NCBI RefSeq assembly: GCF_014191545.1
Contig: NZ_AP023361.1
Span: forward strand, 1,888,501-1,952,500
Length of the DNA stretch: 64,000 nucleotides
Reading direction: 5' to 3'
Source: Terrihabitans soli
GTDB lineage: Bacteria; Pseudomonadota; Alphaproteobacteria; Rhizobiales; Methylopilaceae
Position numbers and translations under genes: made by a program. This document shows positions 1 to 64,000 of the stretch, piece by piece; the first letter of the stretch is position 1, and every line of letters begins with the position of its first letter. The notes beneath the pieces are model-generated. The model had not been told where the DNA came from and ran no database searches. It was given only the letters and a program-made list of their open reading frames with translations.

Positions 1-3997
<3,997 letters not shown>

Positions 3998-4228
3998 GTG
4001 GCTTCTCTCGCTTCGCTCGCTTACCCGCGCCCCGGGATATGGGCGCCAGGCGGACTCACTGAGAGTCCTCAAGAATTTTTGACCCGGGGAAGGGCCGAAA
4101 GGCCGCAAGGGCGCGCACCCCTACGGGTGCCGCCCAGCGGCCAAACTCACTACTGTAACTCGGAAACCGAATTCCCGGGGCTTCGCGGCCCCGGGACCGG
4201 CTCCGCGGCGCATGCGCGCCGCATAAAC
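3998..4228 (-). promoter_or_regulatory. rplL-rpoB intercistronic region with tandem hairpins
   Basis: This 231-nt spacer carries several strong inverted repeats on the mRNA (minus) strand: GCGGCGC/GCGCCGC arms at 4205-4211 and 4216-4222, TCCCGGGGC/GCCCCGGGA arms at 4173-4181 and 4188-4196, GCACCC/GGGTGC at 4115-4130, and a small GGCC-GAAA-GGCC hairpin at 4093-4104 as read on the plus strand. None is followed by a clear U-run, so they look like processing or partial-attenuation structures rather than full terminators. In E. coli the same spacer holds an attenuator and an RNase III site; equivalence here is inference. Confidence 0.5.
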
Positions 4229-4609
4229 TTACTTAAGCTCGACCTTGGCGCCAGCCTTTTCGAGCTGGTCCTTGATCTTCGCAGCTTCGTCCTTGGACAC
4301 GCCGTCCTTAACAGGCTTCGGCGCACCTTCGACGAGGTCCTTGGCTTCTTTGAGGCCAAGGCCAGTGATCGCGCGGACTTCCTTGATGACCTCGATCTTC
4401 TTGTCGCCGGCCGAGGCCAGGACAACGGTGAACTCGGTCTTCTCTTCGGCCGCAGCACCGCCGCCGCCGCCACCGCCGGCCGGAGCCGCAACGGCAACAG
4501 CCGCCGCAGCGGACACGCCCCACTTCTCTTCGAGGAGCTTCGCAAGCTCGGCAGCCTCGAGAACGGTCAGCGACGACAGGTCGTCTACGATTTTGTTCAG
4601 ATCAGCCAT
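4229..4609 (-). CDS. rplL: 50S ribosomal protein L7/L12
   Basis: Stalk protein of the large ribosomal subunit; multiple copies bind L10 and recruit translational GTPases. The 126-residue product has an N-terminal dimerisation helix ([20 protein letters not shown]), a flexible Ala/Gly/Pro hinge (about residues 38-53) and the conserved C-terminal domain ending in [14 protein letters not shown] with the usual [19 protein letters not shown]-type core. Length is normal. It follows rplJ by 45 nt in the usual L10 operon order. Confidence 0.98.
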
Positions 4610-4654
4610 TTATGTATTTCCTTCGATTCGAACTACAAGAGTTGGTGAACGGCC

Positions 4655-5170
4655 TCACGCCGCGTCCCGATTGGCATAGGCTCCGACAACGCGGGCCAGC
4701 TTGGCAGCCGGCGCCGTGGAGAGCTGAGCGAGCTTGGTCGCCGGGGCCTGAACAAGGCCGACGATCTTGGCGCGCAGTTCATCCAGCGACGGCAGCGAAG
4801 CGAGCTGCTTCACGGCCGCCGGGTTCAGAGCAGTCGCGCCGAGAGCGCCGCCGAGGATCACGAGCTTGTCGTTCCCCTTGGCGAAATCCGACACGACCTT
4901 GGTCGCCGCCACCGGATCTGCGCTGTAAGCGAGAACCGTCGGGCCCTTCAGCAGGGCTCCGAGATGGGCGACTTCTGTGCCTTCGAGAGCGATTTTGGCG
5001 AGGCGGTTCTTCGCGACTTTCAGGGCCGCGCCGGCACCGGACGCCCGACGACGAAGGTCGGTCATCTCGGAGACGGTCAGTCCCGAATAGTGGGCGACGA
5101 CAACAACGCCGGAGGTCTTGAAGACCTGGCTCAGTTCGTCGACCGATTCACGCTTTTCCGCACGATCCAC
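4655..5170 (-). CDS. rplJ: 50S ribosomal protein L10
   Basis: Ribosomal stalk base protein that binds 23S rRNA and anchors L7/L12 dimers; in many bacteria it also represses its own operon by binding the mRNA leader. The 171-residue product begins [18 protein letters not shown] and has the [13 protein letters not shown] and [14 protein letters not shown] blocks of the family. The start is GTG at 5168-5170, preceded by GGAGAG at a proper distance. It lies downstream of an L10-type leader and upstream of rplL. Confidence 0.97.
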
Positions 5171-5532
5171 GTGCTCTCTCCAGTCTGGTGAAACGGATAA
5201 TTCCGTAGCACCGGGTGGGCATTAGCCGCTTTTGTTCAACAAAAGCGACGGTGTGTGCCCTGTCCCCCTGGAGCCGCGCCGAAGCGCGAAACCCGGGTAG
5301 TAGGTTCGAACCGATAGTTGAGGCATTCGCCCCGAAATCGGTGTCTTACCCGTCTGTGCAGGCCCATCTGGCTTAAGCGCCGGATTCTAAAGAGAAAACC
5401 GGCCCACCTGCAGTCTCGGACAGGACGTCCGCCTCCAGTTGCCTGGAAGCCTTCTTCCCGGATTACGCCGGGCCGAAGTTTTGAACGGAGGCGGGTATAT
5501 AGGCCCGCCGCCGCAAAATGTCTAATCGGCTT
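5171..5532 (-). promoter_or_regulatory. rplA-rplJ intergenic region containing an L10-leader-like RNA
   Basis: No gene is seen in this 362-nt stretch. On the minus strand, 5340-5430 contains TGCAGG pairing with a later CCTGCA, enclosing a bulged arm and followed by CAGACGGGTAAG. This matches my recollection of the L10 leader bound by L10(L12)4 in Proteobacteria. Closer to the gene, 5227-5247 is a near-perfect inverted repeat (CGCTTTTGTT / AACAAAAGCG) just before the rplJ ribosome binding site. A second GC-rich repeat with an intervening TATATA lies near 5485-5510. Autogenous regulation is the likely role; a covariance-model search would settle it. Confidence 0.6.
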
Positions 5533-6228
5533 TTAAGCCTGAAGGACGCTCGACGGCTCGACGCGGACGCCCGGCCCCATGGTCGAGGAAATCGCGACCT
5601 TCTGGAGATAGGTGCCCTTGGCGCCGGCCGGCTTGGCCTTGACCACCGCGTCCGTGAAGGCGCGGATGTTCTGAGCCAGCTTGTCGGCTCCGAAGCTCGC
5701 TTTGCCGATACCGGCCTGGATGATGCCGGCCTTCTCGACGCGGAACTCCACCGAACCGCCCTTGGCGGCGGCGATGGCGCCCTTCACGTCCATGGTCACC
5801 GTGCCGACCTTGGGGTTCGGCATCAGATTGCGCGGACCGAGCACCTTACCGAGACGGCCGACCAGCGGCATCATATCGGGGGTGGCGATGCAGCGATCGA
5901 ACTCGATCTTGCCGCTGTTGACGATCTCGACGAGATCTTCCGCGCCGACAATGTCGGCGCCCGCCGCCTTGGCTTCCTCAGCCTTGGCGCCCTTGGCGAA
6001 GACCGCAACGCGCTGCGTGCGGCCCGTGCCGTTCGGCAGAGCGACAACGCCGCGGACCATCTGGTCGGCGTGGCGCGGGTCGATGCCGAGATTGAGAGCG
6101 ATCTCGATCGTCTCGTCGAACTTCGCGGTCGCGCGTTCCTTGACCAGCTTCACCGCCTCATCGAGGCCAACGAGCTTGGTCGGATCAACGCCCTCGCGGG
6201 CTTTTGTATAACGCTTGCCAGTAGCCAT
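5533..6228 (-). CDS. rplA: 50S ribosomal protein L1
   Basis: L1 stalk protein that binds 23S rRNA helix 76-78 and helps release deacylated tRNA; it commonly represses the L11 operon. The 231-residue product starts [18 protein letters not shown] and has the family blocks [40 protein letters not shown] and the C-terminal [10 protein letters not shown]. It begins 2 nt after the rplK stop codon, as expected for a translationally linked rplK-rplA pair. Confidence 0.98.
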
Positions 6229-6230
6229 GA

Positions 6231-6659
6231 TCAGCCCTCCACCGACAGGCCCATGGAGCGGGCGGAGCCCTCAACCATGCGCATAGCCGCCTCAACCGTC
6301 GTTGCGTTGAGGTCCTTCATCTTCTTTTCAGCGATCTCGCGCACCTGGGCGGAGGTCACCTTGCCGACCGTGCCCTTGCCGGGGGTCTGCGACCCCTTCT
6401 GGAGCTTGGCCGCCTTTTTGAGCCAGTAGCTCATCGGCGGGGTCTTCATTTCGAAGGTGAAGGAACGATCCTGATAGGCAGTGATGATCACCGGGATCGG
6501 CATGCCCTTCTCCATCTGCCCGGTGGCAGCGTTGAAGGCCTTGCAGAATTCCATGATGTTGAGACCGCGCTGACCGAGCGCGGGGCCGATCGGCGGCGAC
6601 GGATTGGCCGCGCCAGCCGGCACCTGGAGCTTGATATAGCCCGCTACTTTCTTCGCCAT
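6231..6659 (-). CDS. rplK: 50S ribosomal protein L11
   Basis: Part of the GTPase-associated centre of the large subunit; needed for RelA-dependent stringent response. The 142-residue product begins [20 protein letters not shown] and contains [19 protein letters not shown] and the C-terminal [13 protein letters not shown]. An in-frame upstream start would add five residues (MGVCT), but the ATG at 6657-6659 gives the normal length and N-terminus. It lies between nusG and rplA. Confidence 0.97.
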
Positions 6660-6792
6660 TGTACATACTCCCAAAAACGCCCGCCGAAGCGGACTTTGGT
6701 ACCGTGGTCGGGCTCCATCGCGATTGGCGTCATCGCAACTCGCCTCCCACGGCGTTTAAGCCAGACCGGATAACCGGCCCGGCCGTTCAACG

Positions 6793-7323
6793 TCAGGTCT
6801 TTTCGACCTGGCCGTATTCCAATTCGACCGGTGTTGCGCGGCCGAAAATCGACACCGCAACCTTGAGCCTTGCGCGGTCTTCGTCGACTTCCTCGACGGT
6901 GCCGTTGAAGCTTGCAAACGGGCCGTCCGCAACGCGGACCTGCTCGCCGATCTCGAAGGAGATCGAGGGCTTGGGCCGCTCGATACCTTCCTGAACCTGC
7001 TGCGCAATGCGCATGGCCTCGGCTTCGGGGATCGGCGTCGGCTTGTTGTCCGCGCCCAGGAAACCCGTGACCTTCGGCGTGTTCTTGATGAGGTGATAGG
7101 CCTCATCGGTCATTTCCATCTTCACGAGCACATAGCCCGGGAAGAACTTGCGCTCGGCATCGACCTTGCGGCCGCGGCGCACTTCCACGACCTTTTCGGT
7201 CGGGACGAGAATATCTTCGAACAAATCCTGCAGGCCGCGCTGTTCGGCAGCCTCACGGATTGCTTCCGCCACCTTCTTCTCGAAATTCGAGTAGGCGTGG
7301 ACGATGTACCAGCGCTTGGCCAT
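6793..7323 (-). CDS. nusG: transcription termination/antitermination protein NusG
   Basis: Elongation factor binding RNA polymerase, linking it to Rho and to ribosomal S10. The product is 176 residues: an NGN domain ([20 protein letters not shown] onward) with [20 protein letters not shown], then a C-terminal KOW motif ([20 protein letters not shown]). The ATG at 7321-7323 was chosen over an upstream in-frame start because it gives the family N-terminus. It starts 5 nt after the secE stop, as usual for a secE-nusG pair. Confidence 0.97.
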
Positions 7324-7328
7324 GCGCT

Positions 7329-7526
7329 TTAGCTCCCAATCCCGAGGACAAAAGTCACCCCGGTGCGGATGACCCAATCGACGATCAGAAAGAAGATCGA
7401 CGCGATAACGGCGAAGACGAACACCATGATCGTGGTGATCACGGTCTCGCGCCGCGTCGGCCAGCTGACTTTCGCCGCCTCCGCGCGCACTTCCTGAACA
7501 AACTTGGCAGGGCCTGTTTTCGCCAT
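7329..7526 (-). CDS. secE: preprotein translocase subunit SecE
   Basis: Small essential inner-membrane subunit of the SecYEG channel that clamps SecY. The 65-residue product has the short cytoplasmic segment with [15 protein letters not shown] (the conserved SWPTR block) followed by one C-terminal membrane helix (about residues 33-55). This is the single-helix form normal outside enterobacteria. The ATG at 7524-7526 gives [20 protein letters not shown]; the longer reading would add 22 uncharacteristic residues. It precedes nusG. Confidence 0.95.
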
Positions 7527-7720
7527 GGTCTCATAGACTTCCAGCGCTTCACTGAGAGGTGAACGCCGAAGCCGGTCCTTTTTTGGGATCACTGCCGCCG
7601 CGGATGTCCGTCACCGGGCCGCAAGCGAAGGGGCTTAGTAAGGTGCAGGCCGCCCTCAGTCAAGGCTAACAACCGCGAGGATATGCTTAACTCGCCCTGC
7701 CCGGCGCCTCATTGAGGGGT

Positions 7721-7797
7721 TGGCAGGAGTGGAGGGACTCGAACCCCCAGCCCCCGGTTTTGGAGACCGGTGCTCTGACCAATTGAGCTACACTCCT
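7721..7797 (-). tRNA. tRNA-Trp (anticodon CCA)
   Basis: Cloverleaf read on the minus strand: acceptor AGGAGTG pairs with CACTCCT, D-arm TAGCTCAATTGGTCAGAGCA, anticodon loop CTCCAAA with anticodon CCA, T-arm GGGGTTCGAGTCCCTC, then discriminator G and an encoded CCA tail at 7721-7723. It sits upstream of secE, a common alphaproteobacterial position. Confidence 0.97.
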
Positions 7798-7871
7798 ACG
7801 GGCGCCGCAGGCGAGGCCCTTGAAGCACGCTCTCGTCTGCGATTTCAAGCCCAAAGCACCGGCGACGCTAT

Positions 7872-8591
7872 CTATCGGGGCGTTCGCAGCGCCGCCGCGT
7901 AAAACGGCCCGCCCGCGGGGCCGATCGCCTCGACCGACAGATTCGCCTCGGCCGCCAGCCGCACCAGCTCCTCGGCCTCCGGGTGGAACCATTGTGTCCA
8001 CTCACCGACGTCATCCTCATATTCGAAGCGCATCACGATTTCGCCGCAAGGCCGGTTCCGGGCTCGGTTGCGCTGGTGATAGGCGAGATGAGAGGGATCG
8101 GTCGTGCCGGTAATGTCGAGCCCGGTGACAAGGATCTGCCCGCCGGGAGCCAAAACCCGGGTAAGCCGGCGCAAAAGCTCAGCACCGCCTTCGATCGTCC
8201 CGCCAATGCCAAAATTGTTGCCGAACAGCACAGCCGTTTGGAACGCTAACGCGCCGAGCGCATCCGGCCCGCCATCCATGATGTCGAACAGCCGGACGTC
8301 CTGACACTCCCGTTCAAGGCAAACCTCCACCGCGCCGCGCGACTTATCGATCCCCGTCGTCTGGAAGCCACGGCCCTGAAGCCAGAGAAGGGTTCGCCCC
8401 GCTCCACAGCCCACGTCGAGGATAGGGCCTTCGGCGCGCTTCAACAGATCAATCTCGTGCGGGAACGGCTCGGCGGCAAAATAGAGGTCCGGATCGTGCG
8501 CGTCCGTGTGGCCGTCGTCGCGCCGGATGGTCATCAGCCGTCCGCCGAGACCCGCCTGCCGATCACGAAGGGCGTTGCCGAAAATATCCAT
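7872..8591 (-). CDS. class I SAM-dependent methyltransferase
   Basis: Probable small-molecule methyltransferase. The 239-residue product has the SAM-binding motif I ILDVGCGAGRTLLWL (about residues 57-71), the acidic end of strand 2 (TTGIDKS) and a motif like PGGQILVTGLDITG later. The substrate is not recognisable. Start ATG at 8589-8591 gives MDIFGNALRDRQ; the longer open frame up to 8657 would run through the tuf terminator and is rejected. The gene lies between tuf and tRNA-Trp on the same strand, interrupting what is usually a direct tuf-tRNA-Trp-secE arrangement. Confidence 0.8.
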   Translation of the reverse strand: MDIFGNALRDRQAGLGGRLMTIRRDDGHTDAHDPDLYFAAEPFPHEIDLLKRAEGPILDVGCGAGRTLLWLQGRGFQTTGIDKSRGAVEVCLERECQDVRLFDIMDGGPDALGALAFQTAVLFGNNFGIGGTIEGGAELLRRLTRVLAPGGQILVTGLDITGTTDPSHLAYHQRNRARNRPCGEIVMRFEYEDDVGEWTQWFHPEAEELVRLAAEANLSVEAIGPAGGPFYAAALRTPR

Positions 8592-8612
8592 AGGTTTCAG
8601 CCTATCGGCAGT

Positions 8613-8654
8613 TTGCTGAAAAAGAAAAAGCCCGGGTCTTGCGACCCGGGCTTT
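8613..8654 (-). terminator. intrinsic terminator of tuf
   Basis: On the minus strand, a perfect 12-bp stem AAAGCCCGGGTC / GACCCGGGCTTT (8627-8638 and 8643-8654) with loop GCAA is followed at once by TTCTTTTTC. It lies 23 nt after the tuf stop, so it should end tuf transcription before the methyltransferase gene. Confidence 0.93.
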
Positions 8655-8677
8655 CATTTCCGAACAAAGTTCGTCGA

Positions 8678-9868
<1,191 letters not shown>

Positions 9869-10091
9869 GGCTAGCCTTCAGTCCTCGTTAGATTGTGAGG
9901 GGATTTCGGCGCGGGGATTAAAGCTTTCCGGGTCGCGCCGCAAGTGTCCGGCGAGGCGCCAAAGCACCCCGGGAACCGTTGGCCCGGATATGGTGACACT
10001 CTTATGAAAAGTCAGCCCCCGGGAGCTTCCGCTGAGCAACCGCCCGGTTTGGCTTGGCGAACGGCCTGGCCCTCATTAAAAGAGTGCCGGC

Positions 10092-10165
10092 GCGGGTGTA
10101 GCTCAATGGTAGAGCAGCAGCCTTCCAAGCTGAATACGAGGGTTCGATTCCCTTCACCCGCTCCA
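10092..10165 (+). tRNA. tRNA-Gly (anticodon TCC)
   Basis: Acceptor GCGGGTG pairs with CACCCGC; D-arm TAGCTCAATGGTAGAGCA; anticodon loop CTTCCAA with anticodon TCC; T-arm AGGGTTCGATTCCCT; discriminator T and encoded CCA at 10163-10165. It is divergent from tuf. Confidence 0.96.
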
Positions 10166-10240
10166 ATTCCCTTCGGCGCCTAGAGGCGCGAAGTCCGGTT
10201 GACAGGTCATGCCCCCGTCACCATAAGAACCGCCTCTGCT

Positions 10241-10260
10241 CAACCGCCTCCGGGCGGTTG
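10241..10260 (+). other. hairpin between tRNA-Gly and tRNA-Tyr
   Basis: Perfect 8-bp stem CAACCGCC / GGCGGTTG with a TCCG loop, between the two tRNA genes and without a following T-run on either strand. It may be a processing or partial termination structure. No gene is seen in the spacer. Confidence 0.35.
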
Positions 10261-10299
10261 AAATGTGTCACGGCCACGGTAACTCGATGGACGTGCGGC

Positions 10300-10384
10300 G
10301 GGGGAGTGTCCCGAGCGGCAAAGGGGGCGGACTGTAAATCCGCTGGCTATGCCTTCACAGGTTCGAGTCCTGTCTCCCCCACCA
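10300..10384 (+). tRNA. tRNA-Tyr (anticodon GTA)
   Basis: Acceptor GGGGGAG pairs with CTCCCCC; a long variable arm (class II tRNA), anticodon GTA within ACTGTAAATC, T-arm CAGGTTCGAGTCCTG, discriminator A and encoded CCA. It follows tRNA-Gly and precedes the rlmB-type gene. Confidence 0.96.
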
Positions 10385-10434
10385 CCTCTTTCCCTTTAAT
10401 TGCAAGACTCCCTGCCCCGTGACAGAACGCGGGC

Positions 10435-11256
10435 ATGAGCCGCCCTCCCAAACCGCCAGCCAAGCGCCCCGGCAACAAACCGAAGTCCAAGCTGCCGCTG
10501 CGCCCGGGCTTCAAGGGCCGCGGCGGCCGGATCATGGGCACGGGCGATGACCGCCCGGTCCTTTACGGCTGGCACCCCGTCGTCGAGGCGCTCAAAAACC
10601 CCAAGCGCAAGATCAAGAAGTTCCTCGCGACCGAGAACGCCCTGAAGCGCCTTGAGGAAGAAGGCGTGCCGCTGCGCATTCAGCCGGAACAGGTGCGGCC
10701 CGGCGAGATCGACCGGCTGGTGACGGACGATGCCGTCCACCAGGGTCTCTATATAGAGGCCGAGCCGCTCAGCGCACCCGACATCGAGGACCTGCCCGAT
10801 AACGGCATTGTCCTTGTGCTCGACCAGATCACCGATCCCCACAATGTCGGCGCCATCGTCCGGACCGCCGCCGCCTTTGCGGTCGACGCCATCGTGACGA
10901 CCAACCGCCACTCCCCGTCGGCGACCGGCGTTCTGGCCAAATCCGCCTCCGGCGGGCTCGAGCATGTGCCGATCGTCACCATTAAAAATCTCGCCGAAGG
11001 GCTCGATGAGCTGAAATTCCGTGGCTATCTGCGGATCGGTCTCGATTCGGAGGCGCCGGAAGATCTCGCGGACATCAAGATGACGCGGCCGCTGGCCCTC
11101 GTGATGGGCGCCGAAGGCAAAGGTCTGAGGCAAAAGACCCGCGAATATTGCGACGTGCTGGCCCGTATGGACATGCCGGGCGTCATCAAAAGCCTCAACG
11201 TCTCGAACGCAACGGCAATAGCGCTCTACGCCGCAAGCCAGAAGACTAAACCTTAA
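10435..11256 (+). CDS. rlmB: TrmH/SpoU-family rRNA (guanosine-2'-O-)-methyltransferase, RlmB type
   Basis: Predicted 2'-O-methyltransferase of 23S rRNA. The 273-residue product has a basic Pro/Lys-rich N-terminal tail (about 35 residues), an RNA-binding L30e-like domain beginning YGWHPVVEALKNPKRKIKK, and the knotted SPOUT domain with motif 1 DPHNVGAIVRTAAAF, motif 2 ALVMGAEGKGLRQ and motif 3 SLNVSNATAIALYA. RlmB is the most likely member, but related SpoU enzymes acting on tRNA share these motifs. It starts 50 nt after tRNA-Tyr. Confidence 0.85.
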   Translation: MSRPPKPPAKRPGNKPKSKLPLRPGFKGRGGRIMGTGDDRPVLYGWHPVVEALKNPKRKIKKFLATENALKRLEEEGVPLRIQPEQVRPGEIDRLVTDDAVHQGLYIEAEPLSAPDIEDLPDNGIVLVLDQITDPHNVGAIVRTAAAFAVDAIVTTNRHSPSATGVLAKSASGGLEHVPIVTIKNLAEGLDELKFRGYLRIGLDSEAPEDLADIKMTRPLALVMGAEGKGLRQKTREYCDVLARMDMPGVIKSLNVSNATAIALYAASQKTKP

Positions 11257-11531
11257 GTCCCCGGAATCCGCTCAATGGCCGGCTTCGGCTTGCCGTATTT
11301 CGGCAGAGGCGGAACCTCCGCCGGCTCCACAGGCTCGGGCTTCGGCTTGCGGTAAACGCGCACCGGCGGCTTGTGCACGAAGGGATCGGAAGCGCGGGGC
11401 ACACGCGTCGGCCGGTTATATTCGAGCCCCCAGCGATTGACCGGCGGGGCCGCCAAAACAGGCTCGACCAGCGCGGCAAGCACCATCACTGTCCCGAGAG
11501 CGGCAAGGGTTTTCCGTGTCATCATCCGCAT
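11253..11531 (-). CDS. small secreted proline-rich hypothetical protein
   Basis: No family recognised. The 92-residue product has a signal peptide (MRMMTRKTLAALGTVMVLAA, with a likely cut after ALVEPVLA) and a mature part rich in Pro, Lys and Arg, with VYRKPKPEPVEPAEVPPLPK near its end. Several upstream in-frame starts exist; the one at 11531 puts the basic n-region of the signal peptide first. Its stop overlaps the convergent rlmB-type stop by 4 nt. Exported periplasmic localisation is inferred. Confidence 0.6.
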   Translation of the reverse strand: MRMMTRKTLAALGTVMVLAALVEPVLAAPPVNRWGLEYNRPTRVPRASDPFVHKPPVRVYRKPKPEPVEPAEVPPLPKYGKPKPAIERIPGT

Positions 11532-11714
11532 ATGGACCCGCGAGCCCCATATTTCAGCAGGAATTCCTCCCAAATTTGCACCAAAGTCGTATGTCCAATC
11601 TGCAACCCCATCGTAAGCTCCTCTCAGCGCCGGATCACCGGCGTCAATAACTAAGCGTCCGGCTGAAGGGCGATTCTTACGTCCTCGTGACCGGCCGCCG
11701 GAGAGGACAACGCC

Positions 11715-13388
11715 ATGGCAACAGCAACAGCTGAAGGCTCGCGCACGCCTGCAAAGGCCCGCGGGATGACCCGGGAAGAAAGAAAGGTGATCATCGCCTC
11801 GTCGGCGGGCACCGTCTTCGAGTGGTACGATTTTTATCTCGCCGGTTCGCTTGCCGCCAATATCGCGGCAACCTTCGTTCCCGGCACCAACGACACCGCA
11901 AAATTCATCTTCGTTCTGTTCGGGTTTGCCGCGGGCTTTGCCGTGCGTCCGTTCGGCGCGTTGTTCTTCGGACGGCTGGGCGATCTGATCGGCCGTAAAT
12001 ACACCTTCCTCGTTACCATGACCATTATGGGTCTTGCGACATTCGTCGTCGGCCTGCTGCCAAGCTATGCCTCAATCGGCTACGCGGCGCCTGTTCTCTT
12101 CATCGTCTGTCGTCTGTTGCAGGGCCTTGCGCTCGGCGGCGAATATGGCGGCGCGGCGACTTATGTTGCCGAACACGCACCGCACGGAAAACGCGGCCTC
12201 TATACGTCGTGGATTCAGACCACGGCGACCGTTGGCCTCTTCCTGTCGCTCGTCGTCATTCTGACGCTGCGCCTGTCGATGACGCCGGAGGACTTCGCGG
12301 CCTGGGGCTGGCGTATTCCGTTCCTGCTGTCGATCATCCTTCTCGCCTTCTCGATCTGGATCCGTCTCTCGCTGAACGAGTCGCCGGCCTTCCAGAAAAT
12401 GAAGGAAGAAGGCTCGCAGTCGAAAGCACCGCTGACCGAAGCTTTCGGCCGGTGGGAAAACGCCAAGGTCGCGCTGATCGCGCTGCTCGGCGGCACGGCC
12501 GGCCAGGCCGTCGTCTGGTACACAGGGCAATTCTACGCACTGTTCTTCCTGACGCAGACCATGAAGGTGGACGGCACAACCGCGAACCTTCTGATCGCGG
12601 CGAGCCTTCTGCTCGGCACGCCGTTCTTCATCTTCTTCGGATGGCTCTCCGACAAGATCGGCCGCAAGCCGATCCTGCTCGCAGGCTGTCTGATTGCCGC
12701 CCTCACCTACTTCCCGCTCTTCGGCATGATCGCCAAGACCGCGAACCCGGCGCTGATCGCGGCAACCGAGAATGTGAAGATCGAAGTCGCGGCCGATCCG
12801 GCCACTTGCGGCAATCTGTTCGACCCTGTCGGCGTGCGCACCTTTACCGCGCCGTGCGACACGGTCCGCCGGACGCTCGCGACCAACTCCATGCACTATG
12901 ACCTCGTGGACGCTGCGGCCGGAACGCCGCTTGCTGTCAAGGTCAACGGCACGGCGGCAACGATCGACGACAAATACGCTTCTCTGATCGCAGCCGCTCA
13001 GGCGGCCGGCTATCCGAAGGCGGGCGATGCGTCGATCGTCAAGCAGCCGTCCATCGGCGGCGTCTTGTCCGACAGCCGCACGCTGACCCTGATCGGCCTT
13101 CTGTTCATCCTCGTGCTCTATGTCACGATGGTGTACGGACCGATCGCAGCATTGCTCGTCGAACTCTTCCCGACGCGCATCCGCTACACCGGCATGTCGC
13201 TGCCCTATCACATCGGCAATGGCTGGTTCGGCGGCTTCCTGCCTCCGACCGTCTTCGCCATTGTGGCGTCCACGGGCAATATCTTTTCCGGTCTCTGGTA
13301 TCCGATCGTCGTGGCGGTGATGACGCTGATCATCGGCCTCCTCTTCCTGCCGGAAACCAAGGACCGCCAGATCGACCACTGGCACTGA
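11715..13388 (+). CDS. MFS transporter, metabolite:H+ symporter (MHS) type
   Basis: Inner-membrane secondary transporter, probably importing an organic acid or compatible solute with protons. The 557-residue product has the MHS N-terminus (SSAGTVFEWYDFYLAG), the loop 2-3 motif RPFGALFFGRLGDLIGRKYT, LLQGLALGGEYGGAATYVAE, and a second half with GWLSDKIGRKPILLAGC. Between two late helices (about residues 345-450) lies a hydrophilic insert of roughly 100 residues with two Cys that would face the periplasm; after it the helices resume with ELFPTRIRYTGMSLPYHIGN. The substrate is unknown. Confidence 0.88.
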   Translation: MATATAEGSRTPAKARGMTREERKVIIASSAGTVFEWYDFYLAGSLAANIAATFVPGTNDTAKFIFVLFGFAAGFAVRPFGALFFGRLGDLIGRKYTFLVTMTIMGLATFVVGLLPSYASIGYAAPVLFIVCRLLQGLALGGEYGGAATYVAEHAPHGKRGLYTSWIQTTATVGLFLSLVVILTLRLSMTPEDFAAWGWRIPFLLSIILLAFSIWIRLSLNESPAFQKMKEEGSQSKAPLTEAFGRWENAKVALIALLGGTAGQAVVWYTGQFYALFFLTQTMKVDGTTANLLIAASLLLGTPFFIFFGWLSDKIGRKPILLAGCLIAALTYFPLFGMIAKTANPALIAATENVKIEVAADPATCGNLFDPVGVRTFTAPCDTVRRTLATNSMHYDLVDAAAGTPLAVKVNGTAATIDDKYASLIAAAQAAGYPKAGDASIVKQPSIGGVLSDSRTLTLIGLLFILVLYVTMVYGPIAALLVELFPTRIRYTGMSLPYHIGNGWFGGFLPPTVFAIVASTGNIFSGLWYPIVVAVMTLIIGLLFLPETKDRQIDHWH

Positions 13389-13420
13389 CCGCCTGACAAA
13401 GACGGCGGACCGCAACAGAG

Positions 13421-13456
13421 ACGGCCTCGCTCAGGCGAGGCCGTTTTTGTTTTTTG
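13421..13456 (+). terminator. intrinsic terminator of the MHS transporter gene
   Basis: Perfect 10-bp stem ACGGCCTCGC / GCGAGGCCGT (13421-13430, 13435-13444) with loop TCAG, followed by TTTTTGTTTTTT. It lies 33 nt after the stop codon. Confidence 0.93.
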
Positions 13457-13549
13457 GTTCAGACAGTTACGGCACACGAAGCCGCGCGAGAGTTTGGAAC
13501 TTTTCTAAAAATTAAGCATATCTCGCTATCAGAATCGCACATTGGCGGC

Positions 13550-13578
13550 GCCGGTTTGAGCGGACACCGGCTTTTCTT
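13550..13578 (+). promoter_or_regulatory. possible leader attenuator of the chemoreceptor gene
   Basis: A 6-bp stem GCCGGT / ACCGGC (13550-13555, 13566-13571) with a 10-nt loop is followed by TTTTCTT and ends just before the GGGG ribosome-binding site of the next gene. It resembles a weak intrinsic terminator in the 5' leader. The rest of the 13457-13589 spacer is AT-richer than its surroundings and probably holds the promoter. Confidence 0.3.
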
Positions 13579-13589
13579 GGGGTGCACAC

Positions 13590-15278
13590 ATGGCAATCTG
13601 GTCGCGCGGACTACAGCGCGTTTTTCTCATCAACGGCATGGCAACGATCCTTCTCGCCGGCGGTATCGCCGGGGTCGGCATCTGGGCCGCGACGTCTCTT
13701 TCGGGCGCCATTGAAACATCGCAGACCGCATCGAGCGCCCTGCGTCACCACATGGCCGCCGACATGATGCACGACGCGTTGCGCGGCGACGTATTGGCCG
13801 CGATCGAGGCGGGAACCGCCGGCACCGAACAGCAGAAGACCGAGGTCAAGACGGACCTTGCCGAGCATGTCGCGGCGTTCAAGGAGAATGTCGAGACCAA
13901 CAAGGCCTTGCCGCTCCCCGAAGAGATCGACACCACGCTCTCCGCTCTCGAACAGCCGCTTGCCGAATACATCACATCCGCGGAGACCATCGTGCCCATG
14001 GCGCTGCAGGAGCCGGCAGCGGCGCGCGAGAAGCTTGCAGCCTTCATCGAAAAATTCGGCACGCTCGAAGAGGCGATGGGCAAAGCCGCCGACGTCATTG
14101 AGCAGAATGCGGAAGCGCGCACCATCGAAAATCAAAGTCTCGCCGCCCTGTCCGTGCAGCTGATGATGGGCGGCCTTGCCGTCGGCGTTCTCGCGGCAAT
14201 AGCGCTCACTTATGTCATGAGCCGCTCGATCGTTCCTCCGATTGCCGGCATGACCGGCGTCATGAAATCGCTGGCGCAGGGCGATATCTCGGTGACGGTG
14301 CCCTCGACACAGCGCCGCGACGAGATCGGCGCCATGGCCGGTGCGGTCGAAGTGTTCAAGCAGAACGCCATAACAGTGAAGAAGCACGAGGCAGACCAGC
14401 GCGATGCTGCGGCGCGCGCCCAGGACGAGAAGCGAAAGGTGATGAACGATCTGGCCAACCAGTTCGAGGCGGAGGTTCTCGATGTCGTGCAGAGCGTCTC
14501 CTCCTCCGCCGAACAGCTGCAGCAGAACGCCGGCGTGATGAGCCGGTCAGCCGAAGAGACGAGCAACAAATCGACCTCGGTGGCTGCCGCTGCCGAACAG
14601 GCGACGAACAATGTTCAGACCGTCGCTGCAGCAGCCGAAGAGCTCTCGCGCTCAATCCAGGAAATCGCCGAACAAGTGGCATCGGCAGCAAGGATCAGCT
14701 CAAAGGCCATCGAACAGGCAACCAAGGCGCTCGGCGTGGTTCAAGGTCTCGACTCGAATGCCCAACGCATCGGCCAGGTCGTCGGCCTCATCGGCGATGT
14801 GTCGGCTCAGACGAACCTTCTGGCGCTCAACGCCACCATCGAAGCCGCCCGTGCGGGCGAGGCGGGCCGCGGCTTTGCCGTCGTCGCTCAGGAAGTGAAG
14901 CAGCTCGCCGCGCAGACCTCTAAGGCGACCGAGGAAATCTCCAGCCAGATTGTGGCGGTTCAGCAGGCGACGGCGGGCGTCGTGGAGGCCATCGGCGGCA
15001 TCAACGAGTCGATCGGCAGTATGGACGCCATCTCGACCGCCATCGCCGCCGCCATGGAAGAACAGGGTGCGGCAACCGGCGAGATCGCCCGCAACGTGGC
15101 CCAAGCCTCGACCGGCACGCAGGAAGTCTCATCCAATATTGTCGGCGTCAGCCGCGTCGCCCAGGAAACCGGCAAAGCCTCCACCGAAATCCTTTCGGCT
15201 TCGGAGGCGCTGGCCCAGCAGGCGACCGTTCTGCGCGGCCGCATAGGCACCTTTATCGAGACCGTCCGCGCGGCCTGA
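13590..15278 (+). CDS. methyl-accepting chemotaxis protein
   Basis: Transmembrane chemoreceptor signalling through CheW/CheA. The 562-residue product has a first membrane helix (about residues 10-32), a periplasmic four-helix-like sensor of about 155 residues rich in Glu/Ala, a second helix (about 188-212), a HAMP domain ([20 protein letters not shown] onward) and a long coiled-coil signalling domain. The hairpin tip reads [20 protein letters not shown] then [20 protein letters not shown], which is diagnostic. No C-terminal CheR-binding pentapeptide is visible. The ligand is unknown. Confidence 0.95.
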
Positions 15279-15361
15279 GAAGCGTCCACAATGGCGGGGC
15301 CGAAGGGTCCCGCCATCATCTTTTGACGATCAAGGAAGGCTCGGCTATCCCTGCTCCCGGC

Positions 15362-15436
15362 GCCGGATTAGCTCAGCGGTAGAGCAGCGGTTTTGTAAAC
15401 CGAAGGTCGGGGGTTCAATCCCCTCATCCGGCACCA
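15362..15436 (+). tRNA. tRNA-Thr (anticodon TGT)
   Basis: Acceptor GCCGGAT pairs with ATCCGGC; D-arm TAGCTCAGCGGTAGAGCA; anticodon loop TTTGTAA with anticodon TGT; T-arm GGGGGTTCAATCCCC; discriminator A and encoded CCA. Confidence 0.96.
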
Positions 15437-15447
15437 GGAAATTCAAA

Positions 15448-15479
15448 GCCCGCCCGGGAGATTTCCCGGGCGGCTTTTT
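15448..15479 (+). terminator. intrinsic terminator after tRNA-Thr
   Basis: A 10-bp stem around CGCCCGGGA / TCCCGGGCG (15451-15459 and 15464-15472, plus one outer C-G pair) is followed by CTTTTT. It lies 12 nt after the tRNA and may weakly stop transcription of the convergent acetamidase gene as well. Confidence 0.85.
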
Positions 15480-15528
15480 GCGGGATCGAGGGCCGGGCGG
15501 AGAGACTTGAACCCTCGCCCGCTTCGCG

Positions 15529-16974
15529 TCAGACGCTGGCGTCGGCGAAGATCTCTTTCTTGATAACCGCGTGAACACCCCAATTGCCGTCGACGACCTG
15601 GGTAATGCCGAAATCGACCGCGATCGACATCAGCGACACCGCTTCGTCTTCGGTGAGGCCCTTGGTGGTCATCAGGAAGGTGCGCATTTTCTTGAACGCA
15701 TCTTTCAGCGCGAGATCGACCGAGCTCTTGCCGAAGATATCGCTCTGCGCATTGGGGCCGAGCTCGGCGAGGAAGTTCGCATAGCTGAAGCCGTGGATCA
15801 GCCACTCGTCCTTGGTTTCCAGCATCGGATATTCGAGCTGTTCGAGCGGCGTGCCAGCGATGTCGGCCTTCTTGTGCAGGATGATTTGGAACGTGCCGGT
15901 GATCGAGCATTCGATCGCCGTGCCGCACATTTCTGAATCGCCCTGCGAGGCATGAGGGTCGCCGACCGACAGCAGCGCGCCTTCGACCGCGACGGGGTAA
16001 TACATCGTCGCGCCCTTGCCGATGCGCCAGTTGTCGATATTGCCGCCGGTATAGCTCGGCGGAATCGAGTTGACGTAATCGGCTTCCTTCGGCGCAAGAC
16101 CGATAACGCCGAAATGCGGACGGATGGGAACGCGCACGCCTTTCAGCACATCTGTGTTCTTCTTGATGGTCGCATGATCGACCGGAACGCCCGGATAATC
16201 GATCGTCTTGTGCACGACGCCCGACGGGTCGGTCTGCGGCGTCCATTTGTAATTATAGGCCGCCTTCGCCCAATTGCGCGCGCCGCTCGCATCCATCTCA
16301 TAGATGGTGATGACCTCGCGCGGTCCGTCCAGCAGCTCCTTGTAATGGAAGCCCCACCAGGCTGCGGCGTTCGAGCCGAAGGCCTTGCCCTTGTGATCGG
16401 GATGCATGGACGGCCGGAACTTGGTGTCGACGATGCGTACTTCGAGCACATCGCCCGGCTCCGCGCCGCGCACGAAAACGGGCCCGGTGCAGATATGAAC
16501 GCCAAGACCGCCGCCGCCACCGAGCTTGGTGTCGTTCGGATCGCCGGCGCCGCGGCGCGCGACCTTCTTCTGATCCTTCGTCCAGTAGAAGACGCTTTCG
16601 GCCCCCTCATCGCCCTTGATCATCAGCGAGGCATCGTCATTGGCGTGATGCGTCAGCGCTTCAATGGTGACGATGTCGCCGGAATCGATCTCGACCTGCG
16701 GCTTCAGCTTTTTCGAGAAATAGCCCCAATGGACCGTCTGGTCGTTGGCCGGCAGGTAATGATAGCTCGGCTGGTCGGGCGCCTTGGCGGCAGAGGCCTG
16801 CGCCAGGGCCGGCGTCACCAGAGTCGAGGCCGTGCCCGCGGCGAGCGCCGCCGCGCCGCCCGTCGCCACAAAGGCGCTTTTCAGAAAGCTGCGGCGTTCC
16901 ATGCCGAGCGCTTCGCGCATCTTGGCCCGATGCCGTTCAAACTCGGGACAATTGACATCATCTCCGGCGCACAT
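15529..16974 (-). CDS. acetamidase/formamidase family protein, Tat-exported
   Basis: Predicted amide hydrolase of the FmdA/AmdA family (short amides to the acid plus ammonia). The 481-residue product carries a twin-arginine signal (MERRSFLKSAF, Arg at residues 27-28) followed by an Ala-rich helix ending near TPALAQA, so it should be exported folded by Tat. The body has the family blocks VHWGYFSKKLKPQ, RPHFGVIGLAP, GGNIDNWRIGKG and SVGDPHASQGDSEMCGT, with conserved His, Asp and Glu. Start ATG at 16972-16974 has GGAGG 5 nt upstream. It is divergent from an AraC-acetamidase fusion with a similar C-terminal domain. Confidence 0.88.
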   Translation of the reverse strand: MCAGDDVNCPEFERHRAKMREALGMERRSFLKSAFVATGGAAALAAGTASTLVTPALAQASAAKAPDQPSYHYLPANDQTVHWGYFSKKLKPQVEIDSGDIVTIEALTHHANDDASLMIKGDEGAESVFYWTKDQKKVARRGAGDPNDTKLGGGGGLGVHICTGPVFVRGAEPGDVLEVRIVDTKFRPSMHPDHKGKAFGSNAAAWWGFHYKELLDGPREVITIYEMDASGARNWAKAAYNYKWTPQTDPSGVVHKTIDYPGVPVDHATIKKNTDVLKGVRVPIRPHFGVIGLAPKEADYVNSIPPSYTGGNIDNWRIGKGATMYYPVAVEGALLSVGDPHASQGDSEMCGTAIECSITGTFQIILHKKADIAGTPLEQLEYPMLETKDEWLIHGFSYANFLAELGPNAQSDIFGKSSVDLALKDAFKKMRTFLMTTKGLTEDEAVSLMSIAVDFGITQVVDGNWGVHAVIKKEIFADASV

Positions 16975-17230
16975 GTTTGCCTCCATCTCTCCGGCGCCCC
17001 CGCGGCGCATGGATCGGAAGCTGCGGCCGGACGGCCTTGGGAGGAATGACCGGACACGCCCAATCTCTTGCCTCATGGCGCAACGCGCGCGTGTCCAAGT
17101 TTTTGTGCGCGCCGGGACAAAGGCGCGAGCACACGCCTGCCTTGCCACCCGACCCCACTCACCGCAGGATGGCGTGCGTCTTGCCTGTCCCAGCTTGCTT
17201 GTATTGAGGGGGCTTTCCGCAGGAGGAGAC
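16975..17230. promoter_or_regulatory. divergent control region between the two acetamidase-family genes
   Basis: A 256-bp spacer between oppositely transcribed genes must carry both promoters. Rightward, TTGCCT near 17179 and TATTGA near 17201 are weak -35/-10 candidates, and AGGAGGAG lies before the ATG at 17231. An open frame crosses this region from 16784 but has no start signal of its own. No clear AraC-type direct repeats were found by eye. Confidence 0.45.
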
Positions 17231-19552
17231 ATGTCAGCCGGGCCGACCGTCATTTCGATCGACGCCTTCCCGCTCGCCGGCCAGCGCGATGCCTGGGCCG
17301 AGGCGCTGGCATCCGTGGGCCTTGCGAGCCGGGTGCCCGAGGGAATGCTGCTCGCCGGCGATATCGGCATCATGCGCTCGCCGAGCGGCGCGATGCTGGC
17401 CCGCATGCGCTCCTCCCCTCAGCAGATCGCCAATGCCGGCCTGCGCAAAAGCGGCGATCCCCTCGTCGTCATGTTCCACACCGACGGGCGCGGCGAACTG
17501 CGCGGCGGTGCGCTGACGCGCGAATTTGCCGAAGGCGATGTATCCATCGCGGACCGGGCCCAGAACTTCACGCTCGATCTGCGCGAAGACTTCGAAATCC
17601 TGATGCTCGAAATCCCGCGCGACCGGCTGCTCGGCCGGCTCGGGCGCACACGCATCCAATTGCCGGCCGTGCTGGGTGCTACGGTCGCCGCCGCGGCGGT
17701 GCGTCCCGTTATGCGCACGCTGGTTTTGCATTTCGAGCAGATCGGCGATGCCGACCTCGCCTCCGCCGAGATCGCGGTGACGGAGCTCATCGCCGGCGCA
17801 TTGCTCGGCGAAGCGCGGCTCGAGGATGAAGGCGGAACGCAGACGCAGACCGCGCATTTCCGCCGCGTGACGGCGGCCATCGAGGTCCGGCTCGTCGATC
17901 CCGGTCTATCCATGGCGGCGATTGCGGCGCAGGAAGCGCTGTCCCAGCGCTACATCCAGAAACTCTTCGAACTGCAGGACACGACCTTTTCGGACTATGT
18001 CCGGCAGAGGCGGCTCGACCGTTCGCGGCTCGATCTCAGCGATCCCAGGCATGCCGCCGACGGCATTGCCGAGATCGCCTTTCGCTGGGGTTTTCGAGAC
18101 CCTGCGCATTTCAGCCGCGTCTTCAGCGCCGCCTACGGCACTTCTCCGCGCGCCTTCCGCAACGCCGCCGAGCGCCTGCCAAAAATCTATCCGCAGCGTG
18201 GACGGCCTATTGAGAAGAGCCTGCCGCACAATACGGTCGTCGGCACGAGCCAGCCCGGCCCGGCGGCCCGCGTGCGCGAAATCCGCGAGCGCGCCGGCGC
18301 CGCCGAACCTTCGCGCCATCCGCGTCACCAGATTCGCGTGAACAAGGACAATGTGCACTGGGGCTATCTCAGCCGCTCCATCCCGCCGGTGCTGCGTGTG
18401 TCATCCGGTTCGGAAGTCGTGATCGAAACGCTGACGCAGCATGCCTTCGACGATTACGAGCGCATGATCAAAGGCGATGCCGGCGCCGAGAGCGTGTTCC
18501 ACTGGACGGCGGAGGGAAAGAATGTCGAGCGGCGCGGCGCCGGGCCGATGAACGCCTCGATCCTCGGGCGCGGCGCGGGCGAAGGTTTCGGCGTCCATAT
18601 CTTCACCGGTCCCGTCTTCATCAAGGAAGCCGAGCCCGGCGATATTCTTGAAGTCCAGATTCTCGACATCGCGCCGCGGCCGAGCGCCAATCCGGATTAT
18701 GCGGGCCGCTGCTTCGCCTCAAACGCCTCGGCCTGGTGGGGCTATCAATATTCCGATCTTCTGGCCGAGCCGAAAAAGCGCGAGACCGTCACGATCTATG
18801 AGATGGACCCGGACGGCGCGTTCGCGCGCGCGGTCTATTCGTATCGCTGGACACCGCAGGTCGATCCGTTCGGCGTGCGTCACGACACGATGGATTATCC
18901 GGGCGTTCCGGTCGATCACACATCGGTCGAAGAACTGCACGGCATCATGCAGAATGTACGCGTTCCGCTGCGCCCGCATTTCGGCTGCATGGCGGTCGCG
19001 CCGCGTGAAAGCGATCTGATCGACAGCATTCCGCCCGGCTATTTCGGCGGCAATATCGACAATTGGCGCGCCGCTAAAGGCACGACGCTCTATCTGCCGG
19101 TCGCGGTGCCCGGCGCTCTCTTCTCCGTGGGCGACGGCCATTTCGCGCAAGGCGACGGCGAGATCAACGGCACGGGTCTCGAGGCCTCGCTCACCGGAAC
19201 CTTCCGCTTCACCGTCCATAAGAAGGACGGACAGATGAAACCGCATCTGCGCGGCCTGTCCGCTCCGCTTCTCGAAACGCCGCAGGAATATGTGCTGCAC
19301 GGTTTCAGCTATCCGAATTATCTGCGCGAACTCGGCCGCAATGCGCAGTCGGAGGTCTACAAAAAATCCTCGTTATCCAAGGCGCTGCGCTCGGCCTTCC
19401 GCGGCACGCGCCGCTTCCTGATGGACACCTGGGGCCTGTCCGAAGATCAGGCGATCTCGCTGATCTCGGTCGGCGTCGATTTCGGCATCACCCAGGTCGC
19501 CGACGGCAATTGGGGCGTGCACGCCGTGATCCGAAAATCCATGTTCCAGTAA
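17231..19552 (+). CDS. AraC-family regulator fused to a complete acetamidase/formamidase domain
   Basis: One uninterrupted 773-residue product joins a transcription factor to an enzyme fold. Residues about 20-190 look like an AraC_binding_2/FeaR-type ligand domain; about 210-312 are the AraC double helix-turn-helix (LSMAAIAAQEALSQRYIQKL and IAFRWGFRDPAHFSRVFSAA). After a basic linker, residues about 370-773 match the full FmdA/AmdA fold: VHWGYLSRSIPPVL, RPHFGCMAVAP, GGNIDNWRAAKG, SVGDGHFAQGDGEINGT. Those motifs keep the His/Asp/Glu residues of the neighbour. There is no signal peptide, so it should be cytoplasmic. The internal GTG at 18338 has no ribosome binding site, so two separate proteins are unlikely. 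Regulation of the divergent acetamidase is inferred. Confidence 0.87.
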   Translation: MSAGPTVISIDAFPLAGQRDAWAEALASVGLASRVPEGMLLAGDIGIMRSPSGAMLARMRSSPQQIANAGLRKSGDPLVVMFHTDGRGELRGGALTREFAEGDVSIADRAQNFTLDLREDFEILMLEIPRDRLLGRLGRTRIQLPAVLGATVAAAAVRPVMRTLVLHFEQIGDADLASAEIAVTELIAGALLGEARLEDEGGTQTQTAHFRRVTAAIEVRLVDPGLSMAAIAAQEALSQRYIQKLFELQDTTFSDYVRQRRLDRSRLDLSDPRHAADGIAEIAFRWGFRDPAHFSRVFSAAYGTSPRAFRNAAERLPKIYPQRGRPIEKSLPHNTVVGTSQPGPAARVREIRERAGAAEPSRHPRHQIRVNKDNVHWGYLSRSIPPVLRVSSGSEVVIETLTQHAFDDYERMIKGDAGAESVFHWTAEGKNVERRGAGPMNASILGRGAGEGFGVHIFTGPVFIKEAEPGDILEVQILDIAPRPSANPDYAGRCFASNASAWWGYQYSDLLAEPKKRETVTIYEMDPDGAFARAVYSYRWTPQVDPFGVRHDTMDYPGVPVDHTSVEELHGIMQNVRVPLRPHFGCMAVAPRESDLIDSIPPGYFGGNIDNWRAAKGTTLYLPVAVPGALFSVGDGHFAQGDGEINGTGLEASLTGTFRFTVHKKDGQMKPHLRGLSAPLLETPQEYVLHGFSYPNYLRELGRNAQSEVYKKSSLSKALRSAFRGTRRFLMDTWGLSEDQAISLISVGVDFGITQVADGNWGVHAVIRKSMFQ

Positions 19553-19587
19553 AGCCGCTTCCAAATGTCGGCGACGCCCTGCCCGCC

Positions 19588-20673
19588 TCAGTCTTCCTCG
19601 TCGCGGTCCTTGTCGCCTTCCCGCGCCAGCACACGCGACAGGGTCGGCGCGATAAGCAGGACGGTGACCGCCCTGAACACATGGCATGTGACGACGAAGG
19701 CAATCTCATAGCCCATCGCATAGGCCAGAATGGTCATCTCGGAGAAGCCGCCCGGCGCAAACGCCAGAATAAGCGCCGGGAACGACACGTTGAGAAAGTT
19801 TGTCGTCACCTTCGCCATCAGGACGGCCGCGGACAGCATGATAATGGCCCAGCCGAAGGCTTGCAGGGCCGTCGTGCGAAGTTCGAGCGCGGTGATCCCG
19901 GCAAAGCGTGCTCCGGCAATCGAGCCGATGATGACCTGCATGATAACGATCAGCCATCCTGGCGGGCTTGCCGTTGAAAAGCCCGTCACGTGAACCGCGA
20001 TGCTGATCATGAGCGGAGCGAGCATGATGCCGCCCATCCGCCGGAACGGCCGCCCGATAAAGAAACCGGCGGCGCCGCAGCTTATCAGCAGTGCGCAATC
20101 GGCCAGCGTCAGCGGAAGAGCGTTCGCGTGATGCGGCACGGGCATCGGGGCGCCCGAGTGGTGCGCGATCAAACGCACCAGGAACGGCAGGCATACGACA
20201 GCGGTGATGACCCTCGTCGTATGCACGAGAACAAGGACGCGGATATTGCCGCCGAGCTGCGAACCGAGCAATGACAACTCGCCGAGACCGCCGGGCGTTG
20301 CGGAAAACACCGCGGTGACATTGTTCTGCTTGCAGACCCGCGTGAAGTAGACCCAGCCGAGTGTGGTGATCAGAATTGAAAAGAGCAGCAGCGCCGGGAT
20401 TGCCGGCCACCAGGTGATCAAAGCGAGCGCGACCGCCGGCGTAAAACTGCTCCCCGCCATCACTCCCAAAGTAGGCCGGGCGAAGTTCCTGAACAGTAGC
20501 GACAGTTTCCACGGTATTTTGAAGACCGCGAGAATGGCCGCAGCCGTCAGCGATCCCAAGGTCCAGGGCAATGGGATGTGAAGATTTACGAACAAATAGC
20601 CGCCGGCAAACCCGCAGGCCAATGCAAGCAGCGTATTGCGAATCCAGATCCACTCGATGGCAGGGCGCCACAT
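19588..20673 (-). CDS. AbrB family (PF05145-type) membrane protein, putative transporter
   Basis: Polytopic inner-membrane protein of the AidB/AbrB duplication family, often mislabelled ammonia monooxygenase or transcriptional regulator. The 361-residue product has about ten hydrophobic helices in two repeats; each repeat shows a related segment, SATPGGLGELSLLGSQLGGN in the first and FAPGGFSEMTILAYAMGYE in the second. Transport of an organic acid is plausible from its place at the end of the tricarboxylate gene block. Start ATG at 20671-20673 is chosen because upstream residues are not membrane-like; it has no strong ribosome binding site. Confidence 0.75.
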   Translation of the reverse strand: MWRPAIEWIWIRNTLLALACGFAGGYLFVNLHIPLPWTLGSLTAAAILAVFKIPWKLSLLFRNFARPTLGVMAGSSFTPAVALALITWWPAIPALLLFSILITTLGWVYFTRVCKQNNVTAVFSATPGGLGELSLLGSQLGGNIRVLVLVHTTRVITAVVCLPFLVRLIAHHSGAPMPVPHHANALPLTLADCALLISCGAAGFFIGRPFRRMGGIMLAPLMISIAVHVTGFSTASPPGWLIVIMQVIIGSIAGARFAGITALELRTTALQAFGWAIIMLSAAVLMAKVTTNFLNVSFPALILAFAPGGFSEMTILAYAMGYEIAFVVTCHVFRAVTVLLIAPTLSRVLAREGDKDRDEED

Positions 20674-20752
20674 TGCGGAGACCAATCTTGGTAATGTCAG
20701 GCGGGCTGGCGCGCTGGCGGGTCGAAATGGTGAGCGTCGGACATAAAGAAAA

Positions 20753-22255
20753 TCAGAAGATCCCCTGAACTGATTGCGATGCGGCGGCCAACCGCTTGGG
20801 ATCGAGCTGCACATTGATCGCATCTACCTCGGCCGCGCCGAGTTCGGGCAGCCGCTGCACGAGATCGAGGAAGCGTTCGGATTCCTCGCTGGTGATGATG
20901 CCTTCCGTCAGGGTGCGGAACTTCTTGATGTAGTCGGGACGCTTGAACGGCGCCGCGCCGCGCGGATGGGAATTCGCCACGGCCATTTCATCGACCATCT
21001 GCGTTCCGTCCTTGAAGGTGATGACGACGCGGGCGCCGTGATCCTTGTCGATCGAGGGCGGCTCCTTGAAGCGGCGCTCCCATTCGGGATCGAACACGGT
21101 CTGGATTTTCTTCCACAGCCGCACGGTGTCGGGACGCTGTTTGCGTTCCGGCGCGTAGCTCTTGTCGTGATGGAAGGTGCCGTCCTGCAGCGCGACGGCA
21201 AAGATGAACATCATCGAATGATCGAGGGTCTCGCGCGTTGCGTTCGGATCCCATTTCTCCGGATCGTTCGATCCCGACCCCATCACATAATGCGAGCGTT
21301 CCTTGGTGTGGATGTCGATCTTCTCAATGGAGTCGAAATCCTTGATTTGGCGGCCCATCTTGAAGGCAAGATCGATCGGCGCCTGGCCGTGATAGCCGGC
21401 CGAGTGCTCTTTGGTGTAGCTCTCGAGGATCGCGGCGCGCGGCTCGTCCGCATCGCGCAGGCCGATCGTATAGGCAACGTCCGGGCCGCCCATCAGCCGT
21501 CCGAGATACTCGCCCTCATAGAGCGGCGACGGACTGGATTCGCCGCGCATGGCGCGGTCGACGGCCTCGATCGCCAGCTTGCCGACATGTCCCGGCGCGA
21601 ACGCCTTCCACGAGGACAGCATGCCTTTGCGTCCCTGACGGGTCGACAGCGAGACATGCCCGGCGTGCTGCAGGGCCTGATAAGTGACTTCGCTCGACAG
21701 CCCGAGAAGCTTTCCAAGTCCCGCGGCAATCGACGGACCTAGGTGACCGACATGGTCGAACGCGAAGGACGAAATCGGAATGTCCTTGGCGAGGGCGATC
21801 TGCACTTCGTAGGCCACCGCGACGGCGCGGACGAGATCCATGCCGCTGCGACGGGATTGCTGAGCCACTGCGAGCAGAGAGGGAATGTTGTCGCCAGGGT
21901 GGCAGCCCGTATCGATAATGATCGCGTCGTGGAAATCGAGCTCGCGGACCGCAGCGCTGTTTGCCCAGGCCGCCCATTCGCAATGGACCCGTATGTTGTT
22001 CGGGACGCCGAAGATCGCCGCGCCGCCCGGGCGAGTGTGCGCCAGCGCCTGCGCCCGCGCGACGCTGACGGGCGCGCGGTCAAGCGCACAGACCGCCACG
22101 GCCGCGTTGTCGATGAAACGGTTGATGACCATTTCGGTGACAGCGTCATCGTCCGGGGCGTTGGCGGTCGCAAGCTCCGCCAATCTCCATGCCAACTCCG
22201 TCGAACGTTCGGGACGCTCTTTGGGGCGATGTGCACGAACCTCAACACGCTTCAT
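20753..22255 (-). CDS. MmgE/PrpD family protein, 2-methylcitrate dehydratase-like (PrpD1)
   Basis: Member of the family that dehydrates, isomerises or decarboxylates small di/tricarboxylates. At 500 residues it is the longest of five paralogues here and the closest to classical PrpD: DTGCHPGDNIPSLLAVAQ, KEHSAGYHGQAPIDLAF, the DHSMMFIFAVALQDG block and SHPRGAAPFKRPDY near the end. It follows the TctA-TctB fusion gene by 25 nt and precedes the AbrB-type gene. Dehydration of a tricarboxylate brought in by Tct is inferred. Confidence 0.82.
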   Translation of the reverse strand: MKRVEVRAHRPKERPERSTELAWRLAELATANAPDDDAVTEMVINRFIDNAAVAVCALDRAPVSVARAQALAHTRPGGAAIFGVPNNIRVHCEWAAWANSAAVRELDFHDAIIIDTGCHPGDNIPSLLAVAQQSRRSGMDLVRAVAVAYEVQIALAKDIPISSFAFDHVGHLGPSIAAGLGKLLGLSSEVTYQALQHAGHVSLSTRQGRKGMLSSWKAFAPGHVGKLAIEAVDRAMRGESSPSPLYEGEYLGRLMGGPDVAYTIGLRDADEPRAAILESYTKEHSAGYHGQAPIDLAFKMGRQIKDFDSIEKIDIHTKERSHYVMGSGSNDPEKWDPNATRETLDHSMMFIFAVALQDGTFHHDKSYAPERKQRPDTVRLWKKIQTVFDPEWERRFKEPPSIDKDHGARVVITFKDGTQMVDEMAVANSHPRGAAPFKRPDYIKKFRTLTEGIITSEESERFLDLVQRLPELGAAEVDAINVQLDPKRLAAASQSVQGIF

Positions 22256-22280
22256 AAAACGCTCTCCACCCTACCCAAGA

Positions 22281-24254
22281 TCAATTGAACGGCCACGGCA
22301 TGCTCACCCAGCCCTGCAGAAGGCCGGTGGCAAAATGGATGACCATCACATTCGAAAGCAGAGCGAGGAATGCTGTCGTGCCCACTGCCAGACCGAGCAT
22401 GACGGTCCACCGCGCACGCGCTTCGATCCACAGGAACGAGATAATGAAGATCGCCATGCCGAGGACGAAACCGACGAGATACATCATGCCGAGAAGGCCG
22501 AAGATCCAGGCCATGTAGTGCATGGCTCCGACGCGATATCCGTTCTCTCCCTCGCGCCACCGGGCTTCGGAGTCGAACGCCATGATGCTCTTCTCGCGGT
22601 AGCGGTACAGCGAGAAGGCGCCGACCGCGATGCATACGAGCGTGATGCCGGCGATGATCACCGTGAAAACCTGACCGAGGAAGGACAGATCCCACACGCT
22701 GTAGATCGCGTAGAGCGCGGTGAGCGCGAGAGCCGCGAGGAAGACAAACTGCGGCAGGGTCTCGCGGCGCGTCAGCGCGATAGATGTGCCCTCTGTCTCG
22801 ATTTGCGGGCGATAGCGCAGACCCGCATAGAGGCACACAGCGACGATGCCGAAGAGCACCCAGATCAGCGGCCGCGAGAGCAGCCGGTCGATCGTATAGA
22901 ACTGCATGGTCTGATACAGCAGCGCCTCGATATTGTTCTGCAGCACAAAGCCGACGAGGAAGGCCGGGCGCGAATAGCCGAAGCGCCGGAAGAATAATCC
23001 GGCAAATCCGACGGCGCACAGAACGATGAGATCGCCCCAGCTGCGTGACGCCTGGAAGGCGCCGAGGAAGCAGATGGTGAGCAGGACCGGACCGAGATAG
23101 GCCATGCGGATCGTCGTGAGACGAGCGAGCCCACCCGAGATGAGGAAGCAAATTCCCGCGCCGAGCACGTTGGCGAGCGCGAGCGACCAGATGATCGTGT
23201 AGGTCAACTCAAGATTTTTGCCGACCATGTCGGGGCCGGGCCGAACGCCCAGCAGAATGAGACCGCCGAGAAAAATCGCCGTCGATCCTGAACCCGGAAT
23301 GCCGAACACGAGCGTCGGAATGAGTGCGCCGCCGGCATTGGCATTGTTGGCGGATTCCGGCGCGATGACGCCGCGAACATCGCCTTTGCCGAAATTGTCG
23401 CGCGGCTTGCATGTCTGCACGGCGTGGCCGTAGGCAAACCATTCCGAACCGCCGATGGGCAGCGCGCCGATGATGACACCGATGACGGAGCAGCGCACCA
23501 CAAGCCATTTATTGGCGATGACGTCGCGCGCGCCCTTTATCCATCCGCCGCCGATTGGCGGACGGTCGGAAATCGCGTCGCCGCGGCGCAGGAGGCTCAC
23601 GATCTCGGGAAGCGCAAAGAGGCCGAGCGCGATTGCTGCAAGCGGCAACCCATCACTGAGATAGAAAAAGTCGCCGACGATCATGCGCAGCTCGCCGGTT
23701 GCAGGGGCGCCGCCGACGGCGCCGAACAAGAGGCCGATACCGCACGAGATCAATCCTTTGACCAGGCTCGATCCGGAGAGAACGCTGACCATGGTGATGC
23801 CGAGCAGAGTGAGCAGCAGCAATTCACCCGTACCGAAGGACAGCACGATCGGTTTGGCGACGATGATCGCGACCGTCAGAACTGCCGCACCGAAAATGCC
23901 CCCGAACATCGAGGCGACATAGGCCGCCGACAGAGCGCGCGCGCCCTCCCCTCGCTTGGCCATCGGAAAACCGTCGATCATCGTTGCTTGCGATCCGCTG
24001 CCGCCGCCGGGAATGCCCATCAACACCGATGTAACGACGTCACCCGTCGCCACCACGGCAAGAATGCCGGTCATCATGGCGATCCCGGACATGAGATCCA
24101 TGCCGTAAATAAACGGAACGACAAGCGCCATACCCGCCGTCGTGCCGAGCGCCGGCAGAATACCCACGAGAAGTCCAATTCCCACGCCCAACAGCAGGTA
24201 CATGAATGTACCCGGCGAAAGCACATCGGCGAGGCTGGCAAAAATGACGTCCAT
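22281..24254 (-). CDS. tripartite tricarboxylate transporter, TctA-TctB fusion
   Basis: Membrane part of a Tct importer that works with a periplasmic TctC. Residues 1-500 are TctA: LLVGILPALGTTAGMALVVP, IPGGGSGSQATMIDGFPMAK and PESANNANAGGALIPTLVFG are the conserved loops. After a loop beginning YRPQIETEG, about 150 more residues form four hydrophobic helices like the small TctB subunit, which is otherwise missing from this cluster. Length is 657, against about 500 for TctA alone. It lies downstream of tctC with an intervening terminator-like hairpin. Confidence 0.87.
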   Translation of the reverse strand: MDVIFASLADVLSPGTFMYLLLGVGIGLLVGILPALGTTAGMALVVPFIYGMDLMSGIAMMTGILAVVATGDVVTSVLMGIPGGGSGSQATMIDGFPMAKRGEGARALSAAYVASMFGGIFGAAVLTVAIIVAKPIVLSFGTGELLLLTLLGITMVSVLSGSSLVKGLISCGIGLLFGAVGGAPATGELRMIVGDFFYLSDGLPLAAIALGLFALPEIVSLLRRGDAISDRPPIGGGWIKGARDVIANKWLVVRCSVIGVIIGALPIGGSEWFAYGHAVQTCKPRDNFGKGDVRGVIAPESANNANAGGALIPTLVFGIPGSGSTAIFLGGLILLGVRPGPDMVGKNLELTYTIIWSLALANVLGAGICFLISGGLARLTTIRMAYLGPVLLTICFLGAFQASRSWGDLIVLCAVGFAGLFFRRFGYSRPAFLVGFVLQNNIEALLYQTMQFYTIDRLLSRPLIWVLFGIVAVCLYAGLRYRPQIETEGTSIALTRRETLPQFVFLAALALTALYAIYSVWDLSFLGQVFTVIIAGITLVCIAVGAFSLYRYREKSIMAFDSEARWREGENGYRVGAMHYMAWIFGLLGMMYLVGFVLGMAIFIISFLWIEARARWTVMLGLAVGTTAFLALLSNVMVIHFATGLLQGWVSMPWPFN

Positions 24255-24344
24255 AACGGACTCTCCTGGGGGTATTCAGAAAACGGCATGAGATGCTGCG
24301 GATTTTCCGCCACGGATGCCGGCTGCAAACTGAAAAAAATCGGT

Positions 24345-24377
24345 ACAAAAAGGCCGGCGGCACGAAAGCCGCCGGCC
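24345..24377 (-). terminator. intercistronic terminator/attenuator between tctC and the TctA-TctB fusion gene
   Basis: On the minus strand a perfect 10-bp stem GGCCGGCGGC / GCCGCCGGCC (24352-24361, 24368-24377) is followed directly by TTTTT. It sits 12 nt after the tctC stop and about 90 nt before the fusion gene, so it probably lowers permease relative to binding protein. Confidence 0.8.
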
Positions 24378-24389
24378 GATGTCATGTCA

Positions 24390-25472
24390 TCAGATCTTGA
24401 AACGCTCTTTCAGCCATTCGTCGACCCATTTGCGGGTTTCCGGGCTCATCGTGATTGCGTTCTCCCAGCTCTTCTGGGCCGCATCGCCGAGGACCAGCGG
24501 GTATCCGCCGAGCTCGGCCTTGGCGGCTTCGATGAAGACCGGGTCCTTGGACATCGCTTCGAAGGCCTTGTCGTAGGCATCGACCACATCCTGCGGGCAG
24601 CCACCGGGCAGCACCATGCCCTTGGAGTTGATGACGCCGCTGTAGAAGAAGACCTTCCAGACATCATAGGCGGGGCCAGACGGATCCTTGCCGTGAATCT
24701 GCTTGTAGGCTTCGTCGAACGACGGAAGATCCGGGAATTCCGGATCGCGGCCGAGCTTGCCGTTCTTGTCGGGATAACCGAACGAGAACAGCGGGATCAC
24801 TTTGCCTTCTTTGACGAGCGGCTCGAAGGCCTGCTTGAAGGTGCCGGCCGTCTCGCGGCCGCCGTTGAGCTCACCGCGGAAGAAGGCAAGGTTCGCTTCC
24901 GACGCGTCGAGGCCGACCACGGGGCGAGCCTGGGTTCCGAGCAGTTCGAGGCTGAGCAGCGTGCGAATATCGCTGCCGCGCGGAGCCGCAATCGGAACGA
25001 CAAGTTTGCCGTCTTCGACTTTGCCGAGTTCCTTCGCGGTCTTCACACCGGGATCCTGGTTGACATAGAACACGCTGCCGACCGGCGATGCGGCGACGGC
25101 TCGCCATTTATGCGGATCGAACTGGATCTTCTTCGCATCCGGCGCCAGCGAATAGCTGAAGAACAGCGACGAGCTCACCGTCAGAACGGTCAGGCCGTCT
25201 TTGGTCGCTTCGCGTTCAAACGTGTTGGCGCCGGTGACCTGACCGCCGCCCGCGATGTTTTCGATGATCATCGTCGGCTTGCCCGGCAGATGCCGCGCAA
25301 GATGCGGAACGACGAGACGCGTCCAGAGGTCGCCGCCGCCGCCCGGTGCGAAGGGGGCAACGACGCGGATGGTCTTGCCCGTGAAGTCCGCTGCCACGGC
25401 GGGGGCGGCGGCCATGGCGCTAACCAGGCTGACCGCGCCGAGCGTGGCGATCATTTTCTGCTTCAGGTTCAT
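24390..25472 (-). CDS. tripartite tricarboxylate transporter substrate-binding protein (TctC/Bug family)
   Basis: Periplasmic solute-binding protein delivering a carboxylate to TctAB. The 360-residue product has a Sec signal peptide (MNLKQKMIATLGAVSLVSAM, cut near PAVAADF) and the family start IRVVAPFAPGGGGDLWTRLV, with IIENIAGGGQVTGANTFERE. It is somewhat longer than the common 320-330 residues. It is followed by the TctA-TctB fusion gene. A tricarboxylate ligand is inferred from the catabolic neighbours. Confidence 0.87.
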   Translation of the reverse strand: MNLKQKMIATLGAVSLVSAMAAAPAVAADFTGKTIRVVAPFAPGGGGDLWTRLVVPHLARHLPGKPTMIIENIAGGGQVTGANTFEREATKDGLTVLTVSSSLFFSYSLAPDAKKIQFDPHKWRAVAASPVGSVFYVNQDPGVKTAKELGKVEDGKLVVPIAAPRGSDIRTLLSLELLGTQARPVVGLDASEANLAFFRGELNGGRETAGTFKQAFEPLVKEGKVIPLFSFGYPDKNGKLGRDPEFPDLPSFDEAYKQIHGKDPSGPAYDVWKVFFYSGVINSKGMVLPGGCPQDVVDAYDKAFEAMSKDPVFIEAAKAELGGYPLVLGDAAQKSWENAITMSPETRKWVDEWLKERFKI

Positions 25473-25554
25473 GTTTCTTTCCCCAGTTTCGTTACTTATT
25501 GTAGGTTTTTCGAACCACGTTCCCGGTTCGTCAGTACGTCAGTCTCCACTCAGG

Positions 25555-26946
25555 TTAAGACGAAGCGCCTCCGAATTTTTTTGCTTTCGGAGCATCGCTC
25601 TGTACCGTCGCCATGAGCGAAGTGATGTTGGCGGCGGAATCGAGTTTCCAGACGGCATCGATGACGGCCTCGCAACCCGCTGCGCCGAGGGTTGGCGTCA
25701 GCAGATCGCGGGCCTTTGTGAGCACATCTTCCTTGGTCATCGGATTGTCGGGCGTGCCGCGCACGGCTTCGGCGGGGCGGGTGAAGACGCGGCCATCGTT
25801 CATCTCGATATGCATGACCGGCTTGCGATGTTCGACCGACGGATCGAAGGACAGATCAATCTTCTGCTGGAATTCGAGCACGACCGGATCGTGCATGCGC
25901 TCGTGATCGTGCGAGGACGCAAATGTCAGAGTTCCATCGAGAAGCATCAGAGACAGAAGATGCTTGCCGTTGATGTCGGGCATCGACTGTCCGGCAACGA
26001 CCGTCTCCTTCATCGACATAACGAGCGAAATGCGCTTCACGTCGCTGGCAGCGATGCCATGCTCCTGCTGCATCGCCTGGCCCATATCGAGAACCGCCTG
26101 ATTGGGCGAACCGACCGACCATTTCTTCAGCGTCGTTTCCATGATTTCGAAACGGCTGCCGAGACCCTCGGACAATAAAGACGGGTTCGGGTCCTGGCCG
26201 AACGCCATGAAGAAATTGCGCGGGCCGGAGAACACATCGTCCACACCGGTAAAGCCGGCAGCCACCATGGTGGCCGCGGTGACGCCGTTGCGCGCCGGCA
26301 TCCCGCCGAAGCAGAACGCTTTTTCTATGTGCTCCGGATCGCGGCGCCAGGATGTAATGCCGGCTGCCTGCTGCGCGGCATACGACATGAGCCAGCGGCA
26401 TTGCTGAGCCGACAGGTTTTCCAGTGCGCCCGCTGCGGTCGTTGCGCCGAAGAGGCCGGCAAAGGCGTGCGTGGCGTGGCCGGCGTCGTAGAGCTTCTGA
26501 GTAGACAGCGCGCGATTGATGCGCGCGCCGACATCATAGCCGACCGCAATGCCGCGCAACAAAGCCGCGCCGGACGTGCCGTTCTTCTGGGCGATCGCAA
26601 GCGCGGCCGGCACGACGGCGCAGCCGGGATGGGATCGCGACGCTTTATGTGAGTCGTCGGTTTCGTCGGCATGAGCCAGCATGCCATTGGCAAGCGCGGC
26701 ATTGGCGACGCTGGTCTTGATGTTCGTTCCGATGACGGTGGCTTCGGGCTTCCCGCCCAGCAAGCCGGCATATTCGATGGCCTTCTGGCCCGGCAGCAAA
26801 GTCGCACCGGAGACGATGGCCGCAATCGTATCCAGGAGATGAAATTTGGTTTTTTCGACGACGCGGTCCGGCAACGGCGTTGCAGCAGCGGCTGCGATAT
26901 AGCCGCTCAACGCTTCCATCGGACTGAGTTCAGATTCAGTACTCAT
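25555..26946 (-). CDS. MmgE/PrpD family protein (PrpD2)
   Basis: 463-residue MmgE/PrpD-family protein, second of five in this block. Family features: N-terminal helical domain with FHLLDTIAAIVSGATLLPGQ, ANGMLAHADETDDSHK and SRSHPGCAVVPAALAIAQKN; mid-region FGGMPARNGVTAATMVAAGF; C-terminal smaller domain with FTRPAEAVRGTPDNPMT. The family includes 2-methylcitrate dehydratase, cis-aconitate decarboxylase and iminodisuccinate epimerase, so the reaction cannot be fixed. It lies between the SDR gene and tctC. Confidence 0.82.
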   Translation of the reverse strand: MSTESELSPMEALSGYIAAAAATPLPDRVVEKTKFHLLDTIAAIVSGATLLPGQKAIEYAGLLGGKPEATVIGTNIKTSVANAALANGMLAHADETDDSHKASRSHPGCAVVPAALAIAQKNGTSGAALLRGIAVGYDVGARINRALSTQKLYDAGHATHAFAGLFGATTAAGALENLSAQQCRWLMSYAAQQAAGITSWRRDPEHIEKAFCFGGMPARNGVTAATMVAAGFTGVDDVFSGPRNFFMAFGQDPNPSLLSEGLGSRFEIMETTLKKWSVGSPNQAVLDMGQAMQQEHGIAASDVKRISLVMSMKETVVAGQSMPDINGKHLLSLMLLDGTLTFASSHDHERMHDPVVLEFQQKIDLSFDPSVEHRKPVMHIEMNDGRVFTRPAEAVRGTPDNPMTKEDVLTKARDLLTPTLGAAGCEAVIDAVWKLDSAANITSLMATVQSDAPKAKKFGGASS

Positions 26947-26986
26947 CGCGCCCTATTTCGATAACCTATGCACCTGCACTGCCGCT

Positions 26987-27742
26987 CTACGGCATGAACG
27001 TACCGCCGTTGATGTGTATGGACTGGCCGGTCATATAGCCGCCGTCCGGGCCGGCCAGGAGACGCGCCATATTTGCGACTTCTTCGGCGGTGCCGCGTCG
27101 GCCGACGGGCGCCATCTTGTCCGAAGTTTCGGTCGGGCCGCTCGTGCTGGCGCCGCGCACCGTGGCGATCAGGCCGGGCGAGATAAGGTTGACGGTGATC
27201 TTCTTCGGCGCGAGCTCGATCGCGAGCCCCTTCGTCATGCCGATCAATCCCGCCTTTGCAGATACGACATGCACGCGATCGCGGCTGCCGGTATGGCCGG
27301 TGCGGCCGCCGATATTGATGATGCGGCCGGCGTCCGAGCGCAGAAGATGCGGAAGCGCGGCGCTCACGCAGAGAAAAGCGCCGTCGAGAATTGTTGCGGT
27401 CACGTTGCGCCAAGATGCGAAGGTGACCTTCTCGACCGGCTCCTCAACGCGGATCGCGGCATTGTTGACGAGGATGTCGAGACGGCCGAACTCGGCGACC
27501 GTTCCGTCGATGAACGATTTGACGGAAGCTTCGTCGCGCACATCGCCGAGCATGACAATTGCGCGGCCGCCGGCTGCCTTGATCAATGCCGCCGTTTCAT
27601 CGAGGCCGGCGCGATCCGCCCTGCCGATGACTGCGACCGCCGCCCCGGCATCGGCAAAAGCCAGCGCGATGGCGCGCCCGATATTTCGCGAGGCGCCTGT
27701 AACAACAGCAACCTTGCCTTCAAGCTCTCTTGCTCTTGTCAC
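26987..27742 (-). CDS. SDR-family protein lacking the usual Ser/Tyr catalytic residues
   Basis: Rossmann-fold short-chain dehydrogenase/reductase relative, 251 residues. The cofactor motif VVTGASRNIGRAIALAFADA and the NNAAIRVEEPVEK segment are clear. At the active site the usual YxxxK reads V-V-S-A-K (HVVSAKAGLIGMTKGLAIE) and the catalytic Ser region reads INIGGRTGHTGSRDR, so both the Tyr and the Ser are replaced while Lys is kept. It either uses another acid/base or has a non-redox role. It is the first gene after operator-like site A. Confidence 0.82.
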   Translation of the reverse strand: MTRARELEGKVAVVTGASRNIGRAIALAFADAGAAVAVIGRADRAGLDETAALIKAAGGRAIVMLGDVRDEASVKSFIDGTVAEFGRLDILVNNAAIRVEEPVEKVTFASWRNVTATILDGAFLCVSAALPHLLRSDAGRIINIGGRTGHTGSRDRVHVVSAKAGLIGMTKGLAIELAPKKITVNLISPGLIATVRGASTSGPTETSDKMAPVGRRGTAEEVANMARLLAGPDGGYMTGQSIHINGGTFMP

Positions 27743-27799
27743 GACCGCGCTCCCCTGACCCGGTAATCCCGATCCCGCGTCCCACCACTCTGCACTCTA

Positions 27800-27824
27800 T
27801 AGAATGCCATAGTATACCATTTTG
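27800..27824 (+). promoter_or_regulatory. operator-like site A of the GntR/FCD regulon
   Basis: A 25-bp match to the motif shared with sites B-D: TAGAATGCCAT then AGTATACCATTTTG. The core ATAGTATACCAT (27809-27820) differs by one base from the perfect palindrome ATGGTATACCAT. On the minus strand the same bases read TATACT, a good -10 element for the SDR-PrpD2-Tct unit that starts 58 nt away. The rest of the 27743-27903 spacer shows no gene. Confidence 0.7.
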
Positions 27825-27903
27825 CAATGCCGGCAAGCACGGCTTCGTCACGTGTGCGTCAGAGAACGCGTAATGGCGATTGACGGGGAGCACCGGGTGC
27901 AGC

Positions 27904-28836
27904 CTAGAGTTTCTGCTCAAACGCCGGCAGAATCTCGAAGACGTCGCCGACGAGCCCGTAATCGGCGATGCGGAAAATCGGTGCGTCGGGATCCTTGTTG
28001 ATGGCGACGATGCAGCGGGATTCCTTCATGCCGGCGAGGTGCTGTACGGCGCCCGAGATTCCGCAGGCGATATAAAGATCCGGGGCCACGATCTTGCCCG
28101 TTTGACCGACCTGCAGATCGTTGGCGGCGTAGCCTGAATCGACCGCGGCGCGCGAAGCGCCGATGGCCGCCCCCAGTTTCAAGGCAAGAGGCTCAAGGTA
28201 TTTCGCAAAGTTCTCGCGCGAGCCGAAGGCCCGTCCACCCGAAATGATGATGCGCGCACCGCCGAGATCGGGGCGCTCGTCATTGGGCTTTTCCTCGGTC
28301 TCGAATGCCGACAATCCCGGATCCGCGGGGACGTCCACCTTTTCAACCGGCGACGTCTTTTCGCTCTCCGGGGTTGCAGGAAAGGCGCTGACCCGCACGG
28401 TGATGACCTTTTTTGCGTCGGTCGAGCGGATGGTCTGAAGGGCGCTGCCGGCATAGATCGACCGGACAAACGTATCGGGCGCCACGATTGCCACGGCATC
28501 GGACACCTGCATCACATCCAAAAGCGCCGCCACGCGCGGAAGCACGTTCTTGCCGCTCGTACTTGCTGCCGCAATAACGGCGTCGAAGTCTCCTGCCAGT
28601 CCGGCAATCAGAAGGCCAAGCGGCTCCGCCATCTGGTGTTCCAGATGCGGCGCATCCGCCAAAAGAACTTTTTCGACGCCATCGAGCCGGGCCGCGGATT
28701 CCGCCGCCTTCGCGCAATTTGCGCCGGCGACGAGCACGGTCACCGGAGCACCGAGAGCTTTCGCTGCGCTCAGCCCGCGGGCCGTCAGTTCGCTCAGCGT
28801 GGTGTTGTCGTGTTCTGCGATCAGAAGAGTGGCCAT
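27904..28836 (-). CDS. etfA: electron transfer flavoprotein, alpha subunit
   Basis: FAD-binding subunit of ETF, which carries electrons from a dehydrogenase to ETF-ubiquinone oxidoreductase. The 310-residue product starts [16 protein letters not shown] and has the FAD domain with [55 protein letters not shown] and [20 protein letters not shown]. The ATG at 28834-28836 has GGAGGG at a good distance; the longer reading adds only MSAEGS. It follows etfB by 14 nt. Confidence 0.95.
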
Positions 28837-28850
28837 CGATCCCTCCGCGC

Positions 28851-29600
28851 TCAAATCACGCGCGCTTCGTTGCGCAGGCAGTCGACCAGTTCATCGACGG
28901 AATTCACCAGCCGGCCTGCGGCACGCGCCGCCGGCTCTTCGGTGGACAGCACGACATGCCGCGCATCAATATTGACGCCGAGCTTGTCGGGCGTCGTGTT
29001 CGATACAGGCTTCTTCTTGGCTTTCATGACATCGGCCAGCGGTGCATATCGCGGCTCGTTGAGCCGAAGGTCCGTGGTTATCACCGCAGGAAGCTGCAGA
29101 CGGATAACCTGCAAACCGCGATCGACTTCGCGCGTCACGCGGACTGCGCCTTCGGCGATCTCGACGCTCGAGGCAAACGTGCCCTGCGGCCAGCCGAGCA
29201 AGGCCGCCAGCATCTGACCGGTCTGGTTCGCGTCGTCATCGATGGCCTGCTTGCCGAGCAGGACGAGTTCGGCTTTCTCTTCCAGAGCAAGAGCACGCAG
29301 CAGCTTTGCGACGGCGAGCGGCTCGACCGGGGCTGCGGCTTCGACAAGGATTCCCCTGTCTGCGCCCATCGCCAGGCCCGCCCGAAGCGTATCGACGGCC
29401 TGAGCCGGACCGATCGACGCCAGCACCACTTCGCTCGCCACACCCTTTTCGCGCAGCCGCACGGCTTCCTCGACGGCAATCTCGTCAAACGGATTCATCG
29501 TCATCTTGACGTTTGCGGTTTCGACGCCGGATTTATCGGCCTTTACGTGCACCCGCACATTCGGGTCGATCACACGTTTTACGGCGACCAGGATTTTCAA
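28851..29600 (-). CDS. etfB: electron transfer flavoprotein, beta subunit
   Basis: Beta subunit of ETF, 249 residues when started at TTG (29598-29600), giving [19 protein letters not shown] next to the start. AGGAG lies 7 nt upstream and no ATG fits the family N-terminus; the frame is open upstream but those residues are not EtfB-like. Family blocks: [25 protein letters not shown]-type GRGL region replaced by [35 protein letters not shown]. The TTG overlaps the PrpD3 stop as TTGA, so translation is probably coupled. Confidence 0.92.
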
Positions 29601-31000
29601 ACGGCCACTCCTGTCTGCGCTGTCGTCGGCTGCACCGAAAGGTTCAACGACTGGATATTCGATACGTCCTTCAGTCCTTCGAGCTGGCCGAGCAGCCGCC
29701 CCATCGGCTCTTGCGGAAACGCGGCCGTCAGACGAGCAAATCTCTGACGCAGCTGAGTTTCGTCGAGAGGCATTTCCGGACAGCCGATGAAACTCGACGG
29801 AGCGCCCGCGAATACGCGGCCGTCCTTGAGCGAGACGCGGACCCGTGTCGCCCAACCTTTAAGCTCGGGATCGGCCTTCAATTCGACGCGGCCGGCCAGG
29901 TCCTGGACGCGGGCATCCTTGATCGCGTCCACCGTCAATACGAAGGGATCGTCCATATCGAAAAAGCTGGCGAAGGACAGCATGAACGGCAGGCTGTACT
30001 GAGCCAGCGCAAGATCGCCGCCGGGTTCCCGATCGGCATGATTGGACGCAAGCTTTTTCGGAACATCGGCGTGGATCGACGCAATATGCGATCCGTCGAA
30101 GCCGTGCTCGGACATCCAATCCCTGAGCATCTGCACCGGCGCCTGCGCCGTGACATGGCAGGCATAGCGCTTCAGGCAAAGTTTCTCGATTTCGTAACGC
30201 GTGCCGAGGCCATCGATCAGCTGCGAACTGTCGGAATGTTCCGCGAAATTCTCGAGCACGCCGAAATGGCCTTCAAGAACATCGCTCGGGCCTTCATAGC
30301 CTGCCATCGCCAGACGCGCCGCCGACACACCGCTCTGCCCGGCCCGGCCAAGATGCAGCCGCTTGATCATTCCGCCGTCGCCGGAGGCCGCGAAACGAAG
30401 CAGACCGCCGGTCATCGAGCCCGAAATGGCGAAGGCATTGGCCATCTGGCTCTTGTTTAGCCCCATAAGCCGGCCGCACGCGACCGCAGATCCAAACACG
30501 CCTGTAATGCCCGGAGCGTGGAAGCCGCGCGCTTCGGCGCTGTGCAGCGTCGCAAGGCCGATGCGGAACATGACTTCACAGCCGGCAACGATTGCAGCCA
30601 GAACCTCAACGCCGCTTTTACCGAGCGCCTGCCCCATCGCCAGCGCGGGAAGAGCCACCGTTGCACCCGGATGAGCGCCGACCCCCGGCTTGCGCAGCGA
30701 ATCCAGCTCGAACGCGTGAGCAAATGTTCCGCCGAGAAGCGCGGCAGTGCCGGGATCGGTCTTCACGGAAAGGCCCGGCACCGGCGTTAAGCCGGCCGGG
30801 CGCTCCGTCGCATCGACAACGATCCGCGACCACGGGAACAGACTGCCGAAAAAGGCGCAGGCGATTGCATCGGTCAGGCAGTGACGCGCGGCGCGGAGCG
30901 CCGATTGCGGAATCTGCTCGGCCTTCAATTCGACGGCAAAGCTTGCAAGAGCGGCGGTCTTGCCGCCGGTCTCCGCATTTGTCGTTTCGACCTTCTTCAT
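29597..31000 (-). CDS. MmgE/PrpD family protein (PrpD3)
   Basis: 467-residue MmgE/PrpD-family protein, third paralogue. It shows [60 protein letters not shown], a Gly-rich [20 protein letters not shown] and [20 protein letters not shown], all typical of the family's N-terminal helical domain. ATG at 30998-31000 (MKKVETTN) is chosen over an upstream start that would overlap the preceding flavoprotein gene. It lies between the TcuA-like gene and etfB and overlaps the latter by 4 nt. Confidence 0.82.
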
Positions 31001-31022
31001 GTCGGCCCCTGCCTCATCCGTC

Positions 31023-32537
31023 TCAGGCGGCTTTCGCCGTCTTTGCGAACTCTGCCGCGCCCTGGCCGGCAAGCCGGCCGAAAGTGGCGCCGGACATCAG
31101 GCCCGTTCCGCTGGCGTAGTTTTCGAAGAACAGGCCGCCGACCATTTCGCCCGCGGCGTAAAGGCCATCAATCACTCCGGAATACGCATCCTCGACCTGA
31201 GCCGACGGCGTGACCTTGATCCCGCCGAAGGTGAAGGTCACACCTGTCGTTACGTGGTAGGCGTGATAGGGAGGCGTATCGAGCGCATTCGCCCAGTTCG
31301 TCTTGTCGATCGCAAGCCCGGTGGTCGAGCGGCCATCGCGAATGTTCGGATCGAACGCGACGTCGGATTTGCAGGCCGCGTTGAACGCGTAAACGGTCTC
31401 CAGGAACTGCTTCTTGTCGACGCCTTCCAGCTTCTCGGCCAGCCCCTCGAGCGTGTCCGATTCCGCCTTGGTCACCCGGCGAATGCGGTATTCCGAACGC
31501 AGGAGGTGAGACACTTTCGAGTCGAAGACCTGCCAGACGAACATGCCCGGCTGCTTCATGATCTCGCCGCCATATTTTGCGTATGTATGGCTGTGGAAAT
31601 TGGCGCCTTCGTCGACATATCTCTCGCCGCGCGCGTTGACCATGATGCCGAAGGGATAGTTGTGCTTCTGGAACTGATCGCCGACGCTGAGATCGCCGGT
31701 CGGAGGAGCGTTGACGTCCCAGGCGACCGAATGGCAGCCGGACCAATTGCCGTGCGGCTTGGCGCCGGCGTCGAGCGCCATTGTGAGACCGCGGCCCATG
31801 TTGAAGCGCGTGCCGCGCACCTTCGCCATGTCCCAGCCCTGCCCGAGGTAGCGGGCACGCATCTCGGTGTTGGATTCGAAGCCGCCGCAGGCAAGGATGA
31901 CAGCGCCGGCATTGATGGTGACGCCGCGTCCCTTCAGCTGCGCGCGGACGCCTGTAATGCGTCCGTTCTCCTCGATGAGACTCTGCGCCGGGCAATCATA
32001 GACGATCTCGATTCCGCGCTTCTCGACGTTCTTGTACAGCGCCTCCATGAGACCCGGGCCGCCGCCGGAAATATGCAGGGCAAGTCCGCCCCAGAACCGG
32101 AACTTGCCGTCGACCTTGAAGGCCTGACGCCCCAGGCCCGGACGAAGCTCGACGCCCTGACGCGCGACCCAAATGGCCGTCTCAAGACTGCTGCGCACCA
32201 GGACCTCGCAAAGCTCCGGATCGGTGCGGTAGGAGGTCAGCTCGTACATGTCGTCGAAGAACTGGTCGGTCGTGTAGGTACCGAAATCGATATTGGCCAG
32301 ATCTTCCTGATCGAGGGTCGGGCACACTTTGCGCAGATCGTCGAGCGACTCATAGGCAAAGCGGAACGCGCCGCCGGTGAACACCGAATTGCCGCCCCTC
32401 TCCTCAAAGGGCGCCGCCTCGATGATCAGAACGCTGGCTCCATTCTCATGCGCTGAGATCGCCGAGCACAGAGCGGCATTTCCAGCGCCAACGACCAGGA
32501 CATCAACCTGCTTCGATGCGAGTTCGTCTACGTTCAT
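31023..32537 (-). CDS. FAD-dependent dehydrogenase, tricarballylate dehydrogenase (TcuA)-like
   Basis: Flavoprotein of the fumarate reductase/succinate dehydrogenase group, closest by eye to TcuA, which oxidises tricarballylate to cis-aconitate. The 504-residue product has the dinucleotide motif VLVVGAGNAALCSAISAHEN, GGNSVFTGGAFRFAYESLDD, the substrate-side GERYVDEGANFHSHTYAKYG, and a C-terminal YAAGEMVGGLFFENYASGTG. Start ATG at 32535-32537 has GTGAGG upstream. It heads a unit with PrpD3 and etfBA, so ETF is the likely electron acceptor. The substrate is inferred. Confidence 0.82.
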   Translation of the reverse strand: MNVDELASKQVDVLVVGAGNAALCSAISAHENGASVLIIEAAPFEERGGNSVFTGGAFRFAYESLDDLRKVCPTLDQEDLANIDFGTYTTDQFFDDMYELTSYRTDPELCEVLVRSSLETAIWVARQGVELRPGLGRQAFKVDGKFRFWGGLALHISGGGPGLMEALYKNVEKRGIEIVYDCPAQSLIEENGRITGVRAQLKGRGVTINAGAVILACGGFESNTEMRARYLGQGWDMAKVRGTRFNMGRGLTMALDAGAKPHGNWSGCHSVAWDVNAPPTGDLSVGDQFQKHNYPFGIMVNARGERYVDEGANFHSHTYAKYGGEIMKQPGMFVWQVFDSKVSHLLRSEYRIRRVTKAESDTLEGLAEKLEGVDKKQFLETVYAFNAACKSDVAFDPNIRDGRSTTGLAIDKTNWANALDTPPYHAYHVTTGVTFTFGGIKVTPSAQVEDAYSGVIDGLYAAGEMVGGLFFENYASGTGLMSGATFGRLAGQGAAEFAKTAKAA

Positions 32538-32548
32538 CGCCTCACCCA

Positions 32549-32597
32549 CTTTTTGGTATACCATGGCATTCTACGCACAGCATCTCTTTGCCTGCAA
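32549..32597 (-). promoter_or_regulatory. promoter and operator-like site B before the TcuA-like gene
   Basis: On the minus strand TTGCAG (32592-32597) and TAGAAT (32568-32573) are separated by 18 nt and look like -35 and -10 elements. The operator-like match runs 32549-32573 and contains the perfect palindrome TGGTATACCA at 32554-32563, which would cover the transcription start. The start codon lies 17 nt further on. A bound repressor here would block initiation. Confidence 0.7.
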
Positions 32598-32711
32598 GCG
32601 GATTTCGGAAGATCGAGACCGTGAAGGAACAACTGTAGCCAAGGCGTCACGCATCGCTCCGCGGCCGCAGACATTCCCGCGGCGGTTTCACTCTCCGGGA
32701 CGCCGCAAAAA

Positions 32712-34112
32712 TCAGTGGACTGACAGCAGCGCGGTCAGCTGCCGCGCGTCCGGCAGCCGTTCGAGATTCATGACGGCGTCGATCAGCTGCTGCTGGTGCC
32801 CCGCCGGCAACACTTTTGCCGACAGCTTGCGGAATTTGTCGAAGATGTCCTCGTCACTTGCGAAGGATTTTTCGCTGCCGCGCGGCGCTTCGCGTTCCTC
32901 ATGGTGGACGCTGCCATCCTTCAGATGGACCTCGACCCGGACCTTGTGCCTGAAATTGGACCCTTGAGCGGTGATCGCCGGATCGTGGAGAACGGTGACT
33001 TTCTTCAGAAGCTGCATGCGCTCCGGATCCGCCACCAGCTCATCCTTGAACTGATCGACGAACACATCGCCATCGAGCAGCAAGGTCGCGACGCAGTAAG
33101 GCAGGTTCAGCTGCGCCGATGTCAGGCCCTCGGGCCGGTATTCCCAACCGACATGATCGACCGTGACCTGCGACCCGTGCACGACGATCTTGTCGAGCTC
33201 GGCGATCTCGAACGGCCGGCGTTCACGGATGGCGCGCACCGCATCCAGCGTCGTGTGATTTGAGCCGACACAGGAATAGAATTTCAGGGCGATCCGTTTC
33301 GTCTGGTAAACGGAACCGAAGCCCTTGCGCAGTTCTTCGAGATCGAAGCGATCGGTGGAGCGCGAGAAGGTCGTGCAGAAGCCGCCATAAGGCGCTTCGA
33401 ACACATCGATGATGCCGGTAAAACCGTTTGCTGCGAGCAGAGCGCCGTAGAGCCCGCTCTGCGACGAACGGCCGGCATGCATGCGCTTCACCATGGCGCC
33501 GAACTGCGCTGCCATCAGACCGGCCGATTGCGTGCCGGCGATGCCGAGCGCGTGCACGGTCTGCTCGGGAGTGAGGTCCATCGCACGCGATGCCGCCGCC
33601 GCTCCCGCGAACACGCCGACCGTTGCGCCCGAATGCCATCCCTGCCCGACATGTTCCTGGCCCATGCAGATGCCGACGCGCGGGCCGACTTCATAACCGG
33701 CGAGCGCCGCCGCCAGGAAATCGCGTCCGGACAGACCGCCGCGATGGATATCGGTTGCCGCAAGAAGCGCCGGAAGCGTCACCGCGCCGACATGCAGCAC
33801 GCCCTGCCGGTGGACATCGTCGAGCTCAAAACCCTGAATATGCGTCCCGTTGATGAGGGCGGCATGCGGCGCCGAGCTGCGGCGCGAGGTGCCGATAATG
33901 GTCGCAACTTCGCTCGTGTCGACGGCGCGCAGCGTATCCTGCAATATGCGCGACCATTGCAGGTTGGCGCTGTAGAGCGCACAGCCGAGAGAATCCAGAA
34001 CGAGCAGTTTGAGCCGGTGCAGGACATCCGCCGGCACATCCTCGTATTGCAGTTTCGATACATAATCGGCGACGGCACGCGTGTACTCGTTACCAATGGA
34101 GGCGTGCCCCAT
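32712..34112 (-). CDS. MmgE/PrpD family protein (PrpD4)
   Basis: 466-residue MmgE/PrpD-family protein, fourth paralogue. Features: LKLLVLDSLGCALYSANLQW, INGTHIQGFELDDVHRQGVL, GAVTLPALLAATDIHRGGLS, then GTQSAGLMAAQFGAMVKRMH and AGRSSQSGLYGALLAANGFT. The C-terminal lid has VHLKDGSVHHEEREAPRGSE. It starts 3 nt after the PrpB-like stop and is the last gene of a unit that begins with PrpD5. The exact reaction is unknown. Confidence 0.82.
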   Translation of the reverse strand: MGHASIGNEYTRAVADYVSKLQYEDVPADVLHRLKLLVLDSLGCALYSANLQWSRILQDTLRAVDTSEVATIIGTSRRSSAPHAALINGTHIQGFELDDVHRQGVLHVGAVTLPALLAATDIHRGGLSGRDFLAAALAGYEVGPRVGICMGQEHVGQGWHSGATVGVFAGAAAASRAMDLTPEQTVHALGIAGTQSAGLMAAQFGAMVKRMHAGRSSQSGLYGALLAANGFTGIIDVFEAPYGGFCTTFSRSTDRFDLEELRKGFGSVYQTKRIALKFYSCVGSNHTTLDAVRAIRERRPFEIAELDKIVVHGSQVTVDHVGWEYRPEGLTSAQLNLPYCVATLLLDGDVFVDQFKDELVADPERMQLLKKVTVLHDPAITAQGSNFRHKVRVEVHLKDGSVHHEEREAPRGSEKSFASDEDIFDKFRKLSAKVLPAGHQQQLIDAVMNLERLPDARQLTALLSVH

Positions 34113-34115
34113 GAT

Positions 34116-35027
34116 CTATGCTCCCGATTCAAGAGATGTTGTTACGATCTTCGCGTCGAGCGCCTCATAATCGTAATAGCCGATGGTCTTGTAGAGATCG
34201 GATCGCGTCATCATGCGCTCGACGCTTTTTCCGACTTCCCCTTGCGTCTTCAGCTCGGATAAAAACGCCCGGATGGACGCCGCCGCGATACGGAACGCAG
34301 AGACCGGATAGATCACCAGCTCAAAGCCAAGCGCATTGAAATCCGAAAGCGAGGTCTGGGGCGTCCGGCCGAACTCGGTCATATTGGCGAGGAGCGGCGC
34401 CTTGATGCGTGCGCGGGCGGTGCGCATCTGTTCGTGCGAGGTCAACGCTTCGACGAATATAATATCGGCGCCCGCGGCAGCATAACGGTTGGCGCGCTCG
34501 ATCCCTTCATCGAAGGATTGCGAGACCGCGTCGGTGCGCGCGCAGATCAGGATTTCCGATGAGGCCTGCTTTGCCGCCGAGATCTTGGCGCACATATCCT
34601 CGATGGGAACGATGGCCTTGTCGTTGAGATGGCCGCATTTCTTCGGAAGCTGCTGATCCTCGATCTGGATGCAGGCAGCGCCGATCTCTTCCAGCTCGCG
34701 GACGGTGCGCATCACGCTCAAGGCTTCGCCGAAACCCGTATCGCAATCGACGATCAGAGGAAGTCCCGAGGCCCGCACGACTTCGCGGGCGCGGCGCACA
34801 ACATCCTCGAGCGTCAGCATTCCAAGATCGGGCAGCGCCATGGACGCGGAGACGGCGGCTCCCGAAAGGTACAGCGCCTCAAAACCCGCTTTCTTCGCCA
34901 TGACCGCGGTAATGCCGTCGGGGGCACCTGGCACCGCGACGCTTTGCTTGCGGGCCAGAAGATCGCGCAATGCGGCGGCGCGATTGGCGCGCCCCTGTGT
35001 TTGGCCGTCCAGCCAGTCAATCGACAT
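34116..35027 (-). CDS. isocitrate lyase/PEP mutase family lyase, PrpB (methylisocitrate lyase)-like
   Basis: TIM-barrel lyase that cleaves a C-C bond in a 2-hydroxy di/tricarboxylate using Mg2+. The 303-residue product has GFEALYLSGAAVSAS, the metal-binding LIVDCDTGFGE (about residues 91-101), the catalytic loop PKKCGH (Cys131) followed by LNDK, and ICARTDA. The KKCGH signature and length fit PrpB, giving succinate plus pyruvate from 2-methylisocitrate; an oxaloacetate decarboxylase-like activity cannot be excluded. It sits between PrpD5 and PrpD4 with short gaps. Confidence 0.85.
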   Translation of the reverse strand: MSIDWLDGQTQGRANRAAALRDLLARKQSVAVPGAPDGITAVMAKKAGFEALYLSGAAVSASMALPDLGMLTLEDVVRRAREVVRASGLPLIVDCDTGFGEALSVMRTVRELEEIGAACIQIEDQQLPKKCGHLNDKAIVPIEDMCAKISAAKQASSEILICARTDAVSQSFDEGIERANRYAAAGADIIFVEALTSHEQMRTARARIKAPLLANMTEFGRTPQTSLSDFNALGFELVIYPVSAFRIAAASIRAFLSELKTQGEVGKSVERMMTRSDLYKTIGYYDYEALDAKIVTTSLESGA

Positions 35028-35052
35028 CTTTAGATTTTCCGTGTGCGTGATT

Positions 35053-36429
35053 TCAGGCCGAAACCAGATTCATGGTTTCCGCGAGTGCGCCGCGCTCATC
35101 GAACTTCATGAGCGTTGCAAACAGGCGCTCCGCCTTTTTCCCGCCGAGCGAGGGTTCGACAAGCGACATGAACTTCGCCTGGAACTGCTCCGTCGACATG
35201 GGATTCTGCGGATGGCCGAGAAACAGCTTCGTCTCCGACTGCAGGTGCTCGCCGTCTTCGAGCCAGACATCCATATAGGCTTCGAATTGCGGCTGTTCGC
35301 GCTGCGGCTTCAACTCGACTTTCGGGAGAATGGCGCGGACCGCCGGATCCCACACCATCGGCTCATCGAAATCGGCGGCCACCATCTTGTAGCCGCAGAG
35401 AGCCGCGGCGATGCAGAAAGGCACGCTGAACTTGCACTCCAGAGGCGATTGGGGATTGGTCTTGCCGGCCGTGAACGGTGCGTTGTAGTGGACCTTGCTT
35501 TCGACGCGGGCGATCTTGCGGCCCCGGACCTTCTCGGTCAGTTTGTGGGCGGCGGTGATCGATGCATGGGTCGCGCGGCAGCAGGCGAACGGCTTGTAGC
35601 CGTTGTTGAGAAGCTCCCACCCGTCGCTGAAATCGATTTCGGGAATGATCGCGCGACGATCCTGAATAAGGGCGTCGAGCATGCCGTTCTCGACTTCAAA
35701 CAGGCCTTTGGCCGCAACAAATCCCTCCGCGGCGAGATCGGCGGCGAGGATCCCGTTCATGGCCGACCGGCCCGCATGATAAGGCTTTGAGTCGCTGCCG
35801 AAGGACGCGACAAATCCGGCCGCAGATGTTGCCGCCGCGCTCAGCGCGTTGGCCGAACGCTCTTCGTCAAAACCCAAGAGCGTCGCGCTCGCGGCCGCCG
35901 CGCCGACGACACCGTTCACGCCCGTCGGATGAAACCCGCACTGCTGCATGTTGCGGCCGATGCCGCGAATGCCACCCGTGCCGAGATGCGCCATGACCTC
36001 ATAGCCGGTGATGAAAGCCGAAAGAACGGCCGATTCACTGCTGCCGCGATGACCGCCAACGGCGAGCGCCGCTGACCATACAGGAGCGCTGATGTGCCCG
36101 GCGCCGCCGATATGCGTATCGTCATAGTCCTGGCAATGCGCCATCGTCCCGTTGACGAGAGCGGCCATGGCCGGATTTGTTTTTCCGCCGCGGATGACCT
36201 GGGCGGCGCCGGGCGCCTTCCATTGCTCGGCCACCGCTTTGGTGGAGCGTGCCGCAGGATCGCCGCTGCCGCCGATGGCGCAGGCAAAATAGTCGACCAG
36301 AGCGAGCTTGGCGGCGTGGATGATTTCGGACGGGTAGTCTCGAGTCCCCGCCTCCGCGACAAAGCTTGCGATCCGGTCGCCCCGTCCCGTCTCAACACTG
36401 GTCGCGCGCTGCGCCGTCACACTGCCCAT
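35053..36429 (-). CDS. MmgE/PrpD family protein (PrpD5)
   Basis: 458-residue MmgE/PrpD-family protein, fifth paralogue and first gene after the regulator. It has KLALVDYFACAIGGSGDPAA, NGTMAHCQDYDDTHIGGAGH, GYEVMAHLGTGGIRGIGRNM and SAAGFVASFGSDSKPYHAGR. The ATG at 36427-36429 (MGSVTAQR) is preceded by GAGGG; upstream in-frame starts would run across operator-like site C. It forms a unit with the PrpB-like gene and PrpD4. Confidence 0.83.
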   Translation of the reverse strand: MGSVTAQRATSVETGRGDRIASFVAEAGTRDYPSEIIHAAKLALVDYFACAIGGSGDPAARSTKAVAEQWKAPGAAQVIRGGKTNPAMAALVNGTMAHCQDYDDTHIGGAGHISAPVWSAALAVGGHRGSSESAVLSAFITGYEVMAHLGTGGIRGIGRNMQQCGFHPTGVNGVVGAAAASATLLGFDEERSANALSAAATSAAGFVASFGSDSKPYHAGRSAMNGILAADLAAEGFVAAKGLFEVENGMLDALIQDRRAIIPEIDFSDGWELLNNGYKPFACCRATHASITAAHKLTEKVRGRKIARVESKVHYNAPFTAGKTNPQSPLECKFSVPFCIAAALCGYKMVAADFDEPMVWDPAVRAILPKVELKPQREQPQFEAYMDVWLEDGEHLQSETKLFLGHPQNPMSTEQFQAKFMSLVEPSLGGKKAERLFATLMKFDERGALAETMNLVSA

Positions 36430-36471
36430 GTCGCCCTCTTTTGGCTTCAGTCCTGCCCATCGCAACCGCGA

Positions 36472-36496
36472 TAGCATGCTACTGTATACCATTTTA
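36472..36496 (+). promoter_or_regulatory. operator-like site C of the GntR/FCD regulon
   Basis: 25-bp match to the shared motif (TAGCATGCTAC then TGTATACCATTTTA). The right half GTATACCATTTT is identical to sites A and D; the left half is degenerate. It lies 43-67 nt upstream of the PrpD5 start, in the spacer between that gene and the regulator gene. Confidence 0.65.
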
Positions 36497-36558
36497 TTTG
36501 GGGCACAAGCCGGGGCCGGCGCGGACACGCGCCCGGCGGCAAAGATTCTCGGAATGCC

Positions 36559-37239
36559 TTAGGAGTTTCCGTCCATCAGTGCGACCTGAAGGCGTGCGGC
36601 GAAGGCCGCCTTGATATGATCGGAGGACGCCTTCGCGGCGGCCGGACCGTTACGCGCCGCAATGGCTTCGGCCAATTTGCGGTGCTCCGCGACGACCGCG
36701 ATTTGCCGTTCGGGAAGCACGAGAGAAGACCCGCGCCGGTCTGCGGCAACGACGTCATCAAGGCTCGTGCTGAAGCGGTGAAGATAGCGGTTATGAGCGG
36801 CGCGCCGGATCAGTTCGTGAAAGACCTTGTTGTGCTCATACATCGCCGCACGGTCGCCGATGAGAGCGGGCTCCTGCTCGGAATGGCGAATCAAGGCTGC
36901 AAGCTCAGGGCCCGAGCCATTGATGGCGGCCTGTGCCGCAAGCGCGCCTTCCAGCACTTCCCGGGAGGCGAACAGCTCCTTCAGCGCGTCGTCGTCGAGC
37001 GTCGCCACGACGAGCCCGCGGCGAGGATGGTAGGATAACAGGCCTTCCGCCTGCAGCCGCTGCAGCCCTTCCCGGGCAGGTGTGCGGCTTATCTTGAGCA
37101 GATCCGCGATGCGATATTCCGAAACGCGGTCGCCGGGGGCAAAGCCGCCGTTCTCAATTGCGTCGCGCACCGCGTCATAGGCCCGCTGCGCCAGCGGGAC
37201 GTTATCTGCGGCCGTCTTCTTAATCCGCTCTCGTGCCAT
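36559..37239 (-). CDS. GntR-family transcriptional regulator, FCD (FadR/VanR) subfamily
   Basis: Probable local repressor of the tricarboxylate block. The 226-residue product has an N-terminal winged helix (LAQRAYDAVRDAIENGGFAP, then RIADLLKISRTPAREGLQRL) and a C-terminal all-helical FCD ligand domain with metal-ligand-like EHNKVFHELI, AEHRKLAEAI and DHIKAAFAAR. ATG at 37237-37239 is used. It lies between PrpD5 and a divergent ETF-QO gene and is flanked by GGTATACC-type sites, the kind of short palindrome bound by FCD-GntR proteins. An organic acid effector is inferred. Confidence 0.9.
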   Translation of the reverse strand: MARERIKKTAADNVPLAQRAYDAVRDAIENGGFAPGDRVSEYRIADLLKISRTPAREGLQRLQAEGLLSYHPRRGLVVATLDDDALKELFASREVLEGALAAQAAINGSGPELAALIRHSEQEPALIGDRAAMYEHNKVFHELIRRAAHNRYLHRFSTSLDDVVAADRRGSSLVLPERQIAVVAEHRKLAEAIAARNGPAAAKASSDHIKAAFAARLQVALMDGNS

Positions 37240-37285
37240 CAAGATCCCATAAGGCTAAGCCGTCCCCGGCGGTCGCGATCTTCCC

Positions 37286-37306
37286 TGCATACCATAATGG
37301 CATACC
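37286..37306. promoter_or_regulatory. half-site pair upstream of the GntR/FCD gene
   Basis: TGCATACCAT and ATGGCATACC occur back to back, each resembling half or a degenerate copy of the GGTATACCAT core. They lie about 50-65 nt upstream of the regulator start, so autoregulation is possible. The match is clearly weaker than at sites A-D. Confidence 0.4.
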
Positions 37307-37391
37307 GGGACAAACCAGAGTCACTACAGGAAAACATCAACAACCCTCGGAAGGGTTAAACGCGCTCCACCGGAACGAAAGGTTTCCTTCT

Positions 37392-37416
37392 AAGAATTCC
37401 ATGGTATACCATTTTA
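37392..37416 (+). promoter_or_regulatory. operator-like site D before the ETF-QO gene
   Basis: Best copy of the shared 25-bp motif: AAGAATTCC, then the perfect 12-bp palindrome ATGGTATACCAT (37401-37412), then TTTA. It lies 30 nt upstream of the chosen ATG, a position suited to repression. No convincing -35 box was found. Confidence 0.72.
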
Positions 37417-37445
37417 CTCCGACACTGGGGGTAAGGGTAAAATCG

Positions 37446-39107
37446 ATGGGTGAGGGGCAGGAGCAGGGCCGCGACAGAATGGAATATGACGTCGTGATCG
37501 TCGGCGCGGGCCCGGCGGGTCTCGCGGCGGCCATCCGTCTCAAACAGCTAAACCCCGCCTGCTCCGTCGTCATTCTGGAAAAAGGCGCCGCCGTCGGGGC
37601 GCATATTCTCTCCGGGGCGGTCATCGACCCGTCGGGACTGGACGAGCTTCTGCCGGGTTGGCGCGATGACGCCCCTGCTTCGATGACGAAGGTGACCGGC
37701 GAGCATTTTCTCGTCCTCAGCAAACGCAGAGCGTTCCGGCTGCCCAACTTTCTTATGCCTCCACTGATGAACAATCACGGGAACTATGTTGCATCGCTGG
37801 GAGACGTCTGCCGCTGGCTGGGTGAAAAGGCCGAGGCGCTCGGCGTCGAGATCTATCCGGGATTTGCCGCCACTGAGGTTCTTTACGACAGCGCCGGCGC
37901 CGTTATCGGCGTTGCGACCGGCGACACCGGCATCGGACGCGATGGACAGCCCCGGCCGGGATTTGCGCGCGGTATGGAGCTGGTGGGCCGATACACGCTG
38001 TTCGGCGAAGGCGCGCGCGGCTCGCTGACAAAAACGCTTCTTGCAAAATTCGGACTGGCGGGGGACCGCGCCGTCCCGAAGTTCGGCATCGGCATCAAGG
38101 AAACCTGGGAGATCAACCCTGCCCTGCACCGGCCGGGTTTCGTGCAGCACTCGTTCGGCTGGCCGCTGGACGCGCGCACGGGCGGCGGTTCTTTCCTTTA
38201 TCACCTGCCGCAGAACCGGGTCGCGGTCGGGTTCGTCGTCCACCTCGACTATGCCAATCCGTTTATCTCCCCGTTCGAGGAACTTCAGAGATTCAAAACT
38301 CATCCCTCGATCGCGCCTCTCTTCAAGGACGCACGGCGCACGGGATATGGGGCGCGCGCCATCACCGAAGGCGGTTGGCAATCGGTGCCGAAGCTTGTTT
38401 TTCCAGGCGGAGCGCTGCTCGGCTGCGCCGCCGGCATGGTCAATGTTCCAAGGATCAAAGGCGTGCACAACGCCATGCGGTCCGGGATGCAGGCGGCCGG
38501 CCATGTCGCGGCGGCCCTTCAGTCCGGCAGATCCCATGACGAACTTACCGGCTATGAAGATGAATGGAGGTGGAGCCCGATCGGCAGAGATCTCCGGATG
38601 GTTCGCAATGTGAAGCCGCTATGGGCACGCTTCGGCACGTTCGCCGGTATTGCTCTTGCGTCCATAGACCTGTGGTTCAACACGCTGACCGGCGGATGGT
38701 CTCCCTTCGGGACGCTGCTTCACCGCAAGGCCGATCATAAAGCCCTCGATCCCGCCAACCTGCATTCGCCGATAGACTATCCGAAACCGGACGGCGTACT
38801 TACATTCGACCGGCTTTCATCGGTCTATCTTTCCAATACAAATCACGAAGAAGACCAGCCCAGCCATTTGCGGGTTGCAAACCTTGCGCTTCAGGTCGTG
38901 TCGGAACTTGGCGCTTATGCGGGCCCGTCCGCGCGGTATTGCCCAGCCGCCGTCTACGAATGGCAGGAGAAGAACGGGGCGCCCGACTACGTCGTCAATT
39001 TCCAGAACTGCGTTCACTGCAAGACGTGCGATATCAAAGACCCGAACCAGAACATCACATGGGTTCCCCCGCAGGGCGGCGACGGTCCGGTCTACCCGCA
39101 GCTATGA
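37446..39107 (+). CDS. electron transfer flavoprotein-ubiquinone oxidoreductase
   Basis: Inner-membrane-associated enzyme that passes electrons from reduced ETF to ubiquinone. The 553-residue product has the FAD motif VVIVGAGPAGLAAAIRLKQL near the start, GAHILSGAVIDPSGLDELLP, a ubiquinone/membrane segment around the middle, and a C-terminal 4Fe-4S region with CPAAVYEW and NCVHCKTCDIKDPNQNITW (four Cys), ending WVPPQGGDGPVYPQL. Length is normal. ATG at 37446 has TAAGGG upstream; ATG at 37479 is an alternative. Its operator ties it to the TcuA/EtfBA genes. Confidence 0.93.
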   Translation: MGEGQEQGRDRMEYDVVIVGAGPAGLAAAIRLKQLNPACSVVILEKGAAVGAHILSGAVIDPSGLDELLPGWRDDAPASMTKVTGEHFLVLSKRRAFRLPNFLMPPLMNNHGNYVASLGDVCRWLGEKAEALGVEIYPGFAATEVLYDSAGAVIGVATGDTGIGRDGQPRPGFARGMELVGRYTLFGEGARGSLTKTLLAKFGLAGDRAVPKFGIGIKETWEINPALHRPGFVQHSFGWPLDARTGGGSFLYHLPQNRVAVGFVVHLDYANPFISPFEELQRFKTHPSIAPLFKDARRTGYGARAITEGGWQSVPKLVFPGGALLGCAAGMVNVPRIKGVHNAMRSGMQAAGHVAAALQSGRSHDELTGYEDEWRWSPIGRDLRMVRNVKPLWARFGTFAGIALASIDLWFNTLTGGWSPFGTLLHRKADHKALDPANLHSPIDYPKPDGVLTFDRLSSVYLSNTNHEEDQPSHLRVANLALQVVSELGAYAGPSARYCPAAVYEWQEKNGAPDYVVNFQNCVHCKTCDIKDPNQNITWVPPQGGDGPVYPQL

Positions 39108-39291
39108 GCGCGGCATCCGGCTCCGTGCGATGATCGAACGGCCCGAGCGCTAAAAAACGGCGTCCGGCGTTGCGGCAAATCCCTGATCCAAATGGGCGAA
39201 CCATCTCCGGCAGGATGTTCCTGACAGGCCATCCCTCGCCCGGCTCGTGCTAGCCGGCGGCATTTTTTCGATACAACCATTTACTGTATTG

Positions 39292-39318
39292 CCCGGATTG
39301 GTGCACAATCTATCCGGG
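39292..39318 (+). promoter_or_regulatory. inverted repeat overlapping the translation start region of the P450 fusion gene
   Basis: Arms CCCGGAT (39292-39298) and ATCCGGG (39312-39318) are separated by 13 nt and directly abut the AGGGGG ribosome binding site. It could be a repressor site or an RNA hairpin that hides the site. The rest of the 39108-39291 spacer shows no gene. Confidence 0.35.
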
Positions 39319-39326
39319 AGGGGGCG

Positions 39327-41288
39327 ATGGAAGAGCCGCGCATTGCGCTAATTGGGACGCGCCTTGCGCCCGGCATCGAGACGATGCGCTGGCTCTGCGA
39401 GCAGGGCCGCATCGCCTATGAAGAGCGCTCCCACCTTCCCGGACTCCACATTCCGATCTCGCGCTGGCGCGGCATTCCCGACGAGTTGCCGCTCGTCGCA
39501 TCGCCGACCGGAACGACCGGAGGGTTGAGCGCAGCTCTTGCCGCATTCGATGCGCGCTGCCGCCCGGGCGAGCGCCTGTTCGGCGAAAGCGAAGCCGAGA
39601 GGATCGAGAACCGCGCCCTGATCGAGCGGCTGCGCACCGGCCTTCTGATCCCCGGCGTGAAAATCTATTACCGCCATATGCTCGAAGCCCGCCGGGCCGT
39701 GCTTGCCGGCGCGACACAGGGCATCCCGCTTTGGCAGAAGATTTTCGCGCAGGTCTTCTTCGGCCTCTGGCGCATGGGCATACGCCGCGGCCTTGGCCTC
39801 GAAAACTTCGATGAGAAGAAGGCTCGCGACGACATCGACGCGGTGTTCACCCTCGTCAAAACGCGCACCAAAGCAAAAGGCCCGTTTCTCGGCGGCGCAT
39901 CGCCGGGCGGGCTCGACATCATCTTCGCCGCGGCGGCAGCGCCCGTTCTGCTGCCGGAAAATTACGGCGCTGCCCTCCCCGCCTTCGCCGATCTGCCGCC
40001 CGATTACCGATCGATCGTCAATGCCTGCCGCGCGACGCATGCCGGCGGGCTCGCGGCGCGCATCTATGCGACGCGGACAAAACCCCAGCTGCCGATGCAA
40101 AGGCCGCGCGAGGAGATGAAATCCATCCTCTCGCTGTTCCTTACCCCCGGCGTCCTGCGCGGGGGCGCGCGGCTGGCTGCGCGCTGGGCGCCGCGCCGGA
40201 TCGGTTTCGGCAAGACCGTGCTCGCCTTCCGCTGGGCGGACGTCGCCGATATTCTGCGGCGCGACGGCGATCTTCTGATCGCGCCGATCAACGCCAAGCG
40301 CATCACGGCGGTTGCCGGTCCCTTCATTCTCGGCATGGACCGCTCGCCAGAGCTCTTCAAGCAGAGAGAGGCCGTCTATTCGGCGCTGCGCGGCGTCTCA
40401 CCCGCGCCGATTGCCGACATTCTGAAGAAAGAGCCGCAGCGCCTTCTCATTGAAGCTGCGATCGCGCCCGGCAGCATCGATATCGTCAACGGTTACGCGC
40501 GCCCTGTGGCGGCGCGCGTCGCGGCCAGCCTGTTCGGCATCAAAGGGCCGAGCGAGGCCGAGCTGATGCGAGTGGCGCGCGCCGTCTTTCACGAGACCTT
40601 TCTCAATCTCGGCGACGATGGCGCTGTCCGCAACACGGGCATTGCCGCCGGCGCTGAACTGACAAAATGGATCGAGGAGGAATATGCGCGGCGGGAGACG
40701 CATGATGTCATCCGCGAGGATCTTCTCGGGCGGCTGATGATGCTTGCCCTCCGCAGGGAAATCCGCCGCGAGGAGGTCTCGCATATCCTGGCCGGGCTGC
40801 TCGTCGGCTCGATCGACACCACGGCAACGGCTGCCGCCAACATTGTCAGCGAACTCACCGCCAACCGGGACCTTGCAGAGGCCGTCGCGCGCGATGCCCT
40901 GAACATCGTCCGACTTCGCGGCTGGTGCGCAGAAATCCTGAGACGCCGGCCGCACAATCCCATTCTTTTGCGCGAGGCCACCGCCAATGCCGGTGTCGCC
41001 GGAACGCGGGTCGCGGCGGGCACGCGCGTCATCGCCGTGACGCTCTCGGCCATGCAGGATGCGCGCGTGTTCGGCAGTCCGGAAAAGATGAATCCGGATC
41101 GTGACCCTGCTCTGTACATGCATTTCGGCTACGGCATACATCTGTGCGCAGGACGCGATCTGAATGCCGTTCAGATACCGGCGCTGATCGCCGCGCTTTT
41201 GCCGTACCGCCCCTTCGCGCCGACAAAAATCCGCGATCGCGGCCCCTTCCCCGACGAACTCATCCTGAATCTGGAGCCGAGGGCATGA
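39327..41288 (+). CDS. GST-like domain fused to a cytochrome P450
   Basis: A 653-residue two-domain protein. Residues about 1-245 resemble a glutathione S-transferase: thioredoxin-like start with ETMRWLCEQGRIAYEERSH, then an all-helical part. From about residue 270 it is a P450: I-helix VGSIDTTATA (about 492-501), ExxR in EILRRRP (Glu536/Arg539) and the haem loop HFGYGIHLCAGRDL with the thiolate Cys607. The P450 part is about 375 residues, shorter than usual. No redox-partner domain is attached. It overlaps the DyP gene by 4 nt (ATGA), so the two are probably co-translated. The substrate is unknown; haem thiolate chemistry is expected. Confidence 0.82.
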   Translation: MEEPRIALIGTRLAPGIETMRWLCEQGRIAYEERSHLPGLHIPISRWRGIPDELPLVASPTGTTGGLSAALAAFDARCRPGERLFGESEAERIENRALIERLRTGLLIPGVKIYYRHMLEARRAVLAGATQGIPLWQKIFAQVFFGLWRMGIRRGLGLENFDEKKARDDIDAVFTLVKTRTKAKGPFLGGASPGGLDIIFAAAAAPVLLPENYGAALPAFADLPPDYRSIVNACRATHAGGLAARIYATRTKPQLPMQRPREEMKSILSLFLTPGVLRGGARLAARWAPRRIGFGKTVLAFRWADVADILRRDGDLLIAPINAKRITAVAGPFILGMDRSPELFKQREAVYSALRGVSPAPIADILKKEPQRLLIEAAIAPGSIDIVNGYARPVAARVAASLFGIKGPSEAELMRVARAVFHETFLNLGDDGAVRNTGIAAGAELTKWIEEEYARRETHDVIREDLLGRLMMLALRREIRREEVSHILAGLLVGSIDTTATAAANIVSELTANRDLAEAVARDALNIVRLRGWCAEILRRRPHNPILLREATANAGVAGTRVAAGTRVIAVTLSAMQDARVFGSPEKMNPDRDPALYMHFGYGIHLCAGRDLNAVQIPALIAALLPYRPFAPTKIRDRGPFPDELILNLEPRA

Positions 41289-44227
41289 CCCACGCTTTGG
41301 TCACGAGCGCCATTCCCTTCTCGTATGCGCGGGCGGACGCTGTCGACGCTGTCCTCGCTCAGGCGGTTCCGGATCTTCGCAGCGGCGGCGCCGTCCGCGA
41401 TGCCCTGCGCGGCAAGAGCCTGCATTTCACCACCATCACCGTCGTCCGTGGCGATATCGGTGAACCCACTTATCTTGTCTTCGAGATCAGCGCCGACGGC
41501 ACACCCGATGACGCCTGGAATGTGGTCGGCGAAAATCTCGCGCCGTGGATCGAACGGGTTTTCAACGCCGCCGGCCTTCAGCCCAAAACGCCGTTTGCAA
41601 AATTCCTCGCCCGTCACCGGGTAAAGACCGGGACCGGCCTGTTCGACGTGCCGGGGCTCGATTTCAGCGGCACGCCGGGTATGTCGGTCGGACGCATTCT
41701 CGACGAATACGAACTGGCGCGCGAGATCCGCACTTTTCTCGACAAGAACCCGCCTTTGGGCTCGCCGCTCCAGCTTGTCGGAACGATCCGCAAGCATATC
41801 GAAAGCAAAAACTATCTGGAGACCAAGAGAGCCGATCTCACACCGCTTCTGTCGGCCGCGCCCGTCGATCGGCTCGTTTCGGTGAAAGGCGCCGGGATCG
41901 ATCCCGGCTTTGTTCTCGGGCTTCTTGTGCCTCTGCTTCTGAAATTTTTCTGGCCGCTGCTGATCGTGCTCGCCGCCTTCGTCATCGGCGCGACTGCGCT
42001 GGTCTATTGCACAAGTCATTGGTCGCTGGCGGCAGTGACCTTCTTCACAGCCCTGATCGCCAGCTTTCTTCTCGTTCTCGGCGCTGCCATCGCGGTCTAT
42101 CTCGGCCTGCGGCGCCTGGAAGAAGCGAACACGCCCGACGACCGTCAGCCGGATGCGCAGGTGATGCAGGAGGTCTCGGCTTACGAAAACTGGTCGCAGC
42201 AGAACCATCTCGCGGGCATTTCGATCATGCAGCCCGGCAGGCTGCGCGGGCTGACGCTGCGCCTTGCGTTCTGGGTCATCGCCCAGATGGCCGCAAAACG
42301 CTTCCGGCCCGGCTTTCTCGGCGAGATCAACACCATCCATTTTGCCCGCTGGGTGATGCTGCCGAAGACAAACAAGCTGCTGTTCTTCTCCAACTATGGC
42401 GGCAGCTGGGAAAGCTATCTCGAGGACTTCATCACCAAGGCCTCATTTGGTCTGACCGGTGTGTGGAGCAACACGATCGGCTTTCCGCGTGCCCGCAATC
42501 TTTTTCAGGACGGCGCGACCGATGGCGACCGTTTCAAACGCTGGGCCCGCCGCCAGCAGCAGCCGACGCGTTTCTGGTACAGCGCCTATCCGAACCTCAC
42601 CACCGCACGCATCCGCACCAATGCCGTCATCCGCCAAGGCCTGTGCACGGCCTCGACGGAAGACGAGGCCGCAGCCTGGCTCGGCCTGTTCGGATCAAAA
42701 ATCCGTCCGGATACGCTGCTCGAAACCGACGACATCCAGACGCTGCTATTCGGCGGTCTGAGCCGTCATCCTTTCGCGGCCTGCCTTCTGTTCCAGCTTC
42801 CCGACAACCCGTTCGCGACCGTTCCCTGGCTCGCTTCGATCGAGCCGAAAATCTCGTTCGGAGATCAGCCGCCGGACGACAAGGTTCTGATCTTTGGGCT
42901 CACTGCGGCGGGCCTTGCCAAACTCGGGCTCGAACAATCGGTGCGCGATCAATTCCCGACGGCGTTCCGCACCGGCATGCACAGCGCCGGCCGCTCGCAG
43001 ATCCTCGCCGACACAGGCGATGACAAGCCCGCGAAATGGATGTGGGGCGGACAAGGTGAGGCCGACGGCGCGTTTCTTGTTTATGGCGCCGATCAGGTAA
43101 CGCTCGATATGGAGACAATCTCGCTCACATCCGGCCTTACAAATATCGGCGGCACGGTAATCCACCGGATCGATCCAACGCCGCTGCCGGCGCGCAAATC
43201 GGGTGAGAGCGGTGTGCAGGTCGCGTTCGAGGCGTTCGGTTTTGCCGATGGCGTCTCTCAGCCGATCGTCAAAGGCACACGGCGATGGCTGCGTGAATCC
43301 GATGCCATTCACGCGGTCGAGCCGGGAGAATTCATCCTCGGCTATCCGGACAGCCGCGGATTTTTCCCTCCGTCACCGCAAGTCACAGCGTCCGCCGATC
43401 CGCATAACCGGCTGCCGCTGTCCGATCCGCGGCATTCGCGCGGCACCTATCAGCCCGATTTCAATTACAGCGGCGCCAATGCGGCGCGCGATCTCGGACG
43501 CAACGGTTCTTTCCTCGTCATCCGCCAGCTCGAACAGAATGTCGGGGCGTTCAACACCTATCTCGAAACGGCAGCGAAGACCTACGCGAACCATCCGGCC
43601 GTGCCGCGGACGCTGCCGAAATCTCTGCTGCCGGAATGGATCGGCGCCAAGATCGTCGGCCGCTGGAAGAACGGCACCTCGCTCGTGCGCTATCCTCACA
43701 GGCCGGGGAGCCCGCAGCCGGGCCAGCAGCACGCCCGTCCGGACAATGAATTTCTCTACGGTGCGGAAGACCCGACGGGCGAGCGCTGCCCGCTCGGCTC
43801 GCATATCCGCCGCACCAATCCGCGCGACAGCCTTGCGCCCGGATCGAAGGACGAACTCTCGATCGTCAACCGCCACCGCATTTTGCGCGTTGGAAGATCT
43901 TACCACGCCGAAGGAAGCGGCGATCCCGAAGCGAAGGATCCCGGCCTTCTCTTCATGTGCCTGAACGCCGATATCGAACGGCAGTTCGAATTCATCCAGC
44001 AGACCTGGTCGATGAGCTGGCAATTCCACGGGCTTGAGAACGAGGCAGATCCGATCCTCGGCCGCGGCGAAACGCGCAAAGACCGCGCCTCGCTCGCACG
44101 GCTGACCATGCCCTCACCGCGCGGGCCGTTGCATCTCACGGGCTTCCAGGATTTCGTGAAGGTGCGCGGCGGCGCCTACTTCTTCATGCCCGGCCACAGA
44201 ACGATCCGATATATGGCCGGCATCTGA
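41285..44227 (+). CDS. large DyP-type haem peroxidase with internal membrane segments
   Basis: A 980-residue DyP-type peroxidase. The C-terminal half carries the diagnostic motifs: GxxDG as GFADGVSQP (Gly652, Asp655), the proximal haem His in CPLGSHIRRTNPRD (His840), and RHRILRVGRSY with the likely distal Arg (about residue 868). The N-terminal half is a separate alpha/beta domain of unknown function, then two adjacent hydrophobic stretches (about 209-243 and 248-277) that should anchor it in the membrane, then a domain with FSNYGGSWESYLEDFI. It is about twice the length of a simple DyP. It starts inside the P450 stop codon. Confidence 0.85.
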   Translation: MTHALVTSAIPFSYARADAVDAVLAQAVPDLRSGGAVRDALRGKSLHFTTITVVRGDIGEPTYLVFEISADGTPDDAWNVVGENLAPWIERVFNAAGLQPKTPFAKFLARHRVKTGTGLFDVPGLDFSGTPGMSVGRILDEYELAREIRTFLDKNPPLGSPLQLVGTIRKHIESKNYLETKRADLTPLLSAAPVDRLVSVKGAGIDPGFVLGLLVPLLLKFFWPLLIVLAAFVIGATALVYCTSHWSLAAVTFFTALIASFLLVLGAAIAVYLGLRRLEEANTPDDRQPDAQVMQEVSAYENWSQQNHLAGISIMQPGRLRGLTLRLAFWVIAQMAAKRFRPGFLGEINTIHFARWVMLPKTNKLLFFSNYGGSWESYLEDFITKASFGLTGVWSNTIGFPRARNLFQDGATDGDRFKRWARRQQQPTRFWYSAYPNLTTARIRTNAVIRQGLCTASTEDEAAAWLGLFGSKIRPDTLLETDDIQTLLFGGLSRHPFAACLLFQLPDNPFATVPWLASIEPKISFGDQPPDDKVLIFGLTAAGLAKLGLEQSVRDQFPTAFRTGMHSAGRSQILADTGDDKPAKWMWGGQGEADGAFLVYGADQVTLDMETISLTSGLTNIGGTVIHRIDPTPLPARKSGESGVQVAFEAFGFADGVSQPIVKGTRRWLRESDAIHAVEPGEFILGYPDSRGFFPPSPQVTASADPHNRLPLSDPRHSRGTYQPDFNYSGANAARDLGRNGSFLVIRQLEQNVGAFNTYLETAAKTYANHPAVPRTLPKSLLPEWIGAKIVGRWKNGTSLVRYPHRPGSPQPGQQHARPDNEFLYGAEDPTGERCPLGSHIRRTNPRDSLAPGSKDELSIVNRHRILRVGRSYHAEGSGDPEAKDPGLLFMCLNADIERQFEFIQQTWSMSWQFHGLENEADPILGRGETRKDRASLARLTMPSPRGPLHLTGFQDFVKVRGGAYFFMPGHRTIRYMAGI

Positions 44228-44230
44228 GGA

Positions 44231-44818
44231 TCAGGAAAAAACCTGATCGGCCAGAGCCCGCACGCGGGTAAAGGCGGCCTCGGCTCCGGCGATCACCCGC
44301 GCCTCTTCCGCCTCATCGATCTCGATGCTGTCGAGCGCCGCGGTGAAGGTGCGCCACTGCAGGCCCCTTCCTTCCGGCGCGCCGGCCAGATGCCGCGCGC
44401 CGAAGGTCTCGGATAGGCCGAGCTTCTGCGCTTCCTTGATAAGGAAGGCGGCGCCGAGATTTGAACCTTCGGCGACATAGAGCCAGCCGAGCGCGGTCGG
44501 GATGTCGGCCTCCGTGCCGAAACCCCACGGAGTCGTCTCCGCAAGCGGTTCGAGGCCGAGGTCCGTGAGATCCTGCGAGACATGACCGAAGCGGCGGCGG
44601 CCCTGAAGATCGGGCAAGAGCGCATCGAGCTGCGGGTTGGAATAGAGCGCGTCGATTTCGCGGTGGAAGGCATGCTGCATCTGGACGAAGCGGCCATAGC
44701 GCGCGCGATCGGCAAAAGCCCCGGCGCTCATGATCCGCTTGTCCAGCCGGTCATGAGTTGCGGATGTTGCCGCTTTCAGCCTTTGCCAGCGCCCGCCCGT
44801 TTCAACAGCAACATTCAT
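44231..44818 (-). CDS. biliverdin-producing haem oxygenase
   Basis: Opens haem to biliverdin, CO and Fe2+. The 195-residue product is a small all-helical haem oxygenase of the type found with bacteriophytochromes: LKAATSATHDRLDKR with the probable proximal His22, and the distal-helix block GWLYVAEGSNLGAAFLIKEA (about residues 111-130). It faces the DyP gene tail to tail with a 3-nt gap. No phytochrome is seen nearby, so a role in haem turnover or iron release is as likely as pigment synthesis. Confidence 0.87.
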   Translation of the reverse strand: MNVAVETGGRWQRLKAATSATHDRLDKRIMSAGAFADRARYGRFVQMQHAFHREIDALYSNPQLDALLPDLQGRRRFGHVSQDLTDLGLEPLAETTPWGFGTEADIPTALGWLYVAEGSNLGAAFLIKEAQKLGLSETFGARHLAGAPEGRGLQWRTFTAALDSIEIDEAEEARVIAGAEAAFTRVRALADQVFS

Positions 44819-45076
44819 ATTCCACCCGCCTCAAGCCCGGGGTGGCGCCCAAGGCGCGCACCCTCCCGTCTCTAAAGACGATCCATAGACGTGATCTCCC
44901 ACCCCGGGCGAAAAATTTTTTAGAGCGTTTCCAGCAGGCTGCCCGGACAGGAGCGCCCCGCCGGCCGCTCCGATCCGCAAAGTTTGCAACCCTAGGGCTA
45001 CTCTGTCGCATGCGTCCTCGCCCAGGTCTGGCACGGCCGGTGCAAGGCTTTAGGCGACGGAAGGGGAGAGTTGAGT
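44819..45076. other. spacer between the haem oxygenase gene and a small ORF
   Basis: About 258 nt with no supported gene. It must hold the haem oxygenase promoter (leftward) and probably one for the small gene at 45077 (rightward). Only short imperfect palindromes such as GCAAAGTTTGC near 44976 are visible. Confidence 0.3.
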
Positions 45077-45265
45077 ATGGAACAGTCTGAAATTCACTCG
45101 CACGAAGCCGAATATTGCCAGCTGCAGGCCGACTATTTCTCGGAGCTCGCCGAACAGGCGGCCAATCTCAGCGAATGTTCCTATTACCGCGAACTGGAGC
45201 TGATTTGGCGTCAGCGGGCGCGCTCGCAGCTGTTCCACAGTGTCCCGGGCCTGAGAGCCGGTTGA
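45077..45265 (+). CDS. small hypothetical protein
   Basis: A 62-residue product, MEQSEIHSHEAEYCQLQADY onward, predicted mostly helical and acidic, with a Tyr/Glu-rich centre and a basic WRQRARSQLF segment. No family recognised. GGGGAGAG lies 7 nt before the ATG. No signal peptide or membrane helix. Confidence 0.5.
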   Translation: MEQSEIHSHEAEYCQLQADYFSELAEQAANLSECSYYRELELIWRQRARSQLFHSVPGLRAG

Positions 45266-45311
45266 ACCGCCCCGCAGGTGCAGATGACGCGATCGACCTG
45301 ACGCTGAAACG

Positions 45312-45337
45312 CAAAAGGCCCGGCACAAGGCCGGGCC
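45312..45337 (-). terminator. terminator of the acidic-tail small protein gene
   Basis: On the minus strand, an 8-bp stem GGCCCGGC / GCCGGGCC (45330-45337, 45317-45324) with loop CTTGT is followed by TTTTGCGTTT. It lies 22 nt after the stop of the leftward gene. Confidence 0.7.
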
Positions 45338-45359
45338 GATGACGCTGCCGGGACTAAAT

Positions 45360-45554
45360 TTAGTCCTCGTCGTCTTCGTCCTCATCGTCTTCTTCGCTGA
45401 TTTCTTCGAGAACGGCCTTGGCGCTTTCCTTCACTTCGAAGGACGCACCGGGGACATGGATACGGCTGCCGCTCTTCAGTTCCTCGACCGCCAGCACCAC
45501 CGATCCATCGATATGGATCGGATTTCCGTCACTCAGTGTGAAAATTGCGAACAT
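45360..45554 (-). CDS. small hypothetical protein with a poly-acidic C-terminus
   Basis: A 64-residue product with a short beta-rich start (MFAIFTLSDGNPIHIDGSVV) and a tail made almost entirely of Glu and Asp (EISEEDDEDEDDED). No family recognised; the start recalls small regulatory or RNA-binding-like folds but this is not firm. AAGGAGAG precedes the ATG by 5 nt, and a terminator follows the gene, so expression is credible. Confidence 0.65.
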   Translation of the reverse strand: MFAIFTLSDGNPIHIDGSVVLAVEELKSGSRIHVPGASFEVKESAKAVLEEISEEDDEDEDDED

Positions 45555-45663
45555 GCCGCTCTCCTTGCGAATCTCCCCGTATCTTAACGACCCGGAGCCG
45601 CAGCGCCGATAACAGGCGATTGCAAAAATCGCGTGTCCGGCGCGTGACAAAGATGAGGCAGAA

Positions 45664-45699
45664 GAAAAAGGCGGCGGACAGCTGGGATCTGTCCGCCGC
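45664..45699 (-). terminator. intrinsic terminator of the TerC-family gene
   Basis: On the minus strand an 11-bp perfect stem GCGGCGGACAG / CTGTCCGCCGC (45689-45699, 45671-45681) with loop ATCCCAG is followed by CTTTTTCTTCT. It lies 30 nt after the terC-family stop. Confidence 0.9.
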
Positions 45700-45728
45700 A
45701 CTGGGAGCCTTACCCTAATCGCGGGGGC

Positions 45729-46391
45729 TTATCCGCGAGTCAGGTAAGGTAGTACCTCCATGACGCCGCGATAGCTCATATCCGTCGCGACGTAGACGAT
45801 GACGGCAAGGCCGACAAACGCGATCCAGCGGTGCTTCTGCAGCAAGTTTGCGATGAAGGATGCTGCAAAGCCCATCAGCGCGATGGCGAGCGCAAGGCCG
45901 ATGACGAGGATCGAGGGATGCTCGCGCGCGGCGCCCGCAACTGCGAGCACATTGTCGAGCGACATCGACACGTCGGCGATGATGATCTGCCACACGGCCT
46001 GCGCAAAGGTCTTGCGCGGCGGCGCGCCGCCCGAGATCGATCCATCGTGATTGACGACGAAATTGCCGCCATGTCCGCCGGCAGCCGCCATGCCGCCTGC
46101 CCTGACCGGCCGCAGCTCAAGCCACATCTTCCACGAGACGTAGTAGAGAAGAAGCCCGCCGACCAGAAGAATGCCGACGATCTGCAGAAGCTGCGTCGTC
46201 GCCAGAGCAAAACCGATACGCATAACCGTCGCGGCAATGATGCCGATGACGATGACTTTGCGGCGCTGGTCCAATGGCAGGCCCGCCGCCGCAAGTCCGA
46301 TGACGATCGCATTATCGCCCGCAAGGACGAGGTCGATCATGATGACCTGGAGCAATGCCGTCAGGGCATCGGCTGTAAACAATTCGCTCAT
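45729..46391 (-). CDS. TerC family integral membrane protein (YjbE-type)
   Basis: Polytopic membrane protein of the TerC family, members of which are linked to Mn2+ export, protein-translocon metalation or metal/oxyanion tolerance. The 220-residue product has about seven helices, the signatures IDLVLAGDNAIVIGLAAAGL and IIADVSMSLDNVLAVAGAAR (intramembrane Asp-Asn pairs), and a Gly/His-rich loop (AAGGHGGNFVVNHDGSISGG) in the middle. A structured leader whose last hairpin contains the SD sequence precedes it. Confidence 0.88.
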   Translation of the reverse strand: MSELFTADALTALLQVIMIDLVLAGDNAIVIGLAAAGLPLDQRRKVIVIGIIAATVMRIGFALATTQLLQIVGILLVGGLLLYYVSWKMWLELRPVRAGGMAAAGGHGGNFVVNHDGSISGGAPPRKTFAQAVWQIIIADVSMSLDNVLAVAGAAREHPSILVIGLALAIALMGFAASFIANLLQKHRWIAFVGLAVIVYVATDMSYRGVMEVLPYLTRG

Positions 46392-46541
46392 AAACGACCC
46401 TCAATCGCTGAGGGGCCGTAAGCACAATTGCGCCATGTCTTCGCATGCGTCGAACTGCACTCGGGCCCCGTAACACGGGAAACAGTCCGACATCGCAGTT
46501 CTTTCGAACTGCCAGAGGGGCCCGGCCAGTCGCTTTTTCGG
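46392..46541 (-). promoter_or_regulatory. structured 5' leader of the terC-family gene with SD-sequestering hairpin
   Basis: On the minus strand, CGGGCCCC and GGGGCCCG (46517-46524, 46462-46469) can form an outer 8-bp stem around a perfect 7-bp hairpin GCAGTTC-GAAA-GAACTGC (46495-46512) and a smaller arm. Nearer the gene, CCCTCA / TGAGGG (46398-46414) forms a hairpin whose 3' arm includes the SD GAGGG, 7 nt before the ATG. GGCCCC at 46412-46417 can instead pair with GGGGCC of the outer stem, which would break the SD hairpin. That is a switch-like layout. The Mn2+-sensing yybP-ykoY element often precedes terC-family genes, but its GGGGAGUA-type signature was not found here. Confidence 0.45.
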
Positions 46542-46868
46542 TCAGAGGGAGAGGAGCGCTTCGATGCTCGCAAAATCGGAAAGAATGGCGGCGCAGAAAC
46601 CGAGTACCAGGAAACTCCCGGCGACATCCCACACCGACAGCGAACGCTGCTGGCGCATTCCACGAAACCACGCAACCGCCGCCACCACACCGCCCGCCAC
46701 CAGCATGACGCTGGCGAACACCGGCAGGACAAGCCCTGTCGGCGCGATGAAGATGGAAACCGCTGCTGCGAACACCACGAAGAAGGTCATGAAATCCATC
46801 AGCGCTTGCGGAGTCAGACGAAACTGATTCCGGCGTTGCAGGACATCGACTTTCGCGCGGCTATGCAC
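46542..46868 (-). CDS. small integral membrane protein, hypothetical
   Basis: A 108-residue product with three hydrophobic segments (about residues 25-45, 48-68 and 80-103) and a basic N-terminus with Gln/Arg (VDVLQRRNQFRLTPQALMDF). No family recognised. It precedes the terC leader on the same strand and may be co-transcribed with it. A near-palindrome (CCGGA-CCG / CGG-TCCGG, 46890-46912) lies just upstream. Confidence 0.65.
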   Translation of the reverse strand: MHSRAKVDVLQRRNQFRLTPQALMDFMTFFVVFAAAVSIFIAPTGLVLPVFASVMLVAGGVVAAVAWFRGMRQQRSLSVWDVAGSFLVLGFCAAILSDFASIEALLSL

Positions 46869-46977
46869 TGTCTTTCCCTCTCAACCGATCCGGAACCGTA
46901 TTTCGGCTCCGGCACGATATGATGAGGATTAGATGACCGCGCGCGCTTCGTGCATTCGTATCGATCGGGCCGTATAA

Positions 46978-47595
46978 CTACGGTGCCGTGCGGCCAAGCT
47001 GGATGGCCTGCCGCACGAGGATGGCGACGCTTTCCGCCGCCATTTTGTCCATGATCTGTGCGCGGTACGACTCGACCGTGCGGGTCGAGAGCCCCAGCCT
47101 GTCGGCGATGGCGTGCGAGGTAAACCCGGCGACGACAAGATCGAAAACCTCGGTCTGGCGCGGCGTCAGCCGGGAAAATTTCTGATCGAGATCGCGCGCG
47201 CGCTGAACGTCGCGATTGGTGTCTCTCTGCGGCGCAATCGCGCGATTGATGGCTGCGACCAAAGACGCATCGTCGACCGGCTTTTCGATGAAATCCGCTG
47301 CACCCGCTTTGATGCCGGCAACCGCCATCGGCACATCCGCATGGCCCGAAATCAGAATGACCGGAACGCTGCGGCCGCCGGCCATGCATTGGCGGACGAA
47401 TTCGATGCCGTCGATCCCGGGCATGCGCACATCGCAGACGATGCAGGCGGGCTCGTCGGACGATCCGCCGGGATGACGCTCAAGAAATGTTTCCGCCGAT
47501 TCAAACGTTTCGGCAGTAAAACCGAACACGCTCAGCATTTCGGCGATTGCGTTACGCACCGCCGTCTGATCGTCGATGATGAAGATCTTTGTCAC
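46978..47595 (-). CDS. two-component response regulator, FixJ/LuxR type
   Basis: 205-residue DNA-binding response regulator. Receiver domain (about 1-120): IFIIDDQTAVRN acidic pocket, phospho-acceptor Asp in CIVCDVRMPGIDG and conserved Lys in FIEKPVD. C-terminal LuxR-type HTH: LTPRQTEVFDLVVAGFTSHA with TRTVESYRAQIMDKM. It starts 13 nt after the stop of a MASE1 histidine kinase gene, which is its likely partner. The FixJ similarity is in architecture; no FixL haem-PAS domain is seen in the kinase. Confidence 0.92.
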   Translation of the reverse strand: MTKIFIIDDQTAVRNAIAEMLSVFGFTAETFESAETFLERHPGGSSDEPACIVCDVRMPGIDGIEFVRQCMAGGRSVPVILISGHADVPMAVAGIKAGAADFIEKPVDDASLVAAINRAIAPQRDTNRDVQRARDLDQKFSRLTPRQTEVFDLVVAGFTSHAIADRLGLSTRTVESYRAQIMDKMAAESVAILVRQAIQLGRTAP

Positions 47596-47608
47596 CGCCC
47601 TAACCCAT

Positions 47609-49246
47609 TCAACGTTTCAGAGGCACCCAGAAGCGAAATTCGGTTGCGCCCGGCTTTCCGCTTTCAAGCCGGATCTGTCCGCCATGCGCTTCTACTATGT
47701 TGGCGCAGATGGCAAGGCCAAGACCGAGCCCGTCGCCTTTCGATGTCTTCAGCGGCTCGAACAGGCTCTTGGCTCTTTTCGGCGGAACGCCGGGACCATT
47801 ATCGCGGACGAAGAATTCGACGCGCTCCGGATCGCTCTTTTTCACCGCACCGAGTTCGATGCGGCCCTGGATCGTCGGCGCCGAGCGAATCGCCTGCGCC
47901 GAATTGTGGATGAGATTCAAAAACACCTGATTGATCTGCACCGGATCGACATCGACGAAATATTCCTCGCCAATCTCCGAGCCGATCGCAATGTCACCCG
48001 GAATCTGCGAACGCGACAGCATCGGTGCGCGCGCCAGAAGATCATGCGTCGAGGTGCGTTTCAGATCGAGCTGACGCCGCTTGAGAAAATCGCGCATTTT
48101 GCGCAGCACCGCGGCGGCATGATCGACCTGCACGATAACGGTGCCGAGATTTGTCGAGGCGCGCGGGAGATCGGGCTTCTCCGAATCGATCAGAACCTGC
48201 GAAGAGCGCACAAGAGCGCGGATCGCCGTCATCGGCTGGTTGATCTCGTGCGCCAGCGCCGAGGCCATGCCTTCGACGATGGCAAAGCGCTCGGCCTGGA
48301 CGTTCGCTTCCTTTGCCTTCTGAAGCTCGGCTTCCGCCTTGCGCGCCAGATTGTCCGCCCTGATGCGCGCATTCACTTCGGCGCCGACAGACAAGCCCGC
48401 CGCCGTCAGCGCCAGCATGGTCGTCTGGAATTCGAAAAAGGCGTCGGCCCCCGCGCCCATGGCGTGCAGCATGATGCCAAGACCGAACTGAATGCCGGCA
48501 ATGGCAACGCACGCGCCGTCAAACCCGTAACGCACAGCGGTAATGACGATGGGCACGACGAGAATATAGGCCTCATCGAGGCCGGTCTGGCTGATGACCG
48601 CAAGCGTCAGGCCGATGGCGAGAACATGCAGCGGCGCTTCCGCATATTTCGCGACATTGCCGCGGCGGAAGAGATTGTCGTAATTCATCCGCAAGAGGCG
48701 CAGCGCCAGCGGCGTCATCACCATAATGCCGGTGAGATCGCCGACAAACATCTGCAGCATGATGCTGCGCTGCTGGACAAGACCGGGGATGAAGGTTGCG
48801 GACAGGAGAGCCGCGGAAATCAGCGAGGCAATGGCACCGACCGCAGCAAGCGTTCCGATATCGCGGACGCGGTCGAACTCAAGACCGTCGCGCACAATGG
48901 AGCGGATGGCGGCCGCCGCCATCGTATAAATGCCCGACGCAATCGCCGCGATGATCGTGACCACCGGCCAGGGCGTGCGCATTTCGAGCAGGAAAAGTTC
49001 GGAGGCAAGGATCGCGGCAAACAGCACAAAGCCGTAAGCAAGCCGCCGCGCCAGCATGAAGGCGAACAGAACGCCGAGGCCAGGATTCCACGGCGAGACG
49101 GGAAGTCCACGGAAATCCTGCAGGAACGAAAACCATTCCAGCAGGAGGTAGACGAGAATGAGAAGGATCGCGAGGACAAGGCGCACCCGGATCGCGCGGG
49201 GCCAGCCGAGAAGTTCCGTAAAATTCCAGCTACGGTTTGCGTCCAA
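47609..49246 (-). CDS. sensor histidine kinase with MASE1-type membrane sensor
   Basis: Membrane kinase, 545 residues from the proposed TTG start (49244-49246), which has GACGAGG upstream; the frame is open further to 49444 without a better start. About eight hydrophobic helices form a MASE1-like sensor (about 20-310), then a coiled coil, the H-box ASALAHEINQPMTAIRALVR, N-box INQVFLNLIHNSAQAI, G1 DNGPGVP and G2 GDGLGLGLAICANIVEAHGG. It should phosphorylate the adjacent FixJ-type regulator. The signal is unknown. The start codon is uncertain. Confidence 0.87.
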   Translation of the reverse strand: MDANRSWNFTELLGWPRAIRVRLVLAILLILVYLLLEWFSFLQDFRGLPVSPWNPGLGVLFAFMLARRLAYGFVLFAAILASELFLLEMRTPWPVVTIIAAIASGIYTMAAAAIRSIVRDGLEFDRVRDIGTLAAVGAIASLISAALLSATFIPGLVQQRSIMLQMFVGDLTGIMVMTPLALRLLRMNYDNLFRRGNVAKYAEAPLHVLAIGLTLAVISQTGLDEAYILVVPIVITAVRYGFDGACVAIAGIQFGLGIMLHAMGAGADAFFEFQTTMLALTAAGLSVGAEVNARIRADNLARKAEAELQKAKEANVQAERFAIVEGMASALAHEINQPMTAIRALVRSSQVLIDSEKPDLPRASTNLGTVIVQVDHAAAVLRKMRDFLKRRQLDLKRTSTHDLLARAPMLSRSQIPGDIAIGSEIGEEYFVDVDPVQINQVFLNLIHNSAQAIRSAPTIQGRIELGAVKKSDPERVEFFVRDNGPGVPPKRAKSLFEPLKTSKGDGLGLGLAICANIVEAHGGQIRLESGKPGATEFRFWVPLKR

Positions 49247-49385
49247 CGACTGGGCCTCGTCTCCGCCGCAAAACCTTAAGCCGGGGACCGGCGCGGGTTC
49301 GGGGAGCTTTCGCGCCCTTGTTCTATAAGTCCGGACGAATAACAAGATTAACCGGCACTGACCGGCGGCAGTACAGCCAAAGGGA

Positions 49386-50045
49386 TTAGTCGGTGAACCC
49401 GCGGCTTTCCGCCTGGTGATAGCGCTGGCGCGCGACGCCGACATGGCGGCGCATCAGAAGCTCGGCGAGATCGCCGTCGCGGTTCTGAATGGCTTCCAGA
49501 ATGCGCTCATGGTCCTGATGCGATTTGCGCTGACCGGGAATGCTCCAGGTTTTGTAACGGCACATGCGGATCAGCGAATAAAGATCGCCGCACAAAAGAC
49601 GCTGCAGACGGCTCGAGCCGCTCGCCATCGCGATGCGGTAATGGAAGTCGTCCTGCTCGATGCCTTGCGAATAATCGGTATCGGCATTGCTTTTGCCGAA
49701 ATCGCGCTGGCGGACGAGAAGATCGGCGATATCGGCGAGTTCCGCATCATCGCCGCGCTCGGCGGCAAGACGGGCCGCGAGGCCCTCGAGCGAACCGCGC
49801 ACTTCATAGAGTTCGACGAGATCGTCTTCGCTCAGCTCGACGACCCTCACCCCGGAATGGGCCGTTCGCACGGCGAGCGAGCGGCCTTCGAGACGGCGCA
49901 GCGCCTCGCGCAAAGGACCGCGGCTGACGCCGAACCGCGCCGCCAAAGCCTCCTCGCCGAGCTTTGCTCCCATCGGGATGCGGCCGCTCACAATCTCCGC
50001 TTCGAGGAGATCGAATGTCCGGTCCGCCTGCGTTTGCACATCCAT
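49386..50045 (-). CDS. GntR-family regulator, FCD subfamily (second copy)
   Basis: 219-residue regulator divergent from a Tct operon. The winged helix reads GAKLGEEALAARFGVSRGPL then REALRRLEGRSLAVRTAHSG; the FCD domain has EVRGSLEGLAARLAAERGDD, DDFHYRIAMASGSSRLQRL, DHERILEAI and RRHVGVARQR with likely metal-binding His. The ATG at 50043-50045 has no SD-like sequence; the 12 nt before it are an operator-like repeat, so the mRNA may be nearly leaderless. An upstream in-frame TTG (50120) also lacks an SD. It probably represses the tctCBA-isomerase operon. Confidence 0.88.
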   Translation of the reverse strand: MDVQTQADRTFDLLEAEIVSGRIPMGAKLGEEALAARFGVSRGPLREALRRLEGRSLAVRTAHSGVRVVELSEDDLVELYEVRGSLEGLAARLAAERGDDAELADIADLLVRQRDFGKSNADTDYSQGIEQDDFHYRIAMASGSSRLQRLLCGDLYSLIRMCRYKTWSIPGQRKSHQDHERILEAIQNRDGDLAELLMRRHVGVARQRYHQAESRGFTD

Positions 50046-50046
50046 G

Positions 50047-50058
50047 ATTGTAGACAAT
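50047..50058. promoter_or_regulatory. operator-like repeat O1 next to the second GntR start
   Basis: ATTGTAGACAAT, a 5-bp inverted repeat with a 2-nt centre, one base from the gntR start codon. It matches O2 at 10 of 12 positions and fits the TTGT-N-GACAA type palindromes bound by FCD-GntR proteins. Autoregulation is inferred. Confidence 0.6.
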
Positions 50059-50109
50059 GTTGCCCTATAAGGACTGGTTTTGACCCATAGACCATGGTCA
50101 TAGGCAGTC

Positions 50110-50142
50110 TTTGTTGACAATCCCTTTCTTCGGCTGAATTAT
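50110..50142 (+). promoter_or_regulatory. tctCBA promoter overlapped by operator-like repeat O2
   Basis: TTGACA (50114-50119), a 17-nt spacer and AATTAT (50137-50142) form a good sigma-70-type promoter for the rightward operon. TTTGTTGACAAT (50110-50121) overlaps the -35 box, which is a classic repression geometry. Confidence 0.72.
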
Positions 50143-50209
50143 GAATGCAATCGGTCACGAGCGCCAAGCCCGGGCCGCAAACGGGGACAAACCCCAAATT
50201 GGGAGGAAC

Positions 50210-51199
50210 ATGATGAAATTGCATCGAAAGGGCGTTCTCGCCCTGGCGTCGGGCGTGCTTTTCGCCCTCGCCGGCAGTGCTTTCGCCCAGGATCCCGCCT
50301 ACCCCGCCTACCCGCACAAAACGGTGACTTTGATCACCTCGTCGGGTCCCGGCGGCGGCGGCGACGTCTTCCTGCGCAATCTCGTGAAAACGCTCGGCCC
50401 GAAATGGGGAATTAATTTCGTCGTCGAGAACGTGCCCGGCTCGGGCGGCGCCAATGCGATGCGCCGCATCGTCGAAGGCCCGGCCGACGGCTCTCTTCTG
50501 TATGGCGTGTCGACCCAGCACGTGGTCGTCACCGTGCTCTCCGACCCGCCCTACAAATACACGGACATGCAGCCGATCGTGAACGTGCTGTACGATTCGC
50601 CGATCTTCTTCGTGCGCACCGAAAGCCCGTTCAAGACCCTTCAGGACGTCGTCAAATACGCCAAAGACAATCCGGGCAAGCTGAAGTTCGGCGCCGGCAC
50701 GGCCGCCTCGATCGACCGCATGGTCGTCGAGACGTTCAAGGCCCGCACCGGCCTCGATATGGTTGTCGCAACGCATGACTCGGGCGGCCAGCTGACGCTG
50801 AACGTCCTGTCCGGCGCCGTCGATATCGGCTCGGGCGATGCGCAGGAAGTCCAGTCGCAGGTGGAAGCGGGCAAGATCCGCATTCTCGCCGCCGTCATGG
50901 ACAAGCGCATCGGCAATTATCCCGATGTACCGACAGCCAAGGAACAGGGTGTCGACGTCACCGCCACCGGCTGGCGCGGCCTCGTCGCCAAGAAAGGCAC
51001 CCCGCCGGAAATCGCCCAGGCCTGGGAAAAGGCGATCCAGCTCGTGCTTGAGGATCCGGAATACAAGGCGTTCTACACCAAGAACAACGGCATCCCGGCC
51101 TATCTCCCGGCGAAGGACTTCGATGCGCTGACGAACAAGTTCGCAGCGGACATGGACAAGTTCTTCACCGAAATGGGTCTGAAGAAAAAAGCGAACTGA
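50210..51199 (+). CDS. tripartite tricarboxylate transporter substrate-binding protein (TctC family), second system
   Basis: 329-residue periplasmic binding protein. Signal peptide MMKLHRKGVLALASGVLFAL is cut near AFAQDP; the mature part starts with the family block TVTLITSSGPGGGGDVFLRN and has ENVPGSGGANAMRRIVEG. ATG at 50210 has GGGAGG 4-5 nt upstream, better than a start at 50141 that would add 23 residues before the signal peptide. It is the first gene of tctC-tctB-tctA-isomerase. The ligand is unknown. Confidence 0.9.
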   Translation: MMKLHRKGVLALASGVLFALAGSAFAQDPAYPAYPHKTVTLITSSGPGGGGDVFLRNLVKTLGPKWGINFVVENVPGSGGANAMRRIVEGPADGSLLYGVSTQHVVVTVLSDPPYKYTDMQPIVNVLYDSPIFFVRTESPFKTLQDVVKYAKDNPGKLKFGAGTAASIDRMVVETFKARTGLDMVVATHDSGGQLTLNVLSGAVDIGSGDAQEVQSQVEAGKIRILAAVMDKRIGNYPDVPTAKEQGVDVTATGWRGLVAKKGTPPEIAQAWEKAIQLVLEDPEYKAFYTKNNGIPAYLPAKDFDALTNKFAADMDKFFTEMGLKKKAN

Positions 51200-51220
51200 C
51201 GCGAAACGGGAGTGACGGTG

Positions 51221-51733
51221 ATGTTCAAGAACGCTGGCGCTGGCGCCGTACTGCTTGTGCTCTCCCTGGGCTATTACATGGCCGCCGACGCCATGCCGTC
51301 CAGCATTCTGGACACCACCGTCACATCCTCCGCTTTCCCGAAACTTCTGGCGATCCTCGGCGCGGTTCTGTCCGCGGCGCTGATCGTCCAGAACATCTTC
51401 ACCGTCGTGACCGCCGGACGCCCGGCCGTCGATCCGGATGAGCCACAGCTCAGCTTCTGGGAACAGCACCGCCGCGCGCTCGGCTTGCTTGCGATCGTCG
51501 GCCTCTTCATCGTTGCCCTGGAAGTCGTCGGCTATCCGGTCGCGATCGGTTTCCTCATCCTCGCCGTCTCCGTTTACCAGGGCTATCCGCTGTCCTGGAC
51601 TTCAGTCGGTGTTGCCGTCGCCGGTGGCCTCTTCTTCTGGCTGTTCTTCATGGTCCTTCTCGGCATCCACATGCCGCTCGGCATTGTCGGCAAACTCTTC
51701 GCCGGTGCCGGACTTCACTTTCCGTTCGCCTGA
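51221..51733 (+). CDS. tripartite tricarboxylate transporter small permease, TctB family
   Basis: 170-residue protein with four hydrophobic helices: GAGAVLLVLSLGYYMAADAM, FPKLLAILGAVLSAALIVQN, a third with LLAIVGLFIVALEVVGYPVA, and a last pair around GGLFFWLFFMVLLGIHMPLG. This is the TctB/SLC26-like small subunit layout. ATG at 51221 has CGGGAG upstream; GTG at 51212 is an alternative. It lies between tctC and tctA. Confidence 0.87.
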   Translation: MFKNAGAGAVLLVLSLGYYMAADAMPSSILDTTVTSSAFPKLLAILGAVLSAALIVQNIFTVVTAGRPAVDPDEPQLSFWEQHRRALGLLAIVGLFIVALEVVGYPVAIGFLILAVSVYQGYPLSWTSVGVAVAGGLFFWLFFMVLLGIHMPLGIVGKLFAGAGLHFPFA

Positions 51734-51774
51734 AACCGCAGCGCGCCTGACGTACATATCTGGAGCACACGCAC

Positions 51775-53289
51775 ATGGACGGACTTAAAATCGCGCTGCA
51801 GACGGTCTTCGAGACCCCGGCCGTTTTCTACGCCTTTGCGGGCGTCGCCTGGGGCATTATCGGCGGCGCGCTGCCGGGCCTGTCGGCCTCGATCACCATG
51901 GCGCTCCTCCTGCCGTTCACCTTCGGCATGGACCCGACCATGGCGATCATTCTCCTCGCCTCCACCTATGTCGGCGCCGAATATGGCGGCTCCATTCCGG
52001 CCATTCTCATCAAGACGCCGGGCACGAGCGCCGCGGTCACGACCGTCATCGACGGTTATGAGATGCACAAGCAGGGCCGCAGCGGCGAAGCGCTCGGCAT
52101 TTCGCTGATGGCCGGTGTCGTTGGCGGGCTGATCGGCATGATCCTCGTCGTTGCGCTGACCGAGCCGCTGTCGAACGTTGCTTTCTATTTCACGGCGCCC
52201 GCTTATTTCGCGCTCGGCGTGTTCGGCCTCAGCCTCATCGCGACCCTCTCCGAGGGCTCGCTGATCAAGGGCTTCCTTGCCGCGATCATCGGCCTTGCGA
52301 TCTCGACCATCGGCATCGACCCGCTATCGGGCGTGCAGCGCTTCACCTTCGGATCCGCTGAACTTCTCGGCGGCATCGAGCCGATCCTCGTCCTGATCGG
52401 CATGTTCGCGATGGCCGAACTCTTCGAGCAGACGAGCCAGCCCGATTGGGACAAGGCCTCGCATACCATGCGCATCAAACTGCCGAACCTTAAAACCTGG
52501 AAACGCATCTGGCCGGCAACACTCATCGGCACCGGCATCGGCACGTTCGACGGGGTGACACCCGGCGGCGGCGCGACGCTCGCCTCGTTCCTCTCCTATA
52601 ACGAAGCCAAACGCTGGTCGAAGCATCCGGAAGAGTTCGGCAAAGGCTCGCCCGAAGGCATCGCCGCGCCGGAAGCCGCCAACAACACGGTTGCCGCAAC
52701 CGCCCTCATCCCGACGCTCACCTTCGGCATTCCGAGCTCGGGCTCGACCGCCGTTCTTCTCGGCGGCCTCATCCTGCACGGGCTCGAACCCGGCCCGGCG
52801 CTTCTGACGAAGAACCCGGAATTCGTGTACGGACTTTTCGGCGGCCTCTTCGTCGCCAATCTCTCGCAGCTCGTGCTCGGCATCGTCATGCTGCCGCCGT
52901 GCATCTGGCTCGTGAACCGGCCCAAAGCATTTCTGATGGCCTTCATCATCGCGCTGGTGTCGTCCGGTGTGTACTCGGTCAACCAGAACATCGCCGACGT
53001 TGGCATCATGGTCGGCATGGGCGTGCTCGGCTACGTCATGCGCATGTTCAAATTCCCGATCCTGCCGCTGGTGCTGGCCCTCGTCCTCGGCAGCATCGTC
53101 GAGCGCAATTATCGCCGCGCCGTCGATCTCGGCTATGGCGAACATTCGATCTTCTTCACCGATCCGCTTTCGGCCGTCCTTCTCGGACTGACCGTGCTGT
53201 TCATCGCGGGCTCCGCTTATGTGACCTATGCCCGCAAGCAGAAGGCCAAGGCCGAAGCGGACCTCTCCCTTTCTTCCGCAAAAACTTAA
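51775..53289 (+). CDS. tripartite tricarboxylate transporter large permease, TctA family
   Basis: 504-residue large membrane subunit. Conserved loops: GIIGGALPGLSASITMALLL, YVGAEYGGSIPAILIKTPGT with SAAVTTVIDGYEMHKQG, VTPGGGATLASFLSYNEAKR, and APEAANNTVAATALIPTLTF followed by GIPSSGSTAVLLGGL. It has normal length without the TctB extension seen in the other cluster. It is followed after 20 nt by a TIM-barrel protein gene. Confidence 0.92.
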   Translation: MDGLKIALQTVFETPAVFYAFAGVAWGIIGGALPGLSASITMALLLPFTFGMDPTMAIILLASTYVGAEYGGSIPAILIKTPGTSAAVTTVIDGYEMHKQGRSGEALGISLMAGVVGGLIGMILVVALTEPLSNVAFYFTAPAYFALGVFGLSLIATLSEGSLIKGFLAAIIGLAISTIGIDPLSGVQRFTFGSAELLGGIEPILVLIGMFAMAELFEQTSQPDWDKASHTMRIKLPNLKTWKRIWPATLIGTGIGTFDGVTPGGGATLASFLSYNEAKRWSKHPEEFGKGSPEGIAAPEAANNTVAATALIPTLTFGIPSSGSTAVLLGGLILHGLEPGPALLTKNPEFVYGLFGGLFVANLSQLVLGIVMLPPCIWLVNRPKAFLMAFIIALVSSGVYSVNQNIADVGIMVGMGVLGYVMRMFKFPILPLVLALVLGSIVERNYRRAVDLGYGEHSIFFTDPLSAVLLGLTVLFIAGSAYVTYARKQKAKAEADLSLSSAKT

Positions 53290-53309
53290 ATCTCAATCCG
53301 GAGTTAGAA

Positions 53310-54122
53310 ATGACAAGTCTCAGAGAGCGCATCGGCATCGACCTCGGCCAGCGCAACAAGATCGAAGACGGCCTTGCCGCCGCCGTCAAACACGACGTCA
53401 AATATCTCGATCTGAAGGTCGACGTTGCGCCGAATGCGATCGAAACGCTGACGCCGGAACGCATCAAGGGCATCCGCGAGATCTGCGATAAGCACGGCAT
53501 CCATGTCGGCATTCACACCATGTCGGCCGTCAACATGGCCGAAGTCGCGCCGCATGTGCGCGACGGCGTCGAACGCTATCTGTTCGGTCATATGGACGCC
53601 TGCAAGAAACTCGGCGGCGAATGGATGGTGATCCATGCCGGCTATCACTTCACGTCCGATGTGAAAATGCGCATGGAAGCCGGCGTCGAGCGCATTCAGC
53701 GTCTCGTCGACTACGCCGAAAAGATCGGCCTCACCCTGCTCCTCGAAAACATGAACTGGGAGCCGGACGATGCGGAGGTCCACTACCTCGCGCACAATGT
53801 CGAAGAGACAAAATATTATTTCGACCGCCTCGACTCGCCGAATCTGCGCTGGGCGTTCACCGCAAACCACGCGCACATTGTCGAGGACGGTGTCGATGCG
53901 TTCCTCGCGGCCTTCGACATCAAACGCTGCGATGAAGTGCGCCTCGCCGATTGCTGGCGTAACGGCAAGGAAGAACATCTTCTTCCCGGCCAGGGCGATT
54001 TCGATTTCCCGGGCCTCTTCAAGAAGCTCGATAAGCTCGGCTTCACCGGCCATTACATGAACGCGTTCGGCAGCCTGCAGGACATGATCGACGGCCGCGA
54101 GAAACTCGCAAAGCTCGGCTGA
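53310..54122 (+). CDS. sugar phosphate isomerase/epimerase family (xylose isomerase-like TIM barrel) protein
   Basis: 270-residue AP-endonuclease-2-fold protein. Visible barrel features: GIHVGIHTMSAVNMAEVAPH, EWMVIHAGYHFTSD with metal-ligand-type His, LTLLLENMNWEPDD with Glu, HAHIVEDG, and VRLADCWRNGKEEHLLPGQG then DFDFPGLF. Such proteins are metal-dependent isomerases, epimerases or dehydratases. As last gene of the second Tct operon it probably processes the imported compound. The exact reaction is unknown. Confidence 0.82.
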   Translation: MTSLRERIGIDLGQRNKIEDGLAAAVKHDVKYLDLKVDVAPNAIETLTPERIKGIREICDKHGIHVGIHTMSAVNMAEVAPHVRDGVERYLFGHMDACKKLGGEWMVIHAGYHFTSDVKMRMEAGVERIQRLVDYAEKIGLTLLLENMNWEPDDAEVHYLAHNVEETKYYFDRLDSPNLRWAFTANHAHIVEDGVDAFLAAFDIKRCDEVRLADCWRNGKEEHLLPGQGDFDFPGLFKKLDKLGFTGHYMNAFGSLQDMIDGREKLAKLG

Positions 54123-54147
54123 AGAATTAAGGTGCGGGACGACCACT

Positions 54148-54177
54148 CCGGGCGGCTTCGGCCGCCCGGATTTTTTA
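54148..54177 (+). terminator. intrinsic terminator of the tctCBA-isomerase operon
   Basis: Perfect 10-bp stem TCCGGGCGGC / GCCGCCCGGA with a TTCG tetraloop, followed by TTTTTT. It ends at the stop of the convergent gene. Confidence 0.95.
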
Positions 54178-54633
54178 TTCCGGCCAGTGCGCGAACCAGT
54201 CGAAGCCGACGGCGATCAGCACATAGCGGACAAGCTTGCCGAGAGTCACGAGCAGGAAGAAGTGCTTGAAGTTCGTGCGCAGGAGACCTGCGACGACGGT
54301 GATGATGTCGCCGATCAGCGGCAGCCAGGTCAGCAGAAGAATCCAAACGCCGTAGCGGTTGAAGCGGTCTGACGCGCGCTCGATCTGCGCCTCTGTCGCC
54401 GGAAACCAGCGTCGTCCGGCAAGATCGGACACGAGATAGCCGATCACATAATTGACGATGCCGCCGATGACATTGCCGAAGGTCGCCGCGGCAACGAGCG
54501 CCCAGGGCTCGCCCTGCCCCGCCGCCAGAAAGCCGCCGAGAACAAGCTCGGACGATCCCGGCAGAAAGGGCAGAAATGTTCCCGCGATCAGCGCCGCGGT
54601 GAACATCCAGGCATAGCTCGCAAGCTCATCCAC
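54175..54633 (-). CDS. YqaA/DedA-like (SNARE-associated) small membrane protein
   Basis: 152-residue inner-membrane protein of the VTT/DedA group. Signature FLPFLPGSSELVLGGFLAAG near the start, GNVIGGIVNYVIGYLVSDLA, and WLPLIGDIITVVAGLLRTNF with the re-entrant Gly/Asp region. Proposed start GTG at 54631-54633 has TGAGG upstream; an in-frame TTG at 54660 would add nine residues without an SD. Lipid scrambling or transport is the family role; the substrate here is unknown. Confidence 0.8.
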   Translation of the reverse strand: MDELASYAWMFTAALIAGTFLPFLPGSSELVLGGFLAAGQGEPWALVAAATFGNVIGGIVNYVIGYLVSDLAGRRWFPATEAQIERASDRFNRYGVWILLLTWLPLIGDIITVVAGLLRTNFKHFFLLVTLGKLVRYVLIAVGFDWFAHWPE

Positions 54634-54814
54634 GACCGGAATCCTCAGAAGAAATCGCAACGAGATGGAGGCCGGCCGCAGGCTGGCGAAGGGAGTGTCT
54701 CAAGGGTGCCATGAATTAGACGAAACTATCGGCGAGATTACAGTAATGGGCAAGGTTGAATGCAGAATGCATGAATCACCTGCCCGGAAAATCGTGGGTC
54801 TAGGGGGCTTTTAT

Positions 54815-56020
54815 ATGAACTGGGGAATTGCAGGTCGGGTTTCCGGCATTGGTGTCGCATTGGTCGCCGGAGCAGCGAACGCCCAGGAGCTGCCTTTTGC
54901 GGAGCCGGACGAGTTCGTGAAGGTGTGCGGCGGCCATGGCAAGGGCTTCTTCTACATTCCAGGCACCGATACCTGCCTGCGCGTGTCGGGTCTTGTGCGC
55001 TCCGATCAGCGCTATGAAAACGATTCCCGAGATGCCGAGGCCAACGATTTTCATACGGATCTGCGCGGCCGCATCCAGTTCGATGCGCGCACCGAAACGG
55101 ATTTCGGGACGCTGCGCTCCTACATCGAGTTCGAAGGCCGCGCCGACACCTATTCCGGCGACTATGATGACGGTGCCGGTGCGTTCCTGCCGCGCAACGC
55201 CTATATCGAATTTGCCGGCTTCACGGCCGGGCATCTCAACCGCTCGCTCTTCGACTATGCGCCCTATAAACACATGTCCGACCTGTTCTCGGACGAGCGC
55301 GTCAATACGCTCGCTTATACGGCCAAGCCCGCCGACGGCGTTCAGGCGGTCATCGGCATCGAAGATAAATATTTCCGCGCCAACCCGAATGACGGCCTCG
55401 ATTCCGAACTCGATCAGACATGGCCGAACGCGATCGTAACGCTCACCCTCAAAAAGGATTGGGGCGAAGCACGGCTCGGCGCCGCCGTTCAGGACAATGA
55501 GGGCGACCGCGATATCGGTGCGGATGGCGATGCGACCGGCTGGGCCCTGCAGACGGGCCTGATCCTAAATCTCCCCTCGGAGGTCAAAGGCAGCCGCCTA
55601 TGGGCGGAAGGCGTCTATTCCAGCGGCGCGGGCTCTTATGCGGGCGGCGAAGACTTCCGGGTGAACTTCGTCGCGGCGAGTATCGGCGGCCGGACGGTGC
55701 GCGATCAGCGCGACGACGGCGCGGGCAATCTTCTCAACACGGATGTCTGGTCGGCGGGCGGCGGCGTCAAATGGTTCTGGACGGAGAAGTGGCATTCGAA
55801 CGTTTCGGCCATCTACTCCGATGTCGATCCTTCGGCGGACGGGTTTGCCGCCTTCGACTATCTCTTTGCCGAGATCAATACGTTCTGGACGCCGGTGACA
55901 AATCTCGAACTCGGGCTCGCGCTGCAATATGGCGAAGCGAGCATCAACGAGGCCGGTGCGGATGCGCCGGATACCGGCGAGCACTGGGCTATCGTCAGCC
56001 GCGTCGGGCGCTCTTTTTAA
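54815..56020 (+). CDS. outer-membrane porin, porin_2 family
   Basis: 401-residue beta-barrel porin of the Hyphomicrobiales type. Signal peptide MNWGIAGRVSGIGVALVAGA is cut near ANAQELPF. The mature start has VKVCGGHGKGFFYIPGTDTC with LRVSGLVRSD, the hallmark of this family, and the last strand ends HWAIVSRVGRSF with terminal Phe. Alternating strands with aromatic girdles fill the body. ATG at 54815 has AGGGGG upstream; the frame is open upstream but lacks a start signal. Confidence 0.93.
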   Translation: MNWGIAGRVSGIGVALVAGAANAQELPFAEPDEFVKVCGGHGKGFFYIPGTDTCLRVSGLVRSDQRYENDSRDAEANDFHTDLRGRIQFDARTETDFGTLRSYIEFEGRADTYSGDYDDGAGAFLPRNAYIEFAGFTAGHLNRSLFDYAPYKHMSDLFSDERVNTLAYTAKPADGVQAVIGIEDKYFRANPNDGLDSELDQTWPNAIVTLTLKKDWGEARLGAAVQDNEGDRDIGADGDATGWALQTGLILNLPSEVKGSRLWAEGVYSSGAGSYAGGEDFRVNFVAASIGGRTVRDQRDDGAGNLLNTDVWSAGGGVKWFWTEKWHSNVSAIYSDVDPSADGFAAFDYLFAEINTFWTPVTNLELGLALQYGEASINEAGADAPDTGEHWAIVSRVGRSF

Positions 56021-56033
56021 CGGAACGTCTTAA

Positions 56034-59000
56034 TCAGGCCGCGCTGCCGGCTTCGGCCGGCTTCGCACCGCCCTTGAGAAGCGCCGACACGTGCTTGCGC
56101 AAATCCTCGTCGCGGAAGGGTTTGTGCAGCGTCGGTTCGCTTGCGAACTCGCCGAGCGCCGACAGATCGGCATAGCCGGTGACGAACATCAAAGGGATGT
56201 CCGGACGTCTTTTGCGGGCGGCGCGCGCGACCTCTGCGCCGTTCATGCCAGGCATGGCAAAATCAAGCACCAGAAGATCGATCGCCGGATCCTGCTCGAA
56301 GGCCAATAGCGCCGAGGGACCGTTCTCCGCCTGGATCACTTTATAGCCGAACTCTTCGAGCTTCGAGGCCGTGACTTCGCGCACGAGATCGTCGTCGTCG
56401 ACAAGAAGGATCGACGGCGCTTCGATCTTTTTTACCGCGCGCAGTTCGACGGTTTTCTTGCGCGGTTTCGTCCCGCTCTCGGCCGGTGCGCGCGGCAGGA
56501 AGACGCTGACGGTCGTGCCGCGGGCTTCGCGCGTATCGATGCGAACGCCGCCGCCCGATTGTTTGGCAAAACCCAACACCTGGCTGAGCCCGAGGCCCGA
56601 TCCCTTGCCGACTTCTTTGGTTGTGAAGAAGGGCTCGAAGACGCGTGACATCACATCCTCGCTCATGCCCGAACCGGAATCGGTGACGGCGACGACGACA
56701 TAATCTCCCGGTCCCGGCTCCTCGACCCGCTGCGGCGCATCGCGGCGGGTGACATTGTTCGTCTCGACCTTGAGCAGGCCGCCGACTTCCATCGCATCGC
56801 GCGCATTGATGGCAAGGTTCAGGATGATGAGTTCGATCTGTGTCGGATCGACGAGCGCCGGCCACAGATCGTCTTCGAGCACGATATCGACCGCAACGCT
56901 GCCGCCCATCGAGCTCTGCAACAGCTCGCGCATATTGTTGACGGTATCGTTGAGATTGACGGCTTTCGGCTCAAGCCGCTGGCGCCGCGAGAACGCGAGA
57001 AGCTGCGAAACAAGCGAAGCGCCGCGTTCGGCCGCCATCCGCATATTGGACAGTTTCTTTTTCAGTGCGGCGTCGGTCGCGCCGCGCTCGACGAAAGCAA
57101 GATTGCCGAGGATCACTGTCAAAAGATTGTTGAAGTCGTGGGCGACGCCCGAGGTCAGCTGGCCGACGGCTTCGAGCCGCTGCACCTGCCGCAAAGTCGC
57201 CTCGACGCGTTCGCGCTCTTCGATCTGCGCGACAAGCTGGCGGTTTGCGGCGGCAAGTTCGCCGGTGCGTTCATCGATGCGATGCTCAAGTGCATCCGCC
57301 GCGAGCTTGCTTTCGGTGATGTCGACATTGCAGCCGACATAGCCGAGAAATTCGCCGTCCGGCCCTGCCGTGCGCGGCGCGCCTTCGCAGCGCAGCCAGC
57401 GCGTCGAGCCCTTGCCGTCGCGGACGCGGACCACGCGGCGCCAGAGTTTGCGGCTGGCAAAAGCGTTCTTGAAATCCTCGATGAAGCTCTGCGCATCATC
57501 GGGATGAATGACGACGAGCCAGGCATCGCCCATGAGATGCTCGGCGGGATAGCCGAAAAAGGTTTCGTGGTAGCGATTGACGAAACTGATCGCGCCGTCG
57601 CGATCCGTCATCCAGATCAGCGCCGGCGCCGTATCGGCCATCGAACGGAAGCGTTCTTCGCTTTCGCGCAAACTGTCTTCGACCAGCCGCCGCTCGGTGA
57701 CGTCCATCATCGTACCCGAACCGCGCAGCTGGCTGCCCGATCCTTCCGGCGCAAGGCGTCCGGAGATCGTTACCCAGCGCTCTTCGCCGGTATCGGCACG
57801 CAGGATGCGAAACTCCGCGTCGAACTTGCCGCCGGTTTCGCCGCGGAAAAACGCCTTCGAGCGCTCGTGCACGCGTTCGCGGTCCTGCGGATGAACCTGC
57901 GCAAGGAAGATTTCCGGATCGGCATTGCTGCCGGGCGGCAGGCCGAGAATGCCGAGAAATTCCGGCGACCAGTTCCGCCGCCCGGTTTCCGCATCGACGT
58001 CCCAGATGCCAAGGCCCGTCGCCCGCACCGCGAGGCGAAGGCGGGATTCGCTTGAGCGCAGATCGACCGTCCGCAGCAAAAGCTCATCTTGCGCCTTCAC
58101 GAGGCTTTCGGACACGGCGTTGAGTTCGCGGATCGCGGTCTTCGGCGGTACGACCGGATCGCCGCGTCCGAGGGCTTGTGCGGCGTGCACCAGTCCCTCG
58201 ACCGGTTCCGAAATCGAGCGCGCCACGCGCACCGAAATCAGCGCCGCGAAGATCAGGAGCGCAAGACCGCCGAGCGCCGCCAAGAGAAGATTACCGGTAA
58301 TGGCGCTGATCACCTGCGAGCGCGGCACCGAAACCCCGAAGGTCCAGCGGTAGAGCGGCGAACGGCTATAGGCGACGATCGTCGGCACGCCCTCGAACGA
58401 GCGGCTCTCGACCACCGCATTGTCGATCTTGGCGATGCTCTCGGCGACGGCCGGGCTCGGCTTTTTGCCGATCATGCTCTCGCCGCCCATGCTGCGGGCG
58501 ACCACGCTCTGATCCTTGTCAAGAATATTGCCGATCCAACCCGCGGGCAGATCCTGCTCGGCGAGAATGCGATTGAGGACGCTCGGCAGCATGGCAAAGG
58601 ACAGCGCGTAACGGACATGGCCGCCGACTTCGACCGGCGTCGTCACCGTGATTACCGGCTGTTTGACGATGGCGCCTTCAAAGAGGCCCGAAACCACCGT
58701 GCGGCCCTGCTTCATCTCCGGCCAGAGATCGCGCGCCGCAGGATCTGATTTCGGCAGCGGCGCGCCATAGGCGGCGCGCGTATTGACAAGATGATTGCCG
58801 TCCTCGTCGCTGAGGATGATCCAGGTATTGTCAGCATGCTCGACCTTGCGCGCCTGCTCGTCGAAGCCCTTCAAATTTCCGGTCTGCAGATTGAGCGAAA
58901 CCGAAAGCGCCTGATTGAGCGCTGCCGCCTGGCCGAGTTCTCGGTCGACGACGAGTGACAGGGCACGCGCCGTGCCCAGCAGCTGCCGGTCGAACGCGGT

Positions 59001-59123
59001 GCGCGCATTGCGGTACGAATCCCACAGGAGATAGGCCCCGATCAGAAGACCGGGGATCAGAAGTCCAAGGGTCAGAAGAACAAGCCTGCCCCGGATCGTC
59101 GTGCCGTTCGCCTCGTGGGCCAA
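56034..59123 (-). CDS. hybrid sensor histidine kinase (dCACHE-HAMP-PAS-PAS-HisKA-HATPase-REC)
   Basis: 1029-residue hybrid kinase. Order: membrane helix (about 14-34); periplasmic Cache-like sensor (to about 275); second helix; HAMP (ISVRVARSISEPVEGLVHAA); PAS 1 (about 365-490) with WSPEFLGILGLPPGS; PAS 2 (about 500-625) with IWMTDRDGAISFVNRYHETF; coiled coil; H-box AVGQLTSGVAHDFNNLLTVI (His near residue 660); N-box LNLAINARDAM; G-box GKGSGLGLSQVLGFAKQSGG; receiver with ILLVDDDDLVREV and Asp in LLVLDFAMPGMNG. No separate response regulator is adjacent. The signal is unknown. Confidence 0.93.
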   Translation of the reverse strand: MAHEANGTTIRGRLVLLTLGLLIPGLLIGAYLLWDSYRNARTAFDRQLLGTARALSLVVDRELGQAAALNQALSVSLNLQTGNLKGFDEQARKVEHADNTWIILSDEDGNHLVNTRAAYGAPLPKSDPAARDLWPEMKQGRTVVSGLFEGAIVKQPVITVTTPVEVGGHVRYALSFAMLPSVLNRILAEQDLPAGWIGNILDKDQSVVARSMGGESMIGKKPSPAVAESIAKIDNAVVESRSFEGVPTIVAYSRSPLYRWTFGVSVPRSQVISAITGNLLLAALGGLALLIFAALISVRVARSISEPVEGLVHAAQALGRGDPVVPPKTAIRELNAVSESLVKAQDELLLRTVDLRSSESRLRLAVRATGLGIWDVDAETGRRNWSPEFLGILGLPPGSNADPEIFLAQVHPQDRERVHERSKAFFRGETGGKFDAEFRILRADTGEERWVTISGRLAPEGSGSQLRGSGTMMDVTERRLVEDSLRESEERFRSMADTAPALIWMTDRDGAISFVNRYHETFFGYPAEHLMGDAWLVVIHPDDAQSFIEDFKNAFASRKLWRRVVRVRDGKGSTRWLRCEGAPRTAGPDGEFLGYVGCNVDITESKLAADALEHRIDERTGELAAANRQLVAQIEERERVEATLRQVQRLEAVGQLTSGVAHDFNNLLTVILGNLAFVERGATDAALKKKLSNMRMAAERGASLVSQLLAFSRRQRLEPKAVNLNDTVNNMRELLQSSMGGSVAVDIVLEDDLWPALVDPTQIELIILNLAINARDAMEVGGLLKVETNNVTRRDAPQRVEEPGPGDYVVVAVTDSGSGMSEDVMSRVFEPFFTTKEVGKGSGLGLSQVLGFAKQSGGGVRIDTREARGTTVSVFLPRAPAESGTKPRKKTVELRAVKKIEAPSILLVDDDDLVREVTASKLEEFGYKVIQAENGPSALLAFEQDPAIDLLVLDFAMPGMNGAEVARAARKRRPDIPLMFVTGYADLSALGEFASEPTLHKPFRDEDLRKHVSALLKGGAKPAEAGSAA

Positions 59124-59284
59124 GTCTCACGCGCCTCGTGCGGATTGGAAGAAAAACACGGAAATCACTGAAAAAACTTGCAAAATTGCACAGCATTCGA
59201 GCGACGCCGGAAGCCGCAGCGCAAGCCGGCGGACTCCCGCTATATGATAAGCGCCGGCTCGATTTGTCATCCCCTTGCGGGAGC

Positions 59285-60355
59285 TCAGCCTGCCGATTGG
59301 CTCGCACGGTTGGTGAACCGCGCATTACCGAGCCCCGTCCCCATGGTCAGCGCACCCCAATGCCCGACATCCTGCATGCCCGGCAGCGCACTCAATCCCT
59401 GAACCACGGCATCATTATGCATGACGATTGCCGTGTCATGGCCATCGATTTCAGGGATGGCCTCGCGCAGGAGCGTCGGCAGATGAAATTTGCTCGACGC
59501 CCAATTGCCGGGAAGGTTTTGCGAACCGCGCTCGATCGAACCGTCGGCATTTATGATTCCCGGACAGCCGATGCCGATAAAAGGCGCAAGCTTGATCTTG
59601 TCCTTGCCGGCTTTGGCGATGAGCTCTTCGAGCATGCCGATAAGTTTTTTCACCGCGTCCTCGCGCGTCGGCTTTTCATCGCGATGCCGCCATAGCTCGA
59701 AGGCGGCGACCGACGCCTTGGAGAGATCCTTCGCCTCTTTGAGATTGAGGCTGACGATCCCGGCGCGGAAATTCGTGCCTCCGATATCGACGCCGAGTAT
59801 CGCGTCATGGCCGGAAAACAGCCAGGACGGCGCAAGATGCGCGGCGCCGATCAGCCCCGCTTCGTCGGGATGATGACGGATCGGGACAAGATCGACATCG
59901 ATCTTGTCGGCCGCCTTCAGCAGAACCGCAGCACGGCCGATCGCAAGCTCGCCGACGCGGCTTTCGCGCAGGCCGCCGCCGATGACGATCCGTTCGGTAT
60001 CCTTCCAATCTTTCAATTTCAGAAAACGGCGGATCACTGCGGCAAGCGCCTGCGAAAAATCTTCGACCGCACCGAGCACGACACCCGCCGCAATCAGATC
60101 GTCGCCGCTCAGCGCCTTATCGATTTTCTTTTTGGAAATGTCCGTACTCGGGTCTTCGCCAAGCGGATCGCCGTCCTTCTTGCGCACGGCTTTGCGCCAT
60201 TCTTCAAGAGTTGCGCGGAAGGCGCGATTGGAGGCGCGGTCGCCGACAAAACCCTTATCGTCCTTGATCTCGACATTATAACTGTCGAGGACGACCGAGG
60301 GCAGCTGCGCTGCACCATGAGCTGCAATGACGGGCGCCGTGGACTGATCGTTCAT
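59285..60355 (-). CDS. ROK-family protein with circularly permuted motif order
   Basis: 356-residue sugar-kinase-like protein of the ROK/actin ATPase fold. Normally the phosphate-1 motif DIGGT comes first and IVxGGG with D-A-x-LIGAA comes last. Here IVIGGG is at residues 123-128 and DEAGLIGAA at 164-172, both before VDIGGTNFRAG (189-199). Then follow GIGCPGII (261-268), HNDAVVQGL (313-321) and MGTGLGN (338-344) near the C-terminus. The usual zinc-binding Cys cluster is not seen. Kinase activity and substrate are unproven. Confidence 0.82.
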   Translation of the reverse strand: MNDQSTAPVIAAHGAAQLPSVVLDSYNVEIKDDKGFVGDRASNRAFRATLEEWRKAVRKKDGDPLGEDPSTDISKKKIDKALSGDDLIAAGVVLGAVEDFSQALAAVIRRFLKLKDWKDTERIVIGGGLRESRVGELAIGRAAVLLKAADKIDVDLVPIRHHPDEAGLIGAAHLAPSWLFSGHDAILGVDIGGTNFRAGIVSLNLKEAKDLSKASVAAFELWRHRDEKPTREDAVKKLIGMLEELIAKAGKDKIKLAPFIGIGCPGIINADGSIERGSQNLPGNWASSKFHLPTLLREAIPEIDGHDTAIVMHNDAVVQGLSALPGMQDVGHWGALTMGTGLGNARFTNRASQSAG

Positions 60356-60366
60356 GGCGCCTCCGC

Positions 60367-60582
60367 TCAGCGGCCCGCGCCGGCCAGCATCGGCTGGAAC
60401 GTGATGCAGGAGCGGATCACCAGCGCCTTTTCCTGTTTGGCGCCGTGATACTCCTCATAGGTCAGTTTGATATCGAGACCGCGCCGTCCCGCCTCCCGCA
60501 TCAGGAGATCGAGTTCGCCGGACGTCAGTCGCCCGGTAATTGCTTTTTGCAACTGCTCGTTAGTCAGCTCGCCAATATTCAT
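60367..60582 (-). CDS. small hypothetical protein
   Basis: 71-residue product, MNIGELTNEQLQKAITGRLT onward, with two helices, an acidic and Leu-rich first half and a charged YEEYHGAKQEKALVI segment. No family recognised. A GGGAG ribosome binding site precedes the ATG by about 6 nt and its stop is 11 nt from the ROK gene start, suggesting an operon with it. Confidence 0.6.
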   Translation of the reverse strand: MNIGELTNEQLQKAITGRLTSGELDLLMREAGRRGLDIKLTYEEYHGAKQEKALVIRSCITFQPMLAGAGR

Positions 60583-60782
60583 CGCCAGCTCCCTGCCCGA
60601 TGCCGCATGACGCCGGCATGACGATGAAGCTCAACGCCTTGACTGGGCACCCGTTCCTTGCCCTCAGAAAGAAAGTTCGGGCACACTCCGAGCCGAATTT
60701 TGCGTCACGAAGACGTGACGCCCGAACCGTTACGAAACGGGCAATCTCCGCCCGTTCGCAGGACGCCTATCAGGAGTTGGAT

Positions 60783-61757
60783 ATGAGCGATTTCACCCGA
60801 CGCGTTGCGCTTGGCGCGCTGGCCGCCGCCGCTGCAACCCCGCTGGCATCGGCACCCGGCGCACGCGCCGCGGCTCCCGCCGCCGGCCGCCAGGTGCCCG
60901 GAATCTACCGCTACAAGATCGGCGAATTCGAACTCACCGCCATCAATGACGGCGCGGGCCTGCGTCCGATCCAGGACGGGTTCGTTAAAAATGCGCCGCT
61001 CGAACAGGTAAAAAGCGCGCTCGACAAGGCCTTTCTGCCGACCGACAAACTGCCGATTCCCTATACGCAGCTGATCGTCAATACAGGCCGTCGCGTCGTT
61101 CTGATCGATACCGGCACCGGCGGCCAGCTGGCGCCGACGGCCGGCATGCTGATCGAGAACATGGAAGCGGCAGGCCTCGATGCGAAAGCCGTCGACACGA
61201 TCATCATCTCGCATTTCCACGGCGACCACATTCTCGGCCTGCGCACCAAAGAAGGCGAGCTTGCTTTCCCGAATGCCGAGGTCCAGGTGCCCGAACCCGA
61301 ATGGGCGTTCTGGATGGATGAGGGCACCGCCAGCCGCGCGCCGGAAGGCTTGAAACAAAATTTTGCCAACGCACAAAAAGTATTCGGGCCGATCGCCAAG
61401 GATGTGAAGCGCTATGAAGCCGACAAGGAGCTCGTGCCCGGCATCAGTTCCGTCGCCGCGTATGGACACACGCCCGGTCATATGGCCTTCCGCATCAGCT
61501 CGGGGACGGACCAGCTCCTCGTTTTGTCCGACACGTCCAATCACCCGGCGCTGTTCGTGAAGAACCCGGGCTGGCATGCGGTGTTCGATATGGATGCGGC
61601 AAAGGCCGAGGACACGCGCCGGAAGATCTTCGATATGGCGTCGGCCGACCGGACACGGGTTCAGGGCTATCACTTCCCCTTCCCGGCGACCGGCCATATC
61701 GCCAAGGACGGCGACGGCTATGAGTTCGTGCCGTCGGCCTGGGATCCGCTTCTCTAG
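60783..61757 (+). CDS. MBL-fold metallohydrolase, Tat-exported
   Basis: 324-residue metallo-beta-lactamase-fold protein. The N-terminus MSDFTRRVALGALAAAAATP carries twin Arg and an Ala-rich helix ending APGARAAAPA, so Tat export is likely. Metal motif HFHGDH (about residues 144-149), later GHTPGHMAF and LVLSDTSNH give further ligands. The family includes lactonases (AHL quorum quenching) and alkylsulfatase-like hydrolases; the substrate is not fixed. AGGAG precedes the ATG by 7 nt; upstream starts would not give a signal peptide. It overlaps cutA at the stop by 4 nt. Confidence 0.83.
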   Translation: MSDFTRRVALGALAAAAATPLASAPGARAAAPAAGRQVPGIYRYKIGEFELTAINDGAGLRPIQDGFVKNAPLEQVKSALDKAFLPTDKLPIPYTQLIVNTGRRVVLIDTGTGGQLAPTAGMLIENMEAAGLDAKAVDTIIISHFHGDHILGLRTKEGELAFPNAEVQVPEPEWAFWMDEGTASRAPEGLKQNFANAQKVFGPIAKDVKRYEADKELVPGISSVAAYGHTPGHMAFRISSGTDQLLVLSDTSNHPALFVKNPGWHAVFDMDAAKAEDTRRKIFDMASADRTRVQGYHFPFPATGHIAKDGDGYEFVPSAWDPLL

Positions 61758-62074
61758 GCCCGGCTCTCGCTGAGGATCCAGGCGCCGTAGCGCGGATCGA
61801 TCGCCGAAACCGGAAGCTCGATGATGGCCGGCGTGTCATATGGGTGCGCCGCTCGCACCGCTTGCATCAGGTCGGCGGACCTGTCCCGGGCGGTCTTCAG
61901 GATCATCACCGCCTCCTCGCCCCGCTCGATCTTGCCCTCAAAGGCATAGACCGACACCATTCCCGGCAGAATATTAACGCAGGCACAGAGCTTCTGCTCG
62001 ACCAGGCGCCGGCCGGCATTTTCGGCCTGCTCCACGGATGGCCAAGTGGTATAGACGAGGACCGTTTCCTGCAT
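61754..62074 (-). CDS. cutA: divalent-cation tolerance protein CutA
   Basis: 106-residue trimeric CutA1 protein, linked in E. coli to divalent metal tolerance. It has LVYTTWPSVEQAENAGRRLV, EQKLCACVNILPGMVSVYAF, EGKIERGEEAVMILKTARD and HPYDTPAIIELPV, the full family signature. ATG at 62072-62074 (MQETVLVY) gives the normal length; the longer frame is not CutA-like. It converges with the MBL hydrolase gene. Confidence 0.93.
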   Translation of the reverse strand: MQETVLVYTTWPSVEQAENAGRRLVEQKLCACVNILPGMVSVYAFEGKIERGEEAVMILKTARDRSADLMQAVRAAHPYDTPAIIELPVSAIDPRYGAWILSESRA

Positions 62075-62135
62075 ATAAGGCTCCGTTAAGGCTGCCGTTA
62101 CGCCTAGCGTATACGAGAGTGCGAATGAAATCCGG

Positions 62136-62999
62136 GTGGACCCAGTGCCGATATCGACGTCTCTGGATGGATTGATCGTGGACGGGCTCCATCCTGAGGA
62201 GGCCGAACCCCCGGCCACGCCGCGCTTCAACAAGATCGCCTTCGTCTCGTCCGGGGCGGACGAAGCCCGCACGGCCGCCCGCCGCCTCATCCATACCTAC
62301 GGAACCGTAAAGCTCGACGAGGCCGATGTCGTCGTGGCGCTGGGCGGCGACGGGCTGATGCTCGAGACGCTCCACAACCGCATGGAAAAGGGCACGCCGA
62401 TCTACGGCATGCACCGCGGCACGGTCGGCTTTCTGATGAACGACTTCCGCGAGGAAGGCCTGATCGAACGGCTGGAGAAAGCCGTGCCGACGCGCATCAA
62501 GCCGCTCGTCATGCACGTCCTCGACACCGACGGAAACCGCCACTTCGCACGCGCCATCAACGAAGTCTCGCTCTACCGGCAGACCTATCAGGCAGCCAAG
62601 CTCGAACTGTGGGTCGACGGCACGATCCGCATGAAGGAGCTGATCGGCGACGGTGCGCTCGTTGCAACGCCCGCCGGCTCGACCGCCTATAACCATTCGG
62701 CCTATGGCCCGATCCTGCCGCTGAACGCCAATCTTCTGGCGCTGACGGCGCTCAATCCGTTCCGGCCCAAACGCTGGCGCGGCGCGCTCCTGCCCGACCG
62801 TTCCGAAGTGCGCTTTGGCGTGCTCGACGCGATCAAGCGGCCGGTTTCGGCCGTCGCCGATCACACCGAATTCCGCAACGCTGTGGAAGTCGTCGTGCGC
62901 CTCGACCGCGACCGCAGCATGGTCATGCTGCACGATCCCGATCACGGCATGGAAGAGCGGATTATCGCCGAGCAGTTTGCAGCGGCAGCTCTTGGATAG
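62136..62999 (+). CDS. nadK: NAD kinase
   Basis: Phosphorylates NAD+ to NADP+ with ATP or polyphosphate. The 287-residue product has the GGDG motif in VVVALGGDGLMLETLHNRME, GMHRGTVGFLMND, and ATPAGSTAYNHSAYGPILPL, all diagnostic. Start GTG at 62136 gives an N-terminal extension of about 30 residues over typical 257-residue homologues (FNKIAFVSSGADEA is the usual start); GTG at 62178 is an alternative. It is divergent from cutA. Confidence 0.94.
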   Translation: MDPVPISTSLDGLIVDGLHPEEAEPPATPRFNKIAFVSSGADEARTAARRLIHTYGTVKLDEADVVVALGGDGLMLETLHNRMEKGTPIYGMHRGTVGFLMNDFREEGLIERLEKAVPTRIKPLVMHVLDTDGNRHFARAINEVSLYRQTYQAAKLELWVDGTIRMKELIGDGALVATPAGSTAYNHSAYGPILPLNANLLALTALNPFRPKRWRGALLPDRSEVRFGVLDAIKRPVSAVADHTEFRNAVEVVVRLDRDRSMVMLHDPDHGMEERIIAEQFAAAALG

Positions 63000-63023
63000 A
63001 GCGGCTGGGGCTAACGCCTTTCG

Positions 63024-63668
63024 TCAGACGCTCGTTGTTCCGAACAGTCCGATCTGTTCGGCAAGCCGCCAGGCGTCATGGACGATGGTTGCGGCCAGAA
63101 CCAGCATCAGAACGCCGATGATGATGTCGACCGCCTTCCAGGCCCGGTCGGTGAACCAGCCGCCGCAGAAATAGGCGATCGAGGCCAGCGCAAAGAACCA
63201 CAGGAAGGATGCGGCCGCCGCGCCGGCGGAAAAGGCGATGCGGTCGATGAGATGCTCGTACTGGCCGGCGAGCCCGCCGATAATGACGATGGTGTCGAAC
63301 AGGACGCCGGGATTTGCGATCGACAGCAGGATGGCCGTCGAATAGGCCGCCGCGCCGGGCACTTTGACCTTTTCGATCTTGCCCGCCTTCAACCCCTTGC
63401 GGATGCTGGCAATGCCGAACCCCAGGAAGAAGAGGACGGCGATGCAGGCGAAGATGAGCTTGAGGGCAGGATATTGCGCGATGATCGTGCCGACGCCGAT
63501 GGCGCCGAGCGTGATCAGCGCCACGTCGATGACGACGTAAATGGCCGCGATCGCGAACACGAAGTTCGCGCGCGAAAGCCCATATTTCAGCAGATAGGCA
63601 TTCTGCGGCCCGATCGCGACGATCAGGCTGGCGGTCATGCCCAGCCCCCTCAGAAACGGCACACGCAC
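63024..63668 (-). CDS. LysE/ArgO family amino-acid exporter
   Basis: 214-residue inner-membrane exporter with six hydrophobic helices. The N-terminal signature MTASLIVAIGPQNAYLLKYG and the mid-loop SIANPGVLFDTIVIIGG match LysE/ArgO, which export basic amino acids. Start is GTG (63666-63668), with GTG two codons later also possible; AGAGGGG lies just upstream. The substrate, Lys or Arg, is inferred from family. Confidence 0.88.
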   Translation of the reverse strand: MRVPFLRGLGMTASLIVAIGPQNAYLLKYGLSRANFVFAIAAIYVVIDVALITLGAIGVGTIIAQYPALKLIFACIAVLFFLGFGIASIRKGLKAGKIEKVKVPGAAAYSTAILLSIANPGVLFDTIVIIGGLAGQYEHLIDRIAFSAGAAAASFLWFFALASIAYFCGGWFTDRAWKAVDIIIGVLMLVLAATIVHDAWRLAEQIGLFGTTSV

Positions 63669-63685
63669 CCCTCTAAAACCTTGCG

Positions 63686-64000
63686 TCAGGCTTGGCTCGG
63701 GGCGGCATGCCCGGAGCTGATGATCTGGCGCCCCGCTGCCTCTCGGTATTGGGGATCCTGCAACAGCTCCTCATGGACACGGTCGAAGTGATTGACCGGA
63801 ACGCCCGGGAACAGATGATGGATCAGATGATAGCAGTCGTTCCTGGGAAAGAGAAAGAAACGGAGGACCGGATTAACAATTACGTTACGAGATTGCTCGA
63901 GTTCGTGGCCGGATTCCAGGATCCCGCCATGATCAATACAATCCGTCCAATAGTTGAGTGCTGAATAAACCCACACAAACGGAAATACGATCAACAGCAA
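63686..64000 (-). CDS. fatty acid desaturase family protein (partial, N-terminus outside window)
   Basis: Last 104 residues of a membrane di-iron desaturase or hydroxylase. The third histidine box CYHLIHHLFPGVPVNHF is present, preceded by one hydrophobic helix and a His/Cys-containing CIDHGGILESGHELE segment. The earlier two histidine boxes lie beyond the window. The last residues (SSGHAAPSQA) are not conserved. The substrate is unknown. Confidence 0.82.
   Translation of the reverse strand: MLLIVFPFVWVYSALNYWTDCIDHGGILESGHELEQSRNVIVNPVLRFFLFPRNDCYHLIHHLFPGVPVNHFDRVHEELLQDPQYREAAGRQIISSGHAAPSQA

Follow-up and report, generated by a model that had tools for sequence, protein, structure and literature searches.

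In regulators of the MocR/GabR type a GntR-type winged helix is joined to an aminotransferase fold, which senses GABA and PLP (PMC6917764, PMC5320631), and in trigger enzymes such as PutA an enzyme fold and transcription control are also combined in one chain. The AraC/XylS one-component regulators (FeaR-like, AraC_binding_2 plus HTH_18) are built of a cupin and a double helix-turn-helix (HTH). The FmdA/AmdA family (PF03069) has a long subfamily that includes 3b9t, the solved structure of a Tat-exported acetamidase/formamidase relative from Methylobacillus flagellatus. In Methylophilus methylotrophus the amide-use cluster fmdCABDEF brings a regulator gene together with FmdA and an ABC transporter (PMC10781810); the putative regulator there is a separate protein, unlike the one that we describe here, in which an AraC-type regulator and an FmdA domain are parts of one chain. 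It was found in the window, a stretch of 64,000 nucleotides of the Terrihabitans soli genome. We found no paper on such an AraC-FmdA fusion in the literature that our search covered, most subscription journals and the domain-architecture databases lying outside it, and the latter may list the join automatically. The original prediction that the join belongs to no described family thus stands as far as papers are concerned, although public records already list these proteins under generic labels, as "acetamidase/formamidase family protein" or "AraC family transcriptional regulator".

The fusion gene occupies positions 17231-19552 on the plus strand, where translation gives a single stop-free frame of 773 codons (773 aa), as had been proposed, with three Pfam domains. 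These are an AraC_binding_2 cupin-type ligand and dimerisation domain (aa 74-191, 17450-17803; 31.5 bits against a curated cut-off of 27), the AraC double HTH (HTH_18, aa 231-311, 17921-18163; 62.6 bits against 33.6) and, over the rest of the protein, the FmdA/AmdA acetamidase/formamidase domain (aa 368-772, 18332-19546; 100.8 bits against 27), all on the plus strand. The structure 3b9t aligns end to end with residues 362-772 (E 1e-165). Foldseek, applied to the halves of an AlphaFold model built from eight fusion sequences, matched one half to 3b9t and the other to the AraC-type regulators CuxR, ToxT, Rns and BgaR. The AraC half of this model has good confidence, residues 314-361 of the linker have low confidence and parts of the FmdA half are poor (mean pLDDT 65.7), so we rest the FmdA identity on the sequence match. 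Between the halves lies the interdomain linker (aa 316-367, 18176-18331). The three motifs predicted for the enzyme half are in place as well: RPHFG at aa 581-585 (18971-18985), where F584 and G585 are invariant or nearly so across fused and free FmdA; GGNIDNW at aa 606-612 (19046-19066); and GDxHxxQGDxE, here GDGHFAQGDGE, at aa 634-644 (19130-19162).

By its double HTH and AraC-type cupin, both above the Pfam cut-offs, the protein is a member of the AraC/XylS regulators, from which it differs in having a third domain, a large enzyme fold, C-terminal to the other two. By its full-length domain and the family-invariant residues it also belongs to FmdA/AmdA; it resembles the long subfamily with 3b9t over the whole domain and its invariant motifs, being about 55-63% identical to free relatives, and differs by the joined AraC regulator, the lack of an export signal, and the replacements H403Q and Y622L. 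The score against the NCBIfam equivalog for formamidase FmdA (NF045496) is 60.7 bits, below the cut-off of 500; the fused protein is not an orthologue of the classical formamidase. With MocR/GabR it shares the arrangement of DNA-binding domain, linker and enzyme fold, and sensing by the fold is what we propose; however, both the DNA-binding domain and the enzyme fold are unrelated, and Pfam found neither a GntR winged helix nor a fold-type-I aminotransferase in the fusion protein. The likeness to trigger enzymes is that one chain combines an enzyme fold with control of transcription, catalysis by the fusion being putative.

After removal of duplicates, named genomes, relatives of the window genome and plasmids yielded 31 distinct loci with the join, all but one of them intact. 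They represent Hyphomicrobiales, Rhodobacterales (Paracoccus, Chachezhania, Acidimangrovimonas), Sphingomonadales (Novosphingobium) and Burkholderiales (Paraburkholderia, Caballeronia, Variovorax), and dozens of bacteria from soil and plants share the join. When Pseudomonadota were sampled evenly, 8 of 398 genomes had it, the genome of T. soli counted, and a class-level sample added two further fusions (G566 and G822), the first of which is probably the same record as the plasmid hit H11. In a midpoint-rooted tree of 75 FmdA domains, those of the 31 fusions make up one side of a single branch (support 100/97) and fall within the long subfamily of free FmdA. Such a single clade suggests that the fusion arose once and then spread widely; repeated independent fusions with a neighbouring gene can be ruled out, as the fused domains form one clade whatever the type of the partner.

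Five close AraC relatives have no FmdA domain (G486, G709, G837, G865 and G751), and in the AraC tree they nest inside the fused group. A tree that holds all fused sequences together was rejected (AU p 0.0035), which contradicts the view of these relatives as ancestral forms and makes a later loss of the enzyme domain more likely. From these trees, the simplest reading would be a later loss of the enzyme domain in one lineage; alternatively, FmdA of the same lineage may have been joined to the AraC lineage a second time. In G486 a free FmdA gene of the short type ends a few bases ahead of the unfused regulator; the stretches fetched around the other four relatives, some of them on short contigs, contained no FmdA gene. 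Unfused relatives (L089:3617-7699 and L120:5040-8145) adjoin Rieske-type and ring-dioxygenase-like genes, and this suggests that the regulator lineage has moved to another pathway.

In the window, the fusion gene is divergent from a free FmdA paralogue on the minus strand (15529-16974, with an alternative start at 16986), 56% identical to the fused domain and the probable target of the regulator. Its Tat signal (ERRSFLKSAF) bears out the prediction of a divergent exported paralogue. A free FmdA gene is beside or close to the fusion in 25 of the 31 loci and absent nearby in 6. The partners occur in three arrangements. In the window, its genus, Sinorhizobium and probably Chachezhania the partner is a long FmdA with a Tat signal; in a second arrangement it is a long FmdA of the cytosol that shares its operon with an ABC transporter of the amino-acid type and often with RidA; and in Ancylobacter, Paracoccus, Novosphingobium and P. 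aromaticivorans it is a short FmdA. As the partner enzyme type changes and the fused domain stays one clade, these data point to a regulatory role that is not tied to one enzyme subtype. Nitrile hydratase genes are located near the fusion in Caballeronia, fitting nitriles as an amide supply. On the other side of the fusion gene in the window, a minus-strand group at 19588-25472 encodes an AbrB-family membrane protein, an MmgE/PrpD protein and TctA and TctC-like transporter parts.

The divergent gap contains a block that is conserved in the alignment of four genus members and holds a candidate operator at 17096-17121, CAAGTTTTTGTGCGC-N7-CAAA, a direct CAAR repeat with a pitch of 22 bp that lies upstream of both divergent genes, 135 bp from the fusion start and about 110-120 bp from the start of the paralogue. 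Half-sites 22 bp apart are separated by about two helical turns, as expected of AraC-type tandem sites. The general form, CAARTTTTTGTGCGC-N7-CAAR, precedes each of the seven fusion genes in the genus as well as a fusion gene in G092. In four whole genomes of the genus all 7 exact matches lie upstream of fusion genes, those of both fusion paralogues, and 17 other whole genomes have none; for the core of the pattern, with one mismatch allowed, about 530 kb of fetched sequence contained no other site. Judged by this distribution, the element is a strong operator candidate, and, if so, its direct repeat about two turns apart would be a further likeness to AraC/XylS regulators. Its extension to all fusions was not upheld: a PWM scan gave partial resemblance only, with an TTGTGCGC core in L045, L051, L063, L054 and L065. 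A one-mismatch copy was noticed near another AraC-type gene in a genome that has no fusion (G007:C9:56854-56879). The promoter scan of the gap (16975-17230) returned no sigma-70-like promoter.

We propose that the protein is probably a cytosolic one-component regulator of amide use, in which a co-opted FmdA fold senses an amide or its product and which controls the adjacent amidase gene. The AraC half would bind the direct-repeat operator within the divergent promoter region, and the C-terminal FmdA fold, with its kept active-site signature, would bind an amide or a hydrolysis product. The signal may then travel from the FmdA fold via the flexible linker and the AraC cupin, so that the adjacent free amidase gene would be switched on, the direction of control being presumed, and the regulator's own gene probably as well. 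In the window, the Tat-exported target enzyme would act outside the cytoplasm, with the fused sensor copy staying inside. Sensing by the enzyme fold is modelled by analogy on MocR/GabR, and the arrangement suggests that the fold was borrowed as a sensor of its own substrate. The regulator reading is supported by the 31 loci in four orders, the single clade, the intact signature, the low dN/dS of both halves, the adjacency in 25 of 31 loci, with partners of varying type, and the genus-specific element; against it count the partial resemblance of the element in distant fusions, the 6 loci with no free FmdA nearby, the five AraC relatives that lack FmdA, the cupin as a plausible sensor in itself and the lack of a sigma-70-like promoter. 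The original prediction of an amide sensor or trigger enzyme controlling the paralogue is, given the adjacency, the operator candidate in the gap and the intact signature, the best-supported one, but the sequence does not choose between sensor and trigger enzyme.

It is in general true that a frame error can fuse neighbouring genes, and in the copy on plasmid pRlX5 of Rhizobium johnstonii TP60 (L061:6430-8839), the sole broken locus of the 31, the AraC part is annotated in two pieces. We nevertheless regard it as extremely improbable that the region encodes two proteins or that the join is a sequencing or assembly artefact, the latter, a frameshift included, being ruled out by the 30 intact homologous joins from independent assemblies. 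The T. soli genome, 99.1% complete, consists of one contig of 3.11 Mb. Among the fusions, linkers differ in both length and sequence; right behind the HTH, R323-G324-x-P326 (RGRP in the window protein, aa 323-326, 18197-18208, plus strand) is invariant in 30 of 30 intact fusions, and no conserved internal start was found in the linkers of these, which makes internal re-initiation appear unlikely. The invariant RGxP reads RGRP in about half of the intact fusions and resembles an AT-hook core. Against close relatives, dN/dS by NG86 is about 0.12-0.14 for FmdA, 0.18-0.26 for AraC and 0.26-0.63 for the linker, ratios that are approximate as dS is near saturation, and they indicate that both halves are under purifying selection in close relatives. 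Could the AraC cupin then be the sole sensor, with the FmdA domain as a folded passenger for oligomerisation or stability? The model predicts a complete AraC cupin at good confidence, and the five relatives without the FmdA domain indicate that the AraC half can work on its own; with this cupin at the N-terminus, the enzyme fold need not be the only part that senses amide, and it is plausible that the cupin is itself a sensor. But a passenger needs no full set of active-site-type residues, and FmdA is the better conserved half (84% identity within the genus, against 64-80% for AraC), so we consider a cupin acting as the sole sensor improbable.

A more serious competitor, still doubtful in our opinion, is a true trigger enzyme, in which the fused FmdA would still hydrolyse amide and turnover or the substrate-bound state would set DNA binding. 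The comparison of 31 fusions with 34 long and 10 short free FmdA sequences speaks in part for it: residues invariant in free FmdA are kept in all or nearly all fusions, among them D416, H456, N608, D610, D635, H637, E644, E651, D750 and Q755, with all the family-invariant polar residues retained in the 31 fusions (G606, G607, N608 and D610 of GGNIDNW, and D635, H637, D642 and E644 of the third motif, in 31 of 31), and purifying selection on the FmdA domain is strong. On the other hand, the fusions differ consistently at positions that are fixed in long free enzymes, where H403 has become Q in 29 of 31 and Y622 has become L in all 31, both positions being variable among short free FmdA; a separate free amidase is usually present; and the fused domain changes faster than the free partner, being less conserved in 56 of 64 matched locus pairs, which are not independent of each other. 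Taken together, the pairs and the kept residues describe a domain that is a little freer than a working enzyme and has its signature intact. As the reaction mechanism of the solved family member 2WKN is still termed elusive (PMC5353710), we name no residues as catalytic, and with the FmdA half of the model poor in parts we make no structural claim for residues 403 and 622. Somewhat less likely again is the wider possibility of a bifunctional amidase-transcription factor family in Alpha- and Betaproteobacteria; here DNA binding would be set by the catalytic state of a still-active FmdA, and regulation would follow intracellular amide turnover, with the bulk enzyme outside.

In the sensor reading that we prefer, the AraC family would gain an enzyme-derived sensor by a route known from MocR, where a duplicated pathway-related enzyme is joined to a DNA-binding domain. 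The loci would provide sets of regulator, operator and target for amide use in rhizobia, Ancylobacter, Paracoccus, Variovorax and Paraburkholderia, and natural relatives that apparently shed the enzyme part (for instance, L089:6725-7699) permit a direct comparison. A regulator sensing small amides would also serve as a biosensor part. A second AraC-FmdA fusion, absent from the window genome, is carried by sister species (L041:7076-9406, L043:7028-9400 and L044:7377-9728); it is 58% identical and has the same operator candidate, and in L041 it adjoins apparent TRAP-transporter-type and gamma-glutamyltransferase-like genes.
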